From Acetohalobium arabaticum DSM 5501 (GTDB lineage Bacteria; Bacillota; Halanaerobiia; Halobacteroidales; Acetohalobiaceae), in assembly GCF_000144695.1 (NCBI RefSeq), contig NC_014378.1:1152781-1216780 (forward strand): 64,000 bases of DNA, given 5' to 3'. Shown piece after piece: positions 1 to 64,000 of the stretch. Numbering within the stretch: the first letter of the stretch is position 1; each line of letters opens with the position of its first letter. The translations under genes were made by a program, and so were the position numbers. Under the pieces are notes generated by a model. It saw only the letters and a program-made list of their open reading frames with translations. It ran no database searches and was not told the DNA's origin.

Positions 1-1
1 G

Positions 2-739
2 TGGATTGATCAGTTAAACTCCGACCACTGGCTTAGTGAAGAGTTAAGTGCTAATATTAATGAATCAATGGAGGATGTAATTAGACTGCGTGATATTGAA
101 GAGGGGCTGAATAATCTGGCAGATTATGAATATACCAAAGAGATTATTCTTGAGAATATGGATTTAGGTACCGGCAGTGCAGAAATTAATATTGCTATGC
201 AGGATCAGCTCTTTTATAATGTTATCAAGGAAGAGACTGGATTAGAGATTGAAGGTGATCATCATTTATTCAATCTTATTCAGGAATTAAGTGAAGCTAA
301 AGATAAGTATGATAAAGTAGCTCAGGCTTTAGCAGAGGTAGAAGAGAAGGGATATGGTATTGTTCAGCCGGAATTAGAAGATCTTGTTTTTGATGAACCG
401 GAATTAATAAAGCAGGGAGGCCAATTTGGTGTTAAACTGAATGCATCTGCTCCTTCTATTCATATGATTAGAGCCGATATTAATACTGAAGTTTCACCGG
501 TAGTAGGTACAGAAAAGCGGTGTGAAGAACTGATTGATTTTATGCAGGAGGAGTTTGAAGAGAATCCAGAGGCTATCTGGGATACTGACTTTTTAGGTCG
601 TTCTCTACATGATTTAGTTAAGGATGGTATTCAGAATAAGCTATATCGAATGCCTGAGAATGCCCAGAATAAATTACAGGATACTCTTCAAAAAGTAGTT
701 AATGAAGGCAGCGGAGGACTGATCTGTATTATATTATAA
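2..739 (+). CDS. spoIVA: Stage IV sporulation protein A, C-terminal part (5' end outside window)
   Basis: The frame is open from base 2, so the gene begins upstream of the window; about 245 C-terminal residues are present. The last residues, GGLICIIL, are the hallmark end of SpoIVA, the ATPase that polymerises on the forespore surface as the basement layer of the spore coat. The preceding acidic helical stretch and the central VKLNASAPSIHMI segment also fit the SpoIVA C-terminal region used for membrane anchoring and assembly. The N-terminal P-loop ATPase domain lies outside the window. A hairpin terminator follows directly. This is one of the clearest signs that the organism forms endospores. 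Confidence 0.9.
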   Translation, partial: WIDQLNSDHWLSEELSANINESMEDVIRLRDIEEGLNNLADYEYTKEIILENMDLGTGSAEINIAMQDQLFYNVIKEETGLEIEGDHHLFNLIQELSEAKDKYDKVAQALAEVEEKGYGIVQPELEDLVFDEPELIKQGGQFGVKLNASAPSIHMIRADINTEVSPVVGTEKRCEELIDFMQEEFEENPEAIWDTDFLGRSLHDLVKDGIQNKLYRMPENAQNKLQDTLQKVVNEGSGGLICIIL

Positions 740-760
740 TTTATAGCAATGATTCCCATT

Positions 761-800
761 AAATACCGGCTTTTTAGGCCGGTATTTTAATTTTTATAAC
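761..800 (+). terminator. Rho-independent terminator of spoIVA
   Basis: The inverted repeat AAATACCGGC/GCCGGTATTT with a short T-rich loop is followed by T-rich sequence. It lies about 20 bases after the spoIVA stop codon. Confidence 0.85.
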
Positions 801-900
801 TTTTTTTTCCTAAAATAAAGGAAAATATTGTTGAGATGACGAATAAAATTGATGATATAATAAATATTGATGTGTTATACTATTAAGGGAGGTGATTGAT

Positions 901-1200
901 TTGACAAAGACTGAGTTAGTTGATAGGATAGCAGATAAAACTGGATTAACTAAAAAAGATACTAAAGAAACAGTAGATGCTTTTACTGAGGTAGTTACTG
1001 AAACTCTCCAAGAAGAAGCAAATAAGGATGAAGATGAGAGGGATAAAGTCCAGTTAATTGGATTTGGAAGTTTTGAGGTTCGTGATCGTAGTGCCCGTAA
1101 AGGACGTAATCCGCAGACAGGCGAAGAAATTGAAATTCCTGCTCGCAAGGTTCCTGCCTTTAAAGCAGGTAAAGGATTAAAAGAGGCGGTTGATCAATAA
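901..1200 (+). CDS. hup: HU family DNA-binding protein
   Basis: This 99-residue histone-like protein carries the HU signature ([21 protein letters not shown]) and the C-terminal [12 protein letters not shown] motif. It is expected to form a dimer that bends and compacts DNA. I place the start at TTG 901, because the upstream GTG at 892 lies inside the Shine-Dalgarno AAGGGAGGTGAT; this gives the usual HU beginning [10 protein letters not shown]. The protein is slightly longer than the usual 90 residues because of an acidic insertion ([12 protein letters not shown]) before the beta-arm region. It is a single-gene unit between two terminators. Confidence 0.93.
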
Positions 1201-1240
1201 TAAGTTAAAGATTCATTTTCTCATAATGTTTGGTTTATTT

Positions 1241-1275
1241 GTAGAAAGAGCATTTTGCTCTTTCTACTTTTTATA
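1241..1275 (+). terminator. Rho-independent terminator of HU gene
   Basis: A perfect hairpin, GTAGAAAGAGCA/TGCTCTTTCTAC, is followed by a T-run, 40 bases after the HU stop. Confidence 0.9.
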
Positions 1276-1331
1276 ATAAAGATTCAAATATAATATTTAA
1301 GCAAAGTAGCAGAGTAGGAGGGAACAAAATC

Positions 1332-2207
1332 ATGAGTCAAAAGGTGTATTTAAATGGTGAATTAGTAGAAAAGGATGAGGCTAAAGTTTCGGTTTGGGAC
1401 CATGGTTTTCTTTATGGTGACGGCATCTTTGAGGGGATTAGAGCCTATAATGGACGAATCTTTAGGTTTAAGCAGCATATTGATAGGCTTTATGAGTCTG
1501 CTAAAGCAATTATGCTTGATATTCCCTTAACAAAAGAAGAGATGGAAGAGGCTGTAATCGAAACAATTCAAGCTAATGAATTAGAGGACTGTTATATTCG
1601 CCTGGTAGTTTCTCGCGGTGTAGGTGACTTAGGTTTGAATCCTACATCCTGCCCAGAGTCTAATGTGATAATTATTGCTAGTGATATTGAGCTTTATCCA
1701 GAAAAGTTTTATAAGGAAGGTTTAGAAGTAGTTACTGTACCAACAAGAAGGAATATTCCTGAAGCCTTAAATCCAAGAATTAAGTCGCTGAACTATCTTA
1801 ATAATATCTTGGCTAAACTGGAAGCTAATCGGGCTGGAGTATTAGAAGCAGTTATGTTAAATAATGAAGGATATGTAGCAGAATGTACAGGAGATAATAT
1901 CTTTATCATTAAAGATGATACGTTAATTACTCCGCCAGTTTCTGCTGGAGCTCTAAAAGGGATTAAACGTGATGTAGTATTAGAAATAGCTCCTGAATTA
2001 GGTTTAGAAGTAAGAGAGGAATTATTTACCCGTCATGCTCTCTATACAGCTGATGAATGTTTCTTGAGCGGAACTGCTGCTGAGGTAGTTCCGGTAGTTA
2101 AAATAGATGATAGAGATATTGCTGACGGTACTCCTGGAGATTATACCTGGGATTTAATTGATAAGTTCAGAGAAAGGGCAAATAGTGAGGGAGAGCATAT
2201 TTATTAA
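1332..2207 (+). CDS. ilvE: Branched-chain amino acid aminotransferase (class IV)
   Basis: A 291-residue fold-type IV PLP aminotransferase, the normal length for IlvE. It is expected to catalyse the last step of valine, leucine and isoleucine synthesis, transferring amino groups between glutamate and the branched-chain 2-oxo acids. Visible family motifs are WDHGFLYGDGIFEGIRAY near residue 22, the PLP lysine in RIKSLNYLNN (about Lys151), the CTGDNIF motif (about 185-192) and SGTAAEV near the C-terminus. The start ATG has the site GTAGGAGGGAAC upstream. It is monocistronic, with a terminator after it. D-amino acid aminotransferase is the main alternative in this fold, but length and motifs favour IlvE. 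Confidence 0.92.
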   Translation: MSQKVYLNGELVEKDEAKVSVWDHGFLYGDGIFEGIRAYNGRIFRFKQHIDRLYESAKAIMLDIPLTKEEMEEAVIETIQANELEDCYIRLVVSRGVGDLGLNPTSCPESNVIIIASDIELYPEKFYKEGLEVVTVPTRRNIPEALNPRIKSLNYLNNILAKLEANRAGVLEAVMLNNEGYVAECTGDNIFIIKDDTLITPPVSAGALKGIKRDVVLEIAPELGLEVREELFTRHALYTADECFLSGTAAEVVPVVKIDDRDIADGTPGDYTWDLIDKFRERANSEGEHIY

Positions 2208-2234
2208 ATAAATAATATATAAATAATAAGTTTA

Positions 2235-2286
2235 AAAAGTCTATGGTTATTTCTTTTAAAAGAGATAACTGTAGGCTTTTTTTATT
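2235..2286 (+). terminator. Terminator of ilvE
   Basis: A long imperfect hairpin is formed by AGTCTATGGTTATTTCTTTT and a near-complementary partner ending in TGTAGGCT, with G-U pairs, followed by seven Ts. Confidence 0.8.
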
Positions 2287-2367
2287 ATAATTGGTAGTTA
2301 ATAATAGTTTTTGCCAGCAAAAAAGAGCTTACCTCTATTAATTAAGCTTTAAAATTAATAAATTTTA

Positions 2368-2416
2368 TTGCTTTTTGGAAACTACCATGTTATAATGTTT
2401 ACTGTTGTTGAACAAC
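2368..2416 (+). promoter_or_regulatory. Promoter and palindromic operator of the threonine operon
   Basis: TTGCTT (2368-2373), 17 bases, TATAAT (2391-2396) form a sigma-A type promoter. Just downstream, at the expected start of transcription, lies the perfect palindrome GTTGTT-G-AACAAC (2404-2416). A palindrome overlapping the start point is typical of a repressor site. The first gene of the operon encodes a helix-turn-helix plus ACT protein, which makes amino-acid-controlled autoregulation plausible, but this is inference. Confidence 0.6.
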
Positions 2417-2449
2417 TATCCATTATAAGTGGACAAAGTAGGTGATTTA

Positions 2450-2905
2450 ATGAGAGAGAGTAGTAATGAGTATTATGTGGTTCATAAAGATATTCTTCCT
2501 ACAGCAATTGTTAAAACAGTTAAGGCTAAACAGCTTTTGAAATCAGGAGGAGTAGATAACGTCAGTGAAGCTGTAGAAAGGATAGGTTTAAGCAGAAGTG
2601 CCTATTATAAGTATAAAGATTACGCTTTTCCTTTTTTAGAAGATACTCAGCAGAAGGTAATTACTTTATCTCTGCTTTTAAAGCATGAATCTGGTGTTTT
2701 ATCGCAGGTTATTAATGAGATAGCTAAAGTCAAAGGCAATATTCTTACAATTAATCAAGGGATACCTCTGCAGGGAGTGGCTAATGCTACTATTACTATT
2801 GAAACTATCGAGATGATTTCTGATGTAGATGGTTTAATGGAGGACTTGGATGGATTATCCGGCATACAGAAGGTAGAGATTATTGGCCGTAACTTTAAAT
2901 ATTAA
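2450..2905 (+). CDS. pheB: ACT-domain regulator of the PheB/UPF0735 family
   Basis: The 151-residue protein has an N-terminal helix-turn-helix-like segment (VSEAVERIGLSRSAYYKYKD, residues about 35-55) followed by one ACT domain (from about residue 70), the usual layout of the PheB/UPF0735 family. ACT domains bind amino acids; a Bacillus member of this family is reported to be a threonine-responsive regulator. The start is ATG 2450, served by TAGGTGAT; the in-frame GTG at 2429 has no good ribosome site. It lies 16 bases upstream of hom, so it probably senses an end product of the operon and controls it through the palindrome at 2404-2416. Target and ligand are inferred. Confidence 0.85.
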   Translation: MRESSNEYYVVHKDILPTAIVKTVKAKQLLKSGGVDNVSEAVERIGLSRSAYYKYKDYAFPFLEDTQQKVITLSLLLKHESGVLSQVINEIAKVKGNILTINQGIPLQGVANATITIETIEMISDVDGLMEDLDGLSGIQKVEIIGRNFKY

Positions 2906-2921
2906 TTAAGGAGGATTTAGT

Positions 2922-4211
2922 ATGGGTAAATCAGTAGTTAAAGTAGCAATTTTAGGATTAGGTACTGTTGGTAGCGGAGTAGCAAAACTGTTGTTGGAGA
3001 ATAATCAGAATATAAATCAAAAGATTGATAATGAAGTGAAATTAGTTAAGGTTCTGGATAAGGACTTAACTAGGGAGCGGGAAGTTGATATACCTGCTGA
3101 GATGATGACGGATAATCCTGAAGATATATTATCAAATCCGGAAATAGATGTTGTTGTGGAGACTATAGGCGGGGTTGGCCCGGCTAAAGAATTAGTTACA
3201 GAGGCTTTAGAGGTTAAAAAGAATGTGGTTACAGCCAATAAAGAGATGGTGGCCAAATATGGAAGTGAATTGTTGGAATTATCCGATGAGAATGGAGTAG
3301 ATTTCTATTTTGAGGCCAGTGTCGGTGGAGGAATTCCGATTATTAGATCATTAAAGGAGTCTTTAACAGCTAATAGGATTCAGGAAGTAATGGGAATTGT
3401 CAATGGAACTACTAATTATATCTTAACTAAGATGATTCAGGAAGGTGCTAAGTTCGAAGATGTACTGGCTGAAGCCCAGCAGAAGGGCTATGCAGAGCCT
3501 GATCCTACAGCAGATATAGAAGGCTATGATGCTGCTTATAAATTATCTATTTTATCAGCTATTGCTTTTGGTTCACCAGTTGATGTAGATGATATTCATT
3601 TAGAAGGAATTTCGGATATTAAGCAAGAAGATATTACATATGCCAAGGAATTAGGGTATGTAATTAAGCTTTTAGCTATTGGTAAAGAAGCGGATGGAGA
3701 GATAGAGGTAAGAGTCCATCCTACCATGATTCCTAATGAGCACCCTTTAGCTGCAGTGAATAACGTTTTTAATGCTGTTTTTGTAAAAGGACATGCAGTT
3801 GGGGAATTAATGTATTATGGTCGTGGAGCAGGTTCGATGCCGACCGGGAGTGCTATTGTAGCAGATGTAATGGATATTGCCCGCAATATTAATTATAGAG
3901 CAAATAATCGTATTTCCTGCAGCTGTTATGAAGATAAAGATATAAAGCCGATGTTTGATATTACTGCTAAGTATTATATTCGATTAGAAGTTATAGATGA
4001 GCCTGGGGTTTTAGCTTCGGTATCCAGTATTTTTGGCAAGAATAATGTCAGTATTGAGTCGGTGATTCAGAAAGGAAAGATAGATAAGACAGTTCCTTTA
4101 GTCTTGGTTACTCATCAAGTAACTGAGGGCGATATTCAGACTGCTTTAAAAGAAATTAAGGAATTAGATGAAGTTAAAGAACTTAGTAGTTTAATTAGAG
4201 TTGAAGATTAG
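2922..4211 (+). CDS. hom: Homoserine dehydrogenase with C-terminal ACT domain
   Basis: At 429 residues this is a full-length monofunctional homoserine dehydrogenase, reducing aspartate semialdehyde to homoserine with NAD(P)H. The N-terminal nucleotide fold shows GLGTVGSGVAK (about residues 12-22); the catalytic part shows TANKEMVAKYG and the substrate region SVGGGIPIIRSLKE, followed by NGTTNYIL and GYAEPDPTADIEGYDA. The last 80 residues form an ACT domain (EVIDEPGVLASVSSIFG), which usually gives feedback inhibition by threonine. It has a strong ribosome site (AAGGAGGATTTAGT) and is followed 23 bases later by lysC in the same operon. Confidence 0.96.
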   Translation: MGKSVVKVAILGLGTVGSGVAKLLLENNQNINQKIDNEVKLVKVLDKDLTREREVDIPAEMMTDNPEDILSNPEIDVVVETIGGVGPAKELVTEALEVKKNVVTANKEMVAKYGSELLELSDENGVDFYFEASVGGGIPIIRSLKESLTANRIQEVMGIVNGTTNYILTKMIQEGAKFEDVLAEAQQKGYAEPDPTADIEGYDAAYKLSILSAIAFGSPVDVDDIHLEGISDIKQEDITYAKELGYVIKLLAIGKEADGEIEVRVHPTMIPNEHPLAAVNNVFNAVFVKGHAVGELMYYGRGAGSMPTGSAIVADVMDIARNINYRANNRISCSCYEDKDIKPMFDITAKYYIRLEVIDEPGVLASVSSIFGKNNVSIESVIQKGKIDKTVPLVLVTHQVTEGDIQTALKEIKELDEVKELSSLIRVED

Positions 4212-4234
4212 AGAAGCAAAAGGAGGCGATGGAA

Positions 4235-5476
4235 ATGGGATTAATTGTACAGAAATACGGTGGTACTTCAGTAGCAAATCCGGATAGAATTAAGAAAGTA
4301 GCAGAGAGGATAGTAAAGAGAAAACATGAAGGTGATCAGGTAGTTGCCGTTGTTTCGGCTTTAGGGAATACTACTGATGAATTAATAGAGCTATCGCGTG
4401 AGATTACCGATAATCCGCCGAAACGAGAGTATGATATGTTAGTCTCTACTGGAGAACAGGTATCTGTAGCTTTATTGGCAATGGCTATTAATGAATTAGG
4501 AGAGGAAGTAATTTCATTAACCGGTTCTCAGGTGGGAATTATTACTGATGATCTTCATTCTAAGGCTCAGATTTTGAAGATAGATTCTAGTAGATTAGAG
4601 AAGGAGTTATCTAAGGATAAGATAGTGGTAGTAGCAGGCTTTCAAGGAGTGACTATTAATAATGATATTACTACTCTAGGACGCGGTGGCTCTGATACAA
4701 CAGCTGTAGCCTTGGCAACTAAGCTGGATGCTGAGGTCTGCGAGATCTATACTGATGTAGATGGTATTTATACAGCTGACCCACGGACAGTAGAGGCTGC
4801 TTCTAAGTTAAAGGGAATCTCCTATGATGAGATGTTGGAACTGGCTAACTTAGGGGCGCAGGTTCTACAGCCTAGATCAGTGGAGTTTGCTAAAAATTAT
4901 GGAATTAAATTGGCAGTAAGATCAAGCTTCAATCATAAACCGGGTACTTATGTTAAGGAGGTAGGAAAATTGGAAAAGGATAGAGTAGTTACAGGAGTGG
5001 CTTGTAGCACTGATGATATCAAAATTTCGTTGATTGGAGTACCAGACAGACCGGGAATAGCCTATCAGATCTTTGAGGCGTTAGCTGAAGCCAGTATCAA
5101 TGTAGATATGATTATTCAGAATGTTCACCGGGGGGAGGTAAATGATATTACCTTTACTATTGATGATGAGAACTTAAATGAAGCTAAAGCTCTTTTAGAT
5201 AAACTACAGAATGAGTTAGCAATTGAAAATATTGTCTATGATTCTGAAGTAGCTAAAGTATCCATCGTTGGAGCGGGAATGGTTACTAATCCTGGAGTAG
5301 CAGCCGAAATGTTTGAAGCATTGGCCAGTCAGGACATTAATATTGAAATGATCAGTACTTCTGAAATTAAGGTTTCCTGTCTAATAAATAAGTCTGATGC
5401 TGATAAAGCAGTGCAGGCTATTCATGATAGTTTTGATTTAGGTAATGTAGAAGAAGCAAGTGATGGTAATGTATAG
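4235..5476 (+). CDS. lysC: Aspartate kinase
   Basis: A 413-residue monofunctional aspartokinase, which phosphorylates aspartate at the head of the threonine, lysine and methionine pathway. KYGGTSVA near the N-terminus and GRGGSDTTAVALA (around 150) are the kinase signatures, and two ACT domains occupy roughly the last 145 residues. I start it at ATG 4235, because AGGAGG at 4221-4226 is only two bases from the ATG at 4229 but eight from 4235. The C-terminal coding end overlaps the start of thrB, suggesting translational coupling. The ACT pair predicts feedback control by threonine and/or lysine; which one cannot be read from the sequence. Confidence 0.95.
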   Translation: MGLIVQKYGGTSVANPDRIKKVAERIVKRKHEGDQVVAVVSALGNTTDELIELSREITDNPPKREYDMLVSTGEQVSVALLAMAINELGEEVISLTGSQVGIITDDLHSKAQILKIDSSRLEKELSKDKIVVVAGFQGVTINNDITTLGRGGSDTTAVALATKLDAEVCEIYTDVDGIYTADPRTVEAASKLKGISYDEMLELANLGAQVLQPRSVEFAKNYGIKLAVRSSFNHKPGTYVKEVGKLEKDRVVTGVACSTDDIKISLIGVPDRPGIAYQIFEALAEASINVDMIIQNVHRGEVNDITFTIDDENLNEAKALLDKLQNELAIENIVYDSEVAKVSIVGAGMVTNPGVAAEMFEALASQDINIEMISTSEIKVSCLINKSDADKAVQAIHDSFDLGNVEEASDGNV

Positions 5477-6368
5477 AGTAAAGGTCCCGGCTACTACTGC
5501 TAACCTGGGACCCGGCTTTGATATTTTAGGCATGGCTTTAGATCTTTATAATATAATCGAAGTTAAAGAGACTGATAGAGGATTAAATATAGATATAGAG
5601 GGTTTAGGGGCTAAAGAGCTGCCTACTGATAAAAGTAATTTAGTCTATCAGACTATGGATTATCTCTTTGACAAAGCTGATTATAGGCCGGCCGGTTTAG
5701 ATATTAAGCTGATTAATCAGATTCCTATTGCCAGGGGATTAGGCAGCAGTGCTACTATAATAGTCGGAGGCTTAGTTCTAGCCAATACTTTGGCTGGAAC
5801 TCCTTTTTCGAATGATCAACTATTGAATTTTGCTGCTGAAATCGAAGGCCATCCGGATAATGTAGCTCCAGCATTATTGGGAGGAGTAGTTATTTCAGTA
5901 ATTACAGATCAGGAAGAAATTATTTATAAGAAGATTAAGGCGCCTGAATTGAAGACGGTAGTTGGTATTCCTGACTTTAAACTATCAACTACTGAAGCAA
6001 GAGAGGTGCTGCCCGCTCAGGTAACCTTCAATGATGCTGTCTTTAACTGCAGTCGGGTGGGACTTTTAGTTTCTGCTTTCATGACTGAGGATTATGATTT
6101 ATTAGCTACTTGTTTTGAGGACAGGCTCCATCAGTCTTATCGCCAAGACTTAGTTCCAGGAATGGGCGAAGTAATAAAAGAGGCTAAGGATGACGGGGCT
6201 TTGGCAATTGCTTTAAGCGGAGCCGGCCCTTCAATAGTGGCTTTGACTTTAGAAAATGAAGTTGAGGTAGGAGAGACTATAGTTCGGGTTTTTGCACAAC
6301 ATGGAATTAAAGCTAATTATAAAGTAGCAGAACCTAATTCGACAGGAGTAATTGTTGAAAATCTTTAA
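5469..6368 (+). CDS. thrB: Homoserine kinase (GHMP family)
   Basis: A 299-residue GHMP kinase that phosphorylates homoserine, the step before threonine synthase. The N-terminus VPATTANLGPGFD and the phosphate-binding loop PIARGLGSSATIIVGG (about 87-102) are diagnostic, as is the C-terminal LSGAGPSIVAL. ATG 5469 is preferred over the in-frame GTG 5460 and ATG 5463 because it gives the standard start MYRVKVPATTANLG; it overlaps lysC by eight bases and has only a weak ribosome site of its own, consistent with coupling. The partner thrC is not in this operon but at 36.5 kb. Confidence 0.93.
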   Translation: MYRVKVPATTANLGPGFDILGMALDLYNIIEVKETDRGLNIDIEGLGAKELPTDKSNLVYQTMDYLFDKADYRPAGLDIKLINQIPIARGLGSSATIIVGGLVLANTLAGTPFSNDQLLNFAAEIEGHPDNVAPALLGGVVISVITDQEEIIYKKIKAPELKTVVGIPDFKLSTTEAREVLPAQVTFNDAVFNCSRVGLLVSAFMTEDYDLLATCFEDRLHQSYRQDLVPGMGEVIKEAKDDGALAIALSGAGPSIVALTLENEVEVGETIVRVFAQHGIKANYKVAEPNSTGVIVENL

Positions 6369-6371
6369 AAC

Positions 6372-6461
6372 AAGCAGTTTTAAGTATATAATTGCAGGAA
6401 AGCAGAAGGGAGCAAATGGTTTTGAAACCAAAAAAGTACTTAGTTTTATTATTAACTGCTT
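6372..6461 (+). promoter_or_regulatory. Candidate structured RNA leader upstream of the MetH-like gene
   Basis: Between thrB and the MetH-like gene, nested complementary pairs form a junction: AAGCAGTT (6372-6379) with AACTGCTT (6454-6461), TAAGTA (6381-6386) with TACTTA (6437-6442), TTGC (6392-6395) with GCAA (6412-6415), and hairpin TGGTT/AACCA (6417-6430). A terminator hairpin at 6495-6520 follows, ending only 19 bases before the ribosome site of the downstream gene. Aptamer-like junction plus terminator is a riboswitch-style layout, but it matches no riboswitch consensus I can recall (SAM, cobalamin, THF, T-box). It could instead be the untranslated 3' end of the thr operon. Confidence 0.4.
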
Positions 6462-6494
6462 AGCAGCTAATCTGGACTTTTAAATACTTTACAG

Positions 6495-6528
6495 AGCCTC
6501 TTCTCAATTGAGAAGAGGCTTTTCAAAT
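6495..6528 (+). terminator. Terminator/attenuator hairpin before the MetH-like gene
   Basis: A 13-base perfect inverted repeat, AGCCTCTTCTCAA/TTGAGAAGAGGCT, is followed by TTTTC. It either ends the thr operon or attenuates transcription into the MetH-like gene, whose Shine-Dalgarno is at 6539-6544. Confidence 0.8.
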
Positions 6529-6553
6529 TCTAACTATGAGGAGGCAGAAGAGA

Positions 6554-8242
6554 ATGAAATCAGATTTTTTAACAGAATTGGAATCGGAAGTTTTATTATT
6601 TGATGGGGCCATGGGAACGCAGCTACAGCAGGCAGGATTGGGGACAGATACGGCCCCTGAAGCATGGAATTTAGAGAATCCAAAAGCAATTAAGAAGATT
6701 CATAAGAGTTATCTAGCAGCAGGCAGTAGAGTAATTCAGACCAATACCTTTGGTGCCAATTGTATAAAGTTAGGAAAGTACGACCTAGAGGATAAAGTTA
6801 CAGAGATTAATCAGGCAGCAGTAGAGATAGCTAAAGAGGTGCAGAAGGACGGCTATGTAGCCGGTTCTATAGGGCCGTTGGGTAAGTTATTTGCTCCTAT
6901 GGGGACTCTAACCTTTAGAGAAGGTGTTGATGTCTTTGCTGAACAGATTAGAGCCTTAGTTAATGCAGGAGTAGATGTAATCAGTTTTGAGACTATGAAT
7001 GATCTTCAGGAGCTTAGGGCAGCAGTAGTTGCAGCTAAAGAAGTAACCAGTGAGGTGCCGATCATAGCCCAGATGACCTTTGATGAAAATTTGCGGTCTT
7101 TAAGCGGAACCAATCCTCAGATAGCAGCAACAGTTCTGGACTCTTTAGGAGCTGATATTATTGGTGCTAACTGCAGTCTAGGGCCGCAGGGTTTATTGGA
7201 GGTATTGAAGGCATTGAATCGAACTACTGACAAACCGATAATTATTCAGCCTAATGCTGGGCTGCCTGAAATAGTAGATGGTGAGACAGTATACCAGCAG
7301 TCGCCAGAGGAGATGGCTGAGTATATAAAGAGATTTGTTCAGGAAGGTGCAAATATTATTGGTGGCTGCTGCGGAACATCTCCAGAGCATATTAAGGCTT
7401 TTGCCGAAAAGCTTAGTCGGTTAGAGCCTAAAAGATCTGCAGCTGATAAGAAGTTCAGATTAGCCAGCGGTATGGAGTTAGTTGAGTTAAGTGAAGACAG
7501 CAGAAGTCTAATGATTGGAGAACAGATTAATACTGACAGCGATAAAAGATTAACAGAAGAGATTAAAGACCAGGTGGAAGCTGGTGCCCAGGTTTTAAAT
7601 ATCAATGTAGATGGAACAGATATTGATGGAGTAGAGATACAGCAGGTAGTAGAGAGGGTTCAGAAGACTTCCCGGGCATCGATGGCCATTGATACTGCTG
7701 ATATAGAAGTGTTAGAAGCTGGCCTGGAAGCATTTGTTGGTAAAGCCTTGATTAATTCAGTTACCGGCCGAGAAGAGGATTTAAATAGGATTTTACCTCT
7801 GGCTAAGAAGTATGGTGCCGGCTTAATCTGTTCAACAGTGGATGATGATGGTATTCCTGGTACTGCTGAAAAAAGAGTTGAGATAGCCAAAAGGATCAAA
7901 CAGCAGACCGGGGAATACGGTATTGCTCCAGAAGATCTATTGATTAATCCAGTAGCTGTAACTGTTAGCAGCCAACAGGAAGCAGCAATTGAGACACTAC
8001 AGGCTATAAAGCTAATTAAGGAACATCTGGATTTGAAGACGGTACTGCAGGTTGATAATATTTCCGATAAGTTGCCTAAAAGACTGCTTTTAGATCGAAC
8101 CTTTATATCTATGGCATTAGGCTATGGTTTGGATGCTTATATAATTGATCCTTTGAATGAAGAAATAAGAGAGACAATTTTAGCTGCGGAAGTTTTAGTA
8201 AACAGAGACCGAGATGCTGAAAGATATATTACCGAATTTTAA
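6554..8242 (+). CDS. MetH-like protein: homocysteine methyltransferase plus pterin-binding domains only
   Basis: The 562-residue protein holds an N-terminal homocysteine S-methyltransferase barrel (FDGAMGTQLQ, FGANCIKLG, and zinc-ligand motifs GANCSLGPQG and GGCCGTSPEH) followed by a pterin-binding barrel (IGEQINTDSDKR, NSVTGREEDLNRILPLAKKYG, IDPLNEEIRE). It stops there: the cobalamin-binding and reactivation domains of full MetH (about 1,200 residues) are missing. Such two-domain proteins occur in anaerobes and would need a separate corrinoid protein, which is not in this window. The start is ATG 6554, nine bases after AGGAGG; the ATG at 6536 is part of that ribosome site. The leader and attenuator upstream suggest RNA-level control. 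Confidence 0.85.
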   Translation: MKSDFLTELESEVLLFDGAMGTQLQQAGLGTDTAPEAWNLENPKAIKKIHKSYLAAGSRVIQTNTFGANCIKLGKYDLEDKVTEINQAAVEIAKEVQKDGYVAGSIGPLGKLFAPMGTLTFREGVDVFAEQIRALVNAGVDVISFETMNDLQELRAAVVAAKEVTSEVPIIAQMTFDENLRSLSGTNPQIAATVLDSLGADIIGANCSLGPQGLLEVLKALNRTTDKPIIIQPNAGLPEIVDGETVYQQSPEEMAEYIKRFVQEGANIIGGCCGTSPEHIKAFAEKLSRLEPKRSAADKKFRLASGMELVELSEDSRSLMIGEQINTDSDKRLTEEIKDQVEAGAQVLNINVDGTDIDGVEIQQVVERVQKTSRASMAIDTADIEVLEAGLEAFVGKALINSVTGREEDLNRILPLAKKYGAGLICSTVDDDGIPGTAEKRVEIAKRIKQQTGEYGIAPEDLLINPVAVTVSSQQEAAIETLQAIKLIKEHLDLKTVLQVDNISDKLPKRLLLDRTFISMALGYGLDAYIIDPLNEEIRETILAAEVLVNRDRDAERYITEF

Positions 8243-8327
8243 AATGATCTGTTATCACTTTCTTGTAATATTTTATTTATAGTTTGAAAAACTAATTAAT
8301 AGCAGACTATTACAAGGGAGTGAAACA

Positions 8328-9734
8328 ATGAAAGAATACAATAATATCTCTGGAGTCACCTGTGATTCACGGAAGGTTGGGGCTGGTGATGCTTTTGTAG
8401 CAATTGAGGGTTTTGAGGATGATGGAAATAAATATATAGATGATGCTGTCAAGCAGGGAGCTGAAGTGGTCTATACTGAACGGGAAATAGACCACAGAGA
8501 AGTACAGGTAGTTAAAGTTGATAATGCCCGCAAGATTTTGGCCCAATTGGCCAATCAGGTTTATAATTCTCCATCAGAAAGTTTGGAGCTAGTAGGAGTA
8601 ACAGGTACCAATGGTAAGACAACAACTACTCATTTGATTGAGAAATTATTTTCTGGTTATGGATTTACAACCGGTTTAATTGGAACTGTAAAGATTAAGC
8701 TAGGGGATAAGGTTGAAGAAGCAGATTTAACTACTCCTGGTGCTGATCAGATATGTAATTATATGGATAAAATGGTAGATAATAATGTAGATATTGCAGC
8801 AATGGAGGTTTCTTCTCATGGAATAAAACTGCATAGAGTTGAAGGACTGGATTTTGATATAGTAGTGTATACTAATTTAACTAAGGATCACTTGGATCTA
8901 CATGAGGATTTTGAAGACTATTTAGCAACTAAAAAAGAGTTATTTAAACAGGCAGGAGAGGAAAGTACAGCCTTAATCAATCTAGATGATGAGTATGCTG
9001 ACCGTATTATGTCAGGGTTATCGGCTGAGGTAATTACTTATGGATTTAGCGATAGAGCAGATATACAGGTTACCGAAGCCAGTTATGATGCTGGAGGCAG
9101 TAGATTTAGAATTGAAAGTAGCTTAGCTTCTCCTCAGCAGTTTGAGATAGAATTAAATCTGTTGGGGAGACATAATATCTATAATGCGTTAGCAGCAGCA
9201 GCTGTCGGTTTAATTTATGGATTAAGTGTTGAAGAGATTAAAGCGCAATTAAAGGAATTTAATCCTTTCTTTAGACGATTAGAAGTTATTTATGATGATA
9301 AGTTTACTATTATTGATGATTGTGCCCATAATCCCGGTAACTACAGAGCAGTCTTTGAAACAATTAAAGAATTGGATTATGATAGACTATATATTATAAA
9401 TGCAATTAGGGGTAACCGAGGTATAACAGTGAGTAGAGAAAACGCAGAAATAATTAGCAAATATATTCCTGATTTAAATCTGTCTAAATTATATATTACT
9501 AGCTGTGAAAAATTGGCCAATAAGTATGATGTAGTCTCCGATGAAGAAAGAGAGGTATTTCTTTCCACCCTATGTGATTCTGGACTGGAATTTGAATATT
9601 TTGATTATCTGCATCCCTGTCTTAATCAGACACTTAAACAAGTAAAAAGCAATGACCTTATAATATTGTTAGGCGCCCATGCCATGGACCAGGCTGCTGA
9701 TTTAATCTTAAATTTGATCAATAATAATAATTAA
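8328..9734 (+). CDS. Mur ligase family protein, MurE-like
   Basis: A 468-residue ATP-dependent Mur ligase. The N-terminal domain shows VTCDSRKVGAGDAFVAI; the central domain has the P-loop VTGTNGKTTT (residues 91-100), EVSSHG and the lysine segment YLATKKELF expected for carbamylation; the C-terminal domain has FFRRLEVI and DDCAHNPGNY. MurE enzymes that add diaminopimelate carry a DNPR-type motif in the C-terminal domain; I do not see it, and the corresponding region is divergent (YITSCEKLANKYD). It stands alone, away from any division cluster, so it may be a paralogue with another substrate rather than the main MurE. Confidence 0.8.
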   Translation: MKEYNNISGVTCDSRKVGAGDAFVAIEGFEDDGNKYIDDAVKQGAEVVYTEREIDHREVQVVKVDNARKILAQLANQVYNSPSESLELVGVTGTNGKTTTTHLIEKLFSGYGFTTGLIGTVKIKLGDKVEEADLTTPGADQICNYMDKMVDNNVDIAAMEVSSHGIKLHRVEGLDFDIVVYTNLTKDHLDLHEDFEDYLATKKELFKQAGEESTALINLDDEYADRIMSGLSAEVITYGFSDRADIQVTEASYDAGGSRFRIESSLASPQQFEIELNLLGRHNIYNALAAAAVGLIYGLSVEEIKAQLKEFNPFFRRLEVIYDDKFTIIDDCAHNPGNYRAVFETIKELDYDRLYIINAIRGNRGITVSRENAEIISKYIPDLNLSKLYITSCEKLANKYDVVSDEEREVFLSTLCDSGLEFEYFDYLHPCLNQTLKQVKSNDLIILLGAHAMDQAADLILNLINNNN

Positions 9735-9798
9735 ATTGATATTTTGTGATTTCTCCTACTGCAAAATAAATTTCTAACTTTTTTAAGTTAGATTTAAT

Positions 9799-9826
9799 AA
9801 AAGGAAGGGAAACTTTCTTTTTTATA
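9799..9826 (+). terminator. Terminator after the Mur ligase-like gene
   Basis: AAAAGGAAGG and CTTTCTTTTT pair, with two G-U pairs, around a GAAA tetraloop, and the 3' arm merges into a T-run. An additional short inverted repeat (TCTAACT/AGTTAGA) sits just upstream at about 9772-9792. Confidence 0.65.
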
Positions 9827-9837
9827 TAATTAATATA

Positions 9838-9861
9838 GTAACTTATAAAAAAGTCACTTAT
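9838..9861 (+). promoter_or_regulatory. Direct repeat upstream of padR, possible operator
   Basis: GTAACTTAT (9838-9846) and GTCACTTAT (9853-9861) are tandem near-identical 9-mers 15 bases apart, in the short leader of the PadR-family gene. Autoregulation is common in this family, but PadR sites are usually inverted ATGT/ACAT repeats, so the assignment is weak. Confidence 0.25.
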
Positions 9862-9893
9862 GACCAAATAATAATACAAGGAGGTAAATAAAA

Positions 9894-10280
9894 ATGAGTA
9901 ATTACAAAGGAAAGTTAAATCGACAGTTTCCAGCTAAAATAAGCACTACTGCTTTTACTTCGATCTATATTTTACATTTACTAAAAAATAATGACCATCT
10001 GTATGGACAGAAGATACTGGATATGATTAATGAGCAGATGGATGCTAGATGGCAGCCGTCAAGAGGAATGGTATATCCTCTGTTACGGGAAATGGAAGAT
10101 CAGGGTTATGTGGAAAGCTGGTGGTCAGAACCTGATAAGCGTTCGATTAGATATTATCGCTTAACTGAGAAAGGAGCGGAGCATTTAGAAAAGATGAAGA
10201 TAAAGTATAAAAGTTCCTTTAGAGAAGCAAGAAAGATTATTGACACAGCTATAGATGAAATCTATCAGGGCAATATTTAA
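9894..10280 (+). CDS. PadR family transcriptional regulator
   Basis: A 128-residue winged-helix protein with the PadR layout: YILHLLKNNDHLYGQKILDMI (start of the domain), the recognition region SRGMVYPLLREMEDQGYVESW, and the wing KRSIRYYRLTEKGAEHL. PadR proteins repress transporters or stress genes in response to small molecules; the target is not evident here. The start ATG follows ACAAGGAGGTAAATAAAA. It is transcribed alone, between a weak terminator upstream and a strong one downstream. Confidence 0.88.
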   Translation: MSNYKGKLNRQFPAKISTTAFTSIYILHLLKNNDHLYGQKILDMINEQMDARWQPSRGMVYPLLREMEDQGYVESWWSEPDKRSIRYYRLTEKGAEHLEKMKIKYKSSFREARKIIDTAIDEIYQGNI

Positions 10281-10340
10281 GATAATGTGAAATCATTTAT
10301 TTTATAAACATATTTTTTGAAAAAAGAGAGACAATAATTA

Positions 10341-10382
10341 TCAGCAGGGAATTAAATCTTTAATTCCCTGCTGATTTTTTAT
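10341..10382 (+). terminator. Terminator of padR
   Basis: A strong hairpin of 16 pairs, TCAGCAGGGAATTAAA with its complement, is followed by TTTTTT. Confidence 0.92.
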
Positions 10383-10425
10383 TTATTGATTAATATTGAG
10401 CAGATTTAATCAGGAGTGTTGAAAA

Positions 10426-11178
10426 GTGCTTGATAATTTAATTGATAATGGTAGGATAGGTACTATGTTTGGCCGGACAGTATTTATTTATATTTTTACT
10501 TTATTAGCAGTTAGATTAATGGGTAAAAGAGAAGTAGGGGAGTTAACTCCATTTGATTTAGTAGTTTCCCTAATGATAGCTGAAGTTGCAGCAGTTGTAA
10601 TTGAAGAGCATCAGGCTCCTATGATACATGCTATTATTCCTATTATTACTTTATCGGGATTACAAATTCTAATTTCTTTTATATCATTAAAGAGTGAAAC
10701 ACTGAGACGGTTTTTAAATGGTAGTCCCAGTATCTTAATTAAGAATGGTGAAATTATTGAGGAAGAGATGAAATCATCTCGTTATACTATTCATGATTTG
10801 TTAAGTCAACTTAGAGAAAATGGCATCTTTAATATTAAAGATGTAGAATTTGCTATTTTAGAAACCAGTGGTGATTTGACTGTTATTCCTAAATCCCAAA
10901 AACGAGCAGTTACTCCTGAAGATTTAAATATTGATACTGAATATGAAGGAATTCCTACTATTTTAATTAATGATGGAAAAATAAATCATAGTAATCTGGA
11001 AAAGATAGGTATGAGTAAAGAATGGCTTTTGAATGAATTAAAAGAACATAGGGTAGAAAATATAGAGGATGTCTTGGCAGCTATTTTAGATACCACTGGA
11101 GAGTTATATGTTACTACCAAAAATGCTGATAAACTTAGTGAAAGAATAATGGATACGATTCCTGATAAATTCCAGTAA
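10426..11178 (+). CDS. DUF421 membrane protein (YetF/YrbG-like)
   Basis: A 250-residue protein with three N-terminal membrane segments (about residues 15-90) including the family motif RLMGKREVGELTPFDLV, followed by a soluble tail. The tail contains the DUF421 unit twice: DLLSQLRENGIFNIKDVEFAILETSGDLTV near 125 and WLLNELKEHRVENIEDVLAAILDTTGELYV near 205, so it is an internally duplicated form, as in YetF-type proteins. Biochemical function is not established for this family; a role in the spore or cell membrane has been proposed for relatives. The start is GTG 10426, nine bases after AGGAG. Confidence 0.85.
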   Translation: MLDNLIDNGRIGTMFGRTVFIYIFTLLAVRLMGKREVGELTPFDLVVSLMIAEVAAVVIEEHQAPMIHAIIPIITLSGLQILISFISLKSETLRRFLNGSPSILIKNGEIIEEEMKSSRYTIHDLLSQLRENGIFNIKDVEFAILETSGDLTVIPKSQKRAVTPEDLNIDTEYEGIPTILINDGKINHSNLEKIGMSKEWLLNELKEHRVENIEDVLAAILDTTGELYVTTKNADKLSERIMDTIPDKFQ

Positions 11179-11258
11179 TGAAATTACTTGGCTGGGTTAA
11201 TTTTTAGAAAAGCAGGAATAATAAAGATAAACTATCACTAAAATAGGAGGTATCAGGA

Positions 11259-11459
11259 ATGGAAGAAGATAATATTCCTCCGCTTGATGAATTAGACCAA
11301 GAGACTATCGAAACAGTTGAGAATTATAATCCTGATGATGCAGAATTAGGTGAGGATATCAGTGCTGAAATAATTGAAGAAGCCCAGGATATAAGTCCTG
11401 ATGATTATGATATCCATGATGAACTGTCGGAATCAATTAAAGAAAAGAAGCGGGATTAA
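11259..11459 (+). CDS. Small acidic protein of unknown function
   Basis: A 66-residue, very acidic protein (about 25 Asp/Glu, ending KEKKRD) with no Cys and no membrane segment. ATAGGAGGTATCAGG gives a good ribosome site. I do not recognise a family. It sits 23 bases upstream of a DUF1540 gene and both precede one terminator, so they are likely co-transcribed. Acidity could reflect a salt-adapted cytoplasm or a nucleic-acid-mimicking role; neither can be decided from sequence. Confidence 0.7.
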   Translation: MEEDNIPPLDELDQETIETVENYNPDDAELGEDISAEIIEEAQDISPDDYDIHDELSESIKEKKRD

Positions 11460-11482
11460 AATGTGGAATTGAGGTGAGGATA

Positions 11483-11632
11483 GTGGCAGAAATTGAATGT
11501 CACGTGCAGAACTGTATTCACCAGAAGGATGAATCCTGTATGCTGGATAAGATTGAAGTTTATTGTGATGATAATAGCCCTTATACTACTAGAGCTGCAG
11601 GAACTAAATGCCGTAGTTTTAGGAGAGAATAG
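11483..11632 (+). CDS. DUF1540 small Cys-rich protein
   Basis: A 49-residue protein starting at GTG 11483 behind GAGGTGAGG. It has four cysteines spaced as in DUF1540 (ECHVQNCIHQKDESCML ... TKCRSF), a domain found in one or two copies in small clostridial proteins and presumed to bind metal. The nearby ATG-initiated frame at 11493-11678 lies in another register, lacks this pattern and runs through the terminator, so I discard it. Function is unknown; spore association has been suggested for some relatives by context only. Confidence 0.82.
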   Translation: MAEIECHVQNCIHQKDESCMLDKIEVYCDDNSPYTTRAAGTKCRSFRRE

Positions 11633-11635
11633 AAT

Positions 11636-11678
11636 AATAAAGTGCCCTGGTTTCTCAGGGCACTTTATTATATTTTAG
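11636..11678 (+). terminator. Terminator of the two small genes
   Basis: The hairpin ATAAAGTGCCCTG/CAGGGCACTTTAT with loop GTTTCT follows the DUF1540 stop codon directly and is followed by TATATTTT. Confidence 0.88.
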
Positions 11679-11760
11679 AGTGATAATTATTGATTATCGT
11701 TATTTAAATTAGCTCTAGAATTATGGTATACTATAATTAATGTAGAAAGGAGGAAGTGAA

Positions 11761-12348
11761 TTGAATTTAAAACTAGATTTTTATAAACAAGATGCAGTAA
11801 CTTTGGCTAAGAATTTGCTGGGTAACTTATTAATTCGAAGGATCAAAGATAAAGAGATAAGAGTTAAAATAGTAGAAACAGAAGCTTATGTAGGTCCTGA
11901 AGATAAAGCCTGCCATGCCTATCAGAATAAAAAGACCAAACGGACTAAAGTCATGTTTAAACGTGGGGGACATAGTTACGTGTATCTTATATATGGTATA
12001 CACCACTGCTTCAATGTAGTCACTGCATCAAAGGGGAAGCCGGAAGCAGTTCTAGTACGGGCAGTAGAACCGATTGAAGGCTGGGATTTAATTAGGCAGA
12101 ATCGCCAAATTAAGAGTAACAAAGATGAAGACTTAACCAATGGTCCGGGTAAATTATGCCAGGCACTTGAGATAGATAAAAGTTTGAATGGACATGATTT
12201 AGTTAAAGGAGAGAAAATTTGTATAGCAGATAATAATCAAAGCTATAATATAGCTGCAGATAAAAGGATAAATATAGATTATGCAGAAGAATATAAAGAT
12301 AAGTTGTGGAGGTTCTATATAAAAGATAATTCATTTGTATCTAAATAA
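11761..12348 (+). CDS. DNA-3-methyladenine glycosylase (AAG/MPG family)
   Basis: A 195-residue member of the alkyladenine DNA glycosylase family, which excises alkylated purines in base-excision repair. Family motifs are the VKIVETEAYVGPEDKACHAY block holding the catalytic glutamate (about residue 41), the VMFKRGGHSYVYLIYGIHHCFNVV core (65-88), AVLVRAVEP and NGPGKLCQAL (about 130). Length is normal for the bacterial family. The start is TTG 11761 with AAAGGAGGAAGTGAA upstream. The niaR gene follows seven bases after the stop, suggesting one transcript without an obvious functional link. Confidence 0.93.
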   Translation: MNLKLDFYKQDAVTLAKNLLGNLLIRRIKDKEIRVKIVETEAYVGPEDKACHAYQNKKTKRTKVMFKRGGHSYVYLIYGIHHCFNVVTASKGKPEAVLVRAVEPIEGWDLIRQNRQIKSNKDEDLTNGPGKLCQALEIDKSLNGHDLVKGEKICIADNNQSYNIAADKRINIDYAEEYKDKLWRFYIKDNSFVSK

Positions 12349-12369
12349 TTAACTTTGGGGGTAAGAAAA

Positions 12370-12882
12370 ATGTCAGCAGAAGAAAGAAGGGAAGAAATTC
12401 TTAATCTTTTATTGACTAAGGAGAAACCGATTACTGGTTCTGATTTGGCCGAAAGATTTGATGTAAGTAGACAGGCTATTGTACAGGATGTTGCTCTGCT
12501 TAGAGCTAAAGGAGAAGAAATTTTGGCTACCTCTCAGGGATATGTTGTTCCACAGCAGAACAGTAAAATGGTAGTAAGAACAATTGCCTGTAAGCATAAT
12601 GGAGATGAAATAAGAGGTGAACTGGAGACAGTAATTAAGTACGGCGGACGGGTTAAGGATGTGATAGTTGAACATCCGATCTATGGTGAGTTAAAAGGCT
12701 TTTTAATGGTTCAGTCTAAAGAAGATTTAAATACATTTATGAAGAAGTATAAGCAGGATTCAGTTAAACCGCTATTAACTTTAACTGAAGGGGTTCATCT
12801 CCATACTATTGAAGCCTTAAATGAAGAAGTATTAAACTTGATTGAAGAAAAATTAGAGGAGAAGGGTTATTTACTTGAATAA
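12370..12882 (+). CDS. niaR: NiaR-type NAD biosynthesis repressor (HTH plus 3H domain)
   Basis: The 170-residue protein has an N-terminal helix-turn-helix (ITGSDLAERFDVSRQAIVQDV, about residues 20-40) and a C-terminal 3H domain named for conserved histidines, seen here in CKHNGDE, HPIYGEL and HLHTIEAL. NiaR (YrxA) represses NAD synthesis and niacin uptake genes with nicotinic acid as co-repressor. The start is ATG 12370 with GGGGG as ribosome site; the in-frame TTG 12355 overlaps that site. The adjacent nad operon and the palindrome in its promoter support the assignment. Confidence 0.9.
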   Translation: MSAEERREEILNLLLTKEKPITGSDLAERFDVSRQAIVQDVALLRAKGEEILATSQGYVVPQQNSKMVVRTIACKHNGDEIRGELETVIKYGGRVKDVIVEHPIYGELKGFLMVQSKEDLNTFMKKYKQDSVKPLLTLTEGVHLHTIEALNEEVLNLIEEKLEEKGYLLE

Positions 12883-12919
12883 TTCACTAATTATTTTTTA
12901 CCATCAGCTGTAAAGACAC

Positions 12920-12948
12920 TTGACATTACATATGTCAGACTATACAAT
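12920..12948 (+). promoter_or_regulatory. nad operon promoter with probable NiaR operator
   Basis: TTGACA (12920-12925), 17 bases, TACAAT (12943-12948) make a near-consensus promoter. The spacer holds the palindrome TGACAT-N5-ATGTCA (12921-12937), which overlaps the -35 box. A repressor bound there would block polymerase. Because niaR is the preceding gene and nadA the next, NiaR is the likely ligand; the half-site sequence match to known NiaR boxes was not checked. Confidence 0.7.
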
Positions 12949-13016
12949 TAAGTTAACAAAATTAGACAGTTATAAACCAATTAAATTAGTTGCAAAAGTA
13001 GAGGGGGAAGGTCTAA

Positions 13017-13676
13017 ATGACTAAGTTAGAAGCTGAGATAGATAGTTTAAAGCGAACTAGAAATGCTGTTATTTTAGCCCATAATTATCAACCTGATAAA
13101 GTGCAAGCAATAGCTGATTATACTGGAGATTCCTTAGGATTAAGCCGTCAGGCTGCAGAGACTGAAGCAGAGGTGATAGTCTTTTGTGGAGTTGATTTTA
13201 TGGCTGAAAGTGCAGCAATTCTGTCGCCGGAGAAGAGAGTTTTACTACCGGCCTATAATGCTGGATGTCCTATGGCTGAGATGATTACTGTAGAAGCACT
13301 GCAAAATAAGAAACGTCAGTATCCTCAGGCAGTAGTTGTCTGTTATGTTAATTCTTCTGCTGCTATCAAGGCGGCTAGTGATATCTGTTGTACTTCTTCG
13401 AATGCTGTTGAGATAGTAAAAGGGATTGCTAGTGAAGAGATTATCTTTCTGCCGGATAAAAACTTAGGTAAGTATGTAGCTTCTCGAACGGATAAGGAGA
13501 TTATATGTTGGGATGGATTCTGTCCTACTCACCACCAAGTGAAAGCTGATGATGTGGCCAAGGTTAAAGAAGCATATCCGCAGGCACCAGTGATTGTCCA
13601 TCCTGAATGCAGAGTTGTAGAAGAATTCTACATGCCGGCGGTGATGCTACTGGAGCTGAAGTGCATAGTACATTAA
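13017..13676 (+). pseudogene. nadA: Quinolinate synthase, truncated 5' portion (nadA')
   Basis: The frame encodes the first 203 or so residues of Nad[30 protein letters not shown] with the first Fe-S cysteine (about Cys84), and WDGFCPTHH with the second (about Cys169), reaching the HPECR motif (195-199). Quinolinate synthase is normally about 300 residues; the last third, with the third cluster cysteine, is absent. After VVEE the frame runs into NadB-coding DNA read out of register and stops at 13676. The enzyme should be inactive because it cannot hold its [4Fe-4S] cluster. Promoter and ribosome site (GAGGGGGAAGG) are intact. Confidence 0.85.
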
Positions 13677-14845
13677 CTGAAGAGGTGCTTGCTCAGCCAG
13701 CAATTGAGTTAGAATCAGATATATTTGCTATTGATCTTTTGACTCATGATAGTCGCTGTTGTGGATTATTAGCTTATGATTATCAAGAACAGGATTATGT
13801 AATTTACTTAGCTAAAGCAGTAATTTTAGCTACCGGCGGAGTAGGTCAGCTATATCAGGCTACATCGAATCCTGAAGTGGCTACTGGTGATGGAATAGCT
13901 ATGGCTTATCGGGCAGGAGTAGAGGTGATGGATCTGGAATTTATGCAGTTCCATCCTACTACTTTAGAATTAGCTACTAAGTCTAACTTTCTTATTTCTG
14001 AGGCTGTGAGGGGAGAAGGTGGAGTTTTACGTACTGAAAGCGGAGAACGATTTATGCCGGAGTACCATCACTTGGCTGAACTGGCTCCTCGTGATATAGT
14101 AGCTAGAGCTATTGAAGCTGAAATAAGAAAGAGCAGTCTAGATTATGTTTATTTGGATGTAACTGATTTTGAGGTTGACTTTATTAAACAGCGCTTTCCG
14201 ACTATCTACTCTAGCTGTCTGGAAGAAGGGATTGATATCACTAAAGATTATATTCCGGTGGTTCCGGCAGCCCATTATTTAATGGGGGGCATTAAGACGG
14301 ATACTACTGGTGCAACTAGCCTGACTGGTTTATTTGCCTGTGGTGAGACTGCTGGGTTAGGTGTTCATGGTGCTAATCGCTTAGCCAGTAACTCGTTGTT
14401 GGATGGATTAGTATATGCTAAGCGGGCTGCTAAAGAAGCTGTGGAATATAGCCAGAATTTAAAGCTGGATTACAGCAGCTTAAGTATTAATTATCAGCAT
14501 CAGTCTCCTATAGAATCTGGATTAGCTGATTGTAAAGAAGAGCTTCAGCAGCTGATGACAGACCAAGTAGGTATTGTCCGAAGTGCAGATGGTTTACAGA
14601 AGGCGGAGGCTAGATTAGAGCAGTTAACAGCAGCTTTAATTAAGGATTACTCTTATCCTAGAGAGTTTGAAGTACAGAATTTATTGATTATTGCGTACTT
14701 AACTGTCAAAGCAGCATTACTTAGAACAGAGAGCAGAGGAGCTCATTATCGTAAGGATTATCCAGATAGCAAAACCGAATGGAAGAAGCATATCATACTT
14801 CAGAAGAATAGAGGAGGTGAAGAGGATGGAATTGAATTTGAATAG
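13607..14845 (+). pseudogene. nadB: L-aspartate oxidase lacking its N-terminus ('nadB)
   Basis: From about 13616 the +2 frame encodes NadB from the [14 protein letters not shown] motif onward: ATGGVGQLYQATSNP, MQFHPTTL, REGGV-type segment RGEGGVLR, GANRLASNSLLDGLV and the C-terminal helical domain. Aspartate oxidase is about 530 residues; roughly the first 115, including the FAD-binding GxGxxG strand, are gone. The fragment has no ribosome site and lies in a different frame from the nadA fragment, so it is not an in-frame fusion. One deletion of roughly 0.6 kb joining nadA to nadB explains both remnants. The 3' end overlaps nadC by 20 bases, as expected of the original operon. Confidence 0.85.
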
Positions 14846-15695
14846 ACAGCAGATATTAAGGATGATAGATGATGCATTGGCTGAAGATATAGGAACAGGG
14901 GATTTGACTACGGAAGCAGTAGTTGATTCTACACAACAGGTGCAGGGAGAGTTAATAGCTAAAGAGGAAGGGGTAATTGCGGGTTTAGCTGTGGCAGGGT
15001 TGATATTTGAGAGACTTGGTGCCAAAATTGATTATCAACAACAGATAGAAGAAGGAGTAAGGGTTAGACCGCAGACTGTAATTGCTACTATTTCGGGTTT
15101 GGCAGCGCCAATTTTAACCGGGGAAAGAGTAGCACTTAATTTCTTACAGCGATTATCAGGGATTGCTACTAAGACAGCACAGTATGCTGAATTGGTAGCC
15201 GATTATGATGTTCGTATTGTTGATACCCGCAAAACAACACCGGGGCTTAGAATGTTAGAGAAGTATGCAGTGAGAGTTGGCGGCGGTTTTAATCACCGTT
15301 GCGGCCTCTATGATGCAGTCTTGATTAAGGATAATCATATTCAGGTAGTAGGTAGTATAACAGAAGCAGTAGAACAGGCTAAAGAAGGAGTACCGCATAC
15401 AGTAAAGATTGAAGTAGAAGTAGAAACATTAGCTGAAGTTAAAGAGGCTTTAGCCAGTGGTGTTGATATTATTATGTTGGATAATATGCCGCCAGAGCTG
15501 ATGGAGAAAGCAGTGGGGTTAATTGCTGGGCAGACAGTAACTGAGGCTTCAGGCGGTATAACGGCTGAGACAATTAAAGAAGTGGCCCAGGCAGGGGTTG
15601 ATATTATCTCACTGGGGACTTTAACCCATACTATTTCAGCATTGGATATCAGTCTTAGGTTAGGGAGTGATAATAATGATAGGCCAAAAGGTTAA
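14826..15695 (+). CDS. nadC: Nicotinate-nucleotide pyrophosphorylase (quinolinate phosphoribosyltransferase)
   Basis: A 289-residue enzyme that converts quinolinate and PRPP to nicotinate mononucleotide. Visible motifs are EDIGTGDLTTEAV, the active-site block DTRKTTPGLRMLEKYAVRVG, HRCGLYDAVLIKDNH, KIEVEVETL, IMLDNMPPE and ASGGIT. It appears complete. The start is ATG 14826, after GAGGAGGTGA; the GTG at 14817 lies inside that site. With nadA and nadB broken, its substrate would have to come from elsewhere or the gene may be losing its role. Confidence 0.95.
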   Translation: MELNLNRQQILRMIDDALAEDIGTGDLTTEAVVDSTQQVQGELIAKEEGVIAGLAVAGLIFERLGAKIDYQQQIEEGVRVRPQTVIATISGLAAPILTGERVALNFLQRLSGIATKTAQYAELVADYDVRIVDTRKTTPGLRMLEKYAVRVGGGFNHRCGLYDAVLIKDNHIQVVGSITEAVEQAKEGVPHTVKIEVEVETLAEVKEALASGVDIIMLDNMPPELMEKAVGLIAGQTVTEASGGITAETIKEVAQAGVDIISLGTLTHTISALDISLRLGSDNNDRPKG

Positions 15696-16692
15696 GAGAT
15701 TTTTAGCTGAAAAGAATATTGAATTATCATTAGAAAGGTACGGTATTCAGGCATTAGGAGCTATGGCCCGCGGTTTATTTGCTTCATTAATTGTAGGATT
15801 AATTTTGAAAGTATTGGGCCAGCGGTTAGGTATTCCGCTGTTAGTGGAATTCAGCAAGACGGCTATGGATATGATGGGGCCGGCCATTGGAGTGGCTGTT
15901 GCTTATGGTTTAGAGGCACCACCGCTGGTTATCTTTACTTCAGTGGTAACTGGGGCAGCAGGAGCAGAGTTAGGCGGTCCAGTAGGGGCTTTTATTTCAG
16001 CAGTGATTGGAGCAGAGTTTGGAAAGGTAATTTCGAAAGAGACAAAGTTAGATATTGTAATTACTCCCAGTGTAGTGATTATCACTGGATTACTGATGGC
16101 TAAGTTTGTTGGGCCGGGTATTGATGCTTTTATGAAGGGACTTGGCCAGGTAATTATGAGAGCAACAGAACTGCAGCCGATTCCAATGGGGATTATTGTT
16201 TCAGTTTTGATGGGGATGGCATTAACCTTGCCTATCAGTAGTGCAGCTATTGGATTGATGCTGAGTCTAAGCGGTCTGGCAGCAGGAGCAGCTACTGTCG
16301 GCTGTAGTGCTCAGATGATTGGATTTGCGGTAATTAGCTGGCGAGAGAATGGTTTCGGAGGTTTAATTAGTCAAGGATTAGGAACTTCTATGTTACAGAT
16401 GCCGAATATCGTTAGAAATCCTTATATCTGGATTCCGCCGACATTAAGTGGAGCTATTTTGGGACCGATAGCAACTACAGTGATTCCTATGGAGAATATT
16501 CCTATTGGCTCTGGAATGGGAACTGCTGGATTGGTAGGTCAGTTTGGTACTATTGAAGCTATGGGAATGGAAGCATTAGGTTCAATTATTATATTACATT
16601 TTATATTACCGGCTATTTTAAGTTTAGTAATTGCTGAACTTATGCGTAAGTGGGGACTGATTGGAGCAGAAGATTTATTATTGGAATTATAA
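15676..16692 (+). CDS. PTS-IIC-like membrane protein (PTS_EIIC_2 type)
   Basis: A 338-residue, highly hydrophobic protein with about eight to ten membrane segments, Gly-rich throughout (GAAGAELGGPVGAFISAVIGAEFGK; PISSAAIGLMLSLSGLAAGAATVGCS). It resembles the PTS sugar-transporter IIC-like family of stand-alone membrane proteins, sometimes annotated as toxin regulators, that lack EIIA and EIIB partners. The start at ATG 15676 follows GGGAG and overlaps the nadC stop by 20 bases in another frame, so it is translationally tied to NAD genes. A role in moving a pyridine compound is a guess from that context only. Confidence 0.7.
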   Translation: MIGQKVKRFLAEKNIELSLERYGIQALGAMARGLFASLIVGLILKVLGQRLGIPLLVEFSKTAMDMMGPAIGVAVAYGLEAPPLVIFTSVVTGAAGAELGGPVGAFISAVIGAEFGKVISKETKLDIVITPSVVIITGLLMAKFVGPGIDAFMKGLGQVIMRATELQPIPMGIIVSVLMGMALTLPISSAAIGLMLSLSGLAAGAATVGCSAQMIGFAVISWRENGFGGLISQGLGTSMLQMPNIVRNPYIWIPPTLSGAILGPIATTVIPMENIPIGSGMGTAGLVGQFGTIEAMGMEALGSIIILHFILPAILSLVIAELMRKWGLIGAEDLLLEL

Positions 16693-16810
16693 AGCTAATT
16701 GAGATAATCAGGGTTTTATAGTTAAATATATTTAAATTGTTAAATTATTGTTGAATAAGAAGGTGTTTAATTACTATTATTGAATAACAGTAATATAGAT
16801 AGGATAATAG

Positions 16811-16846
16811 AAAAAATATTTAATACAGTTGGTAATATTTTTTAAA
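16811..16846 (+). terminator. Hairpin with T-run between the nad operon and glgP
   Basis: AAAAAATATT (16811-16820) pairs with AATATTTTTT (16834-16843). A separate inverted repeat ATTACT...AGTAAT (16770-16794) lies upstream. Together they occupy most of the 212-base gap; one may be a terminator and the other a control site for glgP. Confidence 0.5.
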
Positions 16847-16904
16847 AGACGACGTAAGTATTTATAGAGATAGAAAGCTGGAAGTATATTAGAGGAGGAT
16901 TAAT

Positions 16905-18524
16905 TTGAAAGATAAATCTAATGTTGCTTATTTCTGTATGGAGTACGGACTTAATGAGGAATTACCGATTTATTCTGGAGGACTAGGAGTTTTAGCTGGA
17001 GATTATCTTAAGGCTGCCGATGACTTAGACTTACCGCTAGTTGGAATTGGTATTCTCTGGGACCAGGGATATACTCATCAGTATATTGGTGAAGATGGTA
17101 GACCTTATGATACCTTTCCTACATTTGATTTTGATGAATATTTACAGGATACTGGTGTTACTGTAACAGTTACTGTTGATGGAGAAGAAGTTAACTGTAA
17201 AGTGAAATTATTAGAACGGTATGATAATGCTCCGCTTTATTTATTAGATACCAATATTTCCGATAGCAAACATAGCTGGATTACCAGTAAATTATATGAT
17301 GGAGATGAATATGACCGTATAGCTCAGGAGATAGTTTTAGGAATTGGTGGTGTGCGGGCTTTACGTGAACTTAATATTAATGTTGATAAGTATCACTTCA
17401 ATGAAGGCCATGCTGTTTTTGCTGGAGTTGAATTGATTCGAGAAAAGATGGAAGCAGGAATGTCTTTTAGTGAAGCTAAGGAAGCGACGCGAGAAGAGAT
17501 TGTTTTCACTACTCATACTCCTGTTGAAGCAGGGAATGAAGCCCATGATCATGGATTATTACGGAGGTTAGGAGTTTATAATAGTTTAGATTATGAAATG
17601 ATGGAAAGTATTGGAGGGAATCCGTTTAATATGACAGTAGCTGGTTTGAAATTATCATCAGTTACTAACGGTGTTTCTAAACTACATGAACAAACGACTA
17701 AAGAAATGTGGGAAGATGTAGAAGACAAAGCACCAATTACCGGGGTTACCAATGGAGTTCATGCTAATACTTGGCAGGATGAACGAATGAAGGATGCTTA
17801 TGAAGCTGGTGAAGATCTCTGGCAGCCGCATTCTGAATTAAAACAGGAGTTAGTGGATTATATTGCAGGAAACCATTATTATGGAACCCAATTAGATACT
17901 AATACTTTAATTATTGGTTTTGCCCGGCGAGCTGCGGAATATAAGCGTTGGCAATTAATTTTTGAAAATGAAGAAAAGATTGCACCTTTGTTAGAAGAGA
18001 GAAAGCTTCAGCTTGTCTTTTCTGGTAAAGCACATCCTGATGATGAATTAGGTAAGGATATTGTTCAAAGTCTAGTTCAAATTGAACAGAGATATAAAGG
18101 TAGTGTTGTCTTTTTAGAGAATTACAATCTAGGTGTTGCCCAGAAGATGATAAAGGGGTGTGATGTCTGGCTTAATAATCCTCGCCGTCCTTTGGAAGCT
18201 AGCGGTACTTCCGGTATGAAAGCAGCTATGAATGGAGTTTTGAATTTAAGTGTAGTTGACGGCTGGGTTGGTGAAGGAGTAGAACATAATGTTAGCGGCT
18301 GGTTGATTGATGAATTACTGCCTGATATTAGTCAGCTAAATGATGACCAACAGGATGCAGAAGCATTATATAAGATTATCTATGATGAAATATTACCTAC
18401 TTATTATGAAGACCGTGATAAATGGAAGAAGATGATGCGGGCAAGCATTGATATGTCCCAGGAAAAGTTTTCTGCTCAGCGAATGATTAAAGATTATTAT
18501 ACTAGAATTTATAATCCAAAGTAA
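16905..18524 (+). CDS. glgP: Alpha-glucan phosphorylase (GT35, short form), copy 1
   Basis: A 539-residue PLP-dependent phosphorylase that releases glucose-1-phosphate from glycogen-type glucans. It begins with the short-form signature AYFCMEYGLNEELPIYSGGLG and carries HFNEGHAVF, THTPVEAGNEAHDH, NGVHANTW, RRAAEYKR and the PLP lysine in ASGTSGMKAAMNG (about residue 446). The start is TTG 16905 after AGAGGAGGATTAA. It opens the glycogen operon. A closely similar second copy is encoded on the minus strand at 38.1-39.8 kb, differing mainly in the mid-region and by an extra C-terminal tail there. Confidence 0.93.
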   Translation: MKDKSNVAYFCMEYGLNEELPIYSGGLGVLAGDYLKAADDLDLPLVGIGILWDQGYTHQYIGEDGRPYDTFPTFDFDEYLQDTGVTVTVTVDGEEVNCKVKLLERYDNAPLYLLDTNISDSKHSWITSKLYDGDEYDRIAQEIVLGIGGVRALRELNINVDKYHFNEGHAVFAGVELIREKMEAGMSFSEAKEATREEIVFTTHTPVEAGNEAHDHGLLRRLGVYNSLDYEMMESIGGNPFNMTVAGLKLSSVTNGVSKLHEQTTKEMWEDVEDKAPITGVTNGVHANTWQDERMKDAYEAGEDLWQPHSELKQELVDYIAGNHYYGTQLDTNTLIIGFARRAAEYKRWQLIFENEEKIAPLLEERKLQLVFSGKAHPDDELGKDIVQSLVQIEQRYKGSVVFLENYNLGVAQKMIKGCDVWLNNPRRPLEASGTSGMKAAMNGVLNLSVVDGWVGEGVEHNVSGWLIDELLPDISQLNDDQQDAEALYKIIYDEILPTYYEDRDKWKKMMRASIDMSQEKFSAQRMIKDYYTRIYNPK

Positions 18525-18581
18525 TATAATAAAAATTAATTAATAATTAAATTTGAAAGTAATTTTAGTGTAGATTTCATT

Positions 18582-18616
18582 ATCCCTAATCATATAAATG
18601 AGATTAGGGATTTACT
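18582..18616 (+). terminator. Hairpin after glgP copy 1
   Basis: A 10-base perfect stem, ATCCCTAATC/GATTAGGGAT, with a 10-base loop and a weak T-rich tail. It may end or attenuate transcription before the DUF4912 gene. Confidence 0.55.
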
Positions 18617-18752
18617 TGTATAGAGTAAGATTATTTCTATTTTAAATATATTTTTTACTTGAATTGTAATAAAGAGAGTTAAAAAGACATAGGATAGTGA
18701 TTGTGTGATGATATTTTTTATTTTTAATGATTTAAAAAGGTAGGTGATATAT

Positions 18753-19436
18753 ATGTCAGAATCTAAAGAAAAAAAGTTATCTAAGCTACAGAAAGAATCT
18801 ATACAGGGAGATAGTGAGCTCAGTAGTTTTAGTCAACAGAATGAGGAGAAGAATCAGCAGCATAATTTACAGCAGGTTTTTGATGACGAATATGAGTTAC
18901 CAGAAAGTTATGATCTAAATAGAATAGTATTACAAGTTAGAAATCCAGAATCCATTTATATTTATTGGGAGTATACTTTCGATAAGCTGCAAGATACTGC
19001 TATTCAAGCTGGATATGAAGATGTAAAGAAGGCACCATTGATTTTAAGAGTATATTGCTGTGGAGAGAATAATACAGAAGCAGAGTATTATGATATAAAT
19101 ATTACATTAGATCATAATGATTGGTATTTATATGATTTGAATCCAGACCATGATTATGAAGTTGAATTGGGAATTCTTAATGATAAATTTTATCCTATAC
19201 TTAAGTCCAATCAGGTAACAACTCCCAGTAATAGTATCAGTGATAAGCTGGATGAAGAATGGATGACAGTTACAGAAAAATTAGAGGAAATATATACTTT
19301 AGCTGGAATAGATGAATTAGAAAGTTATAGCTCTGAGAATCTAATGCAGGAGATGACAAAAGAGATTAAACTATCTCATTTAAAAACAGGATATAGTTCT
19401 TTAGAAGTTTTAAAGAATTCAGATGAAGTAAGGTAA
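18753..19436 (+). CDS. DUF4912 protein in the glycogen operon
   Basis: A 227-residue soluble protein. After a charged, Gln/Ser-rich N-terminus (about 45 residues) comes the DUF4912 pattern: YDLNRIVLQVRNPESIYIYWEYT and WYLYDLNPDHDYEVELGIL. DUF4912 has an immunoglobulin/fibronectin-like fold and is often beside alpha-glucan genes, so a carbohydrate-binding or scaffolding role is plausible. The last 60 residues look helical. The start is ATG 18753 with AAAGGTAGGTGAT; the in-frame GTG 18744 lies inside that site. It is 26 bases upstream of the GH57 branching enzyme. Confidence 0.8.
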   Translation: MSESKEKKLSKLQKESIQGDSELSSFSQQNEEKNQQHNLQQVFDDEYELPESYDLNRIVLQVRNPESIYIYWEYTFDKLQDTAIQAGYEDVKKAPLILRVYCCGENNTEAEYYDINITLDHNDWYLYDLNPDHDYEVELGILNDKFYPILKSNQVTTPSNSISDKLDEEWMTVTEKLEEIYTLAGIDELESYSSENLMQEMTKEIKLSHLKTGYSSLEVLKNSDEVR

Positions 19437-19462
19437 TTACTAAAACTTAGAGGTGATGAAGC

Positions 19463-21064
19463 TTGTCAAAAAATAAAGGTTATTTATCATTAGTTTTACA
19501 TGCCCATCTACCATTTGTACGTCATCCAGAACATGATAATTTTTTAGAAGAACGGTGGCTATATGAAGCAATTACAGAAACTTATATTCCATTAATTAAG
19601 CAGTTTGAGGAATTACATCAGAATGAAGTGGATTATAAGTTAACAGTCTCTTTAAGTCCTACTTTAATTTCCATGTTAACTGATGAATTATTACAGCAGC
19701 GGTATATTGACTATCTTGATCGATTGATTGGATTAACTAACTCTGAAGTTGACCGCACTTCAGACCAGCCCCAGATGAATCAGACAGCTAGAATGTATCT
19801 GGATAAATTTAAAGAGGCAAAAGAGATCTTTATTGGTTGGTATAATAAGGATTTAATTGCTGCTTTTAAAGAGTTTCAAGAATTAGGATATCTGGAGTTA
19901 ATAGTCTGTGGAGCAACTCATGGTTATCTTCCGTTGATGGAAGAGTATCCTGAAGCGGTACGGGCCCAGATTGAATTAGCAGTTAATACCTATAAACAAT
20001 ATTTTGATCGAAAGCCAAAAGGAATCTGGTTACCTGAATGCGGTTATTATCCTGGATTAGATAAGATTTTAGCTGATTATAATCTCCGATTCTTTATTCT
20101 TGATACTCACGGTTTATTATATGCTACTCCTAGACCTAAATATGGAGCCTTTGCTCCTGTTTATACTGAATCTGGAGTAGCAGCTTTTGGCAGAGATAAT
20201 CAATCTTCAGAGAAGGTCTGGAGTGCTGAAGAAGGCTATCCGGGTGATCATAATTATCGAGAATATTATCGTGATATTGGATTTGATTTATCTTTTGATT
20301 ATCTACAGCCTTATATTCAGCAGGAAGTAAGAGTTAATACTGGGCTGAAGTATTATAAGATAACAGGAGAGGACAGTAATTTACAGGAGAAAGAACTGTA
20401 TAACTATCAGAAGGCATTGGATAGAGCTAAAATACATGCTGAAGACTTTATTCAACAGCAGATAGAACAGATTGAAAAGTTAAATGATCTAATGGATAGA
20501 AAGCCGATGATTACTGCTCCGTATGATGCGGAATTATTTGGACACTGGTGGTATGAAGGGCCTAACTTTCTGAATTATTTGATTAGAAAGCTTGATAATG
20601 ATCAGGAAGTGATAGAATTAATTTCGCCTGTGGAGTATTTAAAAGAGTATCCTGAGAACCAAGTCTGTGAACCTCCAATGTGTAGCTGGGGAGCTAATGG
20701 CTATAATGATGTCTGGGTAGAAGATAGTAATGCCTGGATTTATCGCCATCTACATCAAGCAGCAGATAAGATGATTGAACTGGCTACGGATTATGAAGAG
20801 CCGGATAGCCTAACGGAGCGAGCTTTAAATCAGGCGGCGCGTGAATTATTGTTGGCTCAGAGCAGCGATTGGGCATTTATTATGAAGACTGATACTATGG
20901 TTGAATATGCTGTTAAGCGGACTAAGAGCCATATACATCGCTTCTTTAATCTCTATAATCAGATTAAGATGGATGATCTTGATGTTGACTGGCTAGAAGA
21001 GTTAGAATATAAGGATAATATCTTTTCTGAGATTGATTATCGCGTATATAGTGAAGAGTATTAA
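19463..21064 (+). CDS. GH57 1,4-alpha-glucan branching enzyme
   Basis: The 533-residue GH57 enzyme makes alpha-1,6 branches in glycogen. The family motifs are LVLHAHLPFVRHPE at the N-terminus, THGYLPL, the nucleophile glutamate in GIWLPECGYYPG (about residue 192), the acid aspartate in APYDAELFGHWW (about 356), and the C-terminal helical domain motif SSDWAFIMKT. No GH13 GlgB is present in this cluster, so this enzyme presumably takes its place. The start TTG 19463 follows AGAGGTGATGAA. GH57 branching enzymes are most common in thermophiles, cyanobacteria and some anaerobes. Confidence 0.92.
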   Translation: MSKNKGYLSLVLHAHLPFVRHPEHDNFLEERWLYEAITETYIPLIKQFEELHQNEVDYKLTVSLSPTLISMLTDELLQQRYIDYLDRLIGLTNSEVDRTSDQPQMNQTARMYLDKFKEAKEIFIGWYNKDLIAAFKEFQELGYLELIVCGATHGYLPLMEEYPEAVRAQIELAVNTYKQYFDRKPKGIWLPECGYYPGLDKILADYNLRFFILDTHGLLYATPRPKYGAFAPVYTESGVAAFGRDNQSSEKVWSAEEGYPGDHNYREYYRDIGFDLSFDYLQPYIQQEVRVNTGLKYYKITGEDSNLQEKELYNYQKALDRAKIHAEDFIQQQIEQIEKLNDLMDRKPMITAPYDAELFGHWWYEGPNFLNYLIRKLDNDQEVIELISPVEYLKEYPENQVCEPPMCSWGANGYNDVWVEDSNAWIYRHLHQAADKMIELATDYEEPDSLTERALNQAARELLLAQSSDWAFIMKTDTMVEYAVKRTKSHIHRFFNLYNQIKMDDLDVDWLEELEYKDNIFSEIDYRVYSEEY

Positions 21065-21098
21065 TGAGTATAATTATTTATAAAGAAGGAGAGATAGT

Positions 21099-22352
21099 AT
21101 GGAAACTTTAGCTATGGTTCTAGCCGGAGGAAAAGGAAGTAGATTGGATATTCTATCGGCAGATAGAGCAAAACCTAGTGTTCCTTTTGCAGGAAAGTTT
21201 AGAATTATTGATTTTGCTTTGAGTAACTGTGTTAATTCTGGCATTTATGATGTTGGAATTTTGACTCAATACTTACCGAGATCACTTAATAGACATATCG
21301 GAATCGGCAAGCCTTGGGATCTTGATAGGCAGTTTGGCGGTGCAACATTATTACAGCCCTATACCGGAAAGAAAGGCGGTTGGTATCAGGGAACAGCCCA
21401 TGCAATCTATCAAAATATCAATTATATTAAGGATATAGACCCTGAGTATGTAATTATTTTATCTAGTGATCATGTTTATAAGATGGATTATTCAAAAATG
21501 GTGAATTATCATAAAGAAAAAGGAGCAGATTTAACGATTGCAGTTAAACCGGTTTCTATGAAGGAGGCTAGCCAGTTTGGTATTTTAACTACTGATGAAG
21601 AAATGCAGATAAATGATTTCCAGGAAAAACCGGATAATCCCTCTAGTAATTTAGCTTCAATGGGGATTTATGTCTTTACTAAAGATGTTCTAGTTGGAAA
21701 ACTGGAGGAGTTCTGTAATCAGGAAAATTCGGATTTTGGCCATCATATTATTCCTCAAATGATTGATCCGGATGATGTTTTTGCCTATGAATTTAATGGA
21801 TACTGGCAGGATGTTGGAACATTGAAATCATACTGGGAGACCAATTTAGAATTAACGGACCTAGTGCCGGAGATGAATCTATATGATGATAACTGGAAGT
21901 TACTTACTCGCAGTGAGGAACAGCCACCGGTTAAGTTTGGTCCTAAGGGACAAGCAAGTAAGAGTTTAATCTCAAATGGAGCAATTATTAATGGGAAAGT
22001 AGAAAATTCAGTTATCTCTCCCGGTGTTTTTATAGAGGAAAATGTAGTAATTAAGGATTCTATTATCTGTAATGATTCAAAGATTAAACAGGGGACTGTA
22101 ATAAACAAGAGCATAATAGATAAGGAAGTAATTATCGGATCAGAATGTCAGATAGGCTGCAGCGGTGAGAAAAAAGCAAATTTTGAACAGCCTGAAATAT
22201 TACATAGCGGGTTAAATGTAATCGGGAAAGGGGCCGAAGTTCCAGCAGAAACCTGTATTGAAAAGAATTGTCGTATCTTTCCTTGGATTGAAGAAGATGA
22301 TTTTAGAAAGAAAGCTATCCAAAGTGGAAGTACTGTTCGGCCGCAGACTTAG
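21099..22352 (+). CDS. glgC: Glucose-1-phosphate adenylyltransferase
   Basis: A 417-residue ADP-glucose pyrophosphorylase, making the sugar donor for glycogen synthase. The nucleotidyl-transferase motif LAGGKGSRLDILSADRAKPSVPF is near the N-terminus, followed by GTAHAIYQN, LSSDHVYKMDY, FQEKPDNP and a C-terminal left-handed beta-helix of hexapeptide-like repeats (VENSVISPGVFIEENVVI). Ribosome site AAGAAGGAGAGA. The stop is 22 bases before the GTG start of glgA. It appears complete. Confidence 0.95.
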   Translation: METLAMVLAGGKGSRLDILSADRAKPSVPFAGKFRIIDFALSNCVNSGIYDVGILTQYLPRSLNRHIGIGKPWDLDRQFGGATLLQPYTGKKGGWYQGTAHAIYQNINYIKDIDPEYVIILSSDHVYKMDYSKMVNYHKEKGADLTIAVKPVSMKEASQFGILTTDEEMQINDFQEKPDNPSSNLASMGIYVFTKDVLVGKLEEFCNQENSDFGHHIIPQMIDPDDVFAYEFNGYWQDVGTLKSYWETNLELTDLVPEMNLYDDNWKLLTRSEEQPPVKFGPKGQASKSLISNGAIINGKVENSVISPGVFIEENVVIKDSIICNDSKIKQGTVINKSIIDKEVIIGSECQIGCSGEKKANFEQPEILHSGLNVIGKGAEVPAETCIEKNCRIFPWIEEDDFRKKAIQSGSTVRPQT

Positions 22353-22374
22353 TATCTATAGTGGAGGGAATAAT

Positions 22375-23820
22375 GTGGATAATAGACTAAAGGTATTATT
22401 TGTTTCTCCAGAAGTCGACCCATTTATCAAAACAGGCGGTTTAGCTGATGTAGCAGGTTCACTGCCGCAAGCGATTAAAGAGTTAGGAGTAGATATTAGA
22501 GTTGTATTACCGGAGTATAGTCAAGTTCCGGATGAATATCTTAATCAATTAGAACATCTTCTGCATTATAGAACCAAAGTTGGCTGGCGTGATGAGTATG
22601 TGGGAATCAATAACCTGGATAATAAAGGAGTACCAACTTATTTTATTGATAATAAACATTACTTTGATCGAACCGCTGTATACGGTCATGATGATAAACA
22701 GATTCAGTTTGCTTACTTTTGTCGTGCTGTGCTGGAGATGCTGCCTAAAATTGGTTTTCAGCCTGATATTATTCACTGTAATGACTGGCAGACGGGGCCA
22801 ATAAGCATCATGTTAAAAGAGAATTATAAACTATATGATTTCTATCAAGATATCAAGACTGTCTATACTATTCATAATTTGCGTTATCAAGGGAAATTCG
22901 ATAGAGAAATTTTAGAAGATGTCTTAGCTTTGGATTCGGCCCATTGGGAATCGGGAGTTGTAAAGCATGATAATAATGTTAATTATATGAAGATGGGAAT
23001 TAATATGTCAGATACTGTCACTACAGTTAGTAATACTTATGCGGAAGAGATTAAGACTCCTTATTTTGGTGAAGGTCTTGATTATGTGATTAGAATGAAT
23101 GCTGATGATGTTTATGGAATTATTAATGGTATTGATTATAAGAAGTATAATCCAGCAGTTGATGAGGAAATTTATGCAAAGTATGATTTGGAGAATCTAG
23201 AAGGAAAAGCTGAAAATAAGAAGAAGCTTCAGAAAGATATGGGACTGTCTGCTAAAGATGTCCCGGTAATTGGTATGGTATCGCGCTTGGTAGAGCAGAA
23301 AGGTTTGGATTTAATTGGCCAGGTGATTGATGAATTGATGAACGAGGAGATTCAGTTTGTTATTTTAGGTACCGGAGAAGAGAGATATGAAGAGATCTTT
23401 AAAGCAGCGGCTAGCCGATATCCGGATAAGATTGCTGCTAATATTAAGTATGATTCTACATTGGCTAAGAAGATTTATGCCGGAAGTGATCTATTTTTGA
23501 TGCCTTCTAAATATGAACCCTGTGGAATAGGTCAGTTAATCAGTCTACGCTACGGTACAATACCGGTAGTTAGAGAGACAGGCGGTTTAAATGATACTAT
23601 TCAGTCTTATAATGAAGAAACTGGCAGCGGAAATGGTTTTAGTTTTACCGATTATAATGCCGATGATATGTTATATACTATTCGCCGAGCAGTTAAATTT
23701 TATAATCAGCCTTCAGAGTGGCAGGGGTTAGTGAAGAATGCAATGAAGAGTGACTTTAGCTGGCATAATTCGGCTGAAGAATATTTGGAGTTATATCAGA
23801 ATACTATAGCTCAAGTTTAA
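22375..23820 (+). CDS. glgA: Glycogen synthase (GT5)
   Basis: A 481-residue glycogen synthase. The N-terminal VLFVSPEVDPFIKTGGLADVAGSLP contains the ADP-glucose-binding KTGGL motif; downstream are IHCNDWQTGP, TIHNLRYQG, INGIDYKKYNP and the GT-B donor region PSKYEPCGIGQLISLRYG. I start it at GTG 22375, behind GGAGGGA; the longer in-frame extension would overlap glgC by about 95 bases and is not conserved-looking. It is followed one base later by the ribosome site of the split ComFB-like gene. Confidence 0.95.
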   Translation: MDNRLKVLFVSPEVDPFIKTGGLADVAGSLPQAIKELGVDIRVVLPEYSQVPDEYLNQLEHLLHYRTKVGWRDEYVGINNLDNKGVPTYFIDNKHYFDRTAVYGHDDKQIQFAYFCRAVLEMLPKIGFQPDIIHCNDWQTGPISIMLKENYKLYDFYQDIKTVYTIHNLRYQGKFDREILEDVLALDSAHWESGVVKHDNNVNYMKMGINMSDTVTTVSNTYAEEIKTPYFGEGLDYVIRMNADDVYGIINGIDYKKYNPAVDEEIYAKYDLENLEGKAENKKKLQKDMGLSAKDVPVIGMVSRLVEQKGLDLIGQVIDELMNEEIQFVILGTGEERYEEIFKAAASRYPDKIAANIKYDSTLAKKIYAGSDLFLMPSKYEPCGIGQLISLRYGTIPVVRETGGLNDTIQSYNEETGSGNGFSFTDYNADDMLYTIRRAVKFYNQPSEWQGLVKNAMKSDFSWHNSAEEYLELYQNTIAQV

Positions 23821-23872
23821 AAGGAGAGGATAATGGTGACTTCTGGAAATTTATTAGAGAAAGCAGTAGCAG

Positions 23873-24160
23873 GTCACCTTCTCCCCATTAAAATGGGAAG
23901 CTTGGGAAAATCATTTTAGTGTAAGGTGTCCAGGGTAAGTTAGTTATCTAGCTACGTTATGGTAGTTACGATACCTTAAAGTGCCTCCCTAGCTTTAAGC
24001 TCTATCGCCTAGCATTAAATAACTCAATGGGAGTACAATAGAGTAGTGTGTTAAGCGTAAAAGCTACCATAACTTACCCGAAGGGAGCGTAGACATTACT
24101 TAAAAGTCTACCGTTACCTTATTTTAAGAGAGTAGATACCTTATCTACTTAACCTAAACC
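23873..24160 (+). ncRNA. Probable omega-RNA (HEARO-type) upstream of iscB
   Basis: The 300 bases before iscB have no credible ORF but several complementary segments: GGGTAAGTTA (23933-23942) with TAACTTACCC (24070-24079), extended by TGGTAG (23960-23965) with CTACCA (24064-24069); hairpins GTAGAC/GTCTAC (24089-24111) and AGTAGATA/TATCTACT (24131-24149). IscB proteins work with an RNA encoded immediately upstream whose 5' guide comes from sequence flanking the element, so here the guide would read from the interrupted gene, ending near 23872. Exact ends are not visible. Confidence 0.75.
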
Positions 24161-24178
24161 AAAAAAGGATGTGTTAAA

Positions 24179-25516
24179 ATGGTATTTGTGCTCAATAAAG
24201 ACAAAACTCCACTTAATCCTTGTCATAACGGTAAGGCTAAGTGGTTATTAGATAATAATTATGCTGTAGTGCATAAGATACAACCTTTTACAATCAGACT
24301 TAAAAAGAAAGTTACTAATCCTAATTTGAAGGACTATACACTTAAAATTGACCCTGGGAGTAAAACAACAGGGTTAGCTATCAATAACGGCAGTCAAGTA
24401 GCGTTTTTAGCTAATTTGCATCATCGAGCTGATACTATTAAGCAAAACTTACAAACCCGTAGAGAACATAGGCGGTTTAGACGCTCTCAATTGAAGTATA
24501 GAGAAAAACGTTTTGATAATCGTAAGCGGGGAGATAACTGGTTACCACCGAGTGTTGATTCTATAGTTAATAACATTAAAACCTGGGTGCAGCGGTTAAA
24601 GAAGTTATGTCCTATCAGCAAAGTAGTAGTTGAAATGGTAAGATTTGATACCCAGAAAATGCAAAATCCTGAGATCGAAGGTATAGAGTATCAGCAAGGC
24701 ACATTACAAGGTTACAATGTAAGAGAATATTTACTTTATAAGCACAATCACACTTGCCAATACTGTGGGGGCGAAAGTGGTGATCCAGTTTTGGAAGTTG
24801 AGCATAAAATTCCTAGCTCACGTGGCGGTACAGATAGTATCAAAAACCTTACTCTATCATGCAAGACTTGTAATCAGGATAAAGATAATCGAACACTTAA
24901 AGAATGGTTACAGGACTTAAAAGAGCAGGATTTCCGCAAAAAGCTACCTAAAGTTCGCTACAAAAATGTAAAGCAGATACTTGAAAGTAAAGTAGATATT
25001 TCACTTAAAGATGCAGGTAGAGTCAATAGTTATCGTTATAAGTTGTTAGATCAGCTTAAAAGCATTTGTAGCAATATTGAAACATCAACTGGTGCTAAGA
25101 CTAAGTATAACCGCAATCAAGTAGCTGAATTAGAGAAAACTCATTATTTTGATGCGTTATGTGTTGGGACTGCTAAGCAAGAATATAGTTTTCAAAAAGG
25201 GTTTAAAGTGTTAAGTATTAAAGCAACAGGTCGAGGTACAAGACAGCGTACTTTGCTTGATAAGTATGGGTTTCCAAGAGCTTATCGTTCACGTAATAAG
25301 TATGTAGATAACTTTAAAACAGGCGATTTAGTTAAAGCAGTAATTCCTAAAGGTAAAAACAAGGGAGTTTACTTTGCTAGAGTATCTACTCGCAAAAGTG
25401 GTTACTTTAGGTTAGATTGTTTTAATGGCAGTAAAGTTGATGGAGTAAATAGTAAATATTTAAACTTACTACAACGAGGAGCTGGTTATAGCTATAGTTT
25501 TGAAGATATAGCTTAA
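24179..25516 (+). CDS. iscB: IscB RNA-guided nuclease (RuvC plus HNH)
   Basis: A 445-residue IscB, the presumed ancestor family of Cas9. Domains in order: N-terminal PLMP-type segment (VFVLNKDKTPLNPCHNGKA), RuvC-I (LKIDPGSKTTGLAI, about 55-70, catalytic Asp), Arg-rich bridge helix (RREHRRFRRSQLKYREKRF, about 94-112), RuvC-II (KVVVEMVRFD, catalytic Glu), HNH with zinc pairs CQYC and CKTC around EVEHKIPSSRGG, and RuvC-III (THYFDALCVG). All catalytic positions I can identify are present, so it looks active. It cleaves DNA matching the guide of its omega-RNA and helps keep the element in place. Ribosome site AAGGATG. Confidence 0.93.
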   Translation: MVFVLNKDKTPLNPCHNGKAKWLLDNNYAVVHKIQPFTIRLKKKVTNPNLKDYTLKIDPGSKTTGLAINNGSQVAFLANLHHRADTIKQNLQTRREHRRFRRSQLKYREKRFDNRKRGDNWLPPSVDSIVNNIKTWVQRLKKLCPISKVVVEMVRFDTQKMQNPEIEGIEYQQGTLQGYNVREYLLYKHNHTCQYCGGESGDPVLEVEHKIPSSRGGTDSIKNLTLSCKTCNQDKDNRTLKEWLQDLKEQDFRKKLPKVRYKNVKQILESKVDISLKDAGRVNSYRYKLLDQLKSICSNIETSTGAKTKYNRNQVAELEKTHYFDALCVGTAKQEYSFQKGFKVLSIKATGRGTRQRTLLDKYGFPRAYRSRNKYVDNFKTGDLVKAVIPKGKNKGVYFARVSTRKSGYFRLDCFNGSKVDGVNSKYLNLLQRGAGYSYSFEDIA

Positions 25517-25723
25517 AGTCAGAACCGTCGCCATTCCTCTCCTCAATAAATTAAGGAGTCTCCTGGCGACATTTTCATGAAATTAAAGAAATATTAGCTG
25601 AAAAGGAAGATATATGCAGCTGTGAACAGTGCCGGAATGATATACTTGCTTTAGCTTTGAATAAAAAAGGCTCCTCATCATGATAGATGATTTATAGTAA
25701 AAGAGATAATATTTATTTTGATA

Positions 25724-25765
25724 AAGTTTCTTTCTAATTCTGAATTAGAAAGAAACTTTTTTTAT
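25724..25765 (+). terminator. Terminator of the glycogen operon
   Basis: A 17-base perfect inverted repeat, AAGTTTCTTTCTAATTC and its complement, is followed by TTTTTTT, 40 bases after the ComFB-like remnant. The rest of the gap to 25907 is AT-rich with no other feature seen. Confidence 0.9.
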
Positions 25766-25907
25766 TTAGATAAGAATAAGTGACTATCTAAAGAAATTAT
25801 AGAAACATCTAAAGAAAATTATATTTTTAATCTAAAAAAATTGATATAATTATCATGAATAGTAAATAAGTATTAACTTTTCTAAGTTAATTGAATGGAG
25901 GGCTAGA

Positions 25908-26402
25908 ATGAACGATAAAAACCAGGCTATTAATTTCTGGATTATGAATTTTTTATTATTTTTATTTTGGTTTTTATTATCTGGAAGCTTTAATTTTTTT
26001 AGTATAGTTATTGGATTAATTCTATCTTATTTAATTTTCAATTTATCAATAAGATTTTTTGGTAATGAGCTAGAGTTCTGGTATCGACCACGGCAGTTGT
26101 TGTTATTAACGAATTTTTTTGTTAGTTTAATATCAGAAATTATAAAAGCTAATCTCAATATGGCTTGGATAATAATTAATCCTAAATTGCCTGTTTCACC
26201 GGGGATAGTTAAGTTTAAAACTGGTTTAAAATCTGATTTAGCTAAAGTTATTTTAGCCAATACAATTACTCTTACGCCTGGGACATTGACAATAGATATT
26301 AATGGAGATGAATTTATAGTACATATAATTGCTAAAGAAAGTATAGAGGGGCTTTTGTCTAATGAATTAGAGAAATTATTATCTGAAATAGAGGGGAATT
26401 AA
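25908..26402 (+). CDS. mrpE: Na+/H+ antiporter subunit E (MrpE/MbhA-type)
   Basis: A 164-residue protein with two N-terminal membrane segments and the MnhE pattern NTITLTPGTLTIDINGDEFIVHII near residue 118. It is the first gene of a 12-frame operon in the E-F-G-D order used by archaeal-type Mbh and by Mrp complexes. Subunit E forms part of the membrane arm that couples Na+ and H+ movement. It ends one base before the start codon region of mrpF. Confidence 0.9.
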   Translation: MNDKNQAINFWIMNFLLFLFWFLLSGSFNFFSIVIGLILSYLIFNLSIRFFGNELEFWYRPRQLLLLTNFFVSLISEIIKANLNMAWIIINPKLPVSPGIVKFKTGLKSDLAKVILANTITLTPGTLTIDINGDEFIVHIIAKESIEGLLSNELEKLLSEIEGN

Positions 26403-26403
26403 T

Positions 26404-26667
26404 ATGGGATTAGTCTTTAAATTAGCTATTGGTACGATAATTTTCACTAGTTTTCTCTGTCTTTATAGAGGGATTTTAGGTCCTAGTGCAGTTGATAGAA
26501 TTATTGTAGTAAATACTATTAATACCAAAGTAGTAGTTATTTTAGGATTATCTTCGTGTGTATTTGATAATTTTCTTTATTTAGATGTAGCTATTGTTTA
26601 TGCTATGATGAGCTTTATCTTTACAATTGCTGTAGCTAAATATAAATTAAAAGGTAACTTATCTTAA
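26404..26667 (+). CDS. mrpF: Na+/H+ antiporter subunit F
   Basis: An 87-residue protein with three membrane segments and the MrpF signature RGILGPSAVDRIIVVNTINTKVVV, followed by YLDVAIVYAMMSFIFTIAVAKY. It is a small integral subunit of the Mrp/Mbh membrane module, placed between E and G as usual. Confidence 0.92.
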   Translation: MGLVFKLAIGTIIFTSFLCLYRGILGPSAVDRIIVVNTINTKVVVILGLSSCVFDNFLYLDVAIVYAMMSFIFTIAVAKYKLKGNLS

Positions 26668-26679
26668 GGAGGAGTAAAG

Positions 26680-27027
26680 ATGAGCTTTATTATAATAGGA
26701 TTAATTTTTACAGGAGTTTTTTTCTTTATAGTAGGAACTATAGGCCTAATAAGGCTGCCTGATACTTATAGTCGAATTCATGCTCCGACTAAGTGTGATA
26801 CATTAGGGTTGGGTTTAATTATCTCAGGTATGATTCTGTATAATGGCTTGTCAATTCATTCAGTTAAAATGTTACTCATTCTTATTTTTCTCTGGATAAC
26901 GGGTCCTGCTGCTGCTTCAGTTATTTCCAAGGCAGCAATAGAAAATGAAGTGCCATTTAGCGAAGGAAGTTTTTGTTATTATCAAAATGATGAACTTAAG
27001 AAGGAAGTAGTTAAAGATGGTCAATAA
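26680..27027 (+). CDS. mrpG: Na+/H+ antiporter subunit G
   Basis: The 115-residue protein has three membrane segments and the MrpG motif GTIGLIRLPDTYSRIHAPTKCDTLG near residue 22, then ITGPAAASVISKAA. AAGGAGGAGTAAAG precedes the ATG. The 3' end overlaps the next gene by 11 bases. Confidence 0.92.
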   Translation: MSFIIIGLIFTGVFFFIVGTIGLIRLPDTYSRIHAPTKCDTLGLGLIISGMILYNGLSIHSVKMLLILIFLWITGPAAASVISKAAIENEVPFSEGSFCYYQNDELKKEVVKDGQ

Positions 27028-27256
27028 TATCACTCTTCTGTTGTTACTTTTATTAGCTGTTAGTGCTTTAATTGCGACCCAAATTAAAGATTTATTAGCA
27101 GCTATAGTTGTTTTTGGAGTTTATAGCTTAATTATGTCCATTATCTGGCAGCAGATGAAAGCGCCGGATTTAGCTATTACTGAAGCAGTGGTAGGAATAG
27201 TGATTTCTATAATGTTTGTAGTGTTGATCAGTAGGACAGAGAGGTGGGAAGAGTAA
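27017..27256 (+). CDS. DUF4040 subunit (MbhD-like)
   Basis: A 79-residue protein with two to three membrane segments and the DUF4040 pattern LLAAIVVFGVYSLIMSIIWQQMKAPDLAITEAVVG. In Mrp systems this segment is part of the large MrpA protein; in Mbh systems it is the separate MbhD. Its presence as a separate gene, right after mrpG, follows the Mbh order. It overlaps mrpG by 11 bases and the next small frame by 13. Confidence 0.88.
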   Translation: MVNNITLLLLLLLAVSALIATQIKDLLAAIVVFGVYSLIMSIIWQQMKAPDLAITEAVVGIVISIMFVVLISRTERWEE

Positions 27257-27351
27257 AAAAATTAATATCGATAATTTTCATTCTAAGATTTGTAGTTGTT
27301 AATGATATGTTTACTTTTGATAGTGGAGATATAATTGAAGAAATGGGATAA
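27244..27351 (+). CDS. 35-residue frame, possible truncated MbhE
   Basis: GTG 27244 opens a 35-codon frame with a short hydrophobic N-terminus (ISIIFILRFVVVNDMF) and the end TFDSGDIIEEMG. It lies where MbhE stands in Mbh operons, between MbhD and MbhF (MrpB). Its VVVNDMFTF region loosely resembles the VIVSDMPTFGS of the full-length MbhE-like protein at 33163-33465, so it may be a remnant. It has only an overlapping ribosome site, so translation is uncertain. Confidence 0.4.
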   Translation: MGRVKKLISIIFILRFVVVNDMFTFDSGDIIEEMG

Positions 27352-27371
27352 TTTAATTAGGGGGAATAACT

Positions 27372-27761
27372 TTGCAACATTTAGTTGTAAAAAAGATAAC
27401 TGAAATTTTACTACCATTTTTGCAGATTTACGGTTTTTATGTTCTTTTAAATGGTCACCATTCTCCCGGCGGAGGTTTTGCTGGTGGAGCAATTTTGGGG
27501 GCTAGTTTAATTATTTATTCTTTAGTATTTGGAATTAAAGAAGCCAAAGATAAAATACCACATGTTTTGTTAACTATCATAAATAGTATAGGTGTTTTAA
27601 TTTATATTTTGTTAGGAATAGCAGGTGTTTTTCTAGGTGGTAATATTTTAGGTAATGGAGCATTATCACTGGAATTGGGATTATTTCTAGAATCGGCTAT
27701 TGGTTTGGTAGTTGCTGGAGTTATGACTTCTTTTTTTTATAAGTTGGTTGAGGAGGAATAG
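27372..27761 (+). CDS. mrpB: Na+/H+ antiporter subunit B (MnhB domain)
   Basis: A 129-residue protein with four membrane segments and the MnhB signature YGFYVLLNGHHSPGGGFAGGAILG near residue 20. The start is TTG 27372 with AGGGGGAAT upstream. It is the MbhF/MrpB equivalent. Confidence 0.92.
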   Translation: MQHLVVKKITEILLPFLQIYGFYVLLNGHHSPGGGFAGGAILGASLIIYSLVFGIKEAKDKIPHVLLTIINSIGVLIYILLGIAGVFLGGNILGNGALSLELGLFLESAIGLVVAGVMTSFFYKLVEEE

Positions 27762-27763
27762 TA

Positions 27764-28135
27764 GTGGACTTAATAGTTAAATTAATTCAAAATATACATT
27801 ATTTCATTTCTTTATTTTTATTTTTATTGGGGTTTTATACCATGTTAGCTAAGTCTAATTTAGTTAAAAAAATGATCGGATTGAATATTATGGATACTTC
27901 TATCTTCTTGTTTCTTGTTTCTACTGGTTATATTAAAGGAGGAAAAGTACCATTAATTCATAATGCAGATAAAGTTCTTAGAGTTAATCCACTTCCTCAT
28001 GCTTTAGTACTGACGGGAATAGTGGTTAGTTTTAGCATCAGTGTCTTTGGGTATGCTCTAATTATTAAGATTTATTCTCATTATGGTACTATAAATACTA
28101 AAGAAATTTCTAAAATGAGGGGTAATGACAAATGA
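27764..28135 (+). CDS. mrpC: Na+/H+ antiporter subunit C (NuoK-like)
   Basis: The 123-residue protein has three membrane segments and the MrpC/NuoK pattern GLNIMDTSIFLFLVSTGYIKGGKVPL, then DPLPQAL-like RVNPLPHALVLTGIVVSFS. The start is GTG 27764 after GAGGAGGAATA. It overlaps mrpD in an ATGA arrangement, so the two are translationally coupled. Confidence 0.92.
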   Translation: MDLIVKLIQNIHYFISLFLFLLGFYTMLAKSNLVKKMIGLNIMDTSIFLFLVSTGYIKGGKVPLIHNADKVLRVNPLPHALVLTGIVVSFSISVFGYALIIKIYSHYGTINTKEISKMRGNDK

Positions 28136-29625
28136 ACATAAGTGAACATTTACCTATATCTATAGTTTTATTTCAATTAATTGTGGGTGTTATGTTGCCT
28201 TTGTTTCACAAATGGAAAGAGAGTTTTACATCAATCATTGTAGCTTTTGCTGCTATAATTAATGTATTAATTTCTAGTGCTAGTATATTACAGATATTAA
28301 AAAGTGGAACTAGGACTTATCAATTAGGAGGCTGGGCTAGTCATTTAGGAATTGAAGTGGTCTTTGATAATATTACTGCATTAACTTCCTTACTTATTTC
28401 AGTTATCTTTATGATTATCATTTTTTATGCAATTAAGGGAATTGAAGAAGAAATAGACTCAAAGCAGGTTGGGCACTATTTTTCATTATTCTTTTTTCTA
28501 AATGCAGCAATGTACGGTATGGCAATGGCTTTTGATATTTTTAATCTTTATGTCTTTATGGAGATATCATTGATAGCTTCAGTCGGTATTGTAACAATCA
28601 AGGATACTCCCGAGGCGATTCAAGGAGGATTTAAGTATTTAATTCTGAATGCTATTGGTTCTAGTACTATTTTATTAGGGATTGGAATGATCTATCAGAC
28701 TACAGGATACTTAAACTTTATTTGGATTGCTCAAGAGATTAATTCTGCTTGGGCTAATTCTCCACAAGTAATTACAGCAGTTATTGGATTATTTATAGTA
28801 GGATTTAGCTTAAAGAGTGCTCTATTTCCATTACATATTTGGTTGCCTGATGCCCATTCAGCTGCACCTACACCTTCAAGTGCTATGTTGTCCGGCTTGA
28901 TAATAAAAGTATACTGTATTTCATTAATTCGAATTATTTATATAGTTTTATCTCCTCAAGTATTAGAAGCTATTCCCTTAGGTTCTATTTTAAGGATTTT
29001 AGCTGCTATTTCAATATTATTTGGTTCCTTCTTTGCTATTCTTCAGACTGATATTAAACGAATGCTGGCTTATTCCAGTGTTTCTCAGATTGGATATATT
29101 GTTTTAGGTTTTTCACTTTTTACTCAATCCGGTCTGCAGGGTAGTTTGTTGCATGTAATTAATCATGCTTTTATGAAGTCAGGCTTATTTTTAGCAGCAG
29201 GAAATATTATTAAAAAAACAGGAATAAAGAAGATAAATAGATTATCAGGTTTAGGAAGGAAGATGCCAGTAACTTTTACTGCTTTTTCATTGGGAGCTTT
29301 AGCAATGATTGGGATTCCACCGTTGAACGGTTTTTTCAGTAAGTGGTATTTAGCCTTAGGAAGTTTAGAAGCAAATATGCCCATCTATTTAGTAGTAATT
29401 ATAGTGAGTAGTTTGCTTAATGCTACTTATTATTTACCAGTAATTGTTAAAGGCTTCTTTTATGAATCTCAAGAAAATCTAGATGGATTCAAAGAGGTTA
29501 AACCTAGTCTTTATATTCCACCAATATTGCTAGGGAGCAGCTGTCTAGTTTTAGGTTTAGGCATCAAATGGCCGATGAAAATAATTGATCAAGTAGCTAA
29601 GACTTTATTAACGATGGGAGGATAA
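28132..29625 (+). CDS. mrpD: Na+/H+ antiporter subunit D (NuoM/N-like), first of three
   Basis: A 497-residue polytopic protein of the NuoL/M/N family with about 14 membrane segments. The proton-channel signature SLKSALFPLHIWLPDAHSAAP is at about residue 225, followed by RMLAYSSVSQIGYIVLG and HAFMKSGLFLAAGNI. It is the MbhH/MrpD equivalent that directly follows subunit C. It is one of three related ion-translocating subunits encoded in tandem here. Confidence 0.92.
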   Translation: MNISEHLPISIVLFQLIVGVMLPLFHKWKESFTSIIVAFAAIINVLISSASILQILKSGTRTYQLGGWASHLGIEVVFDNITALTSLLISVIFMIIIFYAIKGIEEEIDSKQVGHYFSLFFFLNAAMYGMAMAFDIFNLYVFMEISLIASVGIVTIKDTPEAIQGGFKYLILNAIGSSTILLGIGMIYQTTGYLNFIWIAQEINSAWANSPQVITAVIGLFIVGFSLKSALFPLHIWLPDAHSAAPTPSSAMLSGLIIKVYCISLIRIIYIVLSPQVLEAIPLGSILRILAAISILFGSFFAILQTDIKRMLAYSSVSQIGYIVLGFSLFTQSGLQGSLLHVINHAFMKSGLFLAAGNIIKKTGIKKINRLSGLGRKMPVTFTAFSLGALAMIGIPPLNGFFSKWYLALGSLEANMPIYLVVIIVSSLLNATYYLPVIVKGFFYESQENLDGFKEVKPSLYIPPILLGSSCLVLGLGIKWPMKIIDQVAKTLLTMGG

Positions 29626-29629
29626 AAAA

Positions 29630-31117
29630 ATGCCTACTTTTTTAAAGCCAATTGCTCCTTGGTTAGTTATTTTATTTCCAATATTGACTTTACCGCTTAA
29701 GTTTTTCTTAAAGCGGATCAAAAAGACAAGAGAGATATTGGCTTTAATCGTTCCTGTTATTACTACATTATTTGTATCTTCTTATTATTCGTTGATTGTT
29801 AACGGAGAGGTTCTGACAAATACAGTATTTAAGATGAATAATATATTGAACATATATTTTCGGGTTGATGCAGCTAGTTTTCTCTTTGCTATTGTATCTT
29901 CCACGCTCTGGATATTTACTATTATTTATTCTTTTGGTTATATGAAGGAATATCAAAATAAGGATCGCTATTATTCGTTTTTGATATTGGCCTTAAGTGT
30001 TACTATGGGGGTTGCATTTTCCGGAAATCTATTAACTTTTTATATGTTTTATGAATTACTTACTTTAATTACTTATCCATTAGTAATTCATGTTCAGACT
30101 GAAGAGGCTATGGATGCTGGTAAACAATATCTTACCTACTCTCTTAGCGGTGGAGCATTAATTTTGCTGGGAATTATGTTTGTAGCCTTTTTAAATGAAG
30201 GTGTAGTTTTAAACTTTATTCCTGGTGGTTTAATCAGTAAGAGTTTATTGGAGACAGGAAGAAGTCTAGAAATTACTTTATTAGTATTTTTAGCTGGTTT
30301 TTCGGTTAAAGCAGCAGTGATGCCGTTGCATCGCTGGTTGCCAGCGGCGATGGTAGCTCCAACGCCTATCAGTGCTCTCTTTCATGCAGTGGCAGTGGTT
30401 AACTCTGGAGTTTTTGGAATCATTAGAATTGTTTACTTTGTTTTTGGACCTGAAATTGTTATCTCACTCTGGACAGGAAAGCTATTTTTAGTCTTGATTT
30501 TAATAACTATTGTTTTAGCTTCCATAATTGCCTTTTTTAAGGATAATCTAAAGCGGCGATTAGCCTATTCAACAGTTAGTCAGTTGGGGTATATTTCCCT
30601 GGGAGCTTTTTTATTGAACTTGGAAGGGTTAAGCGGTGGTATCTTACATCTTTTTAATCATGCTTTAATTAAGATTACGCTCTTTTTCTGTTCTGGTGTT
30701 ATTTATATTGTAACTCATAAAAAGAAGATTAGCGAGATGGCAGGAATCGGTAAGAAGATGCCCTGGACAATGGGGGCTTTTGCTATTGCTTCTTTGGGTA
30801 TGGTAGGGATTCCGCCATCAGTAGGGTTTAATAGTAAGTGGTATTTAATGTTAGGCAGTTTTAATCAAGGTTCACTGCTTATAATGGGGCTTCTAATTCT
30901 AAGTGCAATGCTTAATGCAGGTTATTTCTTACCTATAGTAGTTTCGGCCTTTTTTAAAGAACCTATAACAGATTTTGAAGAACATCAAGGCTTTTTTGAA
31001 GCACCAGTTAGTATGTTAGCACCAACAGTAATCCTAGCTATTGCAACAATTGGTTTTGGTATATGGTATCACTTTCCAAGTTTGGTAGTAGAAGTAGTAG
31101 TACAGAATATTTTTTAG
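29630..31117 (+). CDS. NuoL/M/N-family antiporter subunit, second of three
   Basis: A 495-residue polytopic protein with the same channel signature (SVKAAVMPLHRWLPAAMVAPTP, near 225) and RRLAYSTVSQLGYISLG. It starts four bases after the previous stop. Such an additional D-like subunit appears in Mrp/Mbh-type operons of some anaerobes; which one replaces the N-terminal antiporter part of MrpA cannot be told by eye. Confidence 0.88.
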   Translation: MPTFLKPIAPWLVILFPILTLPLKFFLKRIKKTREILALIVPVITTLFVSSYYSLIVNGEVLTNTVFKMNNILNIYFRVDAASFLFAIVSSTLWIFTIIYSFGYMKEYQNKDRYYSFLILALSVTMGVAFSGNLLTFYMFYELLTLITYPLVIHVQTEEAMDAGKQYLTYSLSGGALILLGIMFVAFLNEGVVLNFIPGGLISKSLLETGRSLEITLLVFLAGFSVKAAVMPLHRWLPAAMVAPTPISALFHAVAVVNSGVFGIIRIVYFVFGPEIVISLWTGKLFLVLILITIVLASIIAFFKDNLKRRLAYSTVSQLGYISLGAFLLNLEGLSGGILHLFNHALIKITLFFCSGVIYIVTHKKKISEMAGIGKKMPWTMGAFAIASLGMVGIPPSVGFNSKWYLMLGSFNQGSLLIMGLLILSAMLNAGYFLPIVVSAFFKEPITDFEEHQGFFEAPVSMLAPTVILAIATIGFGIWYHFPSLVVEVVVQNIF

Positions 31118-31131
31118 AGGTGATGATAACA

Positions 31132-33024
31132 ATGATAGATCTTGAATTAATACCGATACTATTAGTTATTTTACCTTTATTAGGAATCGGTTTGGGCTAT
31201 TTAACCAAGAAATATTCATTCTGGGCCGTACTAACTACAGCGGCTAATCTGATTTTAGCTATTTATCTTTTCAAACCGATATTTGCTGGTAAGGTAATAG
31301 AAAAGTCCTATAGTTTCTCTATCTTTCCCGCCGGACTTTATTTTAAGGTAGACCTATTAGGTTATATCTTTTTAGCAATTGTCTCCTTTGTCTGGGTATT
31401 GGCTACTGTCTATTCAGTATCCTATATGAAACAAGAGGAGAATGTACCTAGATACTATGTCTTTTTGTTAGCGACATTATCATCGATGATGGGAGTCTTT
31501 GTTACCGGTGATTTCTTCAGTCTATTGTTATTCTTTGAGATGGTAACGATAATTTCTTATGTATTAGTGGTTCATAATGAAAGTGAAGAGGCTCATTATG
31601 GTGGTAATTACTATTTATATATGGGAGTAGCTGGTGGATTATTGATTTTATGGGCAACAGCCTTAATTTATAAATTTACTGGCAATTTAATAATTGAATC
31701 GGCTTTTTTACAACTGAGCCAATTAGGAGTCATAAAGTATGTAATTGCTTCAATGATGATTATTGGTTTTGGTGTTAAAGCCGGCATGTTTCCAGTTCAT
31801 ATCTGGCTGCCTAAGGCCCATCCGGTAGCACCAAGTCCAGCCAGTGCTTTGCTATCAGGGATAATCATTAAGGCTGGTGCTTACGGTATTCTAAGGGTAG
31901 TAACCACACTTTACTGGCCGGTAGGTGAGATCCATGAAATAATTACATTACAGAATATAGGTTTCGGCTTAGTTATATTTGGTGCAATTACTATGTTTCT
32001 GGGGATGCTTCGAGCCCTTTTTCAGTGGAATGTCAAGCGAATGTTGGCTTATTCCAGTGTATCTCAGATGGGGTATATTTTAATGGGCATTGGTGCAGCC
32101 GGTTATTTAGGAACCCACGGTACTTTAGGATTCAGTGGTGCAGTATACCATATTATTAATCACGCTCTCTTTAAAAGCAGCGCTTTTTTGATCATCGGAG
32201 CTATTTATTTTACTACTCATGAGATGGATCTAAAAAAATTAAGTGGAATAGGCCGCAATTATCCAGTTTTGATGGTAGCCTTTATAGCAACCTTATTTGG
32301 AATCGGCGGAATTCCTGGGTTTAACGGCTATGCTAGTAAAACATTAATTCATCATAGTTTATTAGAAGCATTTCATCTTCATCATGACTTCTGGATTTTA
32401 GCAGCTGAGAAGATATTTATCATTACCAGTGCTGGAACACTTTGTTATTTTCTTAAGATCTTCTATTATATTTTTATAAAAGAAGAAAAAACTGATCAGG
32501 AAGATTTACCAGATATGCCTTTCTTAATCCAGATAGTAGTTTCTGTGCTTGGAGTCTGTATATTAGTTTTAGGACTTATACCTGATATGGTAGTTAAGAA
32601 TCTATTCCAACCTTTATATCAGGCTTATAGTCTGGATGTATCAATAGCGAAGCATGTTCATTTTTGGAGCTGGGGAACATTGTGGGATAGCATTTCTTAT
32701 CTTCTAGCTGGAAGTATTCTTTTTGTATTTGCTGTTAGAGGTTCTTGGTTTGAATTTAGTTTATCGAAGGGAATAAGTATTGAAAAGTTTTGGTGTGGAT
32801 TTTTGGATTATTACTTTGGAATATATAATCAGGTAAAGAAGGTTCGGGTTATTCTGCAGGATATTGGTAACTTAATTTTTGGTTTAATTTCTGATATTTT
32901 GCTACAGATTGACCTTAATGTTAAAGGTAAAGAGGGTGGAGCAACGATTAAAAATCTTAATTTTAGCACCTTGATAGTTGCATCTTTACTGTTAGTAATT
33001 TCACTTATTTTTATGTTATATTAG
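31132..33024 (+). CDS. NuoL/M/N-family antiporter subunit, third of three, with C-terminal extension
   Basis: The 630-residue protein has the channel signature GVKAGMFPVHIWLPKAHPVAP (near 225) and RMLAYSSVSQMGYILMG, and extends about 130 residues beyond the other two copies, with additional membrane segments at the end (NLNFSTLIVASLLLVISLIFML). Length and tail resemble NuoL/MrpA-type subunits. I start it at ATG 31132, behind TAGAGGTGAT; the in-frame reading further upstream overlaps the previous gene. Confidence 0.88.
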   Translation: MIDLELIPILLVILPLLGIGLGYLTKKYSFWAVLTTAANLILAIYLFKPIFAGKVIEKSYSFSIFPAGLYFKVDLLGYIFLAIVSFVWVLATVYSVSYMKQEENVPRYYVFLLATLSSMMGVFVTGDFFSLLLFFEMVTIISYVLVVHNESEEAHYGGNYYLYMGVAGGLLILWATALIYKFTGNLIIESAFLQLSQLGVIKYVIASMMIIGFGVKAGMFPVHIWLPKAHPVAPSPASALLSGIIIKAGAYGILRVVTTLYWPVGEIHEIITLQNIGFGLVIFGAITMFLGMLRALFQWNVKRMLAYSSVSQMGYILMGIGAAGYLGTHGTLGFSGAVYHIINHALFKSSAFLIIGAIYFTTHEMDLKKLSGIGRNYPVLMVAFIATLFGIGGIPGFNGYASKTLIHHSLLEAFHLHHDFWILAAEKIFIITSAGTLCYFLKIFYYIFIKEEKTDQEDLPDMPFLIQIVVSVLGVCILVLGLIPDMVVKNLFQPLYQAYSLDVSIAKHVHFWSWGTLWDSISYLLAGSILFVFAVRGSWFEFSLSKGISIEKFWCGFLDYYFGIYNQVKKVRVILQDIGNLIFGLISDILLQIDLNVKGKEGGATIKNLNFSTLIVASLLLVISLIFMLY

Positions 33025-33064
33025 TTATTTAATTTTTTGTGTCAAAAGAGTAAGGGGGAGCAAT

Positions 33065-33166
33065 ATGGAGAATGTAAAGAAGTCTGCAACTATTGATATC
33101 AATGATTATGAGTTTATTGTACATTTATCTACTGAAGATAATGGTACGGCGAGGTGGGAAAAATGA
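33065..33166 (+). CDS. 33-residue small protein in the antiporter operon
   Basis: ATG 33065 is preceded by the strong site AAGGGGGAGCAAT and the frame ends in an ATGA overlap with the next gene, both marks of a translated gene. The product (MENVKKSATIDINDYEFIVH then LSTEDNGTARWEK) is soluble and matches nothing I recognise. It could be a small accessory subunit or a coupling leader for the MbhE-like gene. Confidence 0.6.
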   Translation: MENVKKSATIDINDYEFIVHLSTEDNGTARWEK

Positions 33167-33465
33167 GGAAGGTCATAGTGTTTTTAATTATTCTTGCTTT
33201 AGGCTTTACAGTTGCAGTTATTGTCAGTGATATGCCGACTTTTGGCAGTAAGATGGTGCCTAGTAATAATCAGGTCTCTCAGCATTACATTAAGAATAGC
33301 GTTGAAGAAACCAAATCTCACAATATTGTAGGGGCTATTTTAGTAGATTATCGAGCTTATGATACATTAATTGAGATAATTGTTCTATTTACCACTTCAG
33401 TTATTGTAAGTTCTTTGTTTATTATTCAGAATTCAGATAATTCTGCTTCTCAAAATAAATATTAA
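33163..33465 (+). CDS. MbhE-like subunit at the end of the operon
   Basis: A 100-residue protein with an N-terminal membrane segment, then VSDMPTFGSKM, the conserved YIKNSVEETKSHNIVGAILVDYRAYDTLIE block and a second membrane segment. This is the MbhE pattern (in Mrp it is part of MrpA), involved in linking subunits. In Mbh operons MbhE lies between MbhD and MbhF; here the full-length gene is the last of the operon. The start ATG 33163 overlaps the preceding small frame by four bases. Confidence 0.85.
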   Translation: MRKVIVFLIILALGFTVAVIVSDMPTFGSKMVPSNNQVSQHYIKNSVEETKSHNIVGAILVDYRAYDTLIEIIVLFTTSVIVSSLFIIQNSDNSASQNKY

Positions 33466-33473
33466 TTATCTTT

Positions 33474-33504
33474 AAGCTCACTTGATTGTGAGCTTTTTTT
33501 ATTT
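33474..33504 (+). terminator. Terminator of the antiporter operon
   Basis: The 8-base stem AAGCTCAC/GTGAGCTT with loop TTGATT is followed by a T-run. Confidence 0.9.
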
Positions 33505-33686
33505 TTGATAGATCAGGACTGTTACAAATAATTTTAATATCAAACTTAAATAAGATGATTTTACATTAATTAGGATTTCTAAAGATATTTAAGACATCAC
33601 TAAAAAATTTTATATTTTCTTTAAAACTTTAGTGATACAATACAGATGATGATTGAGTAGTGTGTAAAAAAGGAGGGGATAGATAT

Positions 33687-34910
33687 ATGGATATTGTATT
33701 GGGGTTTAGTTTGTTGTTATTCTGTGGGTTTATAGTTGGTAGTTTACTAAAAAAATTAGGAATTCCTTCGATTACTGGTTATATTATAACTGGAGTAATC
33801 TTTGGAGAATCTGTTCTGGGAATTCAGACCTATGAGCAGGTAGAAACTTTAGTTCCTATTACTAATCTCGGATTAGGAATAATTGCTTTAACTATCGGAG
33901 AAGAATTAGTGCTTGGTGAGTTAAAGGAATTAGGTGCAAGTATATTTAATATAACTCTATTACAGTTTCTAGCAAGCTTTATGTTTGTAGTTGGAGGAAT
34001 GTTATTATTTGATGTTGCATTACCATTAGCTTTAATTTTAGGAGTAATGGCTGCTACTACTGGTCCAGCTGCTATTACAGCAGTTATTGAAGAGTACAAA
34101 ACAGAAGGACCATTTACTAATACACTATTAGCTACAGTAGCATTGAATGATGTTCTCTGTATTATGGCTTTTGGTTTAACTATGACAGCTGCAGAGTTAC
34201 TGGTTAATGGTAGCGGTGGTTCTATATTGACAATGTTATCTATGCCGGTAATAGAGATAGTTGGTTCCATAATTGTAGGATATCTTATTGCTTGGTTATT
34301 TTCTTTTCTTGCCCATAAGATTGATCATCAAAAGGAGTATCTTTTGATTGTTTTAACTGTGGTATTAATGACTATGCAGTTAGCTGGTAGATATCATTTA
34401 TCACCTTTATTGATTAATTTAATGGCTGGTTTTGCTTTGACTAACTTCTTCAACGCTCAACATGAAATAAGAGAGGTTATTGAAGCAGTTGAAGTCCCTA
34501 TTTATGTTGCATTCTTTACTTTGGCTGGTGCTAAATTACATTTGGGTGCTCTATTTAATACAGGGATTATTGGAATTGCTTTTATATTCTTTAGGGTTTT
34601 AGGAAAAATTCTTGGAGCCAGAGCAGGAGCGGTTATTTCCAATAGTATTCCTTCAATAAAGAATTATTTAGGAGTAAGTTTAATTGCACAGGCAGGAGTT
34701 GCTGTTGGATTAATATTTATAGCAAGTTCAAATTTCCCCCAGTTTAGTGATATAATAACTTCAGTTGTATTAGCTTCTGTAGCTATTAGTGAATTACTTG
34801 GTCCTCTAGCAGCTAAATTAGGCTTAACTAAGGCTGATGAAGTTAATAAAGCAGTTGAAGCGGATGGCTGTTCTATAAAAAAAGAAATTAAAATTTCCTC
34901 TACTACTTAA
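33687..34910 (+). CDS. CPA2-family cation:proton antiporter
   Basis: A 407-residue polytopic protein of about 11-12 membrane segments. KKLGIPSITGYIITGVIFGESVLG near residue 20 and GVMAATTGPAAITAVIEEY near 120 are CPA2-type features (NapA/GerN-like); VALNDVLCIMAFGL carries the Asn-Asp pair typical of ion binding in electrogenic members. It lacks the C-terminal TrkA-N domain found in K+ efflux homologues, favouring Na+/H+ exchange. The start is ATG 33687, after AAGGAGGGG. It is a single gene next to nhaC and the Mrp operon. Confidence 0.88.
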   Translation: MDIVLGFSLLLFCGFIVGSLLKKLGIPSITGYIITGVIFGESVLGIQTYEQVETLVPITNLGLGIIALTIGEELVLGELKELGASIFNITLLQFLASFMFVVGGMLLFDVALPLALILGVMAATTGPAAITAVIEEYKTEGPFTNTLLATVALNDVLCIMAFGLTMTAAELLVNGSGGSILTMLSMPVIEIVGSIIVGYLIAWLFSFLAHKIDHQKEYLLIVLTVVLMTMQLAGRYHLSPLLINLMAGFALTNFFNAQHEIREVIEAVEVPIYVAFFTLAGAKLHLGALFNTGIIGIAFIFFRVLGKILGARAGAVISNSIPSIKNYLGVSLIAQAGVAVGLIFIASSNFPQFSDIITSVVLASVAISELLGPLAAKLGLTKADEVNKAVEADGCSIKKEIKISSTT

Positions 34911-35013
34911 ATAATTCCTAGATATCATTTGTTATTTTATTATTGATAAGATATAATTTAGAGTGTTCAATAATGTAATGATATAATGATATTAGGAGGT
35001 AGGAGGATTGAAA

Positions 35014-36435
35014 ATGGAAAGAGAAAGAAAACCAGAGTTTTTTGAAGCATTATTACCTGTTTTAATTACAGCAGTTTTATTATTTACAGGAATAGTATTT
35101 TTAGGAATTGATCCTCATATTCCCTTAGTTTTAGGTACTATAGTAGCAAGTATTTTAGGGGCCAAGCTAGGATTTAGTTGGGAGGAGATTAAGGATGGAT
35201 TATTGGACGGTATTAATATTGCTATGTCATCGGTAATTATTCTTTTGATTATTGGAATTGTAATCGGTGTTTGGATCTTAAGTGGTACGGTACCAACAAT
35301 GATCTATTATGGGATGAAACTATTATCACCAAAGATATTTTTAGTAGCAACTGCATTAATCTGTGCAGTAGTTTCGGTATCTAGTGGTAGCTCATGGACT
35401 ACAGCTGGAACAGTTGGAATTGCATTAATTGGTGTTGGAGAAGGTTTAGGAATACCTTTACCTATGGTAGCAGGGGCAATTATTTCTGGTGCTTATTTTG
35501 GAGATAAGATGTCGCCTTTGTCGGATACTACAAATTTAGCTCCAGCAATGGCGGGTAGTGAACTGTTTGAACATATTAAGCATATGATCTATACTACTGC
35601 ACCTGCATTTATAATTTCATTAATTTTGTTTTGGATTTTAGGACGTAATTTTGGAGCGGAAAGTTTAGATGCTGAAAAAATTGATCTTATTTTAAATACT
35701 TTGAATCAGACTTTCACTATTAATATCTGGATGTTAATACCAGCAGTGGTAGTCTTTACTATGGCTGCAATGAAACTTCCGGCGATTCCTACTTTAATTT
35801 CTGGTTCTGTAATTGGCGGTGTTTTTGCTATGTTATTTCAGGGAGTCGGTTTTTCAGCTGTAATTAATGCCATGCATTATGGATACAGCAGTGAAACTGG
35901 AGTTGAGGTACTTGATAGTCTGCTTAGCCGCGGCGGGTTAAATAGTATGATGTGGACGATTTCTTTAATTTTATGTGCTTTAGCTTTCGGTGGAGTATTA
36001 GATAAAGTTTCGGTTCTTGAGGTTATTGTAAATAAGATATTATCCTTTGCCGATACGACTGGAAAGTTAATTGCCAGTAATATCATTTCCTGTATTGGTG
36101 CCAATGCATTATTAGGTGATCAATTCTTATCTATTATTGTACCAGGAAGAATGTATAGAGCTGCTTATGAGAAGAAAGGTTTACATCCTAAGAATCTATC
36201 CCGAGTATTAGAGGATAGCGGTACATTAACAGCAGTTTTAATTCCTTGGACAGCAGGGGGAGCCTATATGGCTTCTACTTTAGGGGTAGATACTATTGCT
36301 TATCTACCTTATTGTTTCTTTAATCTATTAGTGCCAGTGGTTTCTATGGTTTATGGCTTTATGGATATTACTATTGAACCATCAGAAGCTTCAGAGTCAG
36401 CAAGTAATGCCCAAACTTCAGAAACAATTACTTAG
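35014..36435 (+). CDS. nhaC: Na+/H+ antiporter NhaC
   Basis: A 473-residue polytopic protein of the NhaC family. Motifs include GIVIGVWILSGTVPTMIYYG, SSGSSWTTAGTVGIALIGVG near residue 128, GAYFGDKMSPLSDTTNLAPA near 163 and RVLEDSGTLTAVLIPWTAGGAYMA near the end. It extrudes Na+ in exchange for H+. Two ribosome sites precede it; ATG 35014 fits the nearer AGGAGG, while TTG 35008 fits the upstream one. A terminator follows. Confidence 0.93.
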   Translation: MERERKPEFFEALLPVLITAVLLFTGIVFLGIDPHIPLVLGTIVASILGAKLGFSWEEIKDGLLDGINIAMSSVIILLIIGIVIGVWILSGTVPTMIYYGMKLLSPKIFLVATALICAVVSVSSGSSWTTAGTVGIALIGVGEGLGIPLPMVAGAIISGAYFGDKMSPLSDTTNLAPAMAGSELFEHIKHMIYTTAPAFIISLILFWILGRNFGAESLDAEKIDLILNTLNQTFTINIWMLIPAVVVFTMAAMKLPAIPTLISGSVIGGVFAMLFQGVGFSAVINAMHYGYSSETGVEVLDSLLSRGGLNSMMWTISLILCALAFGGVLDKVSVLEVIVNKILSFADTTGKLIASNIISCIGANALLGDQFLSIIVPGRMYRAAYEKKGLHPKNLSRVLEDSGTLTAVLIPWTAGGAYMASTLGVDTIAYLPYCFFNLLVPVVSMVYGFMDITIEPSEASESASNAQTSETIT

Positions 36436-36442
36436 TTATATT

Positions 36443-36476
36443 AATCTCCTGATGATATCATCAGGAGATTTTTTGT
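36443..36476 (+). terminator. Terminator of nhaC
   Basis: The 10-base stem AATCTCCTGA/TCAGGAGATT is followed by TTTTTT-type sequence (TTTTTTGTT). Confidence 0.9.
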
Positions 36477-36544
36477 TAAATATTTAAGTTTAGACTTTAG
36501 TTTGATATAATTAAATAAAATATGAATAGAAAGGATTGAGTAGA

Positions 36545-38038
36545 ATGAAGTATATCAGTACTAGAGGTAATTATGATAAGGTAGATGCTTCGGAAGCGAT
36601 AAGGTTAGGAATGGTACCTACTGGAGGTTTATTTGTCCCCGAAGAGATACCTACATTAAGTAGAGAGACAATTAATTCTATGCAGAATAGTTCGTATCAG
36701 GAGATTGTAGAGAAGATTTTGGATGAGTTTTTGACTGATTATACAGAGCAAGAATTACAGGAAGCAGTTGCTAAGGCCTACAATTGTGATAACTTTTCTG
36801 TTGAAGAGATAACTTCGCTATATAAATTAGATGATAACAGCCATGTTCTTGAATTATGGCATGGTCCAACAGCAGCATTTAAGGATTTAGCATTACAGGT
36901 TATGCCTTATTTATTAAGCCAGGCTATAGAAAAGGAAGAGACGGATAAGGATATTCTAATTTTAGTAGCTACTTCTGGTGATACAGGTAAGGCTGCTCTG
37001 GAAGGTTTTAAGAATGTGGATGGAATTGAGATTATTGTTTTCTATCCTGAAGAGGGAGTAAGTCAAGTTCAAAAGAGACAGATGGTAACTACCACAGGAG
37101 ATAATACTGCTGTGGTAGCAGTAGCCGGTAATTTTGATGACTGTCAGAGTAGTGTTAAAGAGATTTTTGGAGACCAAAACTTCAAAGAAGTTATTGCTGA
37201 CAAAGGATATCAGCTTTCTTCGGCTAATTCAATTAATTGGGGTAGGTTAGTGCCGCAGATTATCTATTACTTTGCTGCTTATGCTGAATTACTTAATCAA
37301 AAAGAGATTAAACCGGGAGAAGAGATTAATATTACTGTGCCTACCGGTAACTTTGGAAATATTTTAGCCAGTTATTATGCTTATCGAATGGGATTGCCGG
37401 TTAATAAATTCATTTGTGCTTCTAATGATAATAAGGTATTGACTGATTTCTTTAAAACAGGTGTTTATGATAAAAATCGCGACTTTAAGAAAACAGTTAG
37501 TCCTTCTATGGATATTCTTATCTCTTCTAATTTAGAACGGTTCTTATTTGAAGTGACCGGTCATGATGCCCAGAAGGTAACTAACTGGTATCAACAGTTA
37601 AAAGAGGAAGGAAAGTTTGAAGTAGATGAAGAGACAAAAGATAGAATTAATGAAATCTTTGTTGGTGAGTATGCTACTGAAGATGAGACTAAGGAAACTA
37701 TTCAAGCTGTCTATCAGGAGCATAATTATGTAATAGATCCTCATACTGCAGTAGGAGTTAATGTATATAATAAGTATTTTAATAACTATAACGATAAAAC
37801 AACAACGGTAATTGATGCTACAGCCAATCCATATAAATTTGGGACTACCGTTTTAAGTGCCATCAATGATTCTGTAATTACGGATGAAATGACTGAATTT
37901 GATATTTTAGAGGAATTAAATGAGGAAACTGGAGTTGAAATTCATTCTGGTTTAGAGGGATTAGCTAATCAAGAAATTAAACATGAACTTAAATGTAAAG
38001 TAGATGGAATTAGAGATATTATTCAACAGGTTCTGTAA
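36545..38038 (+). CDS. thrC: Threonine synthase
   Basis: A 497-residue PLP enzyme making threonine from phosphohomoserine. It is the longer form with an N-terminal YISTRGNY motif, LELWHGPTAAFKDLALQ holding the PLP lysine (about residue 107), VATSGDTGKAALEG and VPTGNFGNILASYYA. It completes the pathway begun by hom, lysC and thrB at 2.9-6.4 kb but is separate from them. I start it at ATG 36545, nine bases after AAGGA; the upstream TTG 36536 abuts that site. No attenuator or operator is obvious in its short leader. Confidence 0.94.
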   Translation: MKYISTRGNYDKVDASEAIRLGMVPTGGLFVPEEIPTLSRETINSMQNSSYQEIVEKILDEFLTDYTEQELQEAVAKAYNCDNFSVEEITSLYKLDDNSHVLELWHGPTAAFKDLALQVMPYLLSQAIEKEETDKDILILVATSGDTGKAALEGFKNVDGIEIIVFYPEEGVSQVQKRQMVTTTGDNTAVVAVAGNFDDCQSSVKEIFGDQNFKEVIADKGYQLSSANSINWGRLVPQIIYYFAAYAELLNQKEIKPGEEINITVPTGNFGNILASYYAYRMGLPVNKFICASNDNKVLTDFFKTGVYDKNRDFKKTVSPSMDILISSNLERFLFEVTGHDAQKVTNWYQQLKEEGKFEVDEETKDRINEIFVGEYATEDETKETIQAVYQEHNYVIDPHTAVGVNVYNKYFNNYNDKTTTVIDATANPYKFGTTVLSAINDSVITDEMTEFDILEELNEETGVEIHSGLEGLANQEIKHELKCKVDGIRDIIQQVL

Positions 38039-38048
38039 AATAAATTAA

Positions 38049-38085
38049 ACCGCAAAGATAAAGGCCTTTATCTTTGCGGTAAATT
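38049..38085. terminator. Bidirectional terminator between thrC and glgP copy 2
   Basis: A 16-base perfect inverted repeat, ACCGCAAAGATAAAGG and its complement, lies between two convergent genes with AT-rich flanks on both sides. Confidence 0.85.
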
Positions 38086-38092
38086 ACTTTAT

Positions 38093-39790
38093 TTACATTT
38101 CATGTTGTGGAAAATGAACTTCTTCGATAGATTCAGTGATTACTTCAATTGCTTCGAAGTCTTTATCTCTTTCTTTAGATGTTATATTATACAGTCGATC
38201 ATAATACTCTTTAACCATTCTCTGGGCTGAAAATTGTTCGTGAGACATATCGATACTGGCCTGCATCATTTTTTTCCATTCTTCATGGTTTTCGTAGTAG
38301 GTGGGGATTACTTCATCATATATAATCTGGTGTAAAGCTCTTAAGTCCTGTTCATCTTCGCTTAAATGATTATACTCTTCATGGAGTACTTCATCGATTA
38401 ACCAGCCGCTAACGCCGTGTTCTGGTCCTTCTGCTAACCAGCCGTCAACTACACTTAAGTTTAATACTCCATTCATAGCTGCCTTCATGCCGGAAGTACC
38501 GCTGGCTTCTAAAGGACGGCGAGGATTATTAAGCCAGACATCGGACCCCCTTACCATTTTGCGGGCAATATCCATATCGTAATTTTCTAAAAAGACTACG
38601 CTGTCTGTATATTTCTGTTCCATCTGAACTAAGTTTTGGACAATATCTTTGCCGGTATCATCATTAGGATGTGCTTTACCGGAGAAGACTAGTTGGATCT
38701 TTCCTTCACGCAGAAGCGGATCAATAGCATCTGCATCTCTAAAGATCAATTCGCTTCGCTTATAGGGAGCGGTTCGCCGCGCAAATCCAATAATTAGTGA
38801 ATCAGGATTTAAATTAGCTCCGTCGACCTCTTTAACATAATCGACTAATTCTTGTTTCAGTTCATAATGCGGCTGCCAGAGATCTTCTCCGGCTTCATAG
38901 GCATTCTTTATCCGTTCATCCTGCCAGGTTTTGGCATGGACTCCATTAGTGATTCCGATAATCGGTGCTTTATCATCCACATCCTTCCACATTTCTTTAG
39001 TTGTTTCCTGGTGAAGATCGGAGACTCCATTGGTAATTGAAGAGAGTCTGAGGCCGGCTACTGTCATGTTAAATGGATTATCACCGATTTCTTTCATCTG
39101 TTTATAATTGAGGCTGTTATAAGCCTTCATATGCTGTAGAAGGCGATGTTCATGAATCTCATTTCCTGCTCTGACAGGAGTATGAGTGGTAAAGACAATT
39201 TCTTCTCGAGTAGCTTCCTTAGCTTCATCAAAGGACATACCTGCTTCCATTTTTTCTCTGATTAATTCAACACCTGCTAAAACGGCATGGCCTTCATTGA
39301 AGTGATACTTATCAACATCAATATCAAGCTTGCGTAAGGCTCTTACCCCGCCAATTCCTAGTACCATTTCCTGGGCTAAGCGGTCCTTGTCATCACCACC
39401 GTATAATTTACTAGTAATCCAGCCGTGTTCACTTTCAGGAAAATTAGTATCCAGTAAATAGAGTGGAGCATTATCGTATTTGTCTACTAATCTTACTTTA
39501 CAGTCAACCTCTTCTCCTTCGATATTAACTGTTACAGTAATACCGGTATCGGTTAAGAAATCAAAATCAAATGTAGGAAAGGTATCATAAGGTCTACCAT
39601 CTTCACCGATATATTGCTGGGTATAATCCTGTTCCCAGAGGATACCGAGTCCGATTACTGGTAAGTCTAAGTCAGCAGCAGCTTTAAGATAATCACCGGC
39701 TAAGACACCTAAGCCGCCGGAATAGATCGGTAATTCTTCATCAAGACCATATTCCATACAGAAGTAGGCGATATTTGGTTTGTTCTGCAA
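38093..39790 (-). CDS. glgP: Alpha-glucan phosphorylase (GT35, short form), copy 2
   Basis: A 565-residue paralogue of the phosphorylase at 16.9 kb, with the same signatures (AYFCMEYGLDEELPIYSGGLG, HFNEGHAVL, THTPVRAGNEIHEH, ASGTSGMKAAMNG). It is an independent minus-strand gene starting at TTG 39790 behind AAGGAGGATTAA. It carries an extra charged C-terminal tail of about 25 residues (ending EEVHFPQHEM). The two copies look roughly three-quarters identical by eye, suggesting an old duplication with possibly different regulation or chain-length preference. Confidence 0.93.
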   Translation of the reverse strand: MQNKPNIAYFCMEYGLDEELPIYSGGLGVLAGDYLKAAADLDLPVIGLGILWEQDYTQQYIGEDGRPYDTFPTFDFDFLTDTGITVTVNIEGEEVDCKVRLVDKYDNAPLYLLDTNFPESEHGWITSKLYGGDDKDRLAQEMVLGIGGVRALRKLDIDVDKYHFNEGHAVLAGVELIREKMEAGMSFDEAKEATREEIVFTTHTPVRAGNEIHEHRLLQHMKAYNSLNYKQMKEIGDNPFNMTVAGLRLSSITNGVSDLHQETTKEMWKDVDDKAPIIGITNGVHAKTWQDERIKNAYEAGEDLWQPHYELKQELVDYVKEVDGANLNPDSLIIGFARRTAPYKRSELIFRDADAIDPLLREGKIQLVFSGKAHPNDDTGKDIVQNLVQMEQKYTDSVVFLENYDMDIARKMVRGSDVWLNNPRRPLEASGTSGMKAAMNGVLNLSVVDGWLAEGPEHGVSGWLIDEVLHEEYNHLSEDEQDLRALHQIIYDEVIPTYYENHEEWKKMMQASIDMSHEQFSAQRMVKEYYDRLYNITSKERDKDFEAIEVITESIEEVHFPQHEM

Positions 39791-39935
39791 GTTAATCCTC
39801 CTTTATAATTTAGTTAGTGTTATTATTATTGGACAGTTAGATAATTATTTTGTCTTGTTTTTAGTATTCTGTTAATTGAAAAATATATGCATATAAATAG
39901 TTAGTAGCGTTAAATAACTCTTCAATAATTATGAA

Positions 39936-39983
39936 TTGACAGAAAGAATAATCTATTATATAATTTATATGAATAATTGTTCA
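39936..39983 (+). promoter_or_regulatory. Promoter and ArsR/SmtB-type operator of the metal ATPase
   Basis: TTGACA (39936-39941), 17 bases, TATAAT (39959-39964) is a consensus promoter. Six bases further lies TGAATAATTGTTCA (39970-39983), a 14-base near-palindrome that differs at one base from the ArsR/SmtB core TGAACA-N2-TGTTCA. Its position over the start of transcription fits repression relieved by metal. An ArsR-family gene with a CadC-like metal motif is at 46990. Confidence 0.75.
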
Positions 39984-40029
39984 CATATTAGAATTTAAAA
40001 TGGTATATTATAAAAAAGGAGGTAAATTA

Positions 40030-42168
40030 ATGGCTAATACTTATAAGGCTGTAGCTGGATTAAAAAAGGAATTCCTTTTACAGGGGCTTGGCTGTGCTAA
40101 TTGTGCCAGTAAGATGGAGCATCGTATAAATGAACTGGATAATGTTAAAACAGCTGAACTTAATTTTACGGTCCAAAAGTTAATTATTACAGTAGAGGAT
40201 GAGAGTGAACTTGATGAAACTATTGAGGCTGCCGAAGAAATCATTCATGATTTAGAACCAGAGGTTGAAGTAAAGGAAGCTGAAGAAGAGAAGGACTCAG
40301 AAAGTATTATGGATAATGCAGAAATTAAACGGAAAGGACTGCGAATAACTGTTGGAAGTTTCTTCTTTATAGCTGCTCTTATAGCTCCAGTTTCATTTAA
40401 TTTTAAGTTAGTTTTATTTATAACTGCTTACCTGACTATAGGTGGAGGTGTTCTCAAGCGGGCGGTAAGAAATATTAGCAAGGGCCAATTCTTTGATGAG
40501 AATTTTTTGATGGCACTGGCTACTACTGGTGCTTTTGCTATTCAGGAATTTCCAGAAGCAGTTTCAGTAATGTTATTTTATCAATTAGGCGAGTTACTCC
40601 AGAATATTGCTGTTGATAGATCGCGGCGTTCAATTAAGGATTTGATGGATATTAAAGCAGAGTATGCCAATCTAAAGACGGAGACTGGAGTTAAAGAAGT
40701 TGACCCGGCTGAAGTGAATATTGGAGATAGAATAATTATTAAACCTGGTGAAAGGGTTCCACTGGATGGTAAAGTTATTTCAGGAGAAGCCCAGATGGAT
40801 ACTTCGGCTTTAACCGGTGAGTCAGCACCTCGGAAAGTAGAATCTGGCGAAGATATTTTAAGCGGTTTTATCAATAAAACAGGGGTATTGACAGTTGAAG
40901 TAAAAAAAGAATTACAGGAGTCTATGATAACTAGAATTCTGGATTTAGTTGAGAATGCCAGTGCTAAAAAAGCACCGACTGAGAAGTTTATTACTAAGTT
41001 TGCTCGCTACTATACACCTGCTGTTGTCTTTGTAGCTTTGGCCTTGGCTACTCTACCACCGCTATTATTAACAGATGCTCTTTTTGCTGATTGGATTTAT
41101 CGGGCCTTAGTCTTTTTAGTTATTTCCTGTCCCTGTGCATTATTAATCTCAATTCCGTTAGGATTTTTCGGCGGGATAGGAGCTGCTTCTAAAAGAGGGA
41201 TTTTGGTTAAAGGAGGAAATTATCTTGAGGCTTTGAATAATCTTGATAGAGTTATCTTTGATAAGACCGGTACTTTAACTGAAGGTAACTTTGAAGTTGA
41301 TGAAGTTATAGCGGCTAAAGGTTATACAAAGCAGGAAGTTTTAGATTTAGCGGCTAAAGTAGAAGTCCATTCTAACCATCCTATTGCTCAATCAATTCTT
41401 GCTGCTTCTTCGAAAGATATCAATGCTGAGGATATAGAAGGATATGAAGAGCTCTCTGGACAGGGGATTAAGGCTAAGATAGCAGGTGAAGAAGTATTAG
41501 TAGGAAATGAAAAGTTGTTGTCCAAGTTAGCTTTAGAAAGTAACAGATATAAGTCAGAAGATAAGACAGTAGTTAATGTAGTAGTTGAAGAAGATTATAT
41601 CGGATCTATTTTAATTGCTGATCAGATTAAGTCTGATGCTAAAGAAGCTATTGCTGAATTAAAAGAGTTGGGAATTAAAGAAGTAGTAATGTTGACTGGA
41701 GATAATAAAATCGTAGCTGAGAGGATAGTCGATAAATTAGGGCTGGATAGCTATCAGGCGGAGTTATTACCGAATGAAAAAGTGAAAAAAACAGAAAGAC
41801 TCCTTGCTCAAAGCAGTAATGATGGTAAGTTAGCTTTTGTGGGAGATGGAATCAATGATGCTCCTGTATTGGCAAGAGCAGATGTAGGAGTGGCTATGGG
41901 AGGCCTAGGATCTGATGCTGCTATTGAAGCTGCTGATATAGTGTTAATGACTGATGAACCTGCTAAATTAGGAGAAGCTCTAGAAGTGGCTAGTGATACT
42001 AAAAGAATAGTCTGGCAGAATATTATCTTAACTTTAGGTATTAAAGGAATTGTAATGGCTTTAGGAGCTGTAGGGATGGCTACAATGTGGGAAGCGGTCT
42101 TTGCTGATGTAGGTGTTGCTTTATTAGCGGTATTGAATTCCCTTCGAATTATTAAAAGTAAGAAGTAA
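40030..42168 (+). CDS. Heavy-metal P1B-type ATPase (Zn/Cd/Pb type)
   Basis: A 712-residue metal pump. An N-terminal HMA domain has GLGCANCASKMEHR; the membrane metal site is SCPCALLISIP (P1B-2 type, selective for Zn2+, Cd2+, Pb2+); the phosphorylation site is FDKTGTLTEG, with the actuator motif TGESAPR and hinge VGDGINDAPVLARADVG. It should export divalent metals at the cost of ATP. I start it at ATG 40030 behind AAGGAGGT; the in-frame ATG 40000 lies upstream of that site. Copper pumps have the same CPC motif, but HMA and membrane residues look more like ZntA/CadA. Confidence 0.92.
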   Translation: MANTYKAVAGLKKEFLLQGLGCANCASKMEHRINELDNVKTAELNFTVQKLIITVEDESELDETIEAAEEIIHDLEPEVEVKEAEEEKDSESIMDNAEIKRKGLRITVGSFFFIAALIAPVSFNFKLVLFITAYLTIGGGVLKRAVRNISKGQFFDENFLMALATTGAFAIQEFPEAVSVMLFYQLGELLQNIAVDRSRRSIKDLMDIKAEYANLKTETGVKEVDPAEVNIGDRIIIKPGERVPLDGKVISGEAQMDTSALTGESAPRKVESGEDILSGFINKTGVLTVEVKKELQESMITRILDLVENASAKKAPTEKFITKFARYYTPAVVFVALALATLPPLLLTDALFADWIYRALVFLVISCPCALLISIPLGFFGGIGAASKRGILVKGGNYLEALNNLDRVIFDKTGTLTEGNFEVDEVIAAKGYTKQEVLDLAAKVEVHSNHPIAQSILAASSKDINAEDIEGYEELSGQGIKAKIAGEEVLVGNEKLLSKLALESNRYKSEDKTVVNVVVEEDYIGSILIADQIKSDAKEAIAELKELGIKEVVMLTGDNKIVAERIVDKLGLDSYQAELLPNEKVKKTERLLAQSSNDGKLAFVGDGINDAPVLARADVGVAMGGLGSDAAIEAADIVLMTDEPAKLGEALEVASDTKRIVWQNIILTLGIKGIVMALGAVGMATMWEAVFADVGVALLAVLNSLRIIKSKK

Positions 42169-42201
42169 ACGGAAATTAGGATTATTTTAGATAATTTATT
42201 C

Positions 42202-42230
42202 TTGACAGAGGCTTTAAATTATGGTATTAT
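42202..42230 (+). promoter_or_regulatory. Promoter of the cold-shock protein gene
   Basis: TTGACA (42202-42207), 17 bases, TATTAT (42225-42230) is a strong sigma-A type promoter, leaving a short 5' untranslated region of about 45 bases, unlike the long leaders of many cold-induced csp genes. Confidence 0.75.
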
Positions 42231-42281
42231 ACTAGGTGGAAATTAGAAATATGAAGAAATATTGTTAAGGAGGTATGAAAT

Positions 42282-42614
42282 ATGGTATCATTAAGTGAAA
42301 TAGTTGGTGAAGAAGCTGAAGAAGATATTTCTAAGTCAGTTGATGAAGGTGATGCTGCAGAGGAAGAGTCTATTACTGTAGATGAATCTGTTGCTGTAGA
42401 TTCTGATACTGGATCTAGAACTGGAAAGGTAAAGTGGTTCGATACTAAAAAAGGTTATGGTTTTATTGAACAAGAAGATGGAGATGACATCTTCGTTCAC
42501 TATACTGCTATCCAGGAAGAAGGTTTTAAGGACTTAGAGGAAGAACAGCAGGTAAGCTTTGAAGTTGTAGAAAGTGATAAAGGTTTACAAGCTGAAAATG
42601 TAACTAAAGTATAA
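42282..42614 (+). CDS. Cold-shock domain protein with acidic N-terminal extension
   Basis: The last 65 of 110 residues form a standard cold-shock domain with RNP1 KGYGFIEQ and RNP2 DIFVHY, plus GKVKWFD at its start; it binds single-stranded RNA or DNA. Before it lies an extension of about 45 residues that is almost entirely acidic or small ([20 protein letters not shown]...). Ordinary bacterial Csp proteins are 65-70 residues and begin at the domain. The start ATG 42282 has an excellent ribosome site, TAAGGAGGTATGAAAT, so the extension is translated. Confidence 0.9.
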
Positions 42615-42639
42615 TTAGTTCTCTGCTAAGTACTTAACA

Positions 42640-42676
42640 GACCTAGGTGGGATTTTTCCATCTAGGTCTTTTCTAG
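42640..42676 (+). terminator. Terminator of the cold-shock gene
   Basis: AGACCTAGGTGG pairs with CCATCTAGGTCT (one G-U) around a T-rich loop, followed by TTTTC. Confidence 0.85.
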
Positions 42677-42755
42677 TTTAGAGCAGGAAAAAGATTATTC
42701 AGTTAGAATATTTAATAATATAATATATTTAAATCTTGTGACAGGAGGTAGTAAA

Positions 42756-43931
42756 ATGTGGAATAACATAGCAGTTTCTCGGAAAAGTTTAATTAAGTAT
42801 CTTGCTGTTATTATGATTGGGATCGTAGTAAGTGGAGGTTTATTTATAGGTTTAAGTACTGGTCAGGCTTTTGCTCAAAATGAAGCCGATTCAACTCAGA
42901 ATGTTTATAAAAGTAATTTCTTTGCTGATATAGCTTCTAAGGTTGATGCAGCAGTGGTTAGGATTAATGTTAAAGTTGAAATAGATTCAGAAAAATTAAA
43001 AGAAAATTATCCATTCTTCAATGATCCTTACTTTAAGAAGTTTTTTGAACAGCAGATTCCTTTTGAAGGGGAGGGAAATCCTAAATTTAGACAGGGATTT
43101 GGGACCGGATTTATTATTAGCCAAGATGGATACATATTAACCAATGAACATGTTATTCATGGTGCCGAGGAAGTAACAGTTAAGCTGTCAGATAGAAAGG
43201 AACCAATTAAGGCAGAGGTAGTTGGAACTGATTTTAGTCTTGATCTGGCTGTATTAAAGATTAATGTTAATGACAAACTGCCGGCAGTCAAGTTAGGCAA
43301 CTCAGATAATATTAAACCAGGAGACTGGACTGTAGCTATTGGTAATCCTTATGGGTTGAATCATACAGTTACTGTAGGGGTGATCAGTGCTCTGGGCCGT
43401 CCACTTCGCATTAGACAGGGAAAGAAGCCTAGAGTCTATAAGAATATGATTCAGACAGATGCGGCGATAAATCCTGGTAATAGTGGCGGACCTTTATTAA
43501 ATAGAGAAGGCCAAGTTATTGGAATTAATACTGCTATTAATGCTCAGGCACAGGGGATTGGGTTTGCTATTCCAATCAATGAAGCTAAAAGAGTTTTAAG
43601 TGATCTAAAACAACACGGTAAGGTGATCCGCCCCTGGATGGGGGTCTATATGCAGCCGATAACTGAAGAGATGACTGAATACTTCAATTTAGAAAGTACT
43701 GAAGGGGCTTTAATTGCTGATATAATTTCGGATAGTCCAGCCGATAAAGCCGGTTTGAAGGCTGGAGATGTTATTGTGGAAATAAATGAAATAGCAGTAG
43801 AAAATCCTGAAGATGTAGTTAAATTAGTAGAAAAAGCTGAAGTAGGAGATAAGATGGTACTTAGGGTTTTAAGGGAAGGATATAAGCGATTCGTAAGTGT
43901 AACTTTAGATGAAAGACCTAAAGAGTATTAA
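42756..43931 (+). CDS. HtrA/DegP-like serine protease
   Basis: A 391-residue envelope protease. An N-terminal membrane anchor (IKYLAVIMIGIVVSGGLFIG, about 15-35) precedes a trypsin-like domain with the catalytic triad in TNEHVIHG (His), FSLDLAVLK (Asp) and NPGNSGGPLL (Ser), and one C-terminal PDZ domain (DSPADKAGLKAGDVIVEIN). It degrades or refolds damaged exported proteins. I start it at ATG 42756 behind AGGAGG; GTG 42738 lies upstream of that site. The fchA-like gene follows with its own promoter. Confidence 0.93.
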   Translation: MWNNIAVSRKSLIKYLAVIMIGIVVSGGLFIGLSTGQAFAQNEADSTQNVYKSNFFADIASKVDAAVVRINVKVEIDSEKLKENYPFFNDPYFKKFFEQQIPFEGEGNPKFRQGFGTGFIISQDGYILTNEHVIHGAEEVTVKLSDRKEPIKAEVVGTDFSLDLAVLKINVNDKLPAVKLGNSDNIKPGDWTVAIGNPYGLNHTVTVGVISALGRPLRIRQGKKPRVYKNMIQTDAAINPGNSGGPLLNREGQVIGINTAINAQAQGIGFAIPINEAKRVLSDLKQHGKVIRPWMGVYMQPITEEMTEYFNLESTEGALIADIISDSPADKAGLKAGDVIVEINEIAVENPEDVVKLVEKAEVGDKMVLRVLREGYKRFVSVTLDERPKEY

Positions 43932-44002
43932 GTGAAATTGTTAAATATTAAGTAGTATGTTATAATCTAAATGATAGTGATAAAAAAAGGAGGATCATTA
44001 TT

Positions 44003-44629
44003 ATGATTGAAGAAGAAAAGATTGGTAAGTTTCTTGATGATTTTGCATCTGACAAGCATACACCTGGCGGGGGAAGTGCTGCTGCTTTGAGCGGTGCTTT
44101 AGGTGCTGCTTCTACTTGTATGGTAGCTTCTTTGACAGTAGGAAAAGATGATTATGCTGATGTTAAAGAGAAAATGGAAGAGTTGATTGCTGATACTACA
44201 GAACTGAAAGATGACTATCTTGAGTTAGTGGACAAAGATATGGAAGTATTCAATGATTTTATGGAAGCTTTGAAGCTGCCCAAGGAAACAGAAGAAGAGA
44301 AAGAAAAGAGAGCAGAAGCCTTAAAAGAAGCCTCAATCGAAGCCACGGAAGTTCCCTTTGCTATGGCCAAGAAGAGTTTAGAAGTTTTAAAACAGGCTTT
44401 AATTGCTGCCAAGAAAGGAAATATACAGGCAGTCAGTGATGCTGGAGTAGGGGCTATTGAAGCCTGGGCTGCTCTAGAAGCTGCTGAACTGAATGTCAAT
44501 ATCAATTTAGCTTCAATGAATAATGAGGAGTATGTAGCTAAGAAGCGTCAAGAGATGAAGGAATTAAAGGAAGAAGCTAAGGAATTAAAAGAGGAAGTAT
44601 TAGAAATTACAAATGAAAAGATAGGTTAA
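44003..44629 (+). CDS. Cyclodeaminase/cyclohydrolase family protein (FTCD C-terminal type)
   Basis: A 208-residue, mostly helical protein with the family start FASDKHTPGGGSAAALSGALGA and central EATEVPFAMAKKSLEVL, then VSDAGVGAIEAWAALEAAELNVNINL. Members are stand-alone formimino-THF cyclodeaminases or methenyl-THF cyclohydrolases (FchA) that feed one-carbon units into folate metabolism. A promoter TTGTTA-N16-TATAAT (43939-43966) lies upstream. Which of the two activities it has cannot be decided here. The end is a charged helix rich in KELKEE. Confidence 0.88.
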   Translation: MIEEEKIGKFLDDFASDKHTPGGGSAAALSGALGAASTCMVASLTVGKDDYADVKEKMEELIADTTELKDDYLELVDKDMEVFNDFMEALKLPKETEEEKEKRAEALKEASIEATEVPFAMAKKSLEVLKQALIAAKKGNIQAVSDAGVGAIEAWAALEAAELNVNINLASMNNEEYVAKKRQEMKELKEEAKELKEEVLEITNEKIG

Positions 44630-44636
44630 TTATGTA

Positions 44637-44664
44637 AGCCAGAGGATATATCCTCTGGCTATTT
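44637..44664. terminator. Terminator between convergent genes
   Basis: A 12-base perfect palindrome, AGCCAGAGGATA/TATCCTCTGGCT, lies between the cyclodeaminase gene and the convergent SleB-type gene. Confidence 0.8.
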
Positions 44665-44670
44665 TAGTCT

Positions 44671-45450
44671 TTATAAAGCAAAGACGTGATTATCTATTCT
44701 TGTTGTTATAGATCGGCTCCAGATCCAGTTATAAGGTGAGTAAACTTTTGCTGGATTGTAGAAGTAAAGTGAATTATTTGTTGGATCCCAGCCGTTTAGT
44801 GCAGCTTCAACTGCTTTAATCGATTCATTATTGGCTGGATGATAGATTCTGCCATTCATAACCGGTTCAAATGCTAATGGTTGATAGATTACTTTGGAAA
44901 TAGTGTTAGGAAATTTGGAATCTTCAACTCGGTTTAATACTACTGCTGCTACAGCTACCTTACCTTCGAAGCTTTCACCTAATGCTTCAGCCTGTACTAG
45001 ACGGGATAATAAGTCGAATTCTTTATCTGAAATATAATTTGGAACTGTGTTAGCTGCATAACTATTTTTAGCCTCTGTCGACGATGGAATCGTCAATATG
45101 TCTCCCGAACGGATAATGTTATGCCAGATTCCGTTATGGATTCTTAATTGGTTAATTGACACACTAAAACGGTGAGCAATTTTATGCAAGCTATCTCCTG
45201 GTTTAACCCTATGAGTCTTGAAGTTACCAGGGATAACTAGCTGTTGACCGACAGTAATCCTATTTGACCAATAATTATTTGCGGTTTTAATCTGATTAAC
45301 AGTTGTGTTATACCACCTAGCAATTGTCCATAGATTTTCTCCGGGACTGACTCTGTGTACTACTGAACCTAAAGCAATTCCAACAGAACTGAAAATTAGA
45401 ATGCCTATCAAACCAATTATAAGTGGGAGCTTAAATTTGAATTTATGCAT
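44671..45450 (-). CDS. Cell-wall hydrolase: two LysM domains plus SleB-type catalytic domain
   Basis: A 259-residue exported protein. After an N-terminal hydrophobic signal (LPLIIGLIGILIFSSVGIAL) come two LysM peptidoglycan-binding repeats (HRVSPGENLWTIARWYN and HRVKPGDSLHKIAHRFS) and a hydrolase-2 domain (RLVQAEALGESFEGKVAVAAVVLNRVE) with the probable catalytic glutamate in QAEALGE. SleB-type enzymes are lytic transglycosylases of the spore cortex or cell wall. The start is ATG 45450 after AGGAGGGGAGG. A promoter ATGACA-N17-TATAAT lies upstream on the same strand. Confidence 0.92.
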   Translation of the reverse strand: MHKFKFKLPLIIGLIGILIFSSVGIALGSVVHRVSPGENLWTIARWYNTTVNQIKTANNYWSNRITVGQQLVIPGNFKTHRVKPGDSLHKIAHRFSVSINQLRIHNGIWHNIIRSGDILTIPSSTEAKNSYAANTVPNYISDKEFDLLSRLVQAEALGESFEGKVAVAAVVLNRVEDSKFPNTISKVIYQPLAFEPVMNGRIYHPANNESIKAVEAALNGWDPTNNSLYFYNPAKVYSPYNWIWSRSITTRIDNHVFAL

Positions 45451-45482
45451 CAAAACCTCCCCTCCTTTCTAATGCTGAAGCT

Positions 45483-45511
45483 ATTATAACAACTTAAGTA
45501 TTGGTTGTCAT
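45483..45511 (-). promoter_or_regulatory. Promoter of the LysM-SleB gene
   Basis: On the minus strand ATGACA (45511-45506), 17 bases, TATAAT (45488-45483) precedes the gene by about 30 bases. Confidence 0.55.
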
Positions 45512-45620
45512 TAGAAGATATATCCAGCTGCGAAGGGATTAATTGATTTAGAAGTAAGAAGGAGGTATAGTGTAATTATTTTTATATGATTGGGCATATT
45601 AAGTTTAGGAGTTGATTAAG

Positions 45621-45866
45621 ATGGAATTTAAAGATAAGTTGATTCAGCGGCTTAAAGAGGATCCGGATGTATTTAATGAAATTAGAAGTGAGATAATTGC
45701 TTCTGATTTTAATCGAGAAAAGAAAGAGAAAATTGGATTTATTGATAAACCAGAAGAATCTAATTTTTTAGAAGAGAGATCTGATGAAAAGCTTATTGAA
45801 GCGATTGCTGCTAATTTAGAATATTTTATTGAATACAGCAAAGAAAATGAGGAAAGATGGGTTTAA
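45621..45866 (+). CDS. Small charged protein of unknown function
   Basis: An 81-residue soluble protein beginning MEFKDKLIQRLKEDPDVFNE, rich in Glu, Lys and Asp, with predicted helices and no Cys or membrane segment. ATG 45621 follows AGGAG with nine bases between. I do not recognise a family. It is convergent with a small minus-strand frame. Confidence 0.6.
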   Translation: MEFKDKLIQRLKEDPDVFNEIRSEIIASDFNREKKEKIGFIDKPEESNFLEERSDEKLIEAIAANLEYFIEYSKENEERWV

Positions 45867-45871
45867 ATTTA

Positions 45872-46000
45872 TTATTCATTACTGTAATTTTCATTTTTCT
45901 GGTGTTGGTTAATCAGGGCTTTGACATATTCTTCTCTACTGATTTTTTGATTAACTAGTTTATAGATTAACTTTGATTCCTGTTTTAGCTTTTTCTTCAT
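45872..46000 (-). CDS. Possible 42-residue basic protein
   Basis: The minus-strand frame starts at ATG 46000 behind AAGGGG and encodes MKKKLKQESKLIYKLVNQKI then SREEYVKALINQHQKNENYSNE. It has a basic N-terminus and helical character. The imperfect inverted repeat GTACTATACAGTAC (plus strand, about 46026-46040) lies upstream near its expected promoter. No family is recognised; evidence for translation is the ribosome site only. Confidence 0.4.
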   Translation of the reverse strand: MKKKLKQESKLIYKLVNQKISREEYVKALINQHQKNENYSNE

Positions 46001-46292
46001 TGATATCAACCCCTTATCTATTAATTGTACTATACAGTACTATTTTAATTTGATTGTTTACTTTAGATACTAGTATATCTTAACAAGGATAATGCTGGAG
46101 TTGGAAACATTAATTTTAAGTTATAGATTAAATAAAATTTGATAAACTAAAAACATAGGTGAATTATAAGGAGGGACTCCATAGAATAGAAATATGTAAA
46201 AGGATGTAATTAATTACTTTCTATAGTCAGATTCAGCATAAAATTTTATCTCTTTCATATAATATTTACAAAGCCAGGAGGTGTAATATTCA

Positions 46293-46832
46293 ATGAGAGC
46301 AACGGGAATAGTAAGAAAGATAGATAATTTAGGTAGAGTTGTTATTCCTAAAGAAATACGCAAGGAAATGAAGATTAATAATGGTAATACCTTAGAGATA
46401 TTTGTAGATCAAGATGATAGTGTTATTTTAAAGAAGTATAGTCCAGTAGATGAATTAGATCAGGTGCAGGATTATGTAAATACTTTAGTAGAGACAACTG
46501 AATGTGATGTTATGATTACTGATACAGATAAAGTAATAGCCGGTTCTGAAGAGTTAGAACGGTATGAAAGAAGGCCGGTTGGAGCTGTTATAAAAGAAAC
46601 AATGGAGAATCGGAATACAGAGATAATTGAAGAAGGTACAAAAGGAGATATATGTGAAGACTATGAACATAATGAAGAGAAAGTAGGATCAATTTTGATT
46701 GCTCCGGTTATGAAGCAGGGGGATGTTTTAGGAGCTGTAATTTTATCTTCTCAAGATCAAAGCTTAGGAGATTATGAGGTGAAGATTGCAGAAACAACAG
46801 CTAAGATACTTAGTAAACAGCTTGGTTTGTAA
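46293..46832 (+). CDS. spoVT: Stage V sporulation protein T (AbrB plus GAF)
   Basis: A 179-residue regulator with an N-terminal AbrB swapped-hairpin domain (ATGIVRKIDNLGRVVIPKEIR) and a C-terminal GAF domain (from about residue 55). This is the SpoVT layout; SpoVT modulates sigma-G-dependent genes in the forespore. GCCAGGAGGTGTAAT is the ribosome site. A possible spore-sigma -10 (CATATAATA, 46256-46264) lies upstream with a GCATA element 15 bases before it, a spacing that fits no single spore sigma well. The 290 bases before the gene hold nothing else I can support. Confidence 0.93.
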   Translation: MRATGIVRKIDNLGRVVIPKEIRKEMKINNGNTLEIFVDQDDSVILKKYSPVDELDQVQDYVNTLVETTECDVMITDTDKVIAGSEELERYERRPVGAVIKETMENRNTEIIEEGTKGDICEDYEHNEEKVGSILIAPVMKQGDVLGAVILSSQDQSLGDYEVKIAETTAKILSKQLGL

Positions 46833-46874
46833 ATTTTAGTTTTATAGGTGTAAAGTTGATTACTAATACTTAAT

Positions 46875-46900
46875 GAGCCTCTGTAAAAAGAGGCTCTATT
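46875..46900 (+). terminator. Hairpin after spoVT
   Basis: The 8-base stem GAGCCTCT/AGAGGCTC with loop GTAAAA lies 43 bases after the stop; the T-tract is poor. Confidence 0.6.
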
Positions 46901-46989
46901 ACATATATTTTAGCGACGGTTTATAACTTATGATTGACAGATGATTTACTCTTATTTATAATAAAGATAGGCTGAAAGGAATGAGTAAT

Positions 46990-47373
46990 ATGCCAGAAAA
47001 TGATAAATGTCTCAGCTGTGAAGTATATAAGATACACGAGGAGAATATTAAGTTATTACAGGATGAGGAATTACCGGAAGATATTATCCTAAAACTGGCT
47101 GAAACTTTTAAAGTTTTAGGAGATCCAACCCGAATTAAGATTATTAATGCTTTAAGTAATGTGGAGTTATGTGTCTGTGATATATCAGAGCATTTAGAAA
47201 TGAGTTCTTCTGCTGTTTCTCATCAACTTCGGGTGCTAAGGAATCTTAATCTGGTTAAGTATCGTAAAGAGGGTAGAACAGTCTATTATTCTCTTGATGA
47301 TGACCATATTTTACAGCTATTCAGTCAATGTCTGGAGCATGTATTAGAAAAAGAGGATATAGATAAATCATAG
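46990..47373 (+). CDS. ArsR/SmtB family metal-responsive repressor (CadC-like)
   Basis: A 127-residue winged-helix protein. The Cys-containing N-terminus (KCLSCEVY) and the alpha-3 motif ELCVCDI match the metal-sensing cysteines of CadC-type sensors; the recognition helix is SSSAVSHQLRVLRNLNLV and the wing RKEGRTVYYSLDD. A conserved His pair in the last helix (HILQLFSQCLEH) resembles the alpha-5 site. It probably controls the Zn/Cd ATPase at 40 kb through TGAATAATTGTTCA. I start it at ATG 46990, nine bases after AAAGGA. Confidence 0.9.
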   Translation: MPENDKCLSCEVYKIHEENIKLLQDEELPEDIILKLAETFKVLGDPTRIKIINALSNVELCVCDISEHLEMSSSAVSHQLRVLRNLNLVKYRKEGRTVYYSLDDDHILQLFSQCLEHVLEKEDIDKS

Positions 47374-47394
47374 TCTTTATAGAACTGCAACTAT

Positions 47395-47773
47395 ATTGAT
47401 ATATTGTTGTAGTTTAGAGTTGATATCTTGCAAAATTATCTGAGGGAAAGCGTTAAAACCCAACCAAACCAATGAAATTTCTGTTCTGTAATACCTCAAA
47501 TAGTCAATATTTCTCTGAAGCGACTCTTAAAACTGATTCGGAACCATGGAGGCTGTAGAGAAACTGATTTTAGCTCTTTGTCTTTAAATCAGAGCTTTAA
47601 TATTATCTCTTGGCTCAGTAAGTTCATCCCATAGCCAGCATTGGTTTGTATGCTGGATATGGTGGAGAATCAGTTTTTGAGAACGAATGAGGCAGGACGC
47701 CGAATGAGTGGCAAGCGTAAGAGATTTGTTGACTATAATCTGCAATATCTTGAAAGTGACACATAATATCAAT
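47395..47773. repeat. Dispersed repeat, copy 1 (about 380 bp)
   Basis: This non-coding stretch shares several blocks with 61970-62501, in the same order and orientation: the terminus TTGATATATTGTTG, TTTAGAGTTGATATCTTGCAAA, AAATTATCTGAG, AATGAAATTTCT, GCGACTCTTAAAACTG, GGAACCA and CAAGCG. It contains the stem AAAACTGATTC (47529-47539)/GAATCAGTTTT (47667-47677) enclosing about 127 bases. The ends are formed by ATTGATATAT and ATATCAAT. It looks like a miniature mobile element or a repeated RNA. No protein is encoded; the minus-strand frame inside it is not convincing. Confidence 0.75.
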
Positions 47774-47915
47774 TTTTATCTAAATACTATTGTTTGGATT
47801 TGGACATACATAAAATAGCGAATGCATAGAAATATATTTATTTGAAATAATAAAGATTGTAATAACAGATATCTTTATAAATCAAGAATTGGACTCTATA
47901 AGGGAGCTATAAAAG

Positions 47916-48362
47916 ATGACTCAAACTTTTTTCTTTATATTTGCGGTAATCGCTGGGACGGCAATGGCTATTCAGGGTTCATTAAATTCGGTATTAGGTA
48001 AAGTAATTGGCTTTTGGGAGGCAACTTTTGTTGTTCATATTATAGCAACTTCATTGGTGGCAGTTATTATTTTTATTTTTAGCTTAAATAAAGGGGATTT
48101 CGGTAATCTAATGGAAACTCCCTGGTATACCTATATAGGAGGAATTTTGAATGTTATAATTCTATATGGAGTAGTAGTTACTATTCCTAAGTTAGGAGTA
48201 GCAAATGCTACTACTTTAATTATTGTTGGACAAGTAACAACAGCAGTGATTATTGACCACTTCGGTTTTTGGGGACTAGAAGCTGTACCCTTTCAATGGA
48301 CGAAATTAATTGGAGTAGGTTTACTGGCTTTAGGAGCTAGAATTCTTTTAAATACAGGATAA
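47916..48362 (+). CDS. DMT family transporter (YdcZ/DUF606 type)
   Basis: A 148-residue protein with five membrane segments and the DUF606 features AMAIQGSLNSVLGKVIG near residue 18 and GGILNVIILYGVVVTIPKLGVANATTLIIVGQ near 70. These half-size drug/metabolite transporter homologues act as dimers; substrate unknown. AGGGAGCTATAAAAG precedes the start. It stands alone between a repeat copy and the trxA promoter. Confidence 0.87.
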   Translation: MTQTFFFIFAVIAGTAMAIQGSLNSVLGKVIGFWEATFVVHIIATSLVAVIIFIFSLNKGDFGNLMETPWYTYIGGILNVIILYGVVVTIPKLGVANATTLIIVGQVTTAVIIDHFGFWGLEAVPFQWTKLIGVGLLALGARILLNTG

Positions 48363-48367
48363 AAGAT

Positions 48368-48396
48368 TTGACAATTTGATTTGAAGTTTATATAAT
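48368..48396 (+). promoter_or_regulatory. Consensus promoter of trxA
   Basis: TTGACA (48368-48373), 17 bases, TATAAT (48391-48396): both hexamers are perfect and the spacing ideal, so the gene should be strongly expressed unless repressed. Confidence 0.85.
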
Positions 48397-48398
48397 TA

Positions 48399-48425
48399 TA
48401 CTATCCCCCGGTCAGGGGGGTAGTA
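48399..48425 (+). promoter_or_regulatory. CsoR-family-like operator upstream of trxA
   Basis: TACTATCCCCC (48399-48409) and GGGGGGTAGTA (48415-48425) form an 11-base inverted repeat with one mismatch around GGTCA, starting three bases after the -10 box. AT-flanked C-tract/G-tract palindromes of this kind are the binding sites of CsoR/RcnR/CstR/FrmR repressors. No such regulator is encoded in the window. A second hairpin (ATGCT/AGCAT, 48425-48443) follows. Confidence 0.65.
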
Positions 48426-48505
48426 TGCTGAGTATCTAGCATAGAAGTATTGTAGAAAAGAATTTTTGATAATTTTTACTTATTTTCAAGGGAGGGACTT
48501 AAATT

Positions 48506-48823
48506 ATGGTTGAAGAAAGTACGGTTAAGCTAACAGAGGAAAATTTTAAGAATGAAGTAATGAAGTCTGATAAGAAAGTATTGGTTGATTTTTGGGCGCC
48601 TTGGTGTGGGCCTTGTAAACAGGTTAGTCCAATTGTAGAAGAATTAGGAGAAGAGCATGAAGAAGTTAAAATAGGAAAGGTTAATGTGGATGAGAATCAG
48701 AATTTAGCAGCAGAATATGGTATTATGAGTATTCCAACTTTAATTGTATTTGAAGATGGTGAGATTCTTAATAAGCAGGTAGGAGCGGCTTCTAAAGAGA
48801 GATTAGAGAGTTTAATTAAATAA
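48506..48823 (+). CDS. trxA: Thioredoxin
   Basis: A 105-residue thioredoxin with the active site DFWAPWCGPCKQ (about residues 30-41), the cis-proline motif SIPTLIVFEDGE and normal length. It reduces protein disulfides and can donate electrons to ribonucleotide reductase; nrdJ is the next gene downstream, though with a terminator between. Ribosome site AAGGGAGGGACTTAAATT. The promoter plus C/G-tract operator suggest induction by metal, persulfide or aldehyde stress. Confidence 0.95.
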   Translation: MVEESTVKLTEENFKNEVMKSDKKVLVDFWAPWCGPCKQVSPIVEELGEEHEEVKIGKVNVDENQNLAAEYGIMSIPTLIVFEDGEILNKQVGAASKERLESLIK

Positions 48824-48832
48824 CCTTCTTTT

Positions 48833-48871
48833 ATCCTCATTTATCATTTATTTGATGAATGAGGATTTTTT
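48833..48871 (+). terminator. Terminator of trxA
   Basis: ATCCTCATTTATCA pairs with TGATGAATGAGGAT (one G-U) and is followed by six Ts. Confidence 0.9.
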
Positions 48872-49040
48872 ATTTTGTTTTGGGCAGGTATTTGATATAA
48901 TTAAATCTAATATATGTTATAGATGAGAAATCTGGAGTAAGGATTTGAATTTTTTAATTTAAGTTTGTATAATAGTCTCTGTACGTAAAATTAAGTAGTT
49001 GTTTTATTATGAATTAATATCTTAAGGAGGTATAAATAAT

Positions 49041-51290
49041 TTGAGTTTGGATTTGCTAGAAAATACCAAGAATTTATTAGAGGACAGATATTTAAAACGG
49101 AATGAGAAAAGGGAGATAGTTGAAACTCCTGAGGAATTATTTATTAGAGTAGCTGAAAATATTGCTGCTGCTGAGGAAGATGAAGAGAAGCAGGAATATT
49201 ATGAAGAAGAGTTTTATAACTTAATGACAGATTTTAAGTTTCTACCTAACTCTCCTACTTTAATGAATGCAGGGACTGAATTACAACAGTTAGCTGCCTG
49301 TTTTGTGCTGCCTGTAGAGGATAGCATGGAAGGAATATTTACTGCTGTGAGAAATGCAGCCCTGATACATAAAAGTGGAGGAGGTACCGGTTTTGCCTTT
49401 AGTAGGTTAAGACCTAAAGATGATGTAGTCAAGAGTACCGGAGGAGTAAGTTCTGGTCCGCTTAGTTTTATGAAGGTCTTTAATTCTGCTACCAACACTG
49501 TAAAGCAGGGTGGTAAAAGGCGCGGAGCTAACATGGGAATGTTGCGTGTAGATCACCCTGATATTTTAGACTTTATTCATGCTAAAGGTGAGCTAAATGA
49601 CAAAAATCAAGAGCTTTATGATGAGTTTAAAGAGAGCCTTGAAGATACTTATTTGGCTCCAGAAGTGATTGATAAGAAGTTAAAACAGTATAAACAGAAG
49701 CTGTTGGACGATCAGTTCTCTAATTTCAATTTATCTGTTGGAGTAACTGATGAATTTATGGAAGCTGTAAAGAATGACGAGAATTATGAATTAATTAATC
49801 CACGGACTGGACAGGTTGTAGGCGAACTGGATGCTAGAAAAGTATTTAACTTAATTGTTAAGTATGCCTGGAAGAATGGGGAGCCGGGGCTTGTCTTCCT
49901 TGATGAGATTAATCATAAAAATCCGGTACCTAATTTAGGCGAAATCGAAGCTACTAATCCTTGTGGAGAGCAGCCTTTACTGCCGAATGAGGCTTGCAAT
50001 CTAGGTTCAATTAATTTATCTAAGTTTGTTGATGATGGAACAGTTGATTGGGAGGAATTAAAAGAGACAATTGATTTAGCGGTTCGCTTTTTGGATAATG
50101 TAATTGATATGAATAATTATCCGCTGGACAAAATAGAAGAACAAGTTATGAAGGCAAGGAAAATCGGTTTAGGAGTAATGGGCTTTCATGAAATGTTAAT
50201 TAAATTAGGAATTGCTTATAATAGTGATGAAGCTGTTGAAATGGCTAAGAAAGTAATGAAGTTTATCAATGAACATGCCCATCAGTATAGCCAAAAGCTA
50301 GCAGAAGAAAAGGGAGCCTTTCCGGCCTGGGAAGAGAGTAAATATAAGACTCCCAAACGGAATGCTACATTAACGACTATTGCACCTACTGGATCTATCA
50401 GCTTCTTAGCTGGTACCAGTGGAGGAATAGAGCCGTTCTTTGATTTTTCTTATACTCATACTGATGGAGATGGGAATACATCAAGATTTGAGTATGATTT
50501 TACATCTGAAGCTGAAGAAGAGGTATTGGTAACTACAATGGATATTGCACCTGAGTGGCATATTAAGATTCAAGCTGCCTTTCAAAATTATGTAGATAAT
50601 GCGGTATCAAAGACGATTAATCTTCCTAATACGGCTACTAAAGAGGATATAAGGGAAGCTTATATATTAGCCTATGAATTAAACTGTAAAGGCTTGACAG
50701 TCTATCGTGATGGTTCTAGAGAAAGCCAGGTATTAAAATCTAGTGATGATAAAAAAGAAGAAACGCTGCGGACGGATAAGATTTATCCAAGAACTCGACC
50801 ATTGATTGCAGATGGAAAGACAGTAAGATATGATACTGGCTGCGGTAAACTTTATCTAACTATTAATGTTGATGATAATGGAGAACCGATTGAGACTTTC
50901 CTTACTACCGGTTCTGATGGTGGTTGTCAGGTTATGACAGAGGCTGTTAGCAGATTAACTAGTATGGCTTTAAGAGCAGGAATTGCTCCAGAAGAGATTA
51001 TTGATCAGTTGTCTTCTACTAGTACCTGTCCAAGCTTTATGTATCAGCGCGGCAAAGGTGCTGAATTAACAGGACGAAGTTGTTCTGATGTAGTAGGTAA
51101 GGCATTAAAGAAGATATTAGAAACTTCCAATGGTTTAGAAAAGATATCTAAAGAGGAAATAACAGAGACTGAAGAAGAGAATGAAATTGATTCTTCATTA
51201 ACTCCGAAATGTCCAGAGTGTGGGAATAAACTTATTTTTGAAGAAGGATGCAGTACCTGTAAAAACTGTGGATACAGTAACTGCAGTTAA
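49041..51290 (+). CDS. nrdJ: Adenosylcobalamin-dependent ribonucleotide reductase (class II)
   Basis: A 749-residue class II enzyme reducing ribonucleotides with a B12-derived radical. Features include [29 protein letters not shown] (active-site Cys), [56 protein letters not shown] and a C-terminal Cys-rich zinc ribbon (CPECGN...[12 protein letters not shown]) that probably regenerates the active site. TTG 49041 is the start, with CTTAAGGAGG upstream. No cobalamin riboswitch or NrdR box was seen in the leader. The enzyme works without oxygen, as expected for an anaerobe. Confidence 0.95.
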
Positions 51291-51302
51291 TAAGACTTCT
51301 TA

Positions 51303-51338
51303 AAAGAACCTTACTCATGATGAGTAAGGTTCTTTTTT
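51303..51338. terminator. Terminator between nrdJ and the convergent YdjM-family gene
   Basis: The stem AAAGAACCTTACTCA/TGAGTAAGGTTCTTT, with T-run on the plus side, lies at the 3' ends of both genes. Confidence 0.88.
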
Positions 51339-51900
51339 AATTTATTAAAATAAGAGATGATATATCTGTCTTTTGAAAGAAGAAGAGAAGTAGGCAGGTT
51401 ATAATAATTGAGAAGAATAGATTTTCTTTCCAGCTTCCGGTAGTAATATTAAAACCGAATTTAAATCTATACTTTAAAGGAAATAAAATAGGAAGGCCGA
51501 TTGAATTAAACATATCGGCGATTATGTGGCTGATATAGCCTAAAAGCAAACTATAATACCACCCCTGGCTGATCCAGTTAAGGTAAAATAACTTCTTAAT
51601 TAAGAAGGAAAAGATAATTATTCCTAGTAAACTATGAGTTATGCCTCTATGTTTAACTCCCAATAATTTAATAAGTTTACTTATTGGTTTTAATTTATTT
51701 CCAATTCGGCTATTGACATGATCAATATCTGGAATTAGAGCCCCAAGTATTGCTCCTGCATAAAGAATGATTCTGTTAGTTTGATAGATGACTAACAGAA
51801 ATTCAGTTTGGAAATTATTATATAATCCAAAAAAAGTAATAGCTTTAATGGTGATTACTGCAAATAAGACTCCAAAGGCAGAATGAGTATGATGAGAAAT
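51337..51900 (-). CDS. YdjM-family membrane-bound metal-dependent hydrolase homologue, likely AUU start
   Basis: The frame, read from 51900, gives 187 residues with the YdjM pattern: SHHTHSAFGVLFA at the N-terminus, GALIPDIDHVNSRIGNK near residue 52, HRGITHSLLG near 85 and HIIADMFNSIGLPILFPL near 128, with four or so membrane segments. These His/Asp motifs are the presumed metal ligands. No ATG, GTG or TTG occurs in frame before the first motif; ATT 51900 lies eight bases from a strong AAGGGGGG, so an AUU start is likely. Starting at TTG 51663 instead would discard half of the conserved motifs. Confidence 0.8.
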   Translation of the reverse strand: MSHHTHSAFGVLFAVITIKAITFFGLYNNFQTEFLLVIYQTNRIILYAGAILGALIPDIDHVNSRIGNKLKPISKLIKLLGVKHRGITHSLLGIIIFSFLIKKLFYLNWISQGWYYSLLLGYISHIIADMFNSIGLPILFPLKYRFKFGFNITTGSWKENLFFSIIITCLLLFFFQKTDISSLILIN

Positions 51901-52112
51901 TAGAACTTCCCCCCTTCTATAAATTAATTTGGGAACATATGTAAAATAACGCAGATATAAGTAGGAAAAGTTTTATCTATGCGTAATGATTATATAATTT
52001 AATCTTTTTCTTGTCAAATGTATGTTCTATTTCATTAGTATAATTTTCTATACCAAAAGTATTTAATATCTGTTATAATTACTATGTGAAATCAAAGGAG
52101 AGGGGAGTTAAG

Positions 52113-52742
52113 ATGATCCGGCATATGCGTCTGAAGAAGATAATTACATATATAGTCTTAATTAGTTTATTGGTTCCTTTCTTAACCGGATTTGTATTGA
52201 TTGAACCGGTTTGGGCTTTTGGCAGCGAAGATTACAAATCGGTTTTGAAAGCATTATTTATGGTTTTTTTATTATCCTTTTTAGGAGATGACTCGGATGA
52301 TAGTAAAGAATCAAATTCTAATAATGATTCTTCGTTAAGTGAAGAGTACGTCCGCTATCAGCCTACAGAAGAGGAATTAGAAACTTTAGCTAGGGCTGTT
52401 TATTCTGAAGCTAGAGGTGAAAGCTATGTAGGTCAGGTGGCAGTAGCTGCTGTGATTTTAAATCGCGTTGATAGTCCGGAATTTCCTAATACTATTAATG
52501 GAGTAGTCTATCAGCGACACGACGGTCAGTATGCTTTTTCTGCTGTCTGGGATGGACAGATTTATCTAACTCCTGATGAAACAGCATATCAAACGGCTAA
52601 GGATGCTTTGAATGGCTGGGATCCTAGTGACGGAGCCCTTTATTATTATAATCCTGATACTGCTACCGCAAGCTGGATTTTTGAAAATACAGTACCAATT
52701 AAAAGAATCGGAAAGCATTTATTTGCTAATCTAAAAATTTAG
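52113..52742 (+). CDS. SleB-type cell-wall hydrolase
   Basis: A 209-residue exported protein with an N-terminal signal (ITYIVLISLLVPFLTGFVLI), an acidic Ser/Asn-rich linker (GDDSDDSKESNSNNDSS) and the hydrolase-2 domain (LARAVYSEARGESYVGQVAVAAVILNRVD) with catalytic Glu in YSEARGE, ending in ALNGWDPSDGALYYYNP. It resembles the catalytic part of the minus-strand protein at 44.7 kb but has no LysM domain. The start ATG 52113 follows GGAGAGGGGAG. Spore cortex lysis is the likely role. Confidence 0.9.
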   Translation: MIRHMRLKKIITYIVLISLLVPFLTGFVLIEPVWAFGSEDYKSVLKALFMVFLLSFLGDDSDDSKESNSNNDSSLSEEYVRYQPTEEELETLARAVYSEARGESYVGQVAVAAVILNRVDSPEFPNTINGVVYQRHDGQYAFSAVWDGQIYLTPDETAYQTAKDALNGWDPSDGALYYYNPDTATASWIFENTVPIKRIGKHLFANLKI

Positions 52743-52807
52743 GATATTATCAGAGTATTGTTAAATTAAGTCTGAGATGATATGATAAATTAAAAGGGGG
52801 GATTGAT

Positions 52808-53317
52808 ATGTATAGAGGAGTAGTTCTTATTGGGATATTAATTACTCTATTAGTAACTACTGGATGTAATGTGGATGATAATAAAAGTGGTACTATTATT
52901 TATAATTCAGAGCAAGAGTTGATAGGAGAATGGACAAAACAGGAACCACCGCAGGAAACAAAATATAAATTGATTACTGAAGAAAATAAACAGAAAGTAT
53001 TAACTACTTATTCGGATGATGAAGCAAAGCCGTATTACCAGAAGATCAAGGAGCTAGATCTGACGAAAAAAGTAGCTGTTTTAGCTTATTTAGGCCCAAT
53101 GCCTACTGGTGGATATGGAATTCAGATCAATAAAGTTATTCAAAAGAATAATCAATTAATAGCTGAAATAAAGTATATTAGTCCTCAGCCGGATGATATG
53201 GTTACTATGGCAGTTACTTATCCTTATGATTTAGTTACATTAAAGATAGATAAATTGTCAGTTGAGGAATCTTCTAAACTGGATTTAGTTATAGTAGAAG
53301 AGAATAATGTTAAGTAA
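52808..53317 (+). CDS. Lipoprotein with PrcB-like C-terminal domain
   Basis: A 169-residue protein with a lipobox (LITLLVTTGC, Cys about residue 20), so it should be anchored to the outer face of the membrane. The C-terminal half has the PrcB pattern LAYLGPMPTGGYGIQINKV and a late TYPYDLVTLK. PrcB-type proteins were first seen as partners of a Treponema protease but are widespread with unknown function. Ribosome site AAAAGGGGGGATTGAT. The gene ends before a 600-base non-coding stretch. Confidence 0.8.
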   Translation: MYRGVVLIGILITLLVTTGCNVDDNKSGTIIYNSEQELIGEWTKQEPPQETKYKLITEENKQKVLTTYSDDEAKPYYQKIKELDLTKKVAVLAYLGPMPTGGYGIQINKVIQKNNQLIAEIKYISPQPDDMVTMAVTYPYDLVTLKIDKLSVEESSKLDLVIVEENNVK

Positions 53318-53415
53318 TATTTACTGAAAATTATGTTTATATCTTAGAAAATAATCTGTAACCCTCCCTTTTTCAAATGGGAGATATAAGGATTAGCAAA
53401 TATTAATTTAAACAA

Positions 53416-53444
53416 TTGATATTTGCTCCATAATTTATTATAAT
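53416..53444 (+). promoter_or_regulatory. Promoter of the structured RNA
   Basis: TTGATA (53416-53421), 17 bases, TATAAT (53439-53444) is a good sigma-A type promoter that points into the structured region, with no ORF after it for 480 bases. A start of transcription at about 53451 is expected. Confidence 0.7.
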
Positions 53445-53451
53445 ATAGATG

Positions 53452-53760
53452 TAAATTACAAGTGAATATTGGAGGTTGCAGTAGCTGAACCTCTACTGTG
53501 TAAAATATTCAGGGTGCTCGTTGTAGATAGAAGACACTAAATCTTCTAGTAAGCACTTATAGAGGTGCTTACACTTCTATCTTGAGCAATAAAAGTATCT
53601 CTGAGTCTAGCATCTATGCTAGATAGGAGTAGTGGCGTTGGACACACTGATTGGGTAACTTGCTTGATATTATGGGTAATTCCCATAAAAGCAAGCGACC
53701 ATGAAGCTCGGTAATTCATTACCGAATAAAGAAGTTGTAGGACAGAAGTTAATATTATGG
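53452..53760 (+). ncRNA. Putative highly structured non-coding RNA, about 300 nt
   Basis: No ORF with a ribosome site is present, but nearly every segment pairs: TGAATATT/AATATTCA (53463-53470, 53504-53511) enclosing GAGGTT/AACCTC (53472-53493) with a loop-3' pseudoknot CAGTA/TACTG (53479-53483, 53494-53498); TGCTC/GAGCA plus AGATAGAAG/CTTCTATCT (53515-53588) enclosing GTAAGCAC/GTGCTTAC; TCTAGCA/TGCTAGA (53606-53623); GCTTG/CAAGC with ATGGG/CCCAT (53662-53696); TCGGTAAT/ATTACCGA (53708-53725). It has its own promoter. I cannot match it to RNase P, tmRNA, SRP or 6S RNA. It might be a raiA-type or another known family, or new. Confidence 0.75.
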
Positions 53761-53793
53761 ATTTAAATTAATAGAACATTAATGATTTATTTT

Positions 53794-53838
53794 ACCCTTT
53801 TGACTATTTTAAAATAGTTAAAAGGGTATTATTATTGT
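53794..53838 (+). terminator. Long hairpin downstream of the structured RNA
   Basis: ACCCTTTTGACTATTTT (53794-53810) pairs with AAAATAGTTAAAAGGGT (53811-53827), one mismatch-type pair. The tail ATTATTATT is a weak U-tract. It probably ends the RNA transcript. Confidence 0.6.
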
Positions 53839-53872
53839 CAGTATGATTAAATTATCCATTCGGTATAATCCA

Positions 53873-53919
53873 CCTTTAATTTCAATACTCATAAAGTAGT
53901 ATTGAAATTAAAGGAGAGG
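53873..53919 (+). promoter_or_regulatory. cwlD: Hairpin that hides the cwlD ribosome site
   Basis: CCTTTAATTTCAATACT (53873-53889) is perfectly complementary to 53898-53914, whose end, AAAGG, is the first half of the cwlD Shine-Dalgarno AAAGGAGAGG (53910-53919). In an mRNA that starts upstream, the site would be half buried in a 17-pair stem. If the gene is read from a promoter within or after the left arm, the block would be absent. Confidence 0.6.
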
Positions 53920-53924
53920 CTAAT

Positions 53925-54653
53925 ATGTGGATAGTTATTAATCGCAAACTGTTATTATATATAGTTATTATTCTTTTGATTTTAACCTTTCAGTTAAAGG
54001 ATAGATATTTATCGTCATCTGTGGCTGTCAATCTAGATTTTCCTTTAAACAAGAAAGTGATTATGATTGATCCAGGCCATGGAGGAATAGATGGAGGGAC
54101 AAATAAACAGAAAGTTTTAGAGAAGAATATTAATTTAGCTATTGCATTAAAATTAAAGAAAGTATTGGACCACAGGAATGTTACTGTCAAGCTAACGCGA
54201 AAAGAGGATCAAGCACTGGATCACTTAAATAATCATTCCAGTAGCCGCCATTTAAGAGATCTATGGGCTAGAGTAGAGATGATTAATCAAGAAAAAATTG
54301 ATCTATTTATTAGTCTTCATGTTAATGCTGGGGTCTCCTATTTAAGAGGACCCAAAATTTTTTATAAAGCTGATAATAAAAGGTTGGCTTATTTATTACA
54401 GAATAAGTTAAATAACCTGGAGTATAAAGATATCAAGCATCCTACTAATACCCCTTTGGCAGCTGATTACTTTGTTTTAAACCATGCTAAACCGCCGGGA
54501 GTGATAGTGGAAGTAGGCTATATTACTAATCCAGTGGATTATAGGTTGCTACAGCAGGATGATTATCAGTGGGTAATGGCTAGAACTTTAGCTGCAGGAA
54601 TAGAGGAGTATTTTTCTAGTTTTTCTTTTTATCTGGAAAAAATTAGAGACTAA
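53925..54653 (+). CDS. cwlD: N-acetylmuramoyl-L-alanine amidase, CwlD type
   Basis: A 242-residue protein with an N-terminal membrane anchor (LLLYIVIILLILTFQL) and an Amidase_3 domain: MIDPGHGGIDGG (zinc His), the glutamate in EKNINLAIALKLK, FISLHVNAG (zinc His) and VIVEVGYITNP (catalytic Glu). Single-anchor Amidase_3 proteins of this length are typically CwlD, which removes peptide side chains to make muramic delta-lactam in the spore cortex, needed for germination. It is monocistronic with a strong terminator. Confidence 0.9.
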   Translation: MWIVINRKLLLYIVIILLILTFQLKDRYLSSSVAVNLDFPLNKKVIMIDPGHGGIDGGTNKQKVLEKNINLAIALKLKKVLDHRNVTVKLTRKEDQALDHLNNHSSSRHLRDLWARVEMINQEKIDLFISLHVNAGVSYLRGPKIFYKADNKRLAYLLQNKLNNLEYKDIKHPTNTPLAADYFVLNHAKPPGVIVEVGYITNPVDYRLLQQDDYQWVMARTLAAGIEEYFSSFSFYLEKIRD

Positions 54654-54661
54654 AGTTGATT

Positions 54662-54706
54662 AAATCAAAAAGACATCCTAATTTTAGGATGTCTTTTTGA
54701 TTTTTA
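54662..54706 (+). terminator. Terminator of cwlD
   Basis: An 18-20 base perfect stem, AAATCAAAAAGACATCCTAA with its complement, followed by T-rich sequence. Confidence 0.92.
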
Positions 54707-54768
54707 ATGCAGGTATGGTATAGTACAAATAAGTTAAAGGGAAATTTTTAAAAACTTGGCTTTAAAAA

Positions 54769-54793
54769 TGAACTTTTTTAAAGTTTTTACGTC
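54769..54793 (+). promoter_or_regulatory. Probable ECF-sigma-dependent (autoregulatory) promoter
   Basis: TGAACT (54769-54774), 15 bases, CGTC (54790-54793) has the form of extracytoplasmic-function sigma promoters (TGAAC and CGT elements). It lies 38 bases before the gene of an ECF sigma factor, which often transcribes its own operon. Confidence 0.65.
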
Positions 54794-54830
54794 ATATATA
54801 GTGGAAAGGGTAATTTAGGGGAGTGGAATA

Positions 54831-55409
54831 ATGGATAAAGAAGATAAAAGATTAATTGCGGATTGTAAAAAAGGAAATAATAAAGCTTTTAGATTATTAA
54901 TTAATAAGTATAAACAGGACTGTCTTAATGCAGCTTATCAATTAGTTAGTGATAAAGAGTTAGCTGAGGATATAGCACAGGAGGCTTTTGTTAGAATTTA
55001 TAAATCAATTGATAATTTTCGAGGAGATTCTAGCTTTTTTACTTGGGTATATCAGATTATTCTTAATCTCTGCCGGGATCATTTCAGAAAACAGCCTAAG
55101 GAGAATCCTGTTTCATTAGAAGATTCGGCCTTAGAAAGTATTTTACGAAAAGAGATTCCGGATTCTGATGATGTGCCAGAAAACCATCTAGAAAAGCAGG
55201 AACTACAGCGAATAATAAAGGAGTCACTGACTGAGTTATCTTTCAAGCATCGTCAGGTGATTGTTTTGCGGGACCTACAGGGCTTTACATATAAAAGAAT
55301 TGCTGAAATTCTGGAAATTCCCTTAGGAACAGTAAAGTCAAGGTTGAATACAGCAAGAAATAGACTTCAGAAGAAGTTAGCTGTTGCTAAACGGAAGTAT
55401 ATAAAGTGA
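54831..55409 (+). CDS. ECF-type RNA polymerase sigma factor
   Basis: A 192-residue sigma-70 protein with regions 2 (LAEDIAQEAFVRIYKSIDNFRGDSSFFTWVYQI) and 4 (LSFKHRQVIVLRDLQGFTYKRIAEILEIPLGTVKSRL) only, as in RpoE/SigW-like ECF factors. It should direct polymerase to envelope-stress genes, including its own operon through the TGAACT/CGTC promoter. The next gene encodes a zinc-type anti-sigma factor, and lipid/envelope genes follow. Confidence 0.92.
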   Translation: MDKEDKRLIADCKKGNNKAFRLLINKYKQDCLNAAYQLVSDKELAEDIAQEAFVRIYKSIDNFRGDSSFFTWVYQIILNLCRDHFRKQPKENPVSLEDSALESILRKEIPDSDDVPENHLEKQELQRIIKESLTELSFKHRQVIVLRDLQGFTYKRIAEILEIPLGTVKSRLNTARNRLQKKLAVAKRKYIK

Positions 55410-55440
55410 GATATTAGTTAGAATTAGGAGGAAGATAGTT

Positions 55441-56001
55441 ATGGAGTGTAAGAAAGTCCAGCAGACTTTATCGGCTTATTTAGACCAAGAAATTTCTGAT
55501 TTTGAAACAAAGAAGATTGAACGCCATTTAGATCAATGCGAGAAATGTAGTTTGGATTATCAGGCTCTACAAGAGACAGTAGATAAACTGGATTACTATC
55601 CACAAATAGAGGCTGATGATGGATTTACTGAGGAAATAATGGATAAAATTGAAGAGGAAAAAAGTTTATCTAATCTTGTTTTTGAGGACTGGTTAAGTAA
55701 GTTTATTCTGTCTCATAAATTGGTCATTACAGTTATTGCTTTATTTCTACTGTTATGTATTATTTTAGTATTTACTATTATCAATAGATCATCTGTATTT
55801 ATTGTAGGAAATGTTTTTTATCATCTTTTTAGCAGTTCTTATTTTGTTAGTGATAACTTAGTTACAGTTTATCCTAAGTTATTACTTTATTTAGAAGGAG
55901 CCTTTCTAATTAGTTTAATTGGGTTTATATTCATGTTAAAGCAGGTTAAAGAATGGGATAAGTTTAGTGATTTAAATAATAAACTTAATGAGGAGAATTG
56001 A
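55441..56001 (+). CDS. Anti-sigma factor with zinc-finger (HC2) domain
   Basis: A 186-residue protein whose N-terminus has the ZAS motif in HLDQCEKCSLDY (HxxxCxxC, about residues 29-36) and which then crosses the membrane twice (about residues 95-120 and 155-175). Such proteins hold the ECF sigma factor at the membrane until stress. Ribosome site TTAGGAGGAAGATAGTT. The gene is 31 bases after the sigma gene and three bases before the next start. Confidence 0.87.
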   Translation: MECKKVQQTLSAYLDQEISDFETKKIERHLDQCEKCSLDYQALQETVDKLDYYPQIEADDGFTEEIMDKIEEEKSLSNLVFEDWLSKFILSHKLVITVIALFLLLCIILVFTIINRSSVFIVGNVFYHLFSSSYFVSDNLVTVYPKLLLYLEGAFLISLIGFIFMLKQVKEWDKFSDLNNKLNEEN

Positions 56002-56003
56002 GG

Positions 56004-56855
56004 ATGTTAGATTACAGGCAGAATAATTTTATTAATATATATATTATTATTTTAATTACTATTCTAATATTATTTACCAATTATAATATTGGTTTGGCTA
56101 ATACAGATATGAAGAATTTGATTAAACACGGAAGTGTAAGTATTACCTCTGATCAAGTAGTAGAGAATGTGATTGTAGTTGGCGGCAGAGTTAGTATTGC
56201 TGGTACAGTTAAAGAAGATGTAGTAGTTTTAGGCGGTAATTTAGAAGTTAAGTCTTCAGCTGTAATTGGAGGTAATATTGGAGTTGTTGGTGGAAAGATA
56301 GACCAATCATCGCAGGCTGTAGTAACTGAAAATATATTTAATTTAGAATTATCTCCAGCGGATTTTGATATTTTATTAGTAGGAATACTTATTTTTTTAA
56401 GTTTTATGTTTGTTAAGTATTTAGTTGCAATTGTATTATTACTAACGGCTATTCTATTAAACCTTTTCTTGCCCGGTCAGATACAGGAGATGGCTCGTGT
56501 GATTAATGAAGAATCGTTTAAAGTTACCCTTTTAGGAATCTTTGGCACTATTTTATTTGGGCTATTGATTATTATTTCTGCAATTACAATAATTGGTTCT
56601 CCAATTAGTATATTAATTTTGGGTTTGGTTTTGATTGGAATGATTGTTGGTTTTAATGGATTAGCTTATTTGATTGGTGATCAATTATCTCGGATACTTG
56701 CTATAAAAGTTAATAAGGATTTGACTATAGGAATTTTGGGAATCTGTAATTTGATTCTAGTATGGTTTATTCCTATTATCGGAAGCTTGTTATTCTTATT
56801 ATTCTGTACATTAGGGTTTGGAGCTATAATCTTTAAAATACTGCCGTTAGAGTAA
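56004..56855 (+). CDS. Membrane protein with N-terminal bactofilin-like repeats
   Basis: A 283-residue protein: an N-terminal membrane segment or signal, then short Gly/Val repeats (VVGGRVSIAGTVKEDVVVLGGNLEVKSSAV...) of the polymer-forming bactofilin type (about 55-115), and finally four to five membrane segments. This combination is common next to ECF sigma factors but its function is unknown. The start ATG 56004 is two bases after the anti-sigma stop, with GAGGAG upstream. Confidence 0.7.
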   Translation: MLDYRQNNFINIYIIILITILILFTNYNIGLANTDMKNLIKHGSVSITSDQVVENVIVVGGRVSIAGTVKEDVVVLGGNLEVKSSAVIGGNIGVVGGKIDQSSQAVVTENIFNLELSPADFDILLVGILIFLSFMFVKYLVAIVLLLTAILLNLFLPGQIQEMARVINEESFKVTLLGIFGTILFGLLIIISAITIIGSPISILILGLVLIGMIVGFNGLAYLIGDQLSRILAIKVNKDLTIGILGICNLILVWFIPIIGSLLFLLFCTLGFGAIIFKILPLE

Positions 56856-56877
56856 AGGTTGGAATGGAGTGAAAGTA

Positions 56878-57924
56878 ATGGATAGGAAGATAAAAAAGGG
56901 CTTAATTTTTTTCTATATTGTAAGTCTAGTAGTAATTGGAGGTATCATTTATTATACTGCTAATATTGAAACTTGGCACCAGATTCTTAGATTGAAATTG
57001 GAGTATCTGGTTTTAACATTATTATTAACAGTTGTTATGTGGTTACTTGATTTTATGAGGATTAAGGAATTAGCTAAAGGAATTGGAGAAAATATTTCTT
57101 TACCTTTAGGATTAAAGCTGGTTTGGACTAATTTATTCTTGGCAGCAGTGACACCTTTTCAAACTGGCGGTGGACCGATGCAGGTCTATTTGATGTATCG
57201 TAAGAATAAGCTTAAGGTTCCTAAAGGGATTGTTATTACTTCTATGAAGTTTATGATTGGTCTATTATTTTTTGCTGTAGTTAGTCCGATGGTTATAGTT
57301 TTATATCCTAATTTATTGCCGGAAAATAAGTTTAAGTATATATTTTATTACATAGTCTTTTTCTTTGCTATAACAGGGATTATTTATCTATTGATTGTTT
57401 TCTTTCCTAAAAAAGTAAAGAAAGCGTTATATTCAATAGCAGATTTTTTGGCTGGATTTAGCTTTATTAATTCTAAATATACAGATAAGTTATTGAAGTT
57501 TGGAATACGGAATATAAATGAATTTAATAATAGTTTGAAGGTATATTTAACAGAAAGTAGGAAAAACTTATTGTTAAGTATTCTTTATACTATACTTTTT
57601 TTAGTAGTTCAGTTCAGTATTCCTATTCTACTAATTAGAGCTTTAGGATTTAATGTTTCTAGTGTGAAGATTATTCTTAATCAGATAATTTTAACTACAT
57701 TAATGTATTTTACTCCTACTCCTGGAGGCAGTGGAATAGCTGAAGGCGGATTTATGGTGTTATTTTTACAGTATGTTCCTAAATATTCGATTGGAATCTT
57801 AATCTTGTTATGGAGATTTTTTGTAGTTTATCTAGGAGTGATATTTGGGCTTTATATTTTTATTAAGGTTTTAGGAGAGGTAACATTAAGTAAGATTATG
57901 AATATAGAAACAGAAGGGAGTTAA
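56878..57924 (+). CDS. UPF0104/LPG-synthase-type flippase membrane protein
   Basis: A 348-residue polytopic protein (about eight segments) with the UPF0104/AglD-type features VWTNLFLAAVTPFQTGGGPMQVYLMYR (about 80-105) and YFTPTPGGSGIAEGGF (about 280). These resemble the membrane part of lysylphosphatidylglycerol synthase/flippase (MprF) without its catalytic domain. Followed directly by a glycosyltransferase, it may move or make a glycolipid. The start ATG 56878 has GGAG nine bases upstream. Confidence 0.82.
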   Translation: MDRKIKKGLIFFYIVSLVVIGGIIYYTANIETWHQILRLKLEYLVLTLLLTVVMWLLDFMRIKELAKGIGENISLPLGLKLVWTNLFLAAVTPFQTGGGPMQVYLMYRKNKLKVPKGIVITSMKFMIGLLFFAVVSPMVIVLYPNLLPENKFKYIFYYIVFFFAITGIIYLLIVFFPKKVKKALYSIADFLAGFSFINSKYTDKLLKFGIRNINEFNNSLKVYLTESRKNLLLSILYTILFLVVQFSIPILLIRALGFNVSSVKIILNQIILTTLMYFTPTPGGSGIAEGGFMVLFLQYVPKYSIGILILLWRFFVVYLGVIFGLYIFIKVLGEVTLSKIMNIETEGS

Positions 57925-57930
57925 TCAAAG

Positions 57931-59148
57931 ATGCATATAGCAATGTTTACTAATAATTATAAGCCTTTTGTAGGCGGAGTTCCGATATCTATTGATCTCT
58001 TTGCTAGAGAATTTAGGAAATTAGGCCATAAAGTAAGTATCTTTGCTCCTGAATATAATGAAGAAGTTGAAGAGGAAGAAGAGAATACTTTTCGGGTTCC
58101 TTCTTTAAAAATGATTAAGTATGGAGATAGCTGTTTTCCTATTCCTATATCCGGATTGAGTGATTTTAAAAAGAATTTTGGAGATTTTGATATAGATATT
58201 ATTCACTGTCATCATCCTTTCTTTTTAGGTAGGGTAGGCCAGAAGTTAGGAAATAAACATGATATACCGGTAGTATATACTTATCATACCCGTTTTAAGG
58301 AATATTTCATCCATCTTCCAGCAGGAGTGCGTCAGGTTTGTCAAGTAGCTATAGATAAGCTTCTTAAAGATTTCTGTAACCGGTCAGACTTAATCTTTAC
58401 GCCGACTGATGGAATGACTGAATATTTGATTAATAAAGAAGTTCAGAGTAAGATTAAAGTTATTCCAACTGGAATTAATATAGATAATTATAAGAAGTAT
58501 GAAGACGGAAAAAATGAAGATTATCGTAAACAGTTAGGCCTTAAGCCGGATGAAAATATTTTATTGTTTGTAAGTAGATTATCGACAGAAAAGAATATTG
58601 GATTTTTATTTGAATCTCTACAGCCGCTTTTAAGGTCTAATGAGGATAATAAGACTAAGTTATTGATGGTAGGCGATGGGCCTCAAAAAGAAGAATTAAT
58701 GCAGAAAACTAAGAATCTAAATATAGATGAACAGGTTAAGTTTTTAGGTAAGAAGGACCGGGAAGAACTGATTAGAATATATAAATTGGCTGATATATTT
58801 GTATTTTCTTCATTATCGGAGACTCAGGGAATTGTAATTATAGAAGCCTTAGCCGGAAAAACTCCGGTAGTAGCTTTAAATGGTACCGGAGTTAAGGATA
58901 TTTTAACTGACGGTAGAGATGGATTTTTATTGGAAATAGGAGATAAAGATGGTTTTCGCAATAGGATATTAAAATTATTAAATAATGATGAACTGTATAA
59001 TAATATGAGTGAGGAAGCCTGGAAGAAGGCAAACCAATATAGTATTAATACATTAGCTAAAAAAGTATTAAGCCATTATCGGAGCTTATGTAATGGGGCG
59101 AAAACAAATGATTATAAATCTGAAGTTGCTGCAGGAAGAGAGAGATAA
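57931..59148 (+). CDS. GT4 family glycosyltransferase
   Basis: A 405-residue GT-B fold glycosyltransferase. The N-terminal MFTNNYKPFVGGVPISI, the acceptor-side HCHHPFFLG and YTYHTRFKEY, VIPTGINIDNY, LFVSRLSTEKNIG and the donor-binding SSLSETQGIVIIEALAGKTPVV are GT4 features. The pattern resembles diacylglycerol glucosyltransferases, which fits the flippase-like neighbour and an envelope-stress operon. The acceptor is inferred from context. The C-terminus, about 20 residues, is charged and variable. Confidence 0.85.
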   Translation: MHIAMFTNNYKPFVGGVPISIDLFAREFRKLGHKVSIFAPEYNEEVEEEEENTFRVPSLKMIKYGDSCFPIPISGLSDFKKNFGDFDIDIIHCHHPFFLGRVGQKLGNKHDIPVVYTYHTRFKEYFIHLPAGVRQVCQVAIDKLLKDFCNRSDLIFTPTDGMTEYLINKEVQSKIKVIPTGINIDNYKKYEDGKNEDYRKQLGLKPDENILLFVSRLSTEKNIGFLFESLQPLLRSNEDNKTKLLMVGDGPQKEELMQKTKNLNIDEQVKFLGKKDREELIRIYKLADIFVFSSLSETQGIVIIEALAGKTPVVALNGTGVKDILTDGRDGFLLEIGDKDGFRNRILKLLNNDELYNNMSEEAWKKANQYSINTLAKKVLSHYRSLCNGAKTNDYKSEVAAGRER

Positions 59149-59186
59149 AAAATATAGCTTTGAATGGAAATTAGGAGGATATTTTT

Positions 59187-59768
59187 ATGCCTCGGAATAT
59201 GAATTTAACTATAGGGATTGCAATTATTGCTTTAATTATTGGCGCGTTGAGCGGAGCTTACTATTCTAAGGTATTGGATGGAGAAATTGATGTTGAAGAT
59301 CAGGAATTACAGGAAGAGTATTTTTATCCTGTCTATGGAGCGGACCGACAGGCAGAAAAGACTATAGTAAATTTTTATATTAAGTTATCTGAGGATTTAA
59401 CTTTGAAAGAAAAGTTAAAAATTATTGCTGATAAGTTATCTCGATTTAAATTTGATCATCTACCGATTGAAGTTGTAAAGATTAAAAAGAATAAGCAGGA
59501 TATAGCAATAATAAATTTATGTGAGCATGAATGGAATCGTAGTCAGGATGGATCAGATGAATTGAGAGGAATAAGCTGGCGGTCCCATTATTTTCAGGGA
59601 TCAGCTGGAGGAATGATTACTTCAGAAACATTGATTAGAACATTTTTGCAGAGAGATTATAATGGAGATTGGGTTGATGGCGTGAAGTTCCTCTATGAAG
59701 GTAGAGAAATTACCCAGGAAATGACTCAACATATTCACCTGTCTGGAATTAAAGATAGAAAAGAATAA
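59187..59768 (+). CDS. Membrane-anchored protein of unknown function, possibly GerMN-like
   Basis: A 193-residue protein with one N-terminal membrane anchor (LTIGIAIIALIIGALSGAYY) and an exported domain. The segment FQGSAGGMITSETLIRTFLQRDYNGDWVDGVKFLYEGREI resembles the end of GerMN/sporulation-type domains, but the match is loose. It follows the glycosyltransferase by 38 bases with its own AGGAGG and appears to be the last gene of the ECF operon. Confidence 0.5.
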   Translation: MPRNMNLTIGIAIIALIIGALSGAYYSKVLDGEIDVEDQELQEEYFYPVYGADRQAEKTIVNFYIKLSEDLTLKEKLKIIADKLSRFKFDHLPIEVVKIKKNKQDIAIINLCEHEWNRSQDGSDELRGISWRSHYFQGSAGGMITSETLIRTFLQRDYNGDWVDGVKFLYEGREITQEMTQHIHLSGIKDRKE

Positions 59769-59911
59769 ATCAACATACAAGACATTTAATAACAGGGTTA
59801 GCTAGCATTTTAAAGATTATAAAGAATTAAAATAAATAACTGAGTATTTAGATTCGGCAAATTACTAAAACTAAATATAGAGCTATAATCGAAAAGCTGA
59901 GAGGAGAGATA

Positions 59912-60070
59912 ATGGTTTATCTGCGTGAACCGGGTTATTTCGGTCATAGAGGGAATCTCAGAGTCTATCAACCTAAATGTATCTACTGTGAAGAGAGTAT
60001 TTATAGTAACGAACGGATTCTCTGGACAGATTATGGATTGGCTCATCGAGACTGTTTTTTAGAAATTTAA
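59912..60070 (+). CDS. 52-residue protein with a Cys/His metal motif
   Basis: ATG 59912 follows GAGAGGAGAGATA. The product has CIYC near residue 24 and HRDC near residue 46, i.e. CxxC...HxxC, a probable single zinc-binding knuckle, in MVYLREPGYFGHRGNLRVYQ followed by PKCIYCEESIYSNERILWTD and YGLAHRDCFLEI. A strong terminator follows directly. I do not know the family. The overlapping minus-strand frame lacks a ribosome site and such a pattern. Confidence 0.65.
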   Translation: MVYLREPGYFGHRGNLRVYQPKCIYCEESIYSNERILWTDYGLAHRDCFLEI

Positions 60071-60078
60071 AGTAATGG

Positions 60079-60115
60079 CCCCAGTATCTTAAAATTTAAG
60101 ATACTGGGGTTAAAA
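60079..60115. terminator. Terminator between the small Cys protein gene and the XRE-cupin gene
   Basis: A 15-base perfect stem, CCCCAGTATCTTAAA and its complement with a one-base centre, serves two convergent genes. Confidence 0.9.
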
Positions 60116-60126
60116 TTATTAACTGA

Positions 60127-60681
60127 TTATACAGGATAATAAACGAGTACATAGGCCTTAACTATTGATTCTGTATTATTACAATAAGTATGGGATTTAT
60201 CAGCCGGGAAATGTATTGTGCTTTCAGTCGGTACTTGATAGGTTTGGCCAGCAATTATTAATTCTAATGTACCTTTAGAAACAATAATATATTCTTCTAC
60301 TCCAGGAAAGTGCGCTTCAGCCTGGTGATTATGATTCGGTTTAAGCTCTATATTGTAGATTTCAAATCTCTTTTTCTGTTCAAAAGAGAATAATGGATAG
60401 ACTAGATAGTTACTGTCATCTTCAATTAATGGTTTGGTATCTGCTGGTGAGACTATAGATACTTCGGATGATTCTTCTTCAATAAAAGTAGAGAAAGATA
60501 CATTAAGTCCTTTAGCAATCTTCCATAAAGTCTTAACGGTAGGGTTTGAGGTGCCTCGTTCAATCTGTCCTAACATCGACTTACTAACTTCTGTAACTTC
60601 TTCTAATTTACTGAGGCTATAGCCTTTCTTTTTTCTGATTTGGTGTAATTTAGTACCAATATTAAGATCTATATCTTCCAT
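60127..60681 (-). CDS. XRE-family regulator with cupin domain
   Basis: A 184-residue protein: an N-terminal XRE helix-turn-helix (IGTKLHQIRKKKGYSLSKLEEVTEVSKSMLGQIERGTSNPTVKTLWKIAKGL, about 8-60) and a C-terminal cupin (EAHFPGVEEYIIVSKGTLEL ... PADKSHTYCN). It is divergent from azlCD, and this regulator type often controls adjacent amino-acid transport genes. The ribosome site is AGGAGGAATCTAGTTTT. Its promoter, TTGACA-N17-TACACT, is at 60764-60736 on the minus strand. Confidence 0.88.
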   Translation of the reverse strand: MEDIDLNIGTKLHQIRKKKGYSLSKLEEVTEVSKSMLGQIERGTSNPTVKTLWKIAKGLNVSFSTFIEEESSEVSIVSPADTKPLIEDDSNYLVYPLFSFEQKKRFEIYNIELKPNHNHQAEAHFPGVEEYIIVSKGTLELIIAGQTYQVPTESTIHFPADKSHTYCNNTESIVKAYVLVYYPV

Positions 60682-60735
60682 AAAACTAGATTCCTCCTAA
60701 TTGAAAATATAATATAACATTTATTTATTTACTAT

Positions 60736-60860
60736 AGTGTAACAATAATAAAGTAAGGTGTCAATTTAGATTTATCTGGAAGTTGCTGTTGTATTTCATA
60801 ATAGGCTATGATACAATATAAAGCACAAAGATATGTTATAACGTTCAAACATATATTATT
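60736..60860. promoter_or_regulatory. Divergent promoter region of the XRE-cupin gene and azlCD
   Basis: Minus strand: TTGACA (60764-60759), 17 bases, TACACT (60741-60736). Plus strand: TTGTAT (60789-60794), 17 bases, TACAAT (60812-60817). Downstream of the plus start lies the inverted repeat ATGTT-N10-AACAT (near 60832-60851), a possible site for the XRE-cupin regulator. Confidence 0.55.
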
Positions 60861-60881
60861 AAAAGAGAGGTGTTTAGTTGT

Positions 60882-61628
60882 ATGAGTGAGAGTAGGTCTA
60901 AAGCTATTGTTGAAGAGAATTCTGTTGAAGAATTATCATTTACTGCTGGGATTAAAGAAGGGATTCCAATTGCTCTAGGCTATATACCAATAGCTATTAC
61001 CTTTGGCTTAGTGGCGGAGTCAGCTGGAATTAATAAGCAAATCAGTATACTAATGTCGCTGTTGGTATTTGCTGGTGCTAGCCAATTTGTAGCCGTAAAT
61101 CTGTTAGCAGTAGGCAGCGGAGTAGGTGAGGTGATATTAACTACTTTTATAGTTAATTTACGCCATTTATTAATGGCTGCTTCTATTTCGCAGCGTTTTA
61201 GGGATAATGTTTCTAAAGGCTGGAGGGCATTATTAGCTTTTGGAATTACTGATGAAACTTTTTCACTTGCTTCTCTGCGTTCGGAAGAAAAGTTAAGTAC
61301 TAGTTTTATGTTGGGATTAAATCTAATTAGTTATCTTAGTTGGGTAGCTGGTACTGGAATTGGAGTTTTTGTAGGAGCAGAACTGCCGTCAGCAATTCAA
61401 GCTAGCATGGGCATTGCTTTATATGCTATGTTTATCGGTTTATTAGTTCCGAGTTTACAGAAATCTTATTCTGTTGTTGGGGTAGTTATATTTGCTGTAG
61501 TTATTAATTCTTTATTAAACTGGCTTTCAGTTTTTAGTTCGATTTCTGACGGTTGGAAGATAGTAATTACTACTATTTTAGCTGCATTTTTAGGAGCAGT
61601 CTTGTTTCCTAAGGAGGAGAGTAACTAA
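60882..61628 (+). CDS. azlC: AzlC-type branched-chain amino acid exporter, large subunit
   Basis: A 248-residue membrane protein with the AzlC motifs GIPIALGYIPIAITFGLVAESAG, FAGASQFVAVNLL and FIVNLRHLLMAASISQRF. With AzlD it exports branched-chain amino acids and analogues. The start at ATG 60882 lies 11 bases after GAGAGG; in-frame GTG 60870 abuts the site. Its stop codon overlaps the azlD start (TAATG). Confidence 0.92.
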   Translation: MSESRSKAIVEENSVEELSFTAGIKEGIPIALGYIPIAITFGLVAESAGINKQISILMSLLVFAGASQFVAVNLLAVGSGVGEVILTTFIVNLRHLLMAASISQRFRDNVSKGWRALLAFGITDETFSLASLRSEEKLSTSFMLGLNLISYLSWVAGTGIGVFVGAELPSAIQASMGIALYAMFIGLLVPSLQKSYSVVGVVIFAVVINSLLNWLSVFSSISDGWKIVITTILAAFLGAVLFPKEESN

Positions 61629-61927
61629 TGGATAGATTATTGTTAGTAGTAGTTGGAATGGCAGTTGTAACTTACATACCAAGAATGTTGCCGATGGTAC
61701 TGCTGCAGGAAATGGAATTATCGCCATTTATGAATCGTTTTCTTGAATTTATTCCCTATGCAGCTTTGAGTGCATTAATCTTTCCGGGGATTCTGTCTTC
61801 AACTAATTCCACTGTATCTGCAGTAATTGGCGGTAGTGTAGCGGTGGTTTTAGCTTATTTTCGGCTAAATTTATTGTTAATTGTTATTAGTAGTATCATC
61901 AGTGTTTTTTTGGTAGGGTTAATTTGA
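61628..61927 (+). CDS. azlD: AzlD-type branched-chain amino acid exporter, small subunit
   Basis: A 99-residue protein with three to four membrane segments and the AzlD motif TYIPRMLPMVLL plus FIPYAALSALIFPGI. It starts in the TAATG overlap with azlC behind AAGGAGGAGAG, so the two are translated together. A repeat copy begins 43 bases after the stop. Confidence 0.92.
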   Translation: MDRLLLVVVGMAVVTYIPRMLPMVLLQEMELSPFMNRFLEFIPYAALSALIFPGILSSTNSTVSAVIGGSVAVVLAYFRLNLLLIVISSIISVFLVGLI

Positions 61928-61969
61928 TAAAGACTAGCTAAATATTTTGAATAATTAGATTAAAATATA

Positions 61970-62501
61970 ATTGATATATTGTTGCAGTTTAGAGTTGATA
62001 TCTTGCAAACGCTCCAGAAATCAGTCCTAGTCACTCAGCAGTAAATAAATCTTAGTGTTATGATTTAAAGATTCCGCTTTATATGTTAACTATTTTCTTT
62101 TGTGGGACTGCTTTAAAGTCGCTTTTTGCAAGATATCAACTAATTATGCAAAATTATCTGAGAGGGCGTGTTTAAAACCAGATTAATGAAATTTCTATGC
62201 TGTAATACCGAAAATAGTGAATATATGCTTGCAACAACTCTCATTAGTGATAACCATAGTAGTATATTCTATTATCAATAGTCAATATGTGTCCATAGCG
62301 ACTCTTAAAACTGGTCCGGAACCACGGACGGTGGAGGACCAGTTTTTGACAGTGAGCGAAACAGGATGTTGAGCGAACGACAAGCGGCGGATACATATTG
62401 ACTATTCCCGCAATATCATGAATGAACTCATATTGATTATACTAGGCAATTACAAATAAGAGGTATATACGAAAATATTGCAGGTGATACAATATATCAA
62501 T
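61970..62501. repeat. Dispersed repeat, copy 2 (about 530 bp) with 13-bp terminal inverted repeats
   Basis: The ends are perfect inverted repeats: ATTGATATATTGT (61970-61982) and ACAATATATCAAT (62489-62501), flanked on both sides by ATA, a possible target duplication. Its blocks match copy 1 at 47395-47773. The stem AAAACTGGTCC (62307-62317)/GGACCAGTTTT (62336-62346) keeps pairing while two of its base pairs differ from those of copy 1. An inner pair GTTGATATCTTGCAA/TTGCAAGATATCAAC (61994-62008, 62126-62140) encloses 117 bases absent from copy 1. No ORF is present. A MITE or repeated RNA is likely. Confidence 0.8.
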
Positions 62502-62554
62502 ATAGCCATAGTTTACATAAATTTAACGCAAATTAGCGTTTAAATTGCTGATTA

Positions 62555-63185
62555 TTAGTAATTCTGGCTTATAGATTTTAAAGCTATAATAAATTCCTGG
62601 GCAGAATTATACTGTTGTGTTTTATCTGAATGAATACCTTTATATAATATCTGTTGTAGATCTTTATCTATTGATTTTAAGTCTTTAATGGGATTAGGGG
62701 AGACAAGTCCGCTAGTCAGTAAAATACATATTAGGACTGCTGCATATAGATCTTTATTTTTATATTTGGAATCTGTTTCAGTATGATTAGCTATCTTTAC
62801 TGCATTTCCGAAATCTATAATTTTTATTGAAGCTGGATCATTATCTCTAATTAATATATTTTTTGGGCAAATATCATAATACAAAAAGCTTTTCTTGTGT
62901 AAGTGACGGATTCCTTTTAAGATATTGAGTGTGATTTTAAGTGCTTGTCTTCTATTTTTCTTCTTACCTAACCAATAGGATCTGTTTGTCAATATCTCTA
63001 CCAAAGTAGACTAAACCATAATTTCCGATTTCAGTTGGATTGGAATTTAGTTCATAGTTCTTTATTCTTTTGGTGTTTATCTTAAACACCTCTTTTAATT
63101 TGGAATGTTCATAATATATAGTATGATGTCCGGGGTAATTATGGTAAATTTTCTTTGGGGATTTATAAATTATTTTATAATCAGG
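62555..63185 (-). pseudogene. Decayed Ser/Thr protein kinase
   Basis: The minus-strand frame 63004-62555 encodes a kinase C-lobe: RHLHKKSFLYYDICPKNILI (catalytic loop with YDI for HRD) and KIIDFGNAVKI (DFG). Upstream, in another frame (63185-62964), IGNYGLVYFGRDIDKQI resembles the glycine-rich loop of the N-lobe. The lysine strand and helix C that should join them are missing, and the N-lobe part has no start codon and is preceded by a stop. Internal deletion plus frameshift is the simplest reading. A short translated C-lobe protein cannot be excluded. Confidence 0.65.
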
Positions 63186-63267
63186 TTAATAATTGGTTAG
63201 ATTTAAATATAAGTATATTATAAAGATAGAGGTTGTGATATTGGTGATTAAATAGGAGGGTTTAAAG

Positions 63268-63522
63268 ATGGGATACTGTAAAAAGAACACTTTTAAAAAT
63301 CAGCTTAAGGAACAGATAGGGGAATTTATTGTTGTTTTAATTAAATCTGGAGTAGACTGCTGTAAGAAAAAAGGAGTTTTATGTGGAATAGAAGAAGATT
63401 TCTTAGTTATAATGAATGATGATTCAAAGATGGAGATATCTTTAAAAGCAATTGTAGCTATCAAAAAGAGTATCAGTGGAACTAAACAGAATAATTATTT
63501 TGATGAATATTGTTATGAGTAG
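63268..63522 (+). CDS. Small protein related to the next gene, unknown function
   Basis: An 84-residue protein with a motif of the form GEFIVVLIKSGVDCCKKKGVLCGIEEDFLVIM ... ISLKAIVAIKK, suggesting a small beta-barrel. The same pattern, with Cys at the GVLC position, recurs in the C-terminal part of the following protein, so the two are paralogues. The layout is reminiscent of DUF2642/spore-coat-like small proteins, but I am not sure. Ribosome site AATAGGAGGGTTTAAAG. Confidence 0.6.
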   Translation: MGYCKKNTFKNQLKEQIGEFIVVLIKSGVDCCKKKGVLCGIEEDFLVIMNDDSKMEISLKAIVAIKKSISGTKQNNYFDEYCYE

Positions 63523-63537
63523 AAAGGAGGAAGAATA

Positions 63538-64000
63538 GTGGAGGAAACTAATGAAAGTTTTCCTACAGATATAGAAGAAATAGCTTCAGTTATTGAGAAT
63601 CTTGATTTTACCGGAGAAGAAATAGAATTTTTATTAAAAAAATTAGAAGACTTAAAGAATAATAATTCTGTTGATCAGTATTCGGAAGAATTAGCTAATT
63701 TTTTAATAAATCAATTAAACAAATTAAAACAAACTCAAGAGGAAGATGAAATTTCAGAGGAAGAATCCATCCATTTAGAAGGCTTTGGAAGTGATAATGG
63801 ATTGAATGCTTCTGATTTAAGATCTTTATTACAAAATAAAGTAGAGGAGTTTGTAGTTATTAATTTAATAATGGGAGGAGAATACTGTCAAATAGAAGGG
63901 GTTTTATGTAATGTAGGAGCAAATTTCATTACATTAATCTATCAAAATCAAATTATTTATATAAAGATAGAATCAATAGCTGCTATTGAAAGAAAGATGA
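63538..64000 (+). CDS. Protein with acidic N-terminus and paralogous C-terminal domain (3' end outside window)
   Basis: GTG 63538, behind AGAAAGGAGGAAGAATA, opens a frame that runs off the window after 154 codons. The first 100 residues are acidic and helical (ENLDFTGEEIEFLLKKLEDL); the remainder (EEFVVINLIMGGEYCQIEGVL and NQIIYIKIESIAAIERKM) repeats the fold seen in the preceding gene. It starts 15 bases after that gene, so the two form one operon. Function is unknown; the final residues are not seen. Confidence 0.6.
   Translation, partial: MEETNESFPTDIEEIASVIENLDFTGEEIEFLLKKLEDLKNNNSVDQYSEELANFLINQLNKLKQTQEEDEISEEESIHLEGFGSDNGLNASDLRSLLQNKVEEFVVINLIMGGEYCQIEGVLCNVGANFITLIYQNQIIYIKIESIAAIERKM

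What the first reader, a model, noticed from the sequence alone, without database searches (positions are those of the whole stretch)
53416..53838. Autonomous, densely structured RNA between a PrcB-like lipoprotein gene and cwlD
A sigma-A type promoter fires into about 300 bases with no ORF where at least eight helices and one H-type pseudoknot (CAGTA with TACTG beside GAGGTT/AACCTC) can be drawn by exact complementarity, followed by a terminator-like hairpin. This density is far above background in an AT-rich genome. I cannot fit it to RNase P RNA, tmRNA, SRP RNA or 6S RNA. It may belong to a family such as raiA, be a stand-alone HEARO/omega-RNA-like molecule, or be undescribed. The setting among spore wall genes is suggestive only.
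Basis: partly seen in the sequence, partly recalled or inferred. Interest (0 to 1): 0.85.

Follow-up and report, generated by a model that had tools for sequence, protein, structure and literature searches.

The report
Protein-less transposon with capped guide RNA
The structured RNA is real, but it belongs to a 385-base, protein-less jumping element present in about ten copies in this genome; its 3' half is the guide RNA of the TnpB nuclease family and its 5' end is a conserved pseudoknot domain, absent from the RNA database searched, that caps similar guide-RNA elements across many Gram-positive-type bacteria.

Summary
Observation confirmed. 53451-53745 folds far better than shuffles (z -4.7). 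It has a good sigma-A promoter and no Rfam 15 match at the curated cut-off. It is not a single-copy gene. It is one of about 10 near-identical copies of an ORF-less IS200/IS605-type element (window 53344-53728; target TTAG, intact copies end GTAGTTCAC).

The last 139 bases are 84-86% identical to the segment directly 3' of tnpB in about 16 TnpB copies of the same genome, i.e. the TnpB omegaRNA/right end (15 related sequences; 13 of 43 pairs show double changes).

The first ~58 bases (helix P1 enclosing an H-type pseudoknot) form a separate domain. I found it in 15 of 81 related genomes, 22 of 159 of a Virgibacillus family and 11 of 398 across the phylum. Both helices covary. It never occurs with tnpB in the loci checked (0 of 65). 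It is joined to omegaRNAs of at least four TnpB lineages. In Bacilli it directly follows an rRNA-type boxA.

Best reading: a stand-alone omegaRNA on a non-autonomous element, using TnpA and TnpB in trans, with a 5' module that stabilises or secures transcription of the guide. The window copy lost its right tip and is probably dead.

The parts
53344..53347 (+). Putative target / TAM tetranucleotide TTAG left of the element
   Evidence: TTAG abuts the left end in 8 of 9 other copies and in those tnpB-bearing copies of the same genome whose left end was located
53348..53728 (+). ORF-less IS200/IS605-type element, class A; intact copies are 386-421 bp, mostly 387-389
   Evidence: Repeat boundaries; flanks differ at every copy; the last ~9 bases of the right end are missing here
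53364..53383 (+). Left-end hairpin (CTCCC/GGGAG)
   Evidence: Sequence; the tnpB copies have CACCC/GGGTG at the equivalent place
53416..53444 (+). Sigma-A promoter TTGATA-17-TATAAT inside the element; start expected near 53451
53459..53516 (+). Conserved 5' RNA domain: helix P1 enclosing an H-type pseudoknot
   Evidence: Covariance models R1/R2; double changes in 11 of 14 modelled pairs over 47 distinct sequences
53464..53510 (+). P1: 53464-53470 with 53504-53510
   Evidence: 4 of 7 pairs with double changes; the innermost pair is usually not formed
53473..53492 (+). Pseudoknot stem S1: 53473-53477 with 53488-53492
   Evidence: 90% of cells paired, one pair with double changes
53478..53499 (+). 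Pseudoknot stem S2: 53478-53484 with 53493-53499
   Evidence: 96% of cells paired and double changes at all 7 pairs
53517..53589 (+). Class-A 'middle' hairpin region (GCTC...GAGC closing an inner GTAAGCAC/GTGCTTAC hairpin); absent from class F (L119)
   Evidence: too little variation to test
53590..53728 (+). TnpB omegaRNA scaffold / right end, 3' tip deleted in this copy
   Evidence: 84-86% identical to the sequence 3' of tnpB in 16 copies; conserved fold
53729..53770 (+). Remnant (3' tail) of a host gene that is intact (124 aa frame) in the same-genus genome
   Evidence: L012 1180-1551 and the alignment
53793..53828 (+). Terminator-like hairpin of the host operon, not of the element
   Evidence: Present at the same place in G001, which lacks the element

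Best explanation
This is one copy of a non-autonomous IS200/IS605-type element whose only product is a guide RNA. Shown: repeated ORF-less unit with TTAG on its left; internal promoter; 3' half homologous to TnpB omegaRNA/right ends; 5' half a conserved pseudoknotted domain shared by protein-less elements of several TnpB lineages. Inferred: TnpA supplied by related autonomous elements (one with both genes is in this genome) moves the element. Its RNA joins TnpB in trans and, with a guide copied from the right flank, directs TnpB to the empty donor site so that the element is restored after excision. The 5' domain takes the place of the upstream tnpB message: it gives the RNA its own start and protects it or secures its transcription. 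In Bacilli a boxA directly in front of it points to Nus-factor antitermination as for rRNA. The window copy has lost the right-end tip and is probably immobile, with a defective guide.
For: Copies and boundaries. An insertion inside a glutaredoxin-like gene whose frame runs on across the joined flanks (L048). TnpB and TnpA identified by Pfam; one locus, L054, has both with this omegaRNA. The 3' modules of classes B, C and D also follow tnpB genes of other lineages (about 20-34% identity between lineages). Covariation in the 5' domain and in the omegaRNA part. The 5' domain is absent from 16 tnpB-bearing copies, and no tnpB or tnpA is found in 65 loci, 256 kb, carrying the domain. Sub-threshold match to sot0042, from memory an archaeal transcript overlapping a TnpB gene. 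Wide distribution. boxA matches of 11-15 of 15 positions in all Bacilli-family loci checked, 14-15 in most.
Against: No expression or activity data. The class-A TnpB has Gly at the usual RuvC-II Glu position, so it may have a rearranged site or be nuclease-dead, which would change what the guide does. The cognate tnpB of the Virgibacillus class was not found in the pieces fetched. No empty-site orthologue was found cleanly for most copies. boxA is not recognisable in the window copy (7 of 15), so antitermination cannot be claimed here.
Confidence: 0.75

Rival explanations
1. A plain MITE/PATE-like relic: only the transposon ends matter, for transposase recognition, and the RNA structure is leftover without function.
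For: Ends-only IS605 elements (PATEs) moved in trans are known, including in a relative, Halanaerobium hydrogeniformans (PMC7290912). The window copy is truncated.
Against: Compensatory changes in both the 5' domain and the omegaRNA part, and an internal promoter in front of the 5' domain, are not expected of inert filler. The 5' domain does not lie at the ends that the transposase recognises.
Confidence: 0.15
2. A mini-IStron: the 5' part is a self-splicing (group I-like) ribozyme that removes the element from host transcripts.
For: IStrons join a group I intron to an IS605-type element (PMC4227781); the RNA has pseudoknots.
Against: No group I intron hit in the window or in other classes. 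The structured part starts about 110 bases inside the element. The L048 copy lies antisense to the gene it interrupts, so splicing could not rescue that gene.
Confidence: 0.03
3. The 5' domain is part of the scaffold recognised by TnpB itself, not a separate cap.
For: It is always followed by an omegaRNA-like module or right end in the better-preserved copies.
Against: It is missing from tnpB-bearing copies, and the same domain is joined to omegaRNAs of TnpB lineages only about 20-34% identical.
Confidence: 0.12
4. A domesticated host sRNA linked to spore-wall genes.
For: Lies beside cwlD; a decayed copy is kept at an orthologous site next to mtnK in three Virgibacillus-like genomes.
Against: Absent from this site in the same-genus genome G001; other copies lie at unrelated sites.
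Confidence: 0.03

Closest known systems
TnpB omegaRNA (IS200/IS605 right-end RNA; Rfam relative sot0042)
   Same: 3' half, right-end hairpin, position directly after tnpB in the autonomous relatives, left-flank TTAG as putative TAM
   Different: Made without tnpB from its own promoter and preceded by a 5' pseudoknot domain that tnpB copies lack
PATE / ends-only IS605 elements (e.g. H. hydrogeniformans, PMC7290912; Haloquadratum, PMC3119063)
   Same: Protein-less elements with IS605 ends, presumably mobilised in trans
   Different: The H. hydrogeniformans PATE is described as 28 nt of left end, the last 58 nt of tnpB and the right end; no shared 5' RNA domain or promoter is described there
Stand-alone omegaRNAs of IscB (cited in PMC9581776)
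   Same: A guide RNA without its nuclease gene next to it, working in trans
   Different: Different nuclease family and RNA; HEARO has no H-type pseudoknot at its 5' end
IStron (PMC4227781)
   Same: Composite of IS605 ends with a structured RNA
   Different: No group I intron here
boxA leaders of rRNA operons and CRISPR arrays (PMC7862264, citing Stringer et al.)
   Same: In Bacilli, TGYTCTTTGAWAACT directly precedes P1
   Different: boxA not recognisable in the window copy or most Halanaerobia copies

Membership tests
TnpB omegaRNA | Homology to the segment at the 3' end of a tnpB gene | tested here: met
   84-86% identity with 16 copies
TnpB omegaRNA | Conserved structured scaffold | tested here: met
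   43 pairs, 13 with double changes
TnpB omegaRNA | Scaffold runs to the transposon right end, guide follows from the flank | tested here: met
   Met for intact copies; not met for the window copy, whose last ~9 bases are deleted
TnpB omegaRNA | Binds TnpB and guides cleavage | not testable with these tools
   Needs biochemistry
Non-autonomous IS200/IS605 element (PATE-like) | Multiple dispersed copies, no ORF, same ends and target as autonomous copies | tested here: met
HEARO / IscB omegaRNA | Rfam RF02033 match | tested here: not met
   Only 23873-24093 matches; R2 does not find it
IStron / group I intron | Group I intron core | tested here: not met
raiA, OLE, ROOL, GOLLD, 6S, tmRNA, SRP, RNase P | Rfam match at gathering score | tested here: not met
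boxA antitermination leader | boxA sequence upstream of the structured RNA | tested here: inconclusive
   Strong in Bacilli relatives, not seen in the window copy (7 of 15); the host's own rrn boxA is GATCTTTGAAAACTGAACATTG

The most novel reading that the evidence does not exclude
A widespread, undescribed RNA module (boxA or a diverged relative, P1, H-type pseudoknot) has been joined again and again to omegaRNAs of different TnpB lineages, turning them into free-standing guide-RNA transposons; it works like an rRNA-leader mimic that secures full-length transcription and protects the 5' end of the guide.
Probability: 0.3. Interest if true: 0.82.

Novelty: new variant of a known kind. Interest (0 to 1): 0.66.

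Why it matters
Stand-alone guide RNAs show how RNA-guided nucleases can be uncoupled from their genes, a step towards trans-acting guides such as CRISPR RNAs. A 5' module shared across unrelated TnpB lineages gives a handle (covariance model, clear stems to mutate) for finding such elements and for asking how guides are stabilised and transcribed without the nuclease message.

Tried and rejected
HEARO homology of the 5' domain (shared string GTGTAA...CAGGGT): rejected, HEARO has two hairpins there and R2 scores nothing. Group I intron/IStron and other Rfam families: no match. First genome contigs pattern: my spacing was off by one, 0 hits; the corrected pattern gave 16 loci. Viral contigs, phages: no match with the pattern or with the Virgibacillus-type element; plasmids: no match with the window element. 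Empty sites in G001 for nine other copies: not clean, intergenic sequence too diverged. tnpB partner of the Virgibacillus class: not found in six regions. First omegaRNA alignment had wrong strands and was redone. Solved-structure search with TnpB A: none at E 0.01.

Full report
1. What is there. No curated RNA family matches; the best sub-threshold match is sot0042 (E 4.7e-5) over 53593-53736. From memory, sot RNAs are archaeal transcripts overlapping the 3' end of IS1341-type tnpB genes. That was a lead; the following tests did not depend on it.

2. It is a mobile element. In the window's own genome the stretch recurs about ten times at 86-97% identity, always with the same ends. All copies start after TTAG (8 of 9 other copies; the ninth is degraded) and intact ones end at GTAGTTCAC, 386-421 bp, in unrelated flanks. 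One copy (L048) splits a glutaredoxin-like gene, and the reading frame runs on across the joined flanks. The window copy sits between the PrcB-like gene and cwlD where the same-genus genome G001 has an intact 124-aa reading frame. Only the tail of that frame and its terminator hairpin remain here. The terminator is therefore the host's. The window copy also lacks the right-end tip, so it is probably immobile.

3. The 3' half is a TnpB omegaRNA. About 16 further copies match only the last 139 bases. In each, this segment begins just after a tnpB reading frame (433 aa when intact) and ends at the same GTAGTTCAC; TTAG precedes their left ends where these were located. Pfam confirms OrfB_IS605 / Cas12f1-like TNB. 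One copy (L054) also has an intact TnpA, Y1_Tnp E 6.6e-43. Fifteen sequences of this segment support a common fold: 98% of cells paired, 13 pairs with double changes, covariation 0.24 against at most 0.08 when slid.

4. The 5' half is a separate, conserved RNA domain. Bases 53459-53516 form helix P1 enclosing an H-type pseudoknot. In 12 sequences stem S2 is 100% paired with double changes at 6 of 7 pairs. In 47 distinct sequences it is 96% paired with double changes at all 7, and P1 varies compensatorily too; covariation is 0.61 against at most 0.09 when slid. These later alignments were fitted to the model, which leans towards the structure; the first was not. The domain was found in 15 of 81 relatives, in Virgibacillus and a Clostridiales MAG, in 22 of 159 genomes of a Virgibacillus family and in 11 of 398 across the phylum. 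No Rfam family covers it.

5. It is a portable module of protein-less elements. Downstream of the domain lie class-specific segments, in the better-preserved copies ending in an IS605-type hairpin and TTCAC, TTGAC or GTCAA. For classes A to D the 3' part of that segment is the sequence that follows tnpB in TnpB-bearing elements. These TnpB lineages share only about 20-34% identity. No tnpB or tnpA was found in 65 domain-bearing loci, and the domain was not found in the 16 class-A tnpB copies. A hybrid at G000:C1:23083-23469 (L049: class-C flanks, class-A body) is best explained by nested insertion followed by recombination between the two 5' domains, one way such modules could be shuffled.

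6. How it most likely works. Shown: structure, mobility, homology and the mutually exclusive distribution of domain and tnpB. Inferred: the element is moved by TnpA in trans; its RNA loads TnpB in trans with a guide from its own right flank; this targets the empty donor site and favours retention, the peel-and-paste-type logic established for TnpB (from memory; the key paper is not held). The 5' domain lies 14 bases after the -10 box and likely protects the 5' end or secures transcription. In Bacilli an rRNA-type boxA (up to 15 of 15 positions) abuts P1. boxA raises expression of CRISPR arrays (PMC7862264), so Nus-factor loading is a reasonable role there. In the window copy boxA is not recognisable, although the host's rrn leader (AAAACTGAACATTG) resembles the domain start (ACAAGTGAATATTG) in 11 of 14 positions. 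That is only suggestive.

7. Known and new. PATEs and stand-alone omegaRNAs are known kinds (PMC7290912, PMC9581776). What I did not find described is the shared 5' pseudoknot domain that recurs across TnpB lineages and excludes tnpB. Hence: new variant of a known kind. My literature search was limited to open-access papers.

8. Limits. No transcript data. Class-A and class-C TnpB have Gly instead of the usual RuvC-II Glu, so they may be rearranged or inactive. The Virgibacillus-class partner is unknown. Genome searches were capped, so frequencies are samples.

Noticed in passing
window 23873-25517: A true HEARO RNA (Rfam E 2.4e-26) followed by an IscB-like ORF, a second RNA-guided system in the same window.
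   Followed up: partly
L051 2675-3976 and L176 1784-3061: TnpB proteins of classes A and C carry Gly at the usual RuvC-II Glu position; classes B and D keep Glu. Possible rearranged or dead nuclease.
   Followed up: partly
L190, L212-L218 and other Bacilli loci: An rRNA-type boxA (TGYTCTTTGAWAACT) directly abuts P1 of the 5' domain in Bacilli; conservation by position is far above chance.
   Followed up: partly
L117, L125, L129: A single decayed copy is kept at an orthologous place next to mtnK in V. chiguensis, V. proomii and 'Roseburia sp. 1XD42-34' (the last looks like a mislabelled Virgibacillus-like genome).
   Followed up: no
L049 2083-2470 (G000:C1:23083-23469): Hybrid element: class-C flanks with a class-A body, joined inside the shared 5' domain.
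   Followed up: partly
L260 4001-4235 (CP079755.1): A Virgibacillus-type element in a plasmid record named Klebsiella grimontii whose neighbouring genes look Bacillus-like; probably contamination or misassignment.
   Followed up: no
window 53873-53914: A long near-perfect inverted repeat just upstream of cwlD (AATTTCAATACT...AGTATTGAAATT), possibly an operator or terminator.
   Followed up: no
L010 2260-2431: A group II intron piece (group-II-D1D4-3) close to a solo element in G052.
   Followed up: no
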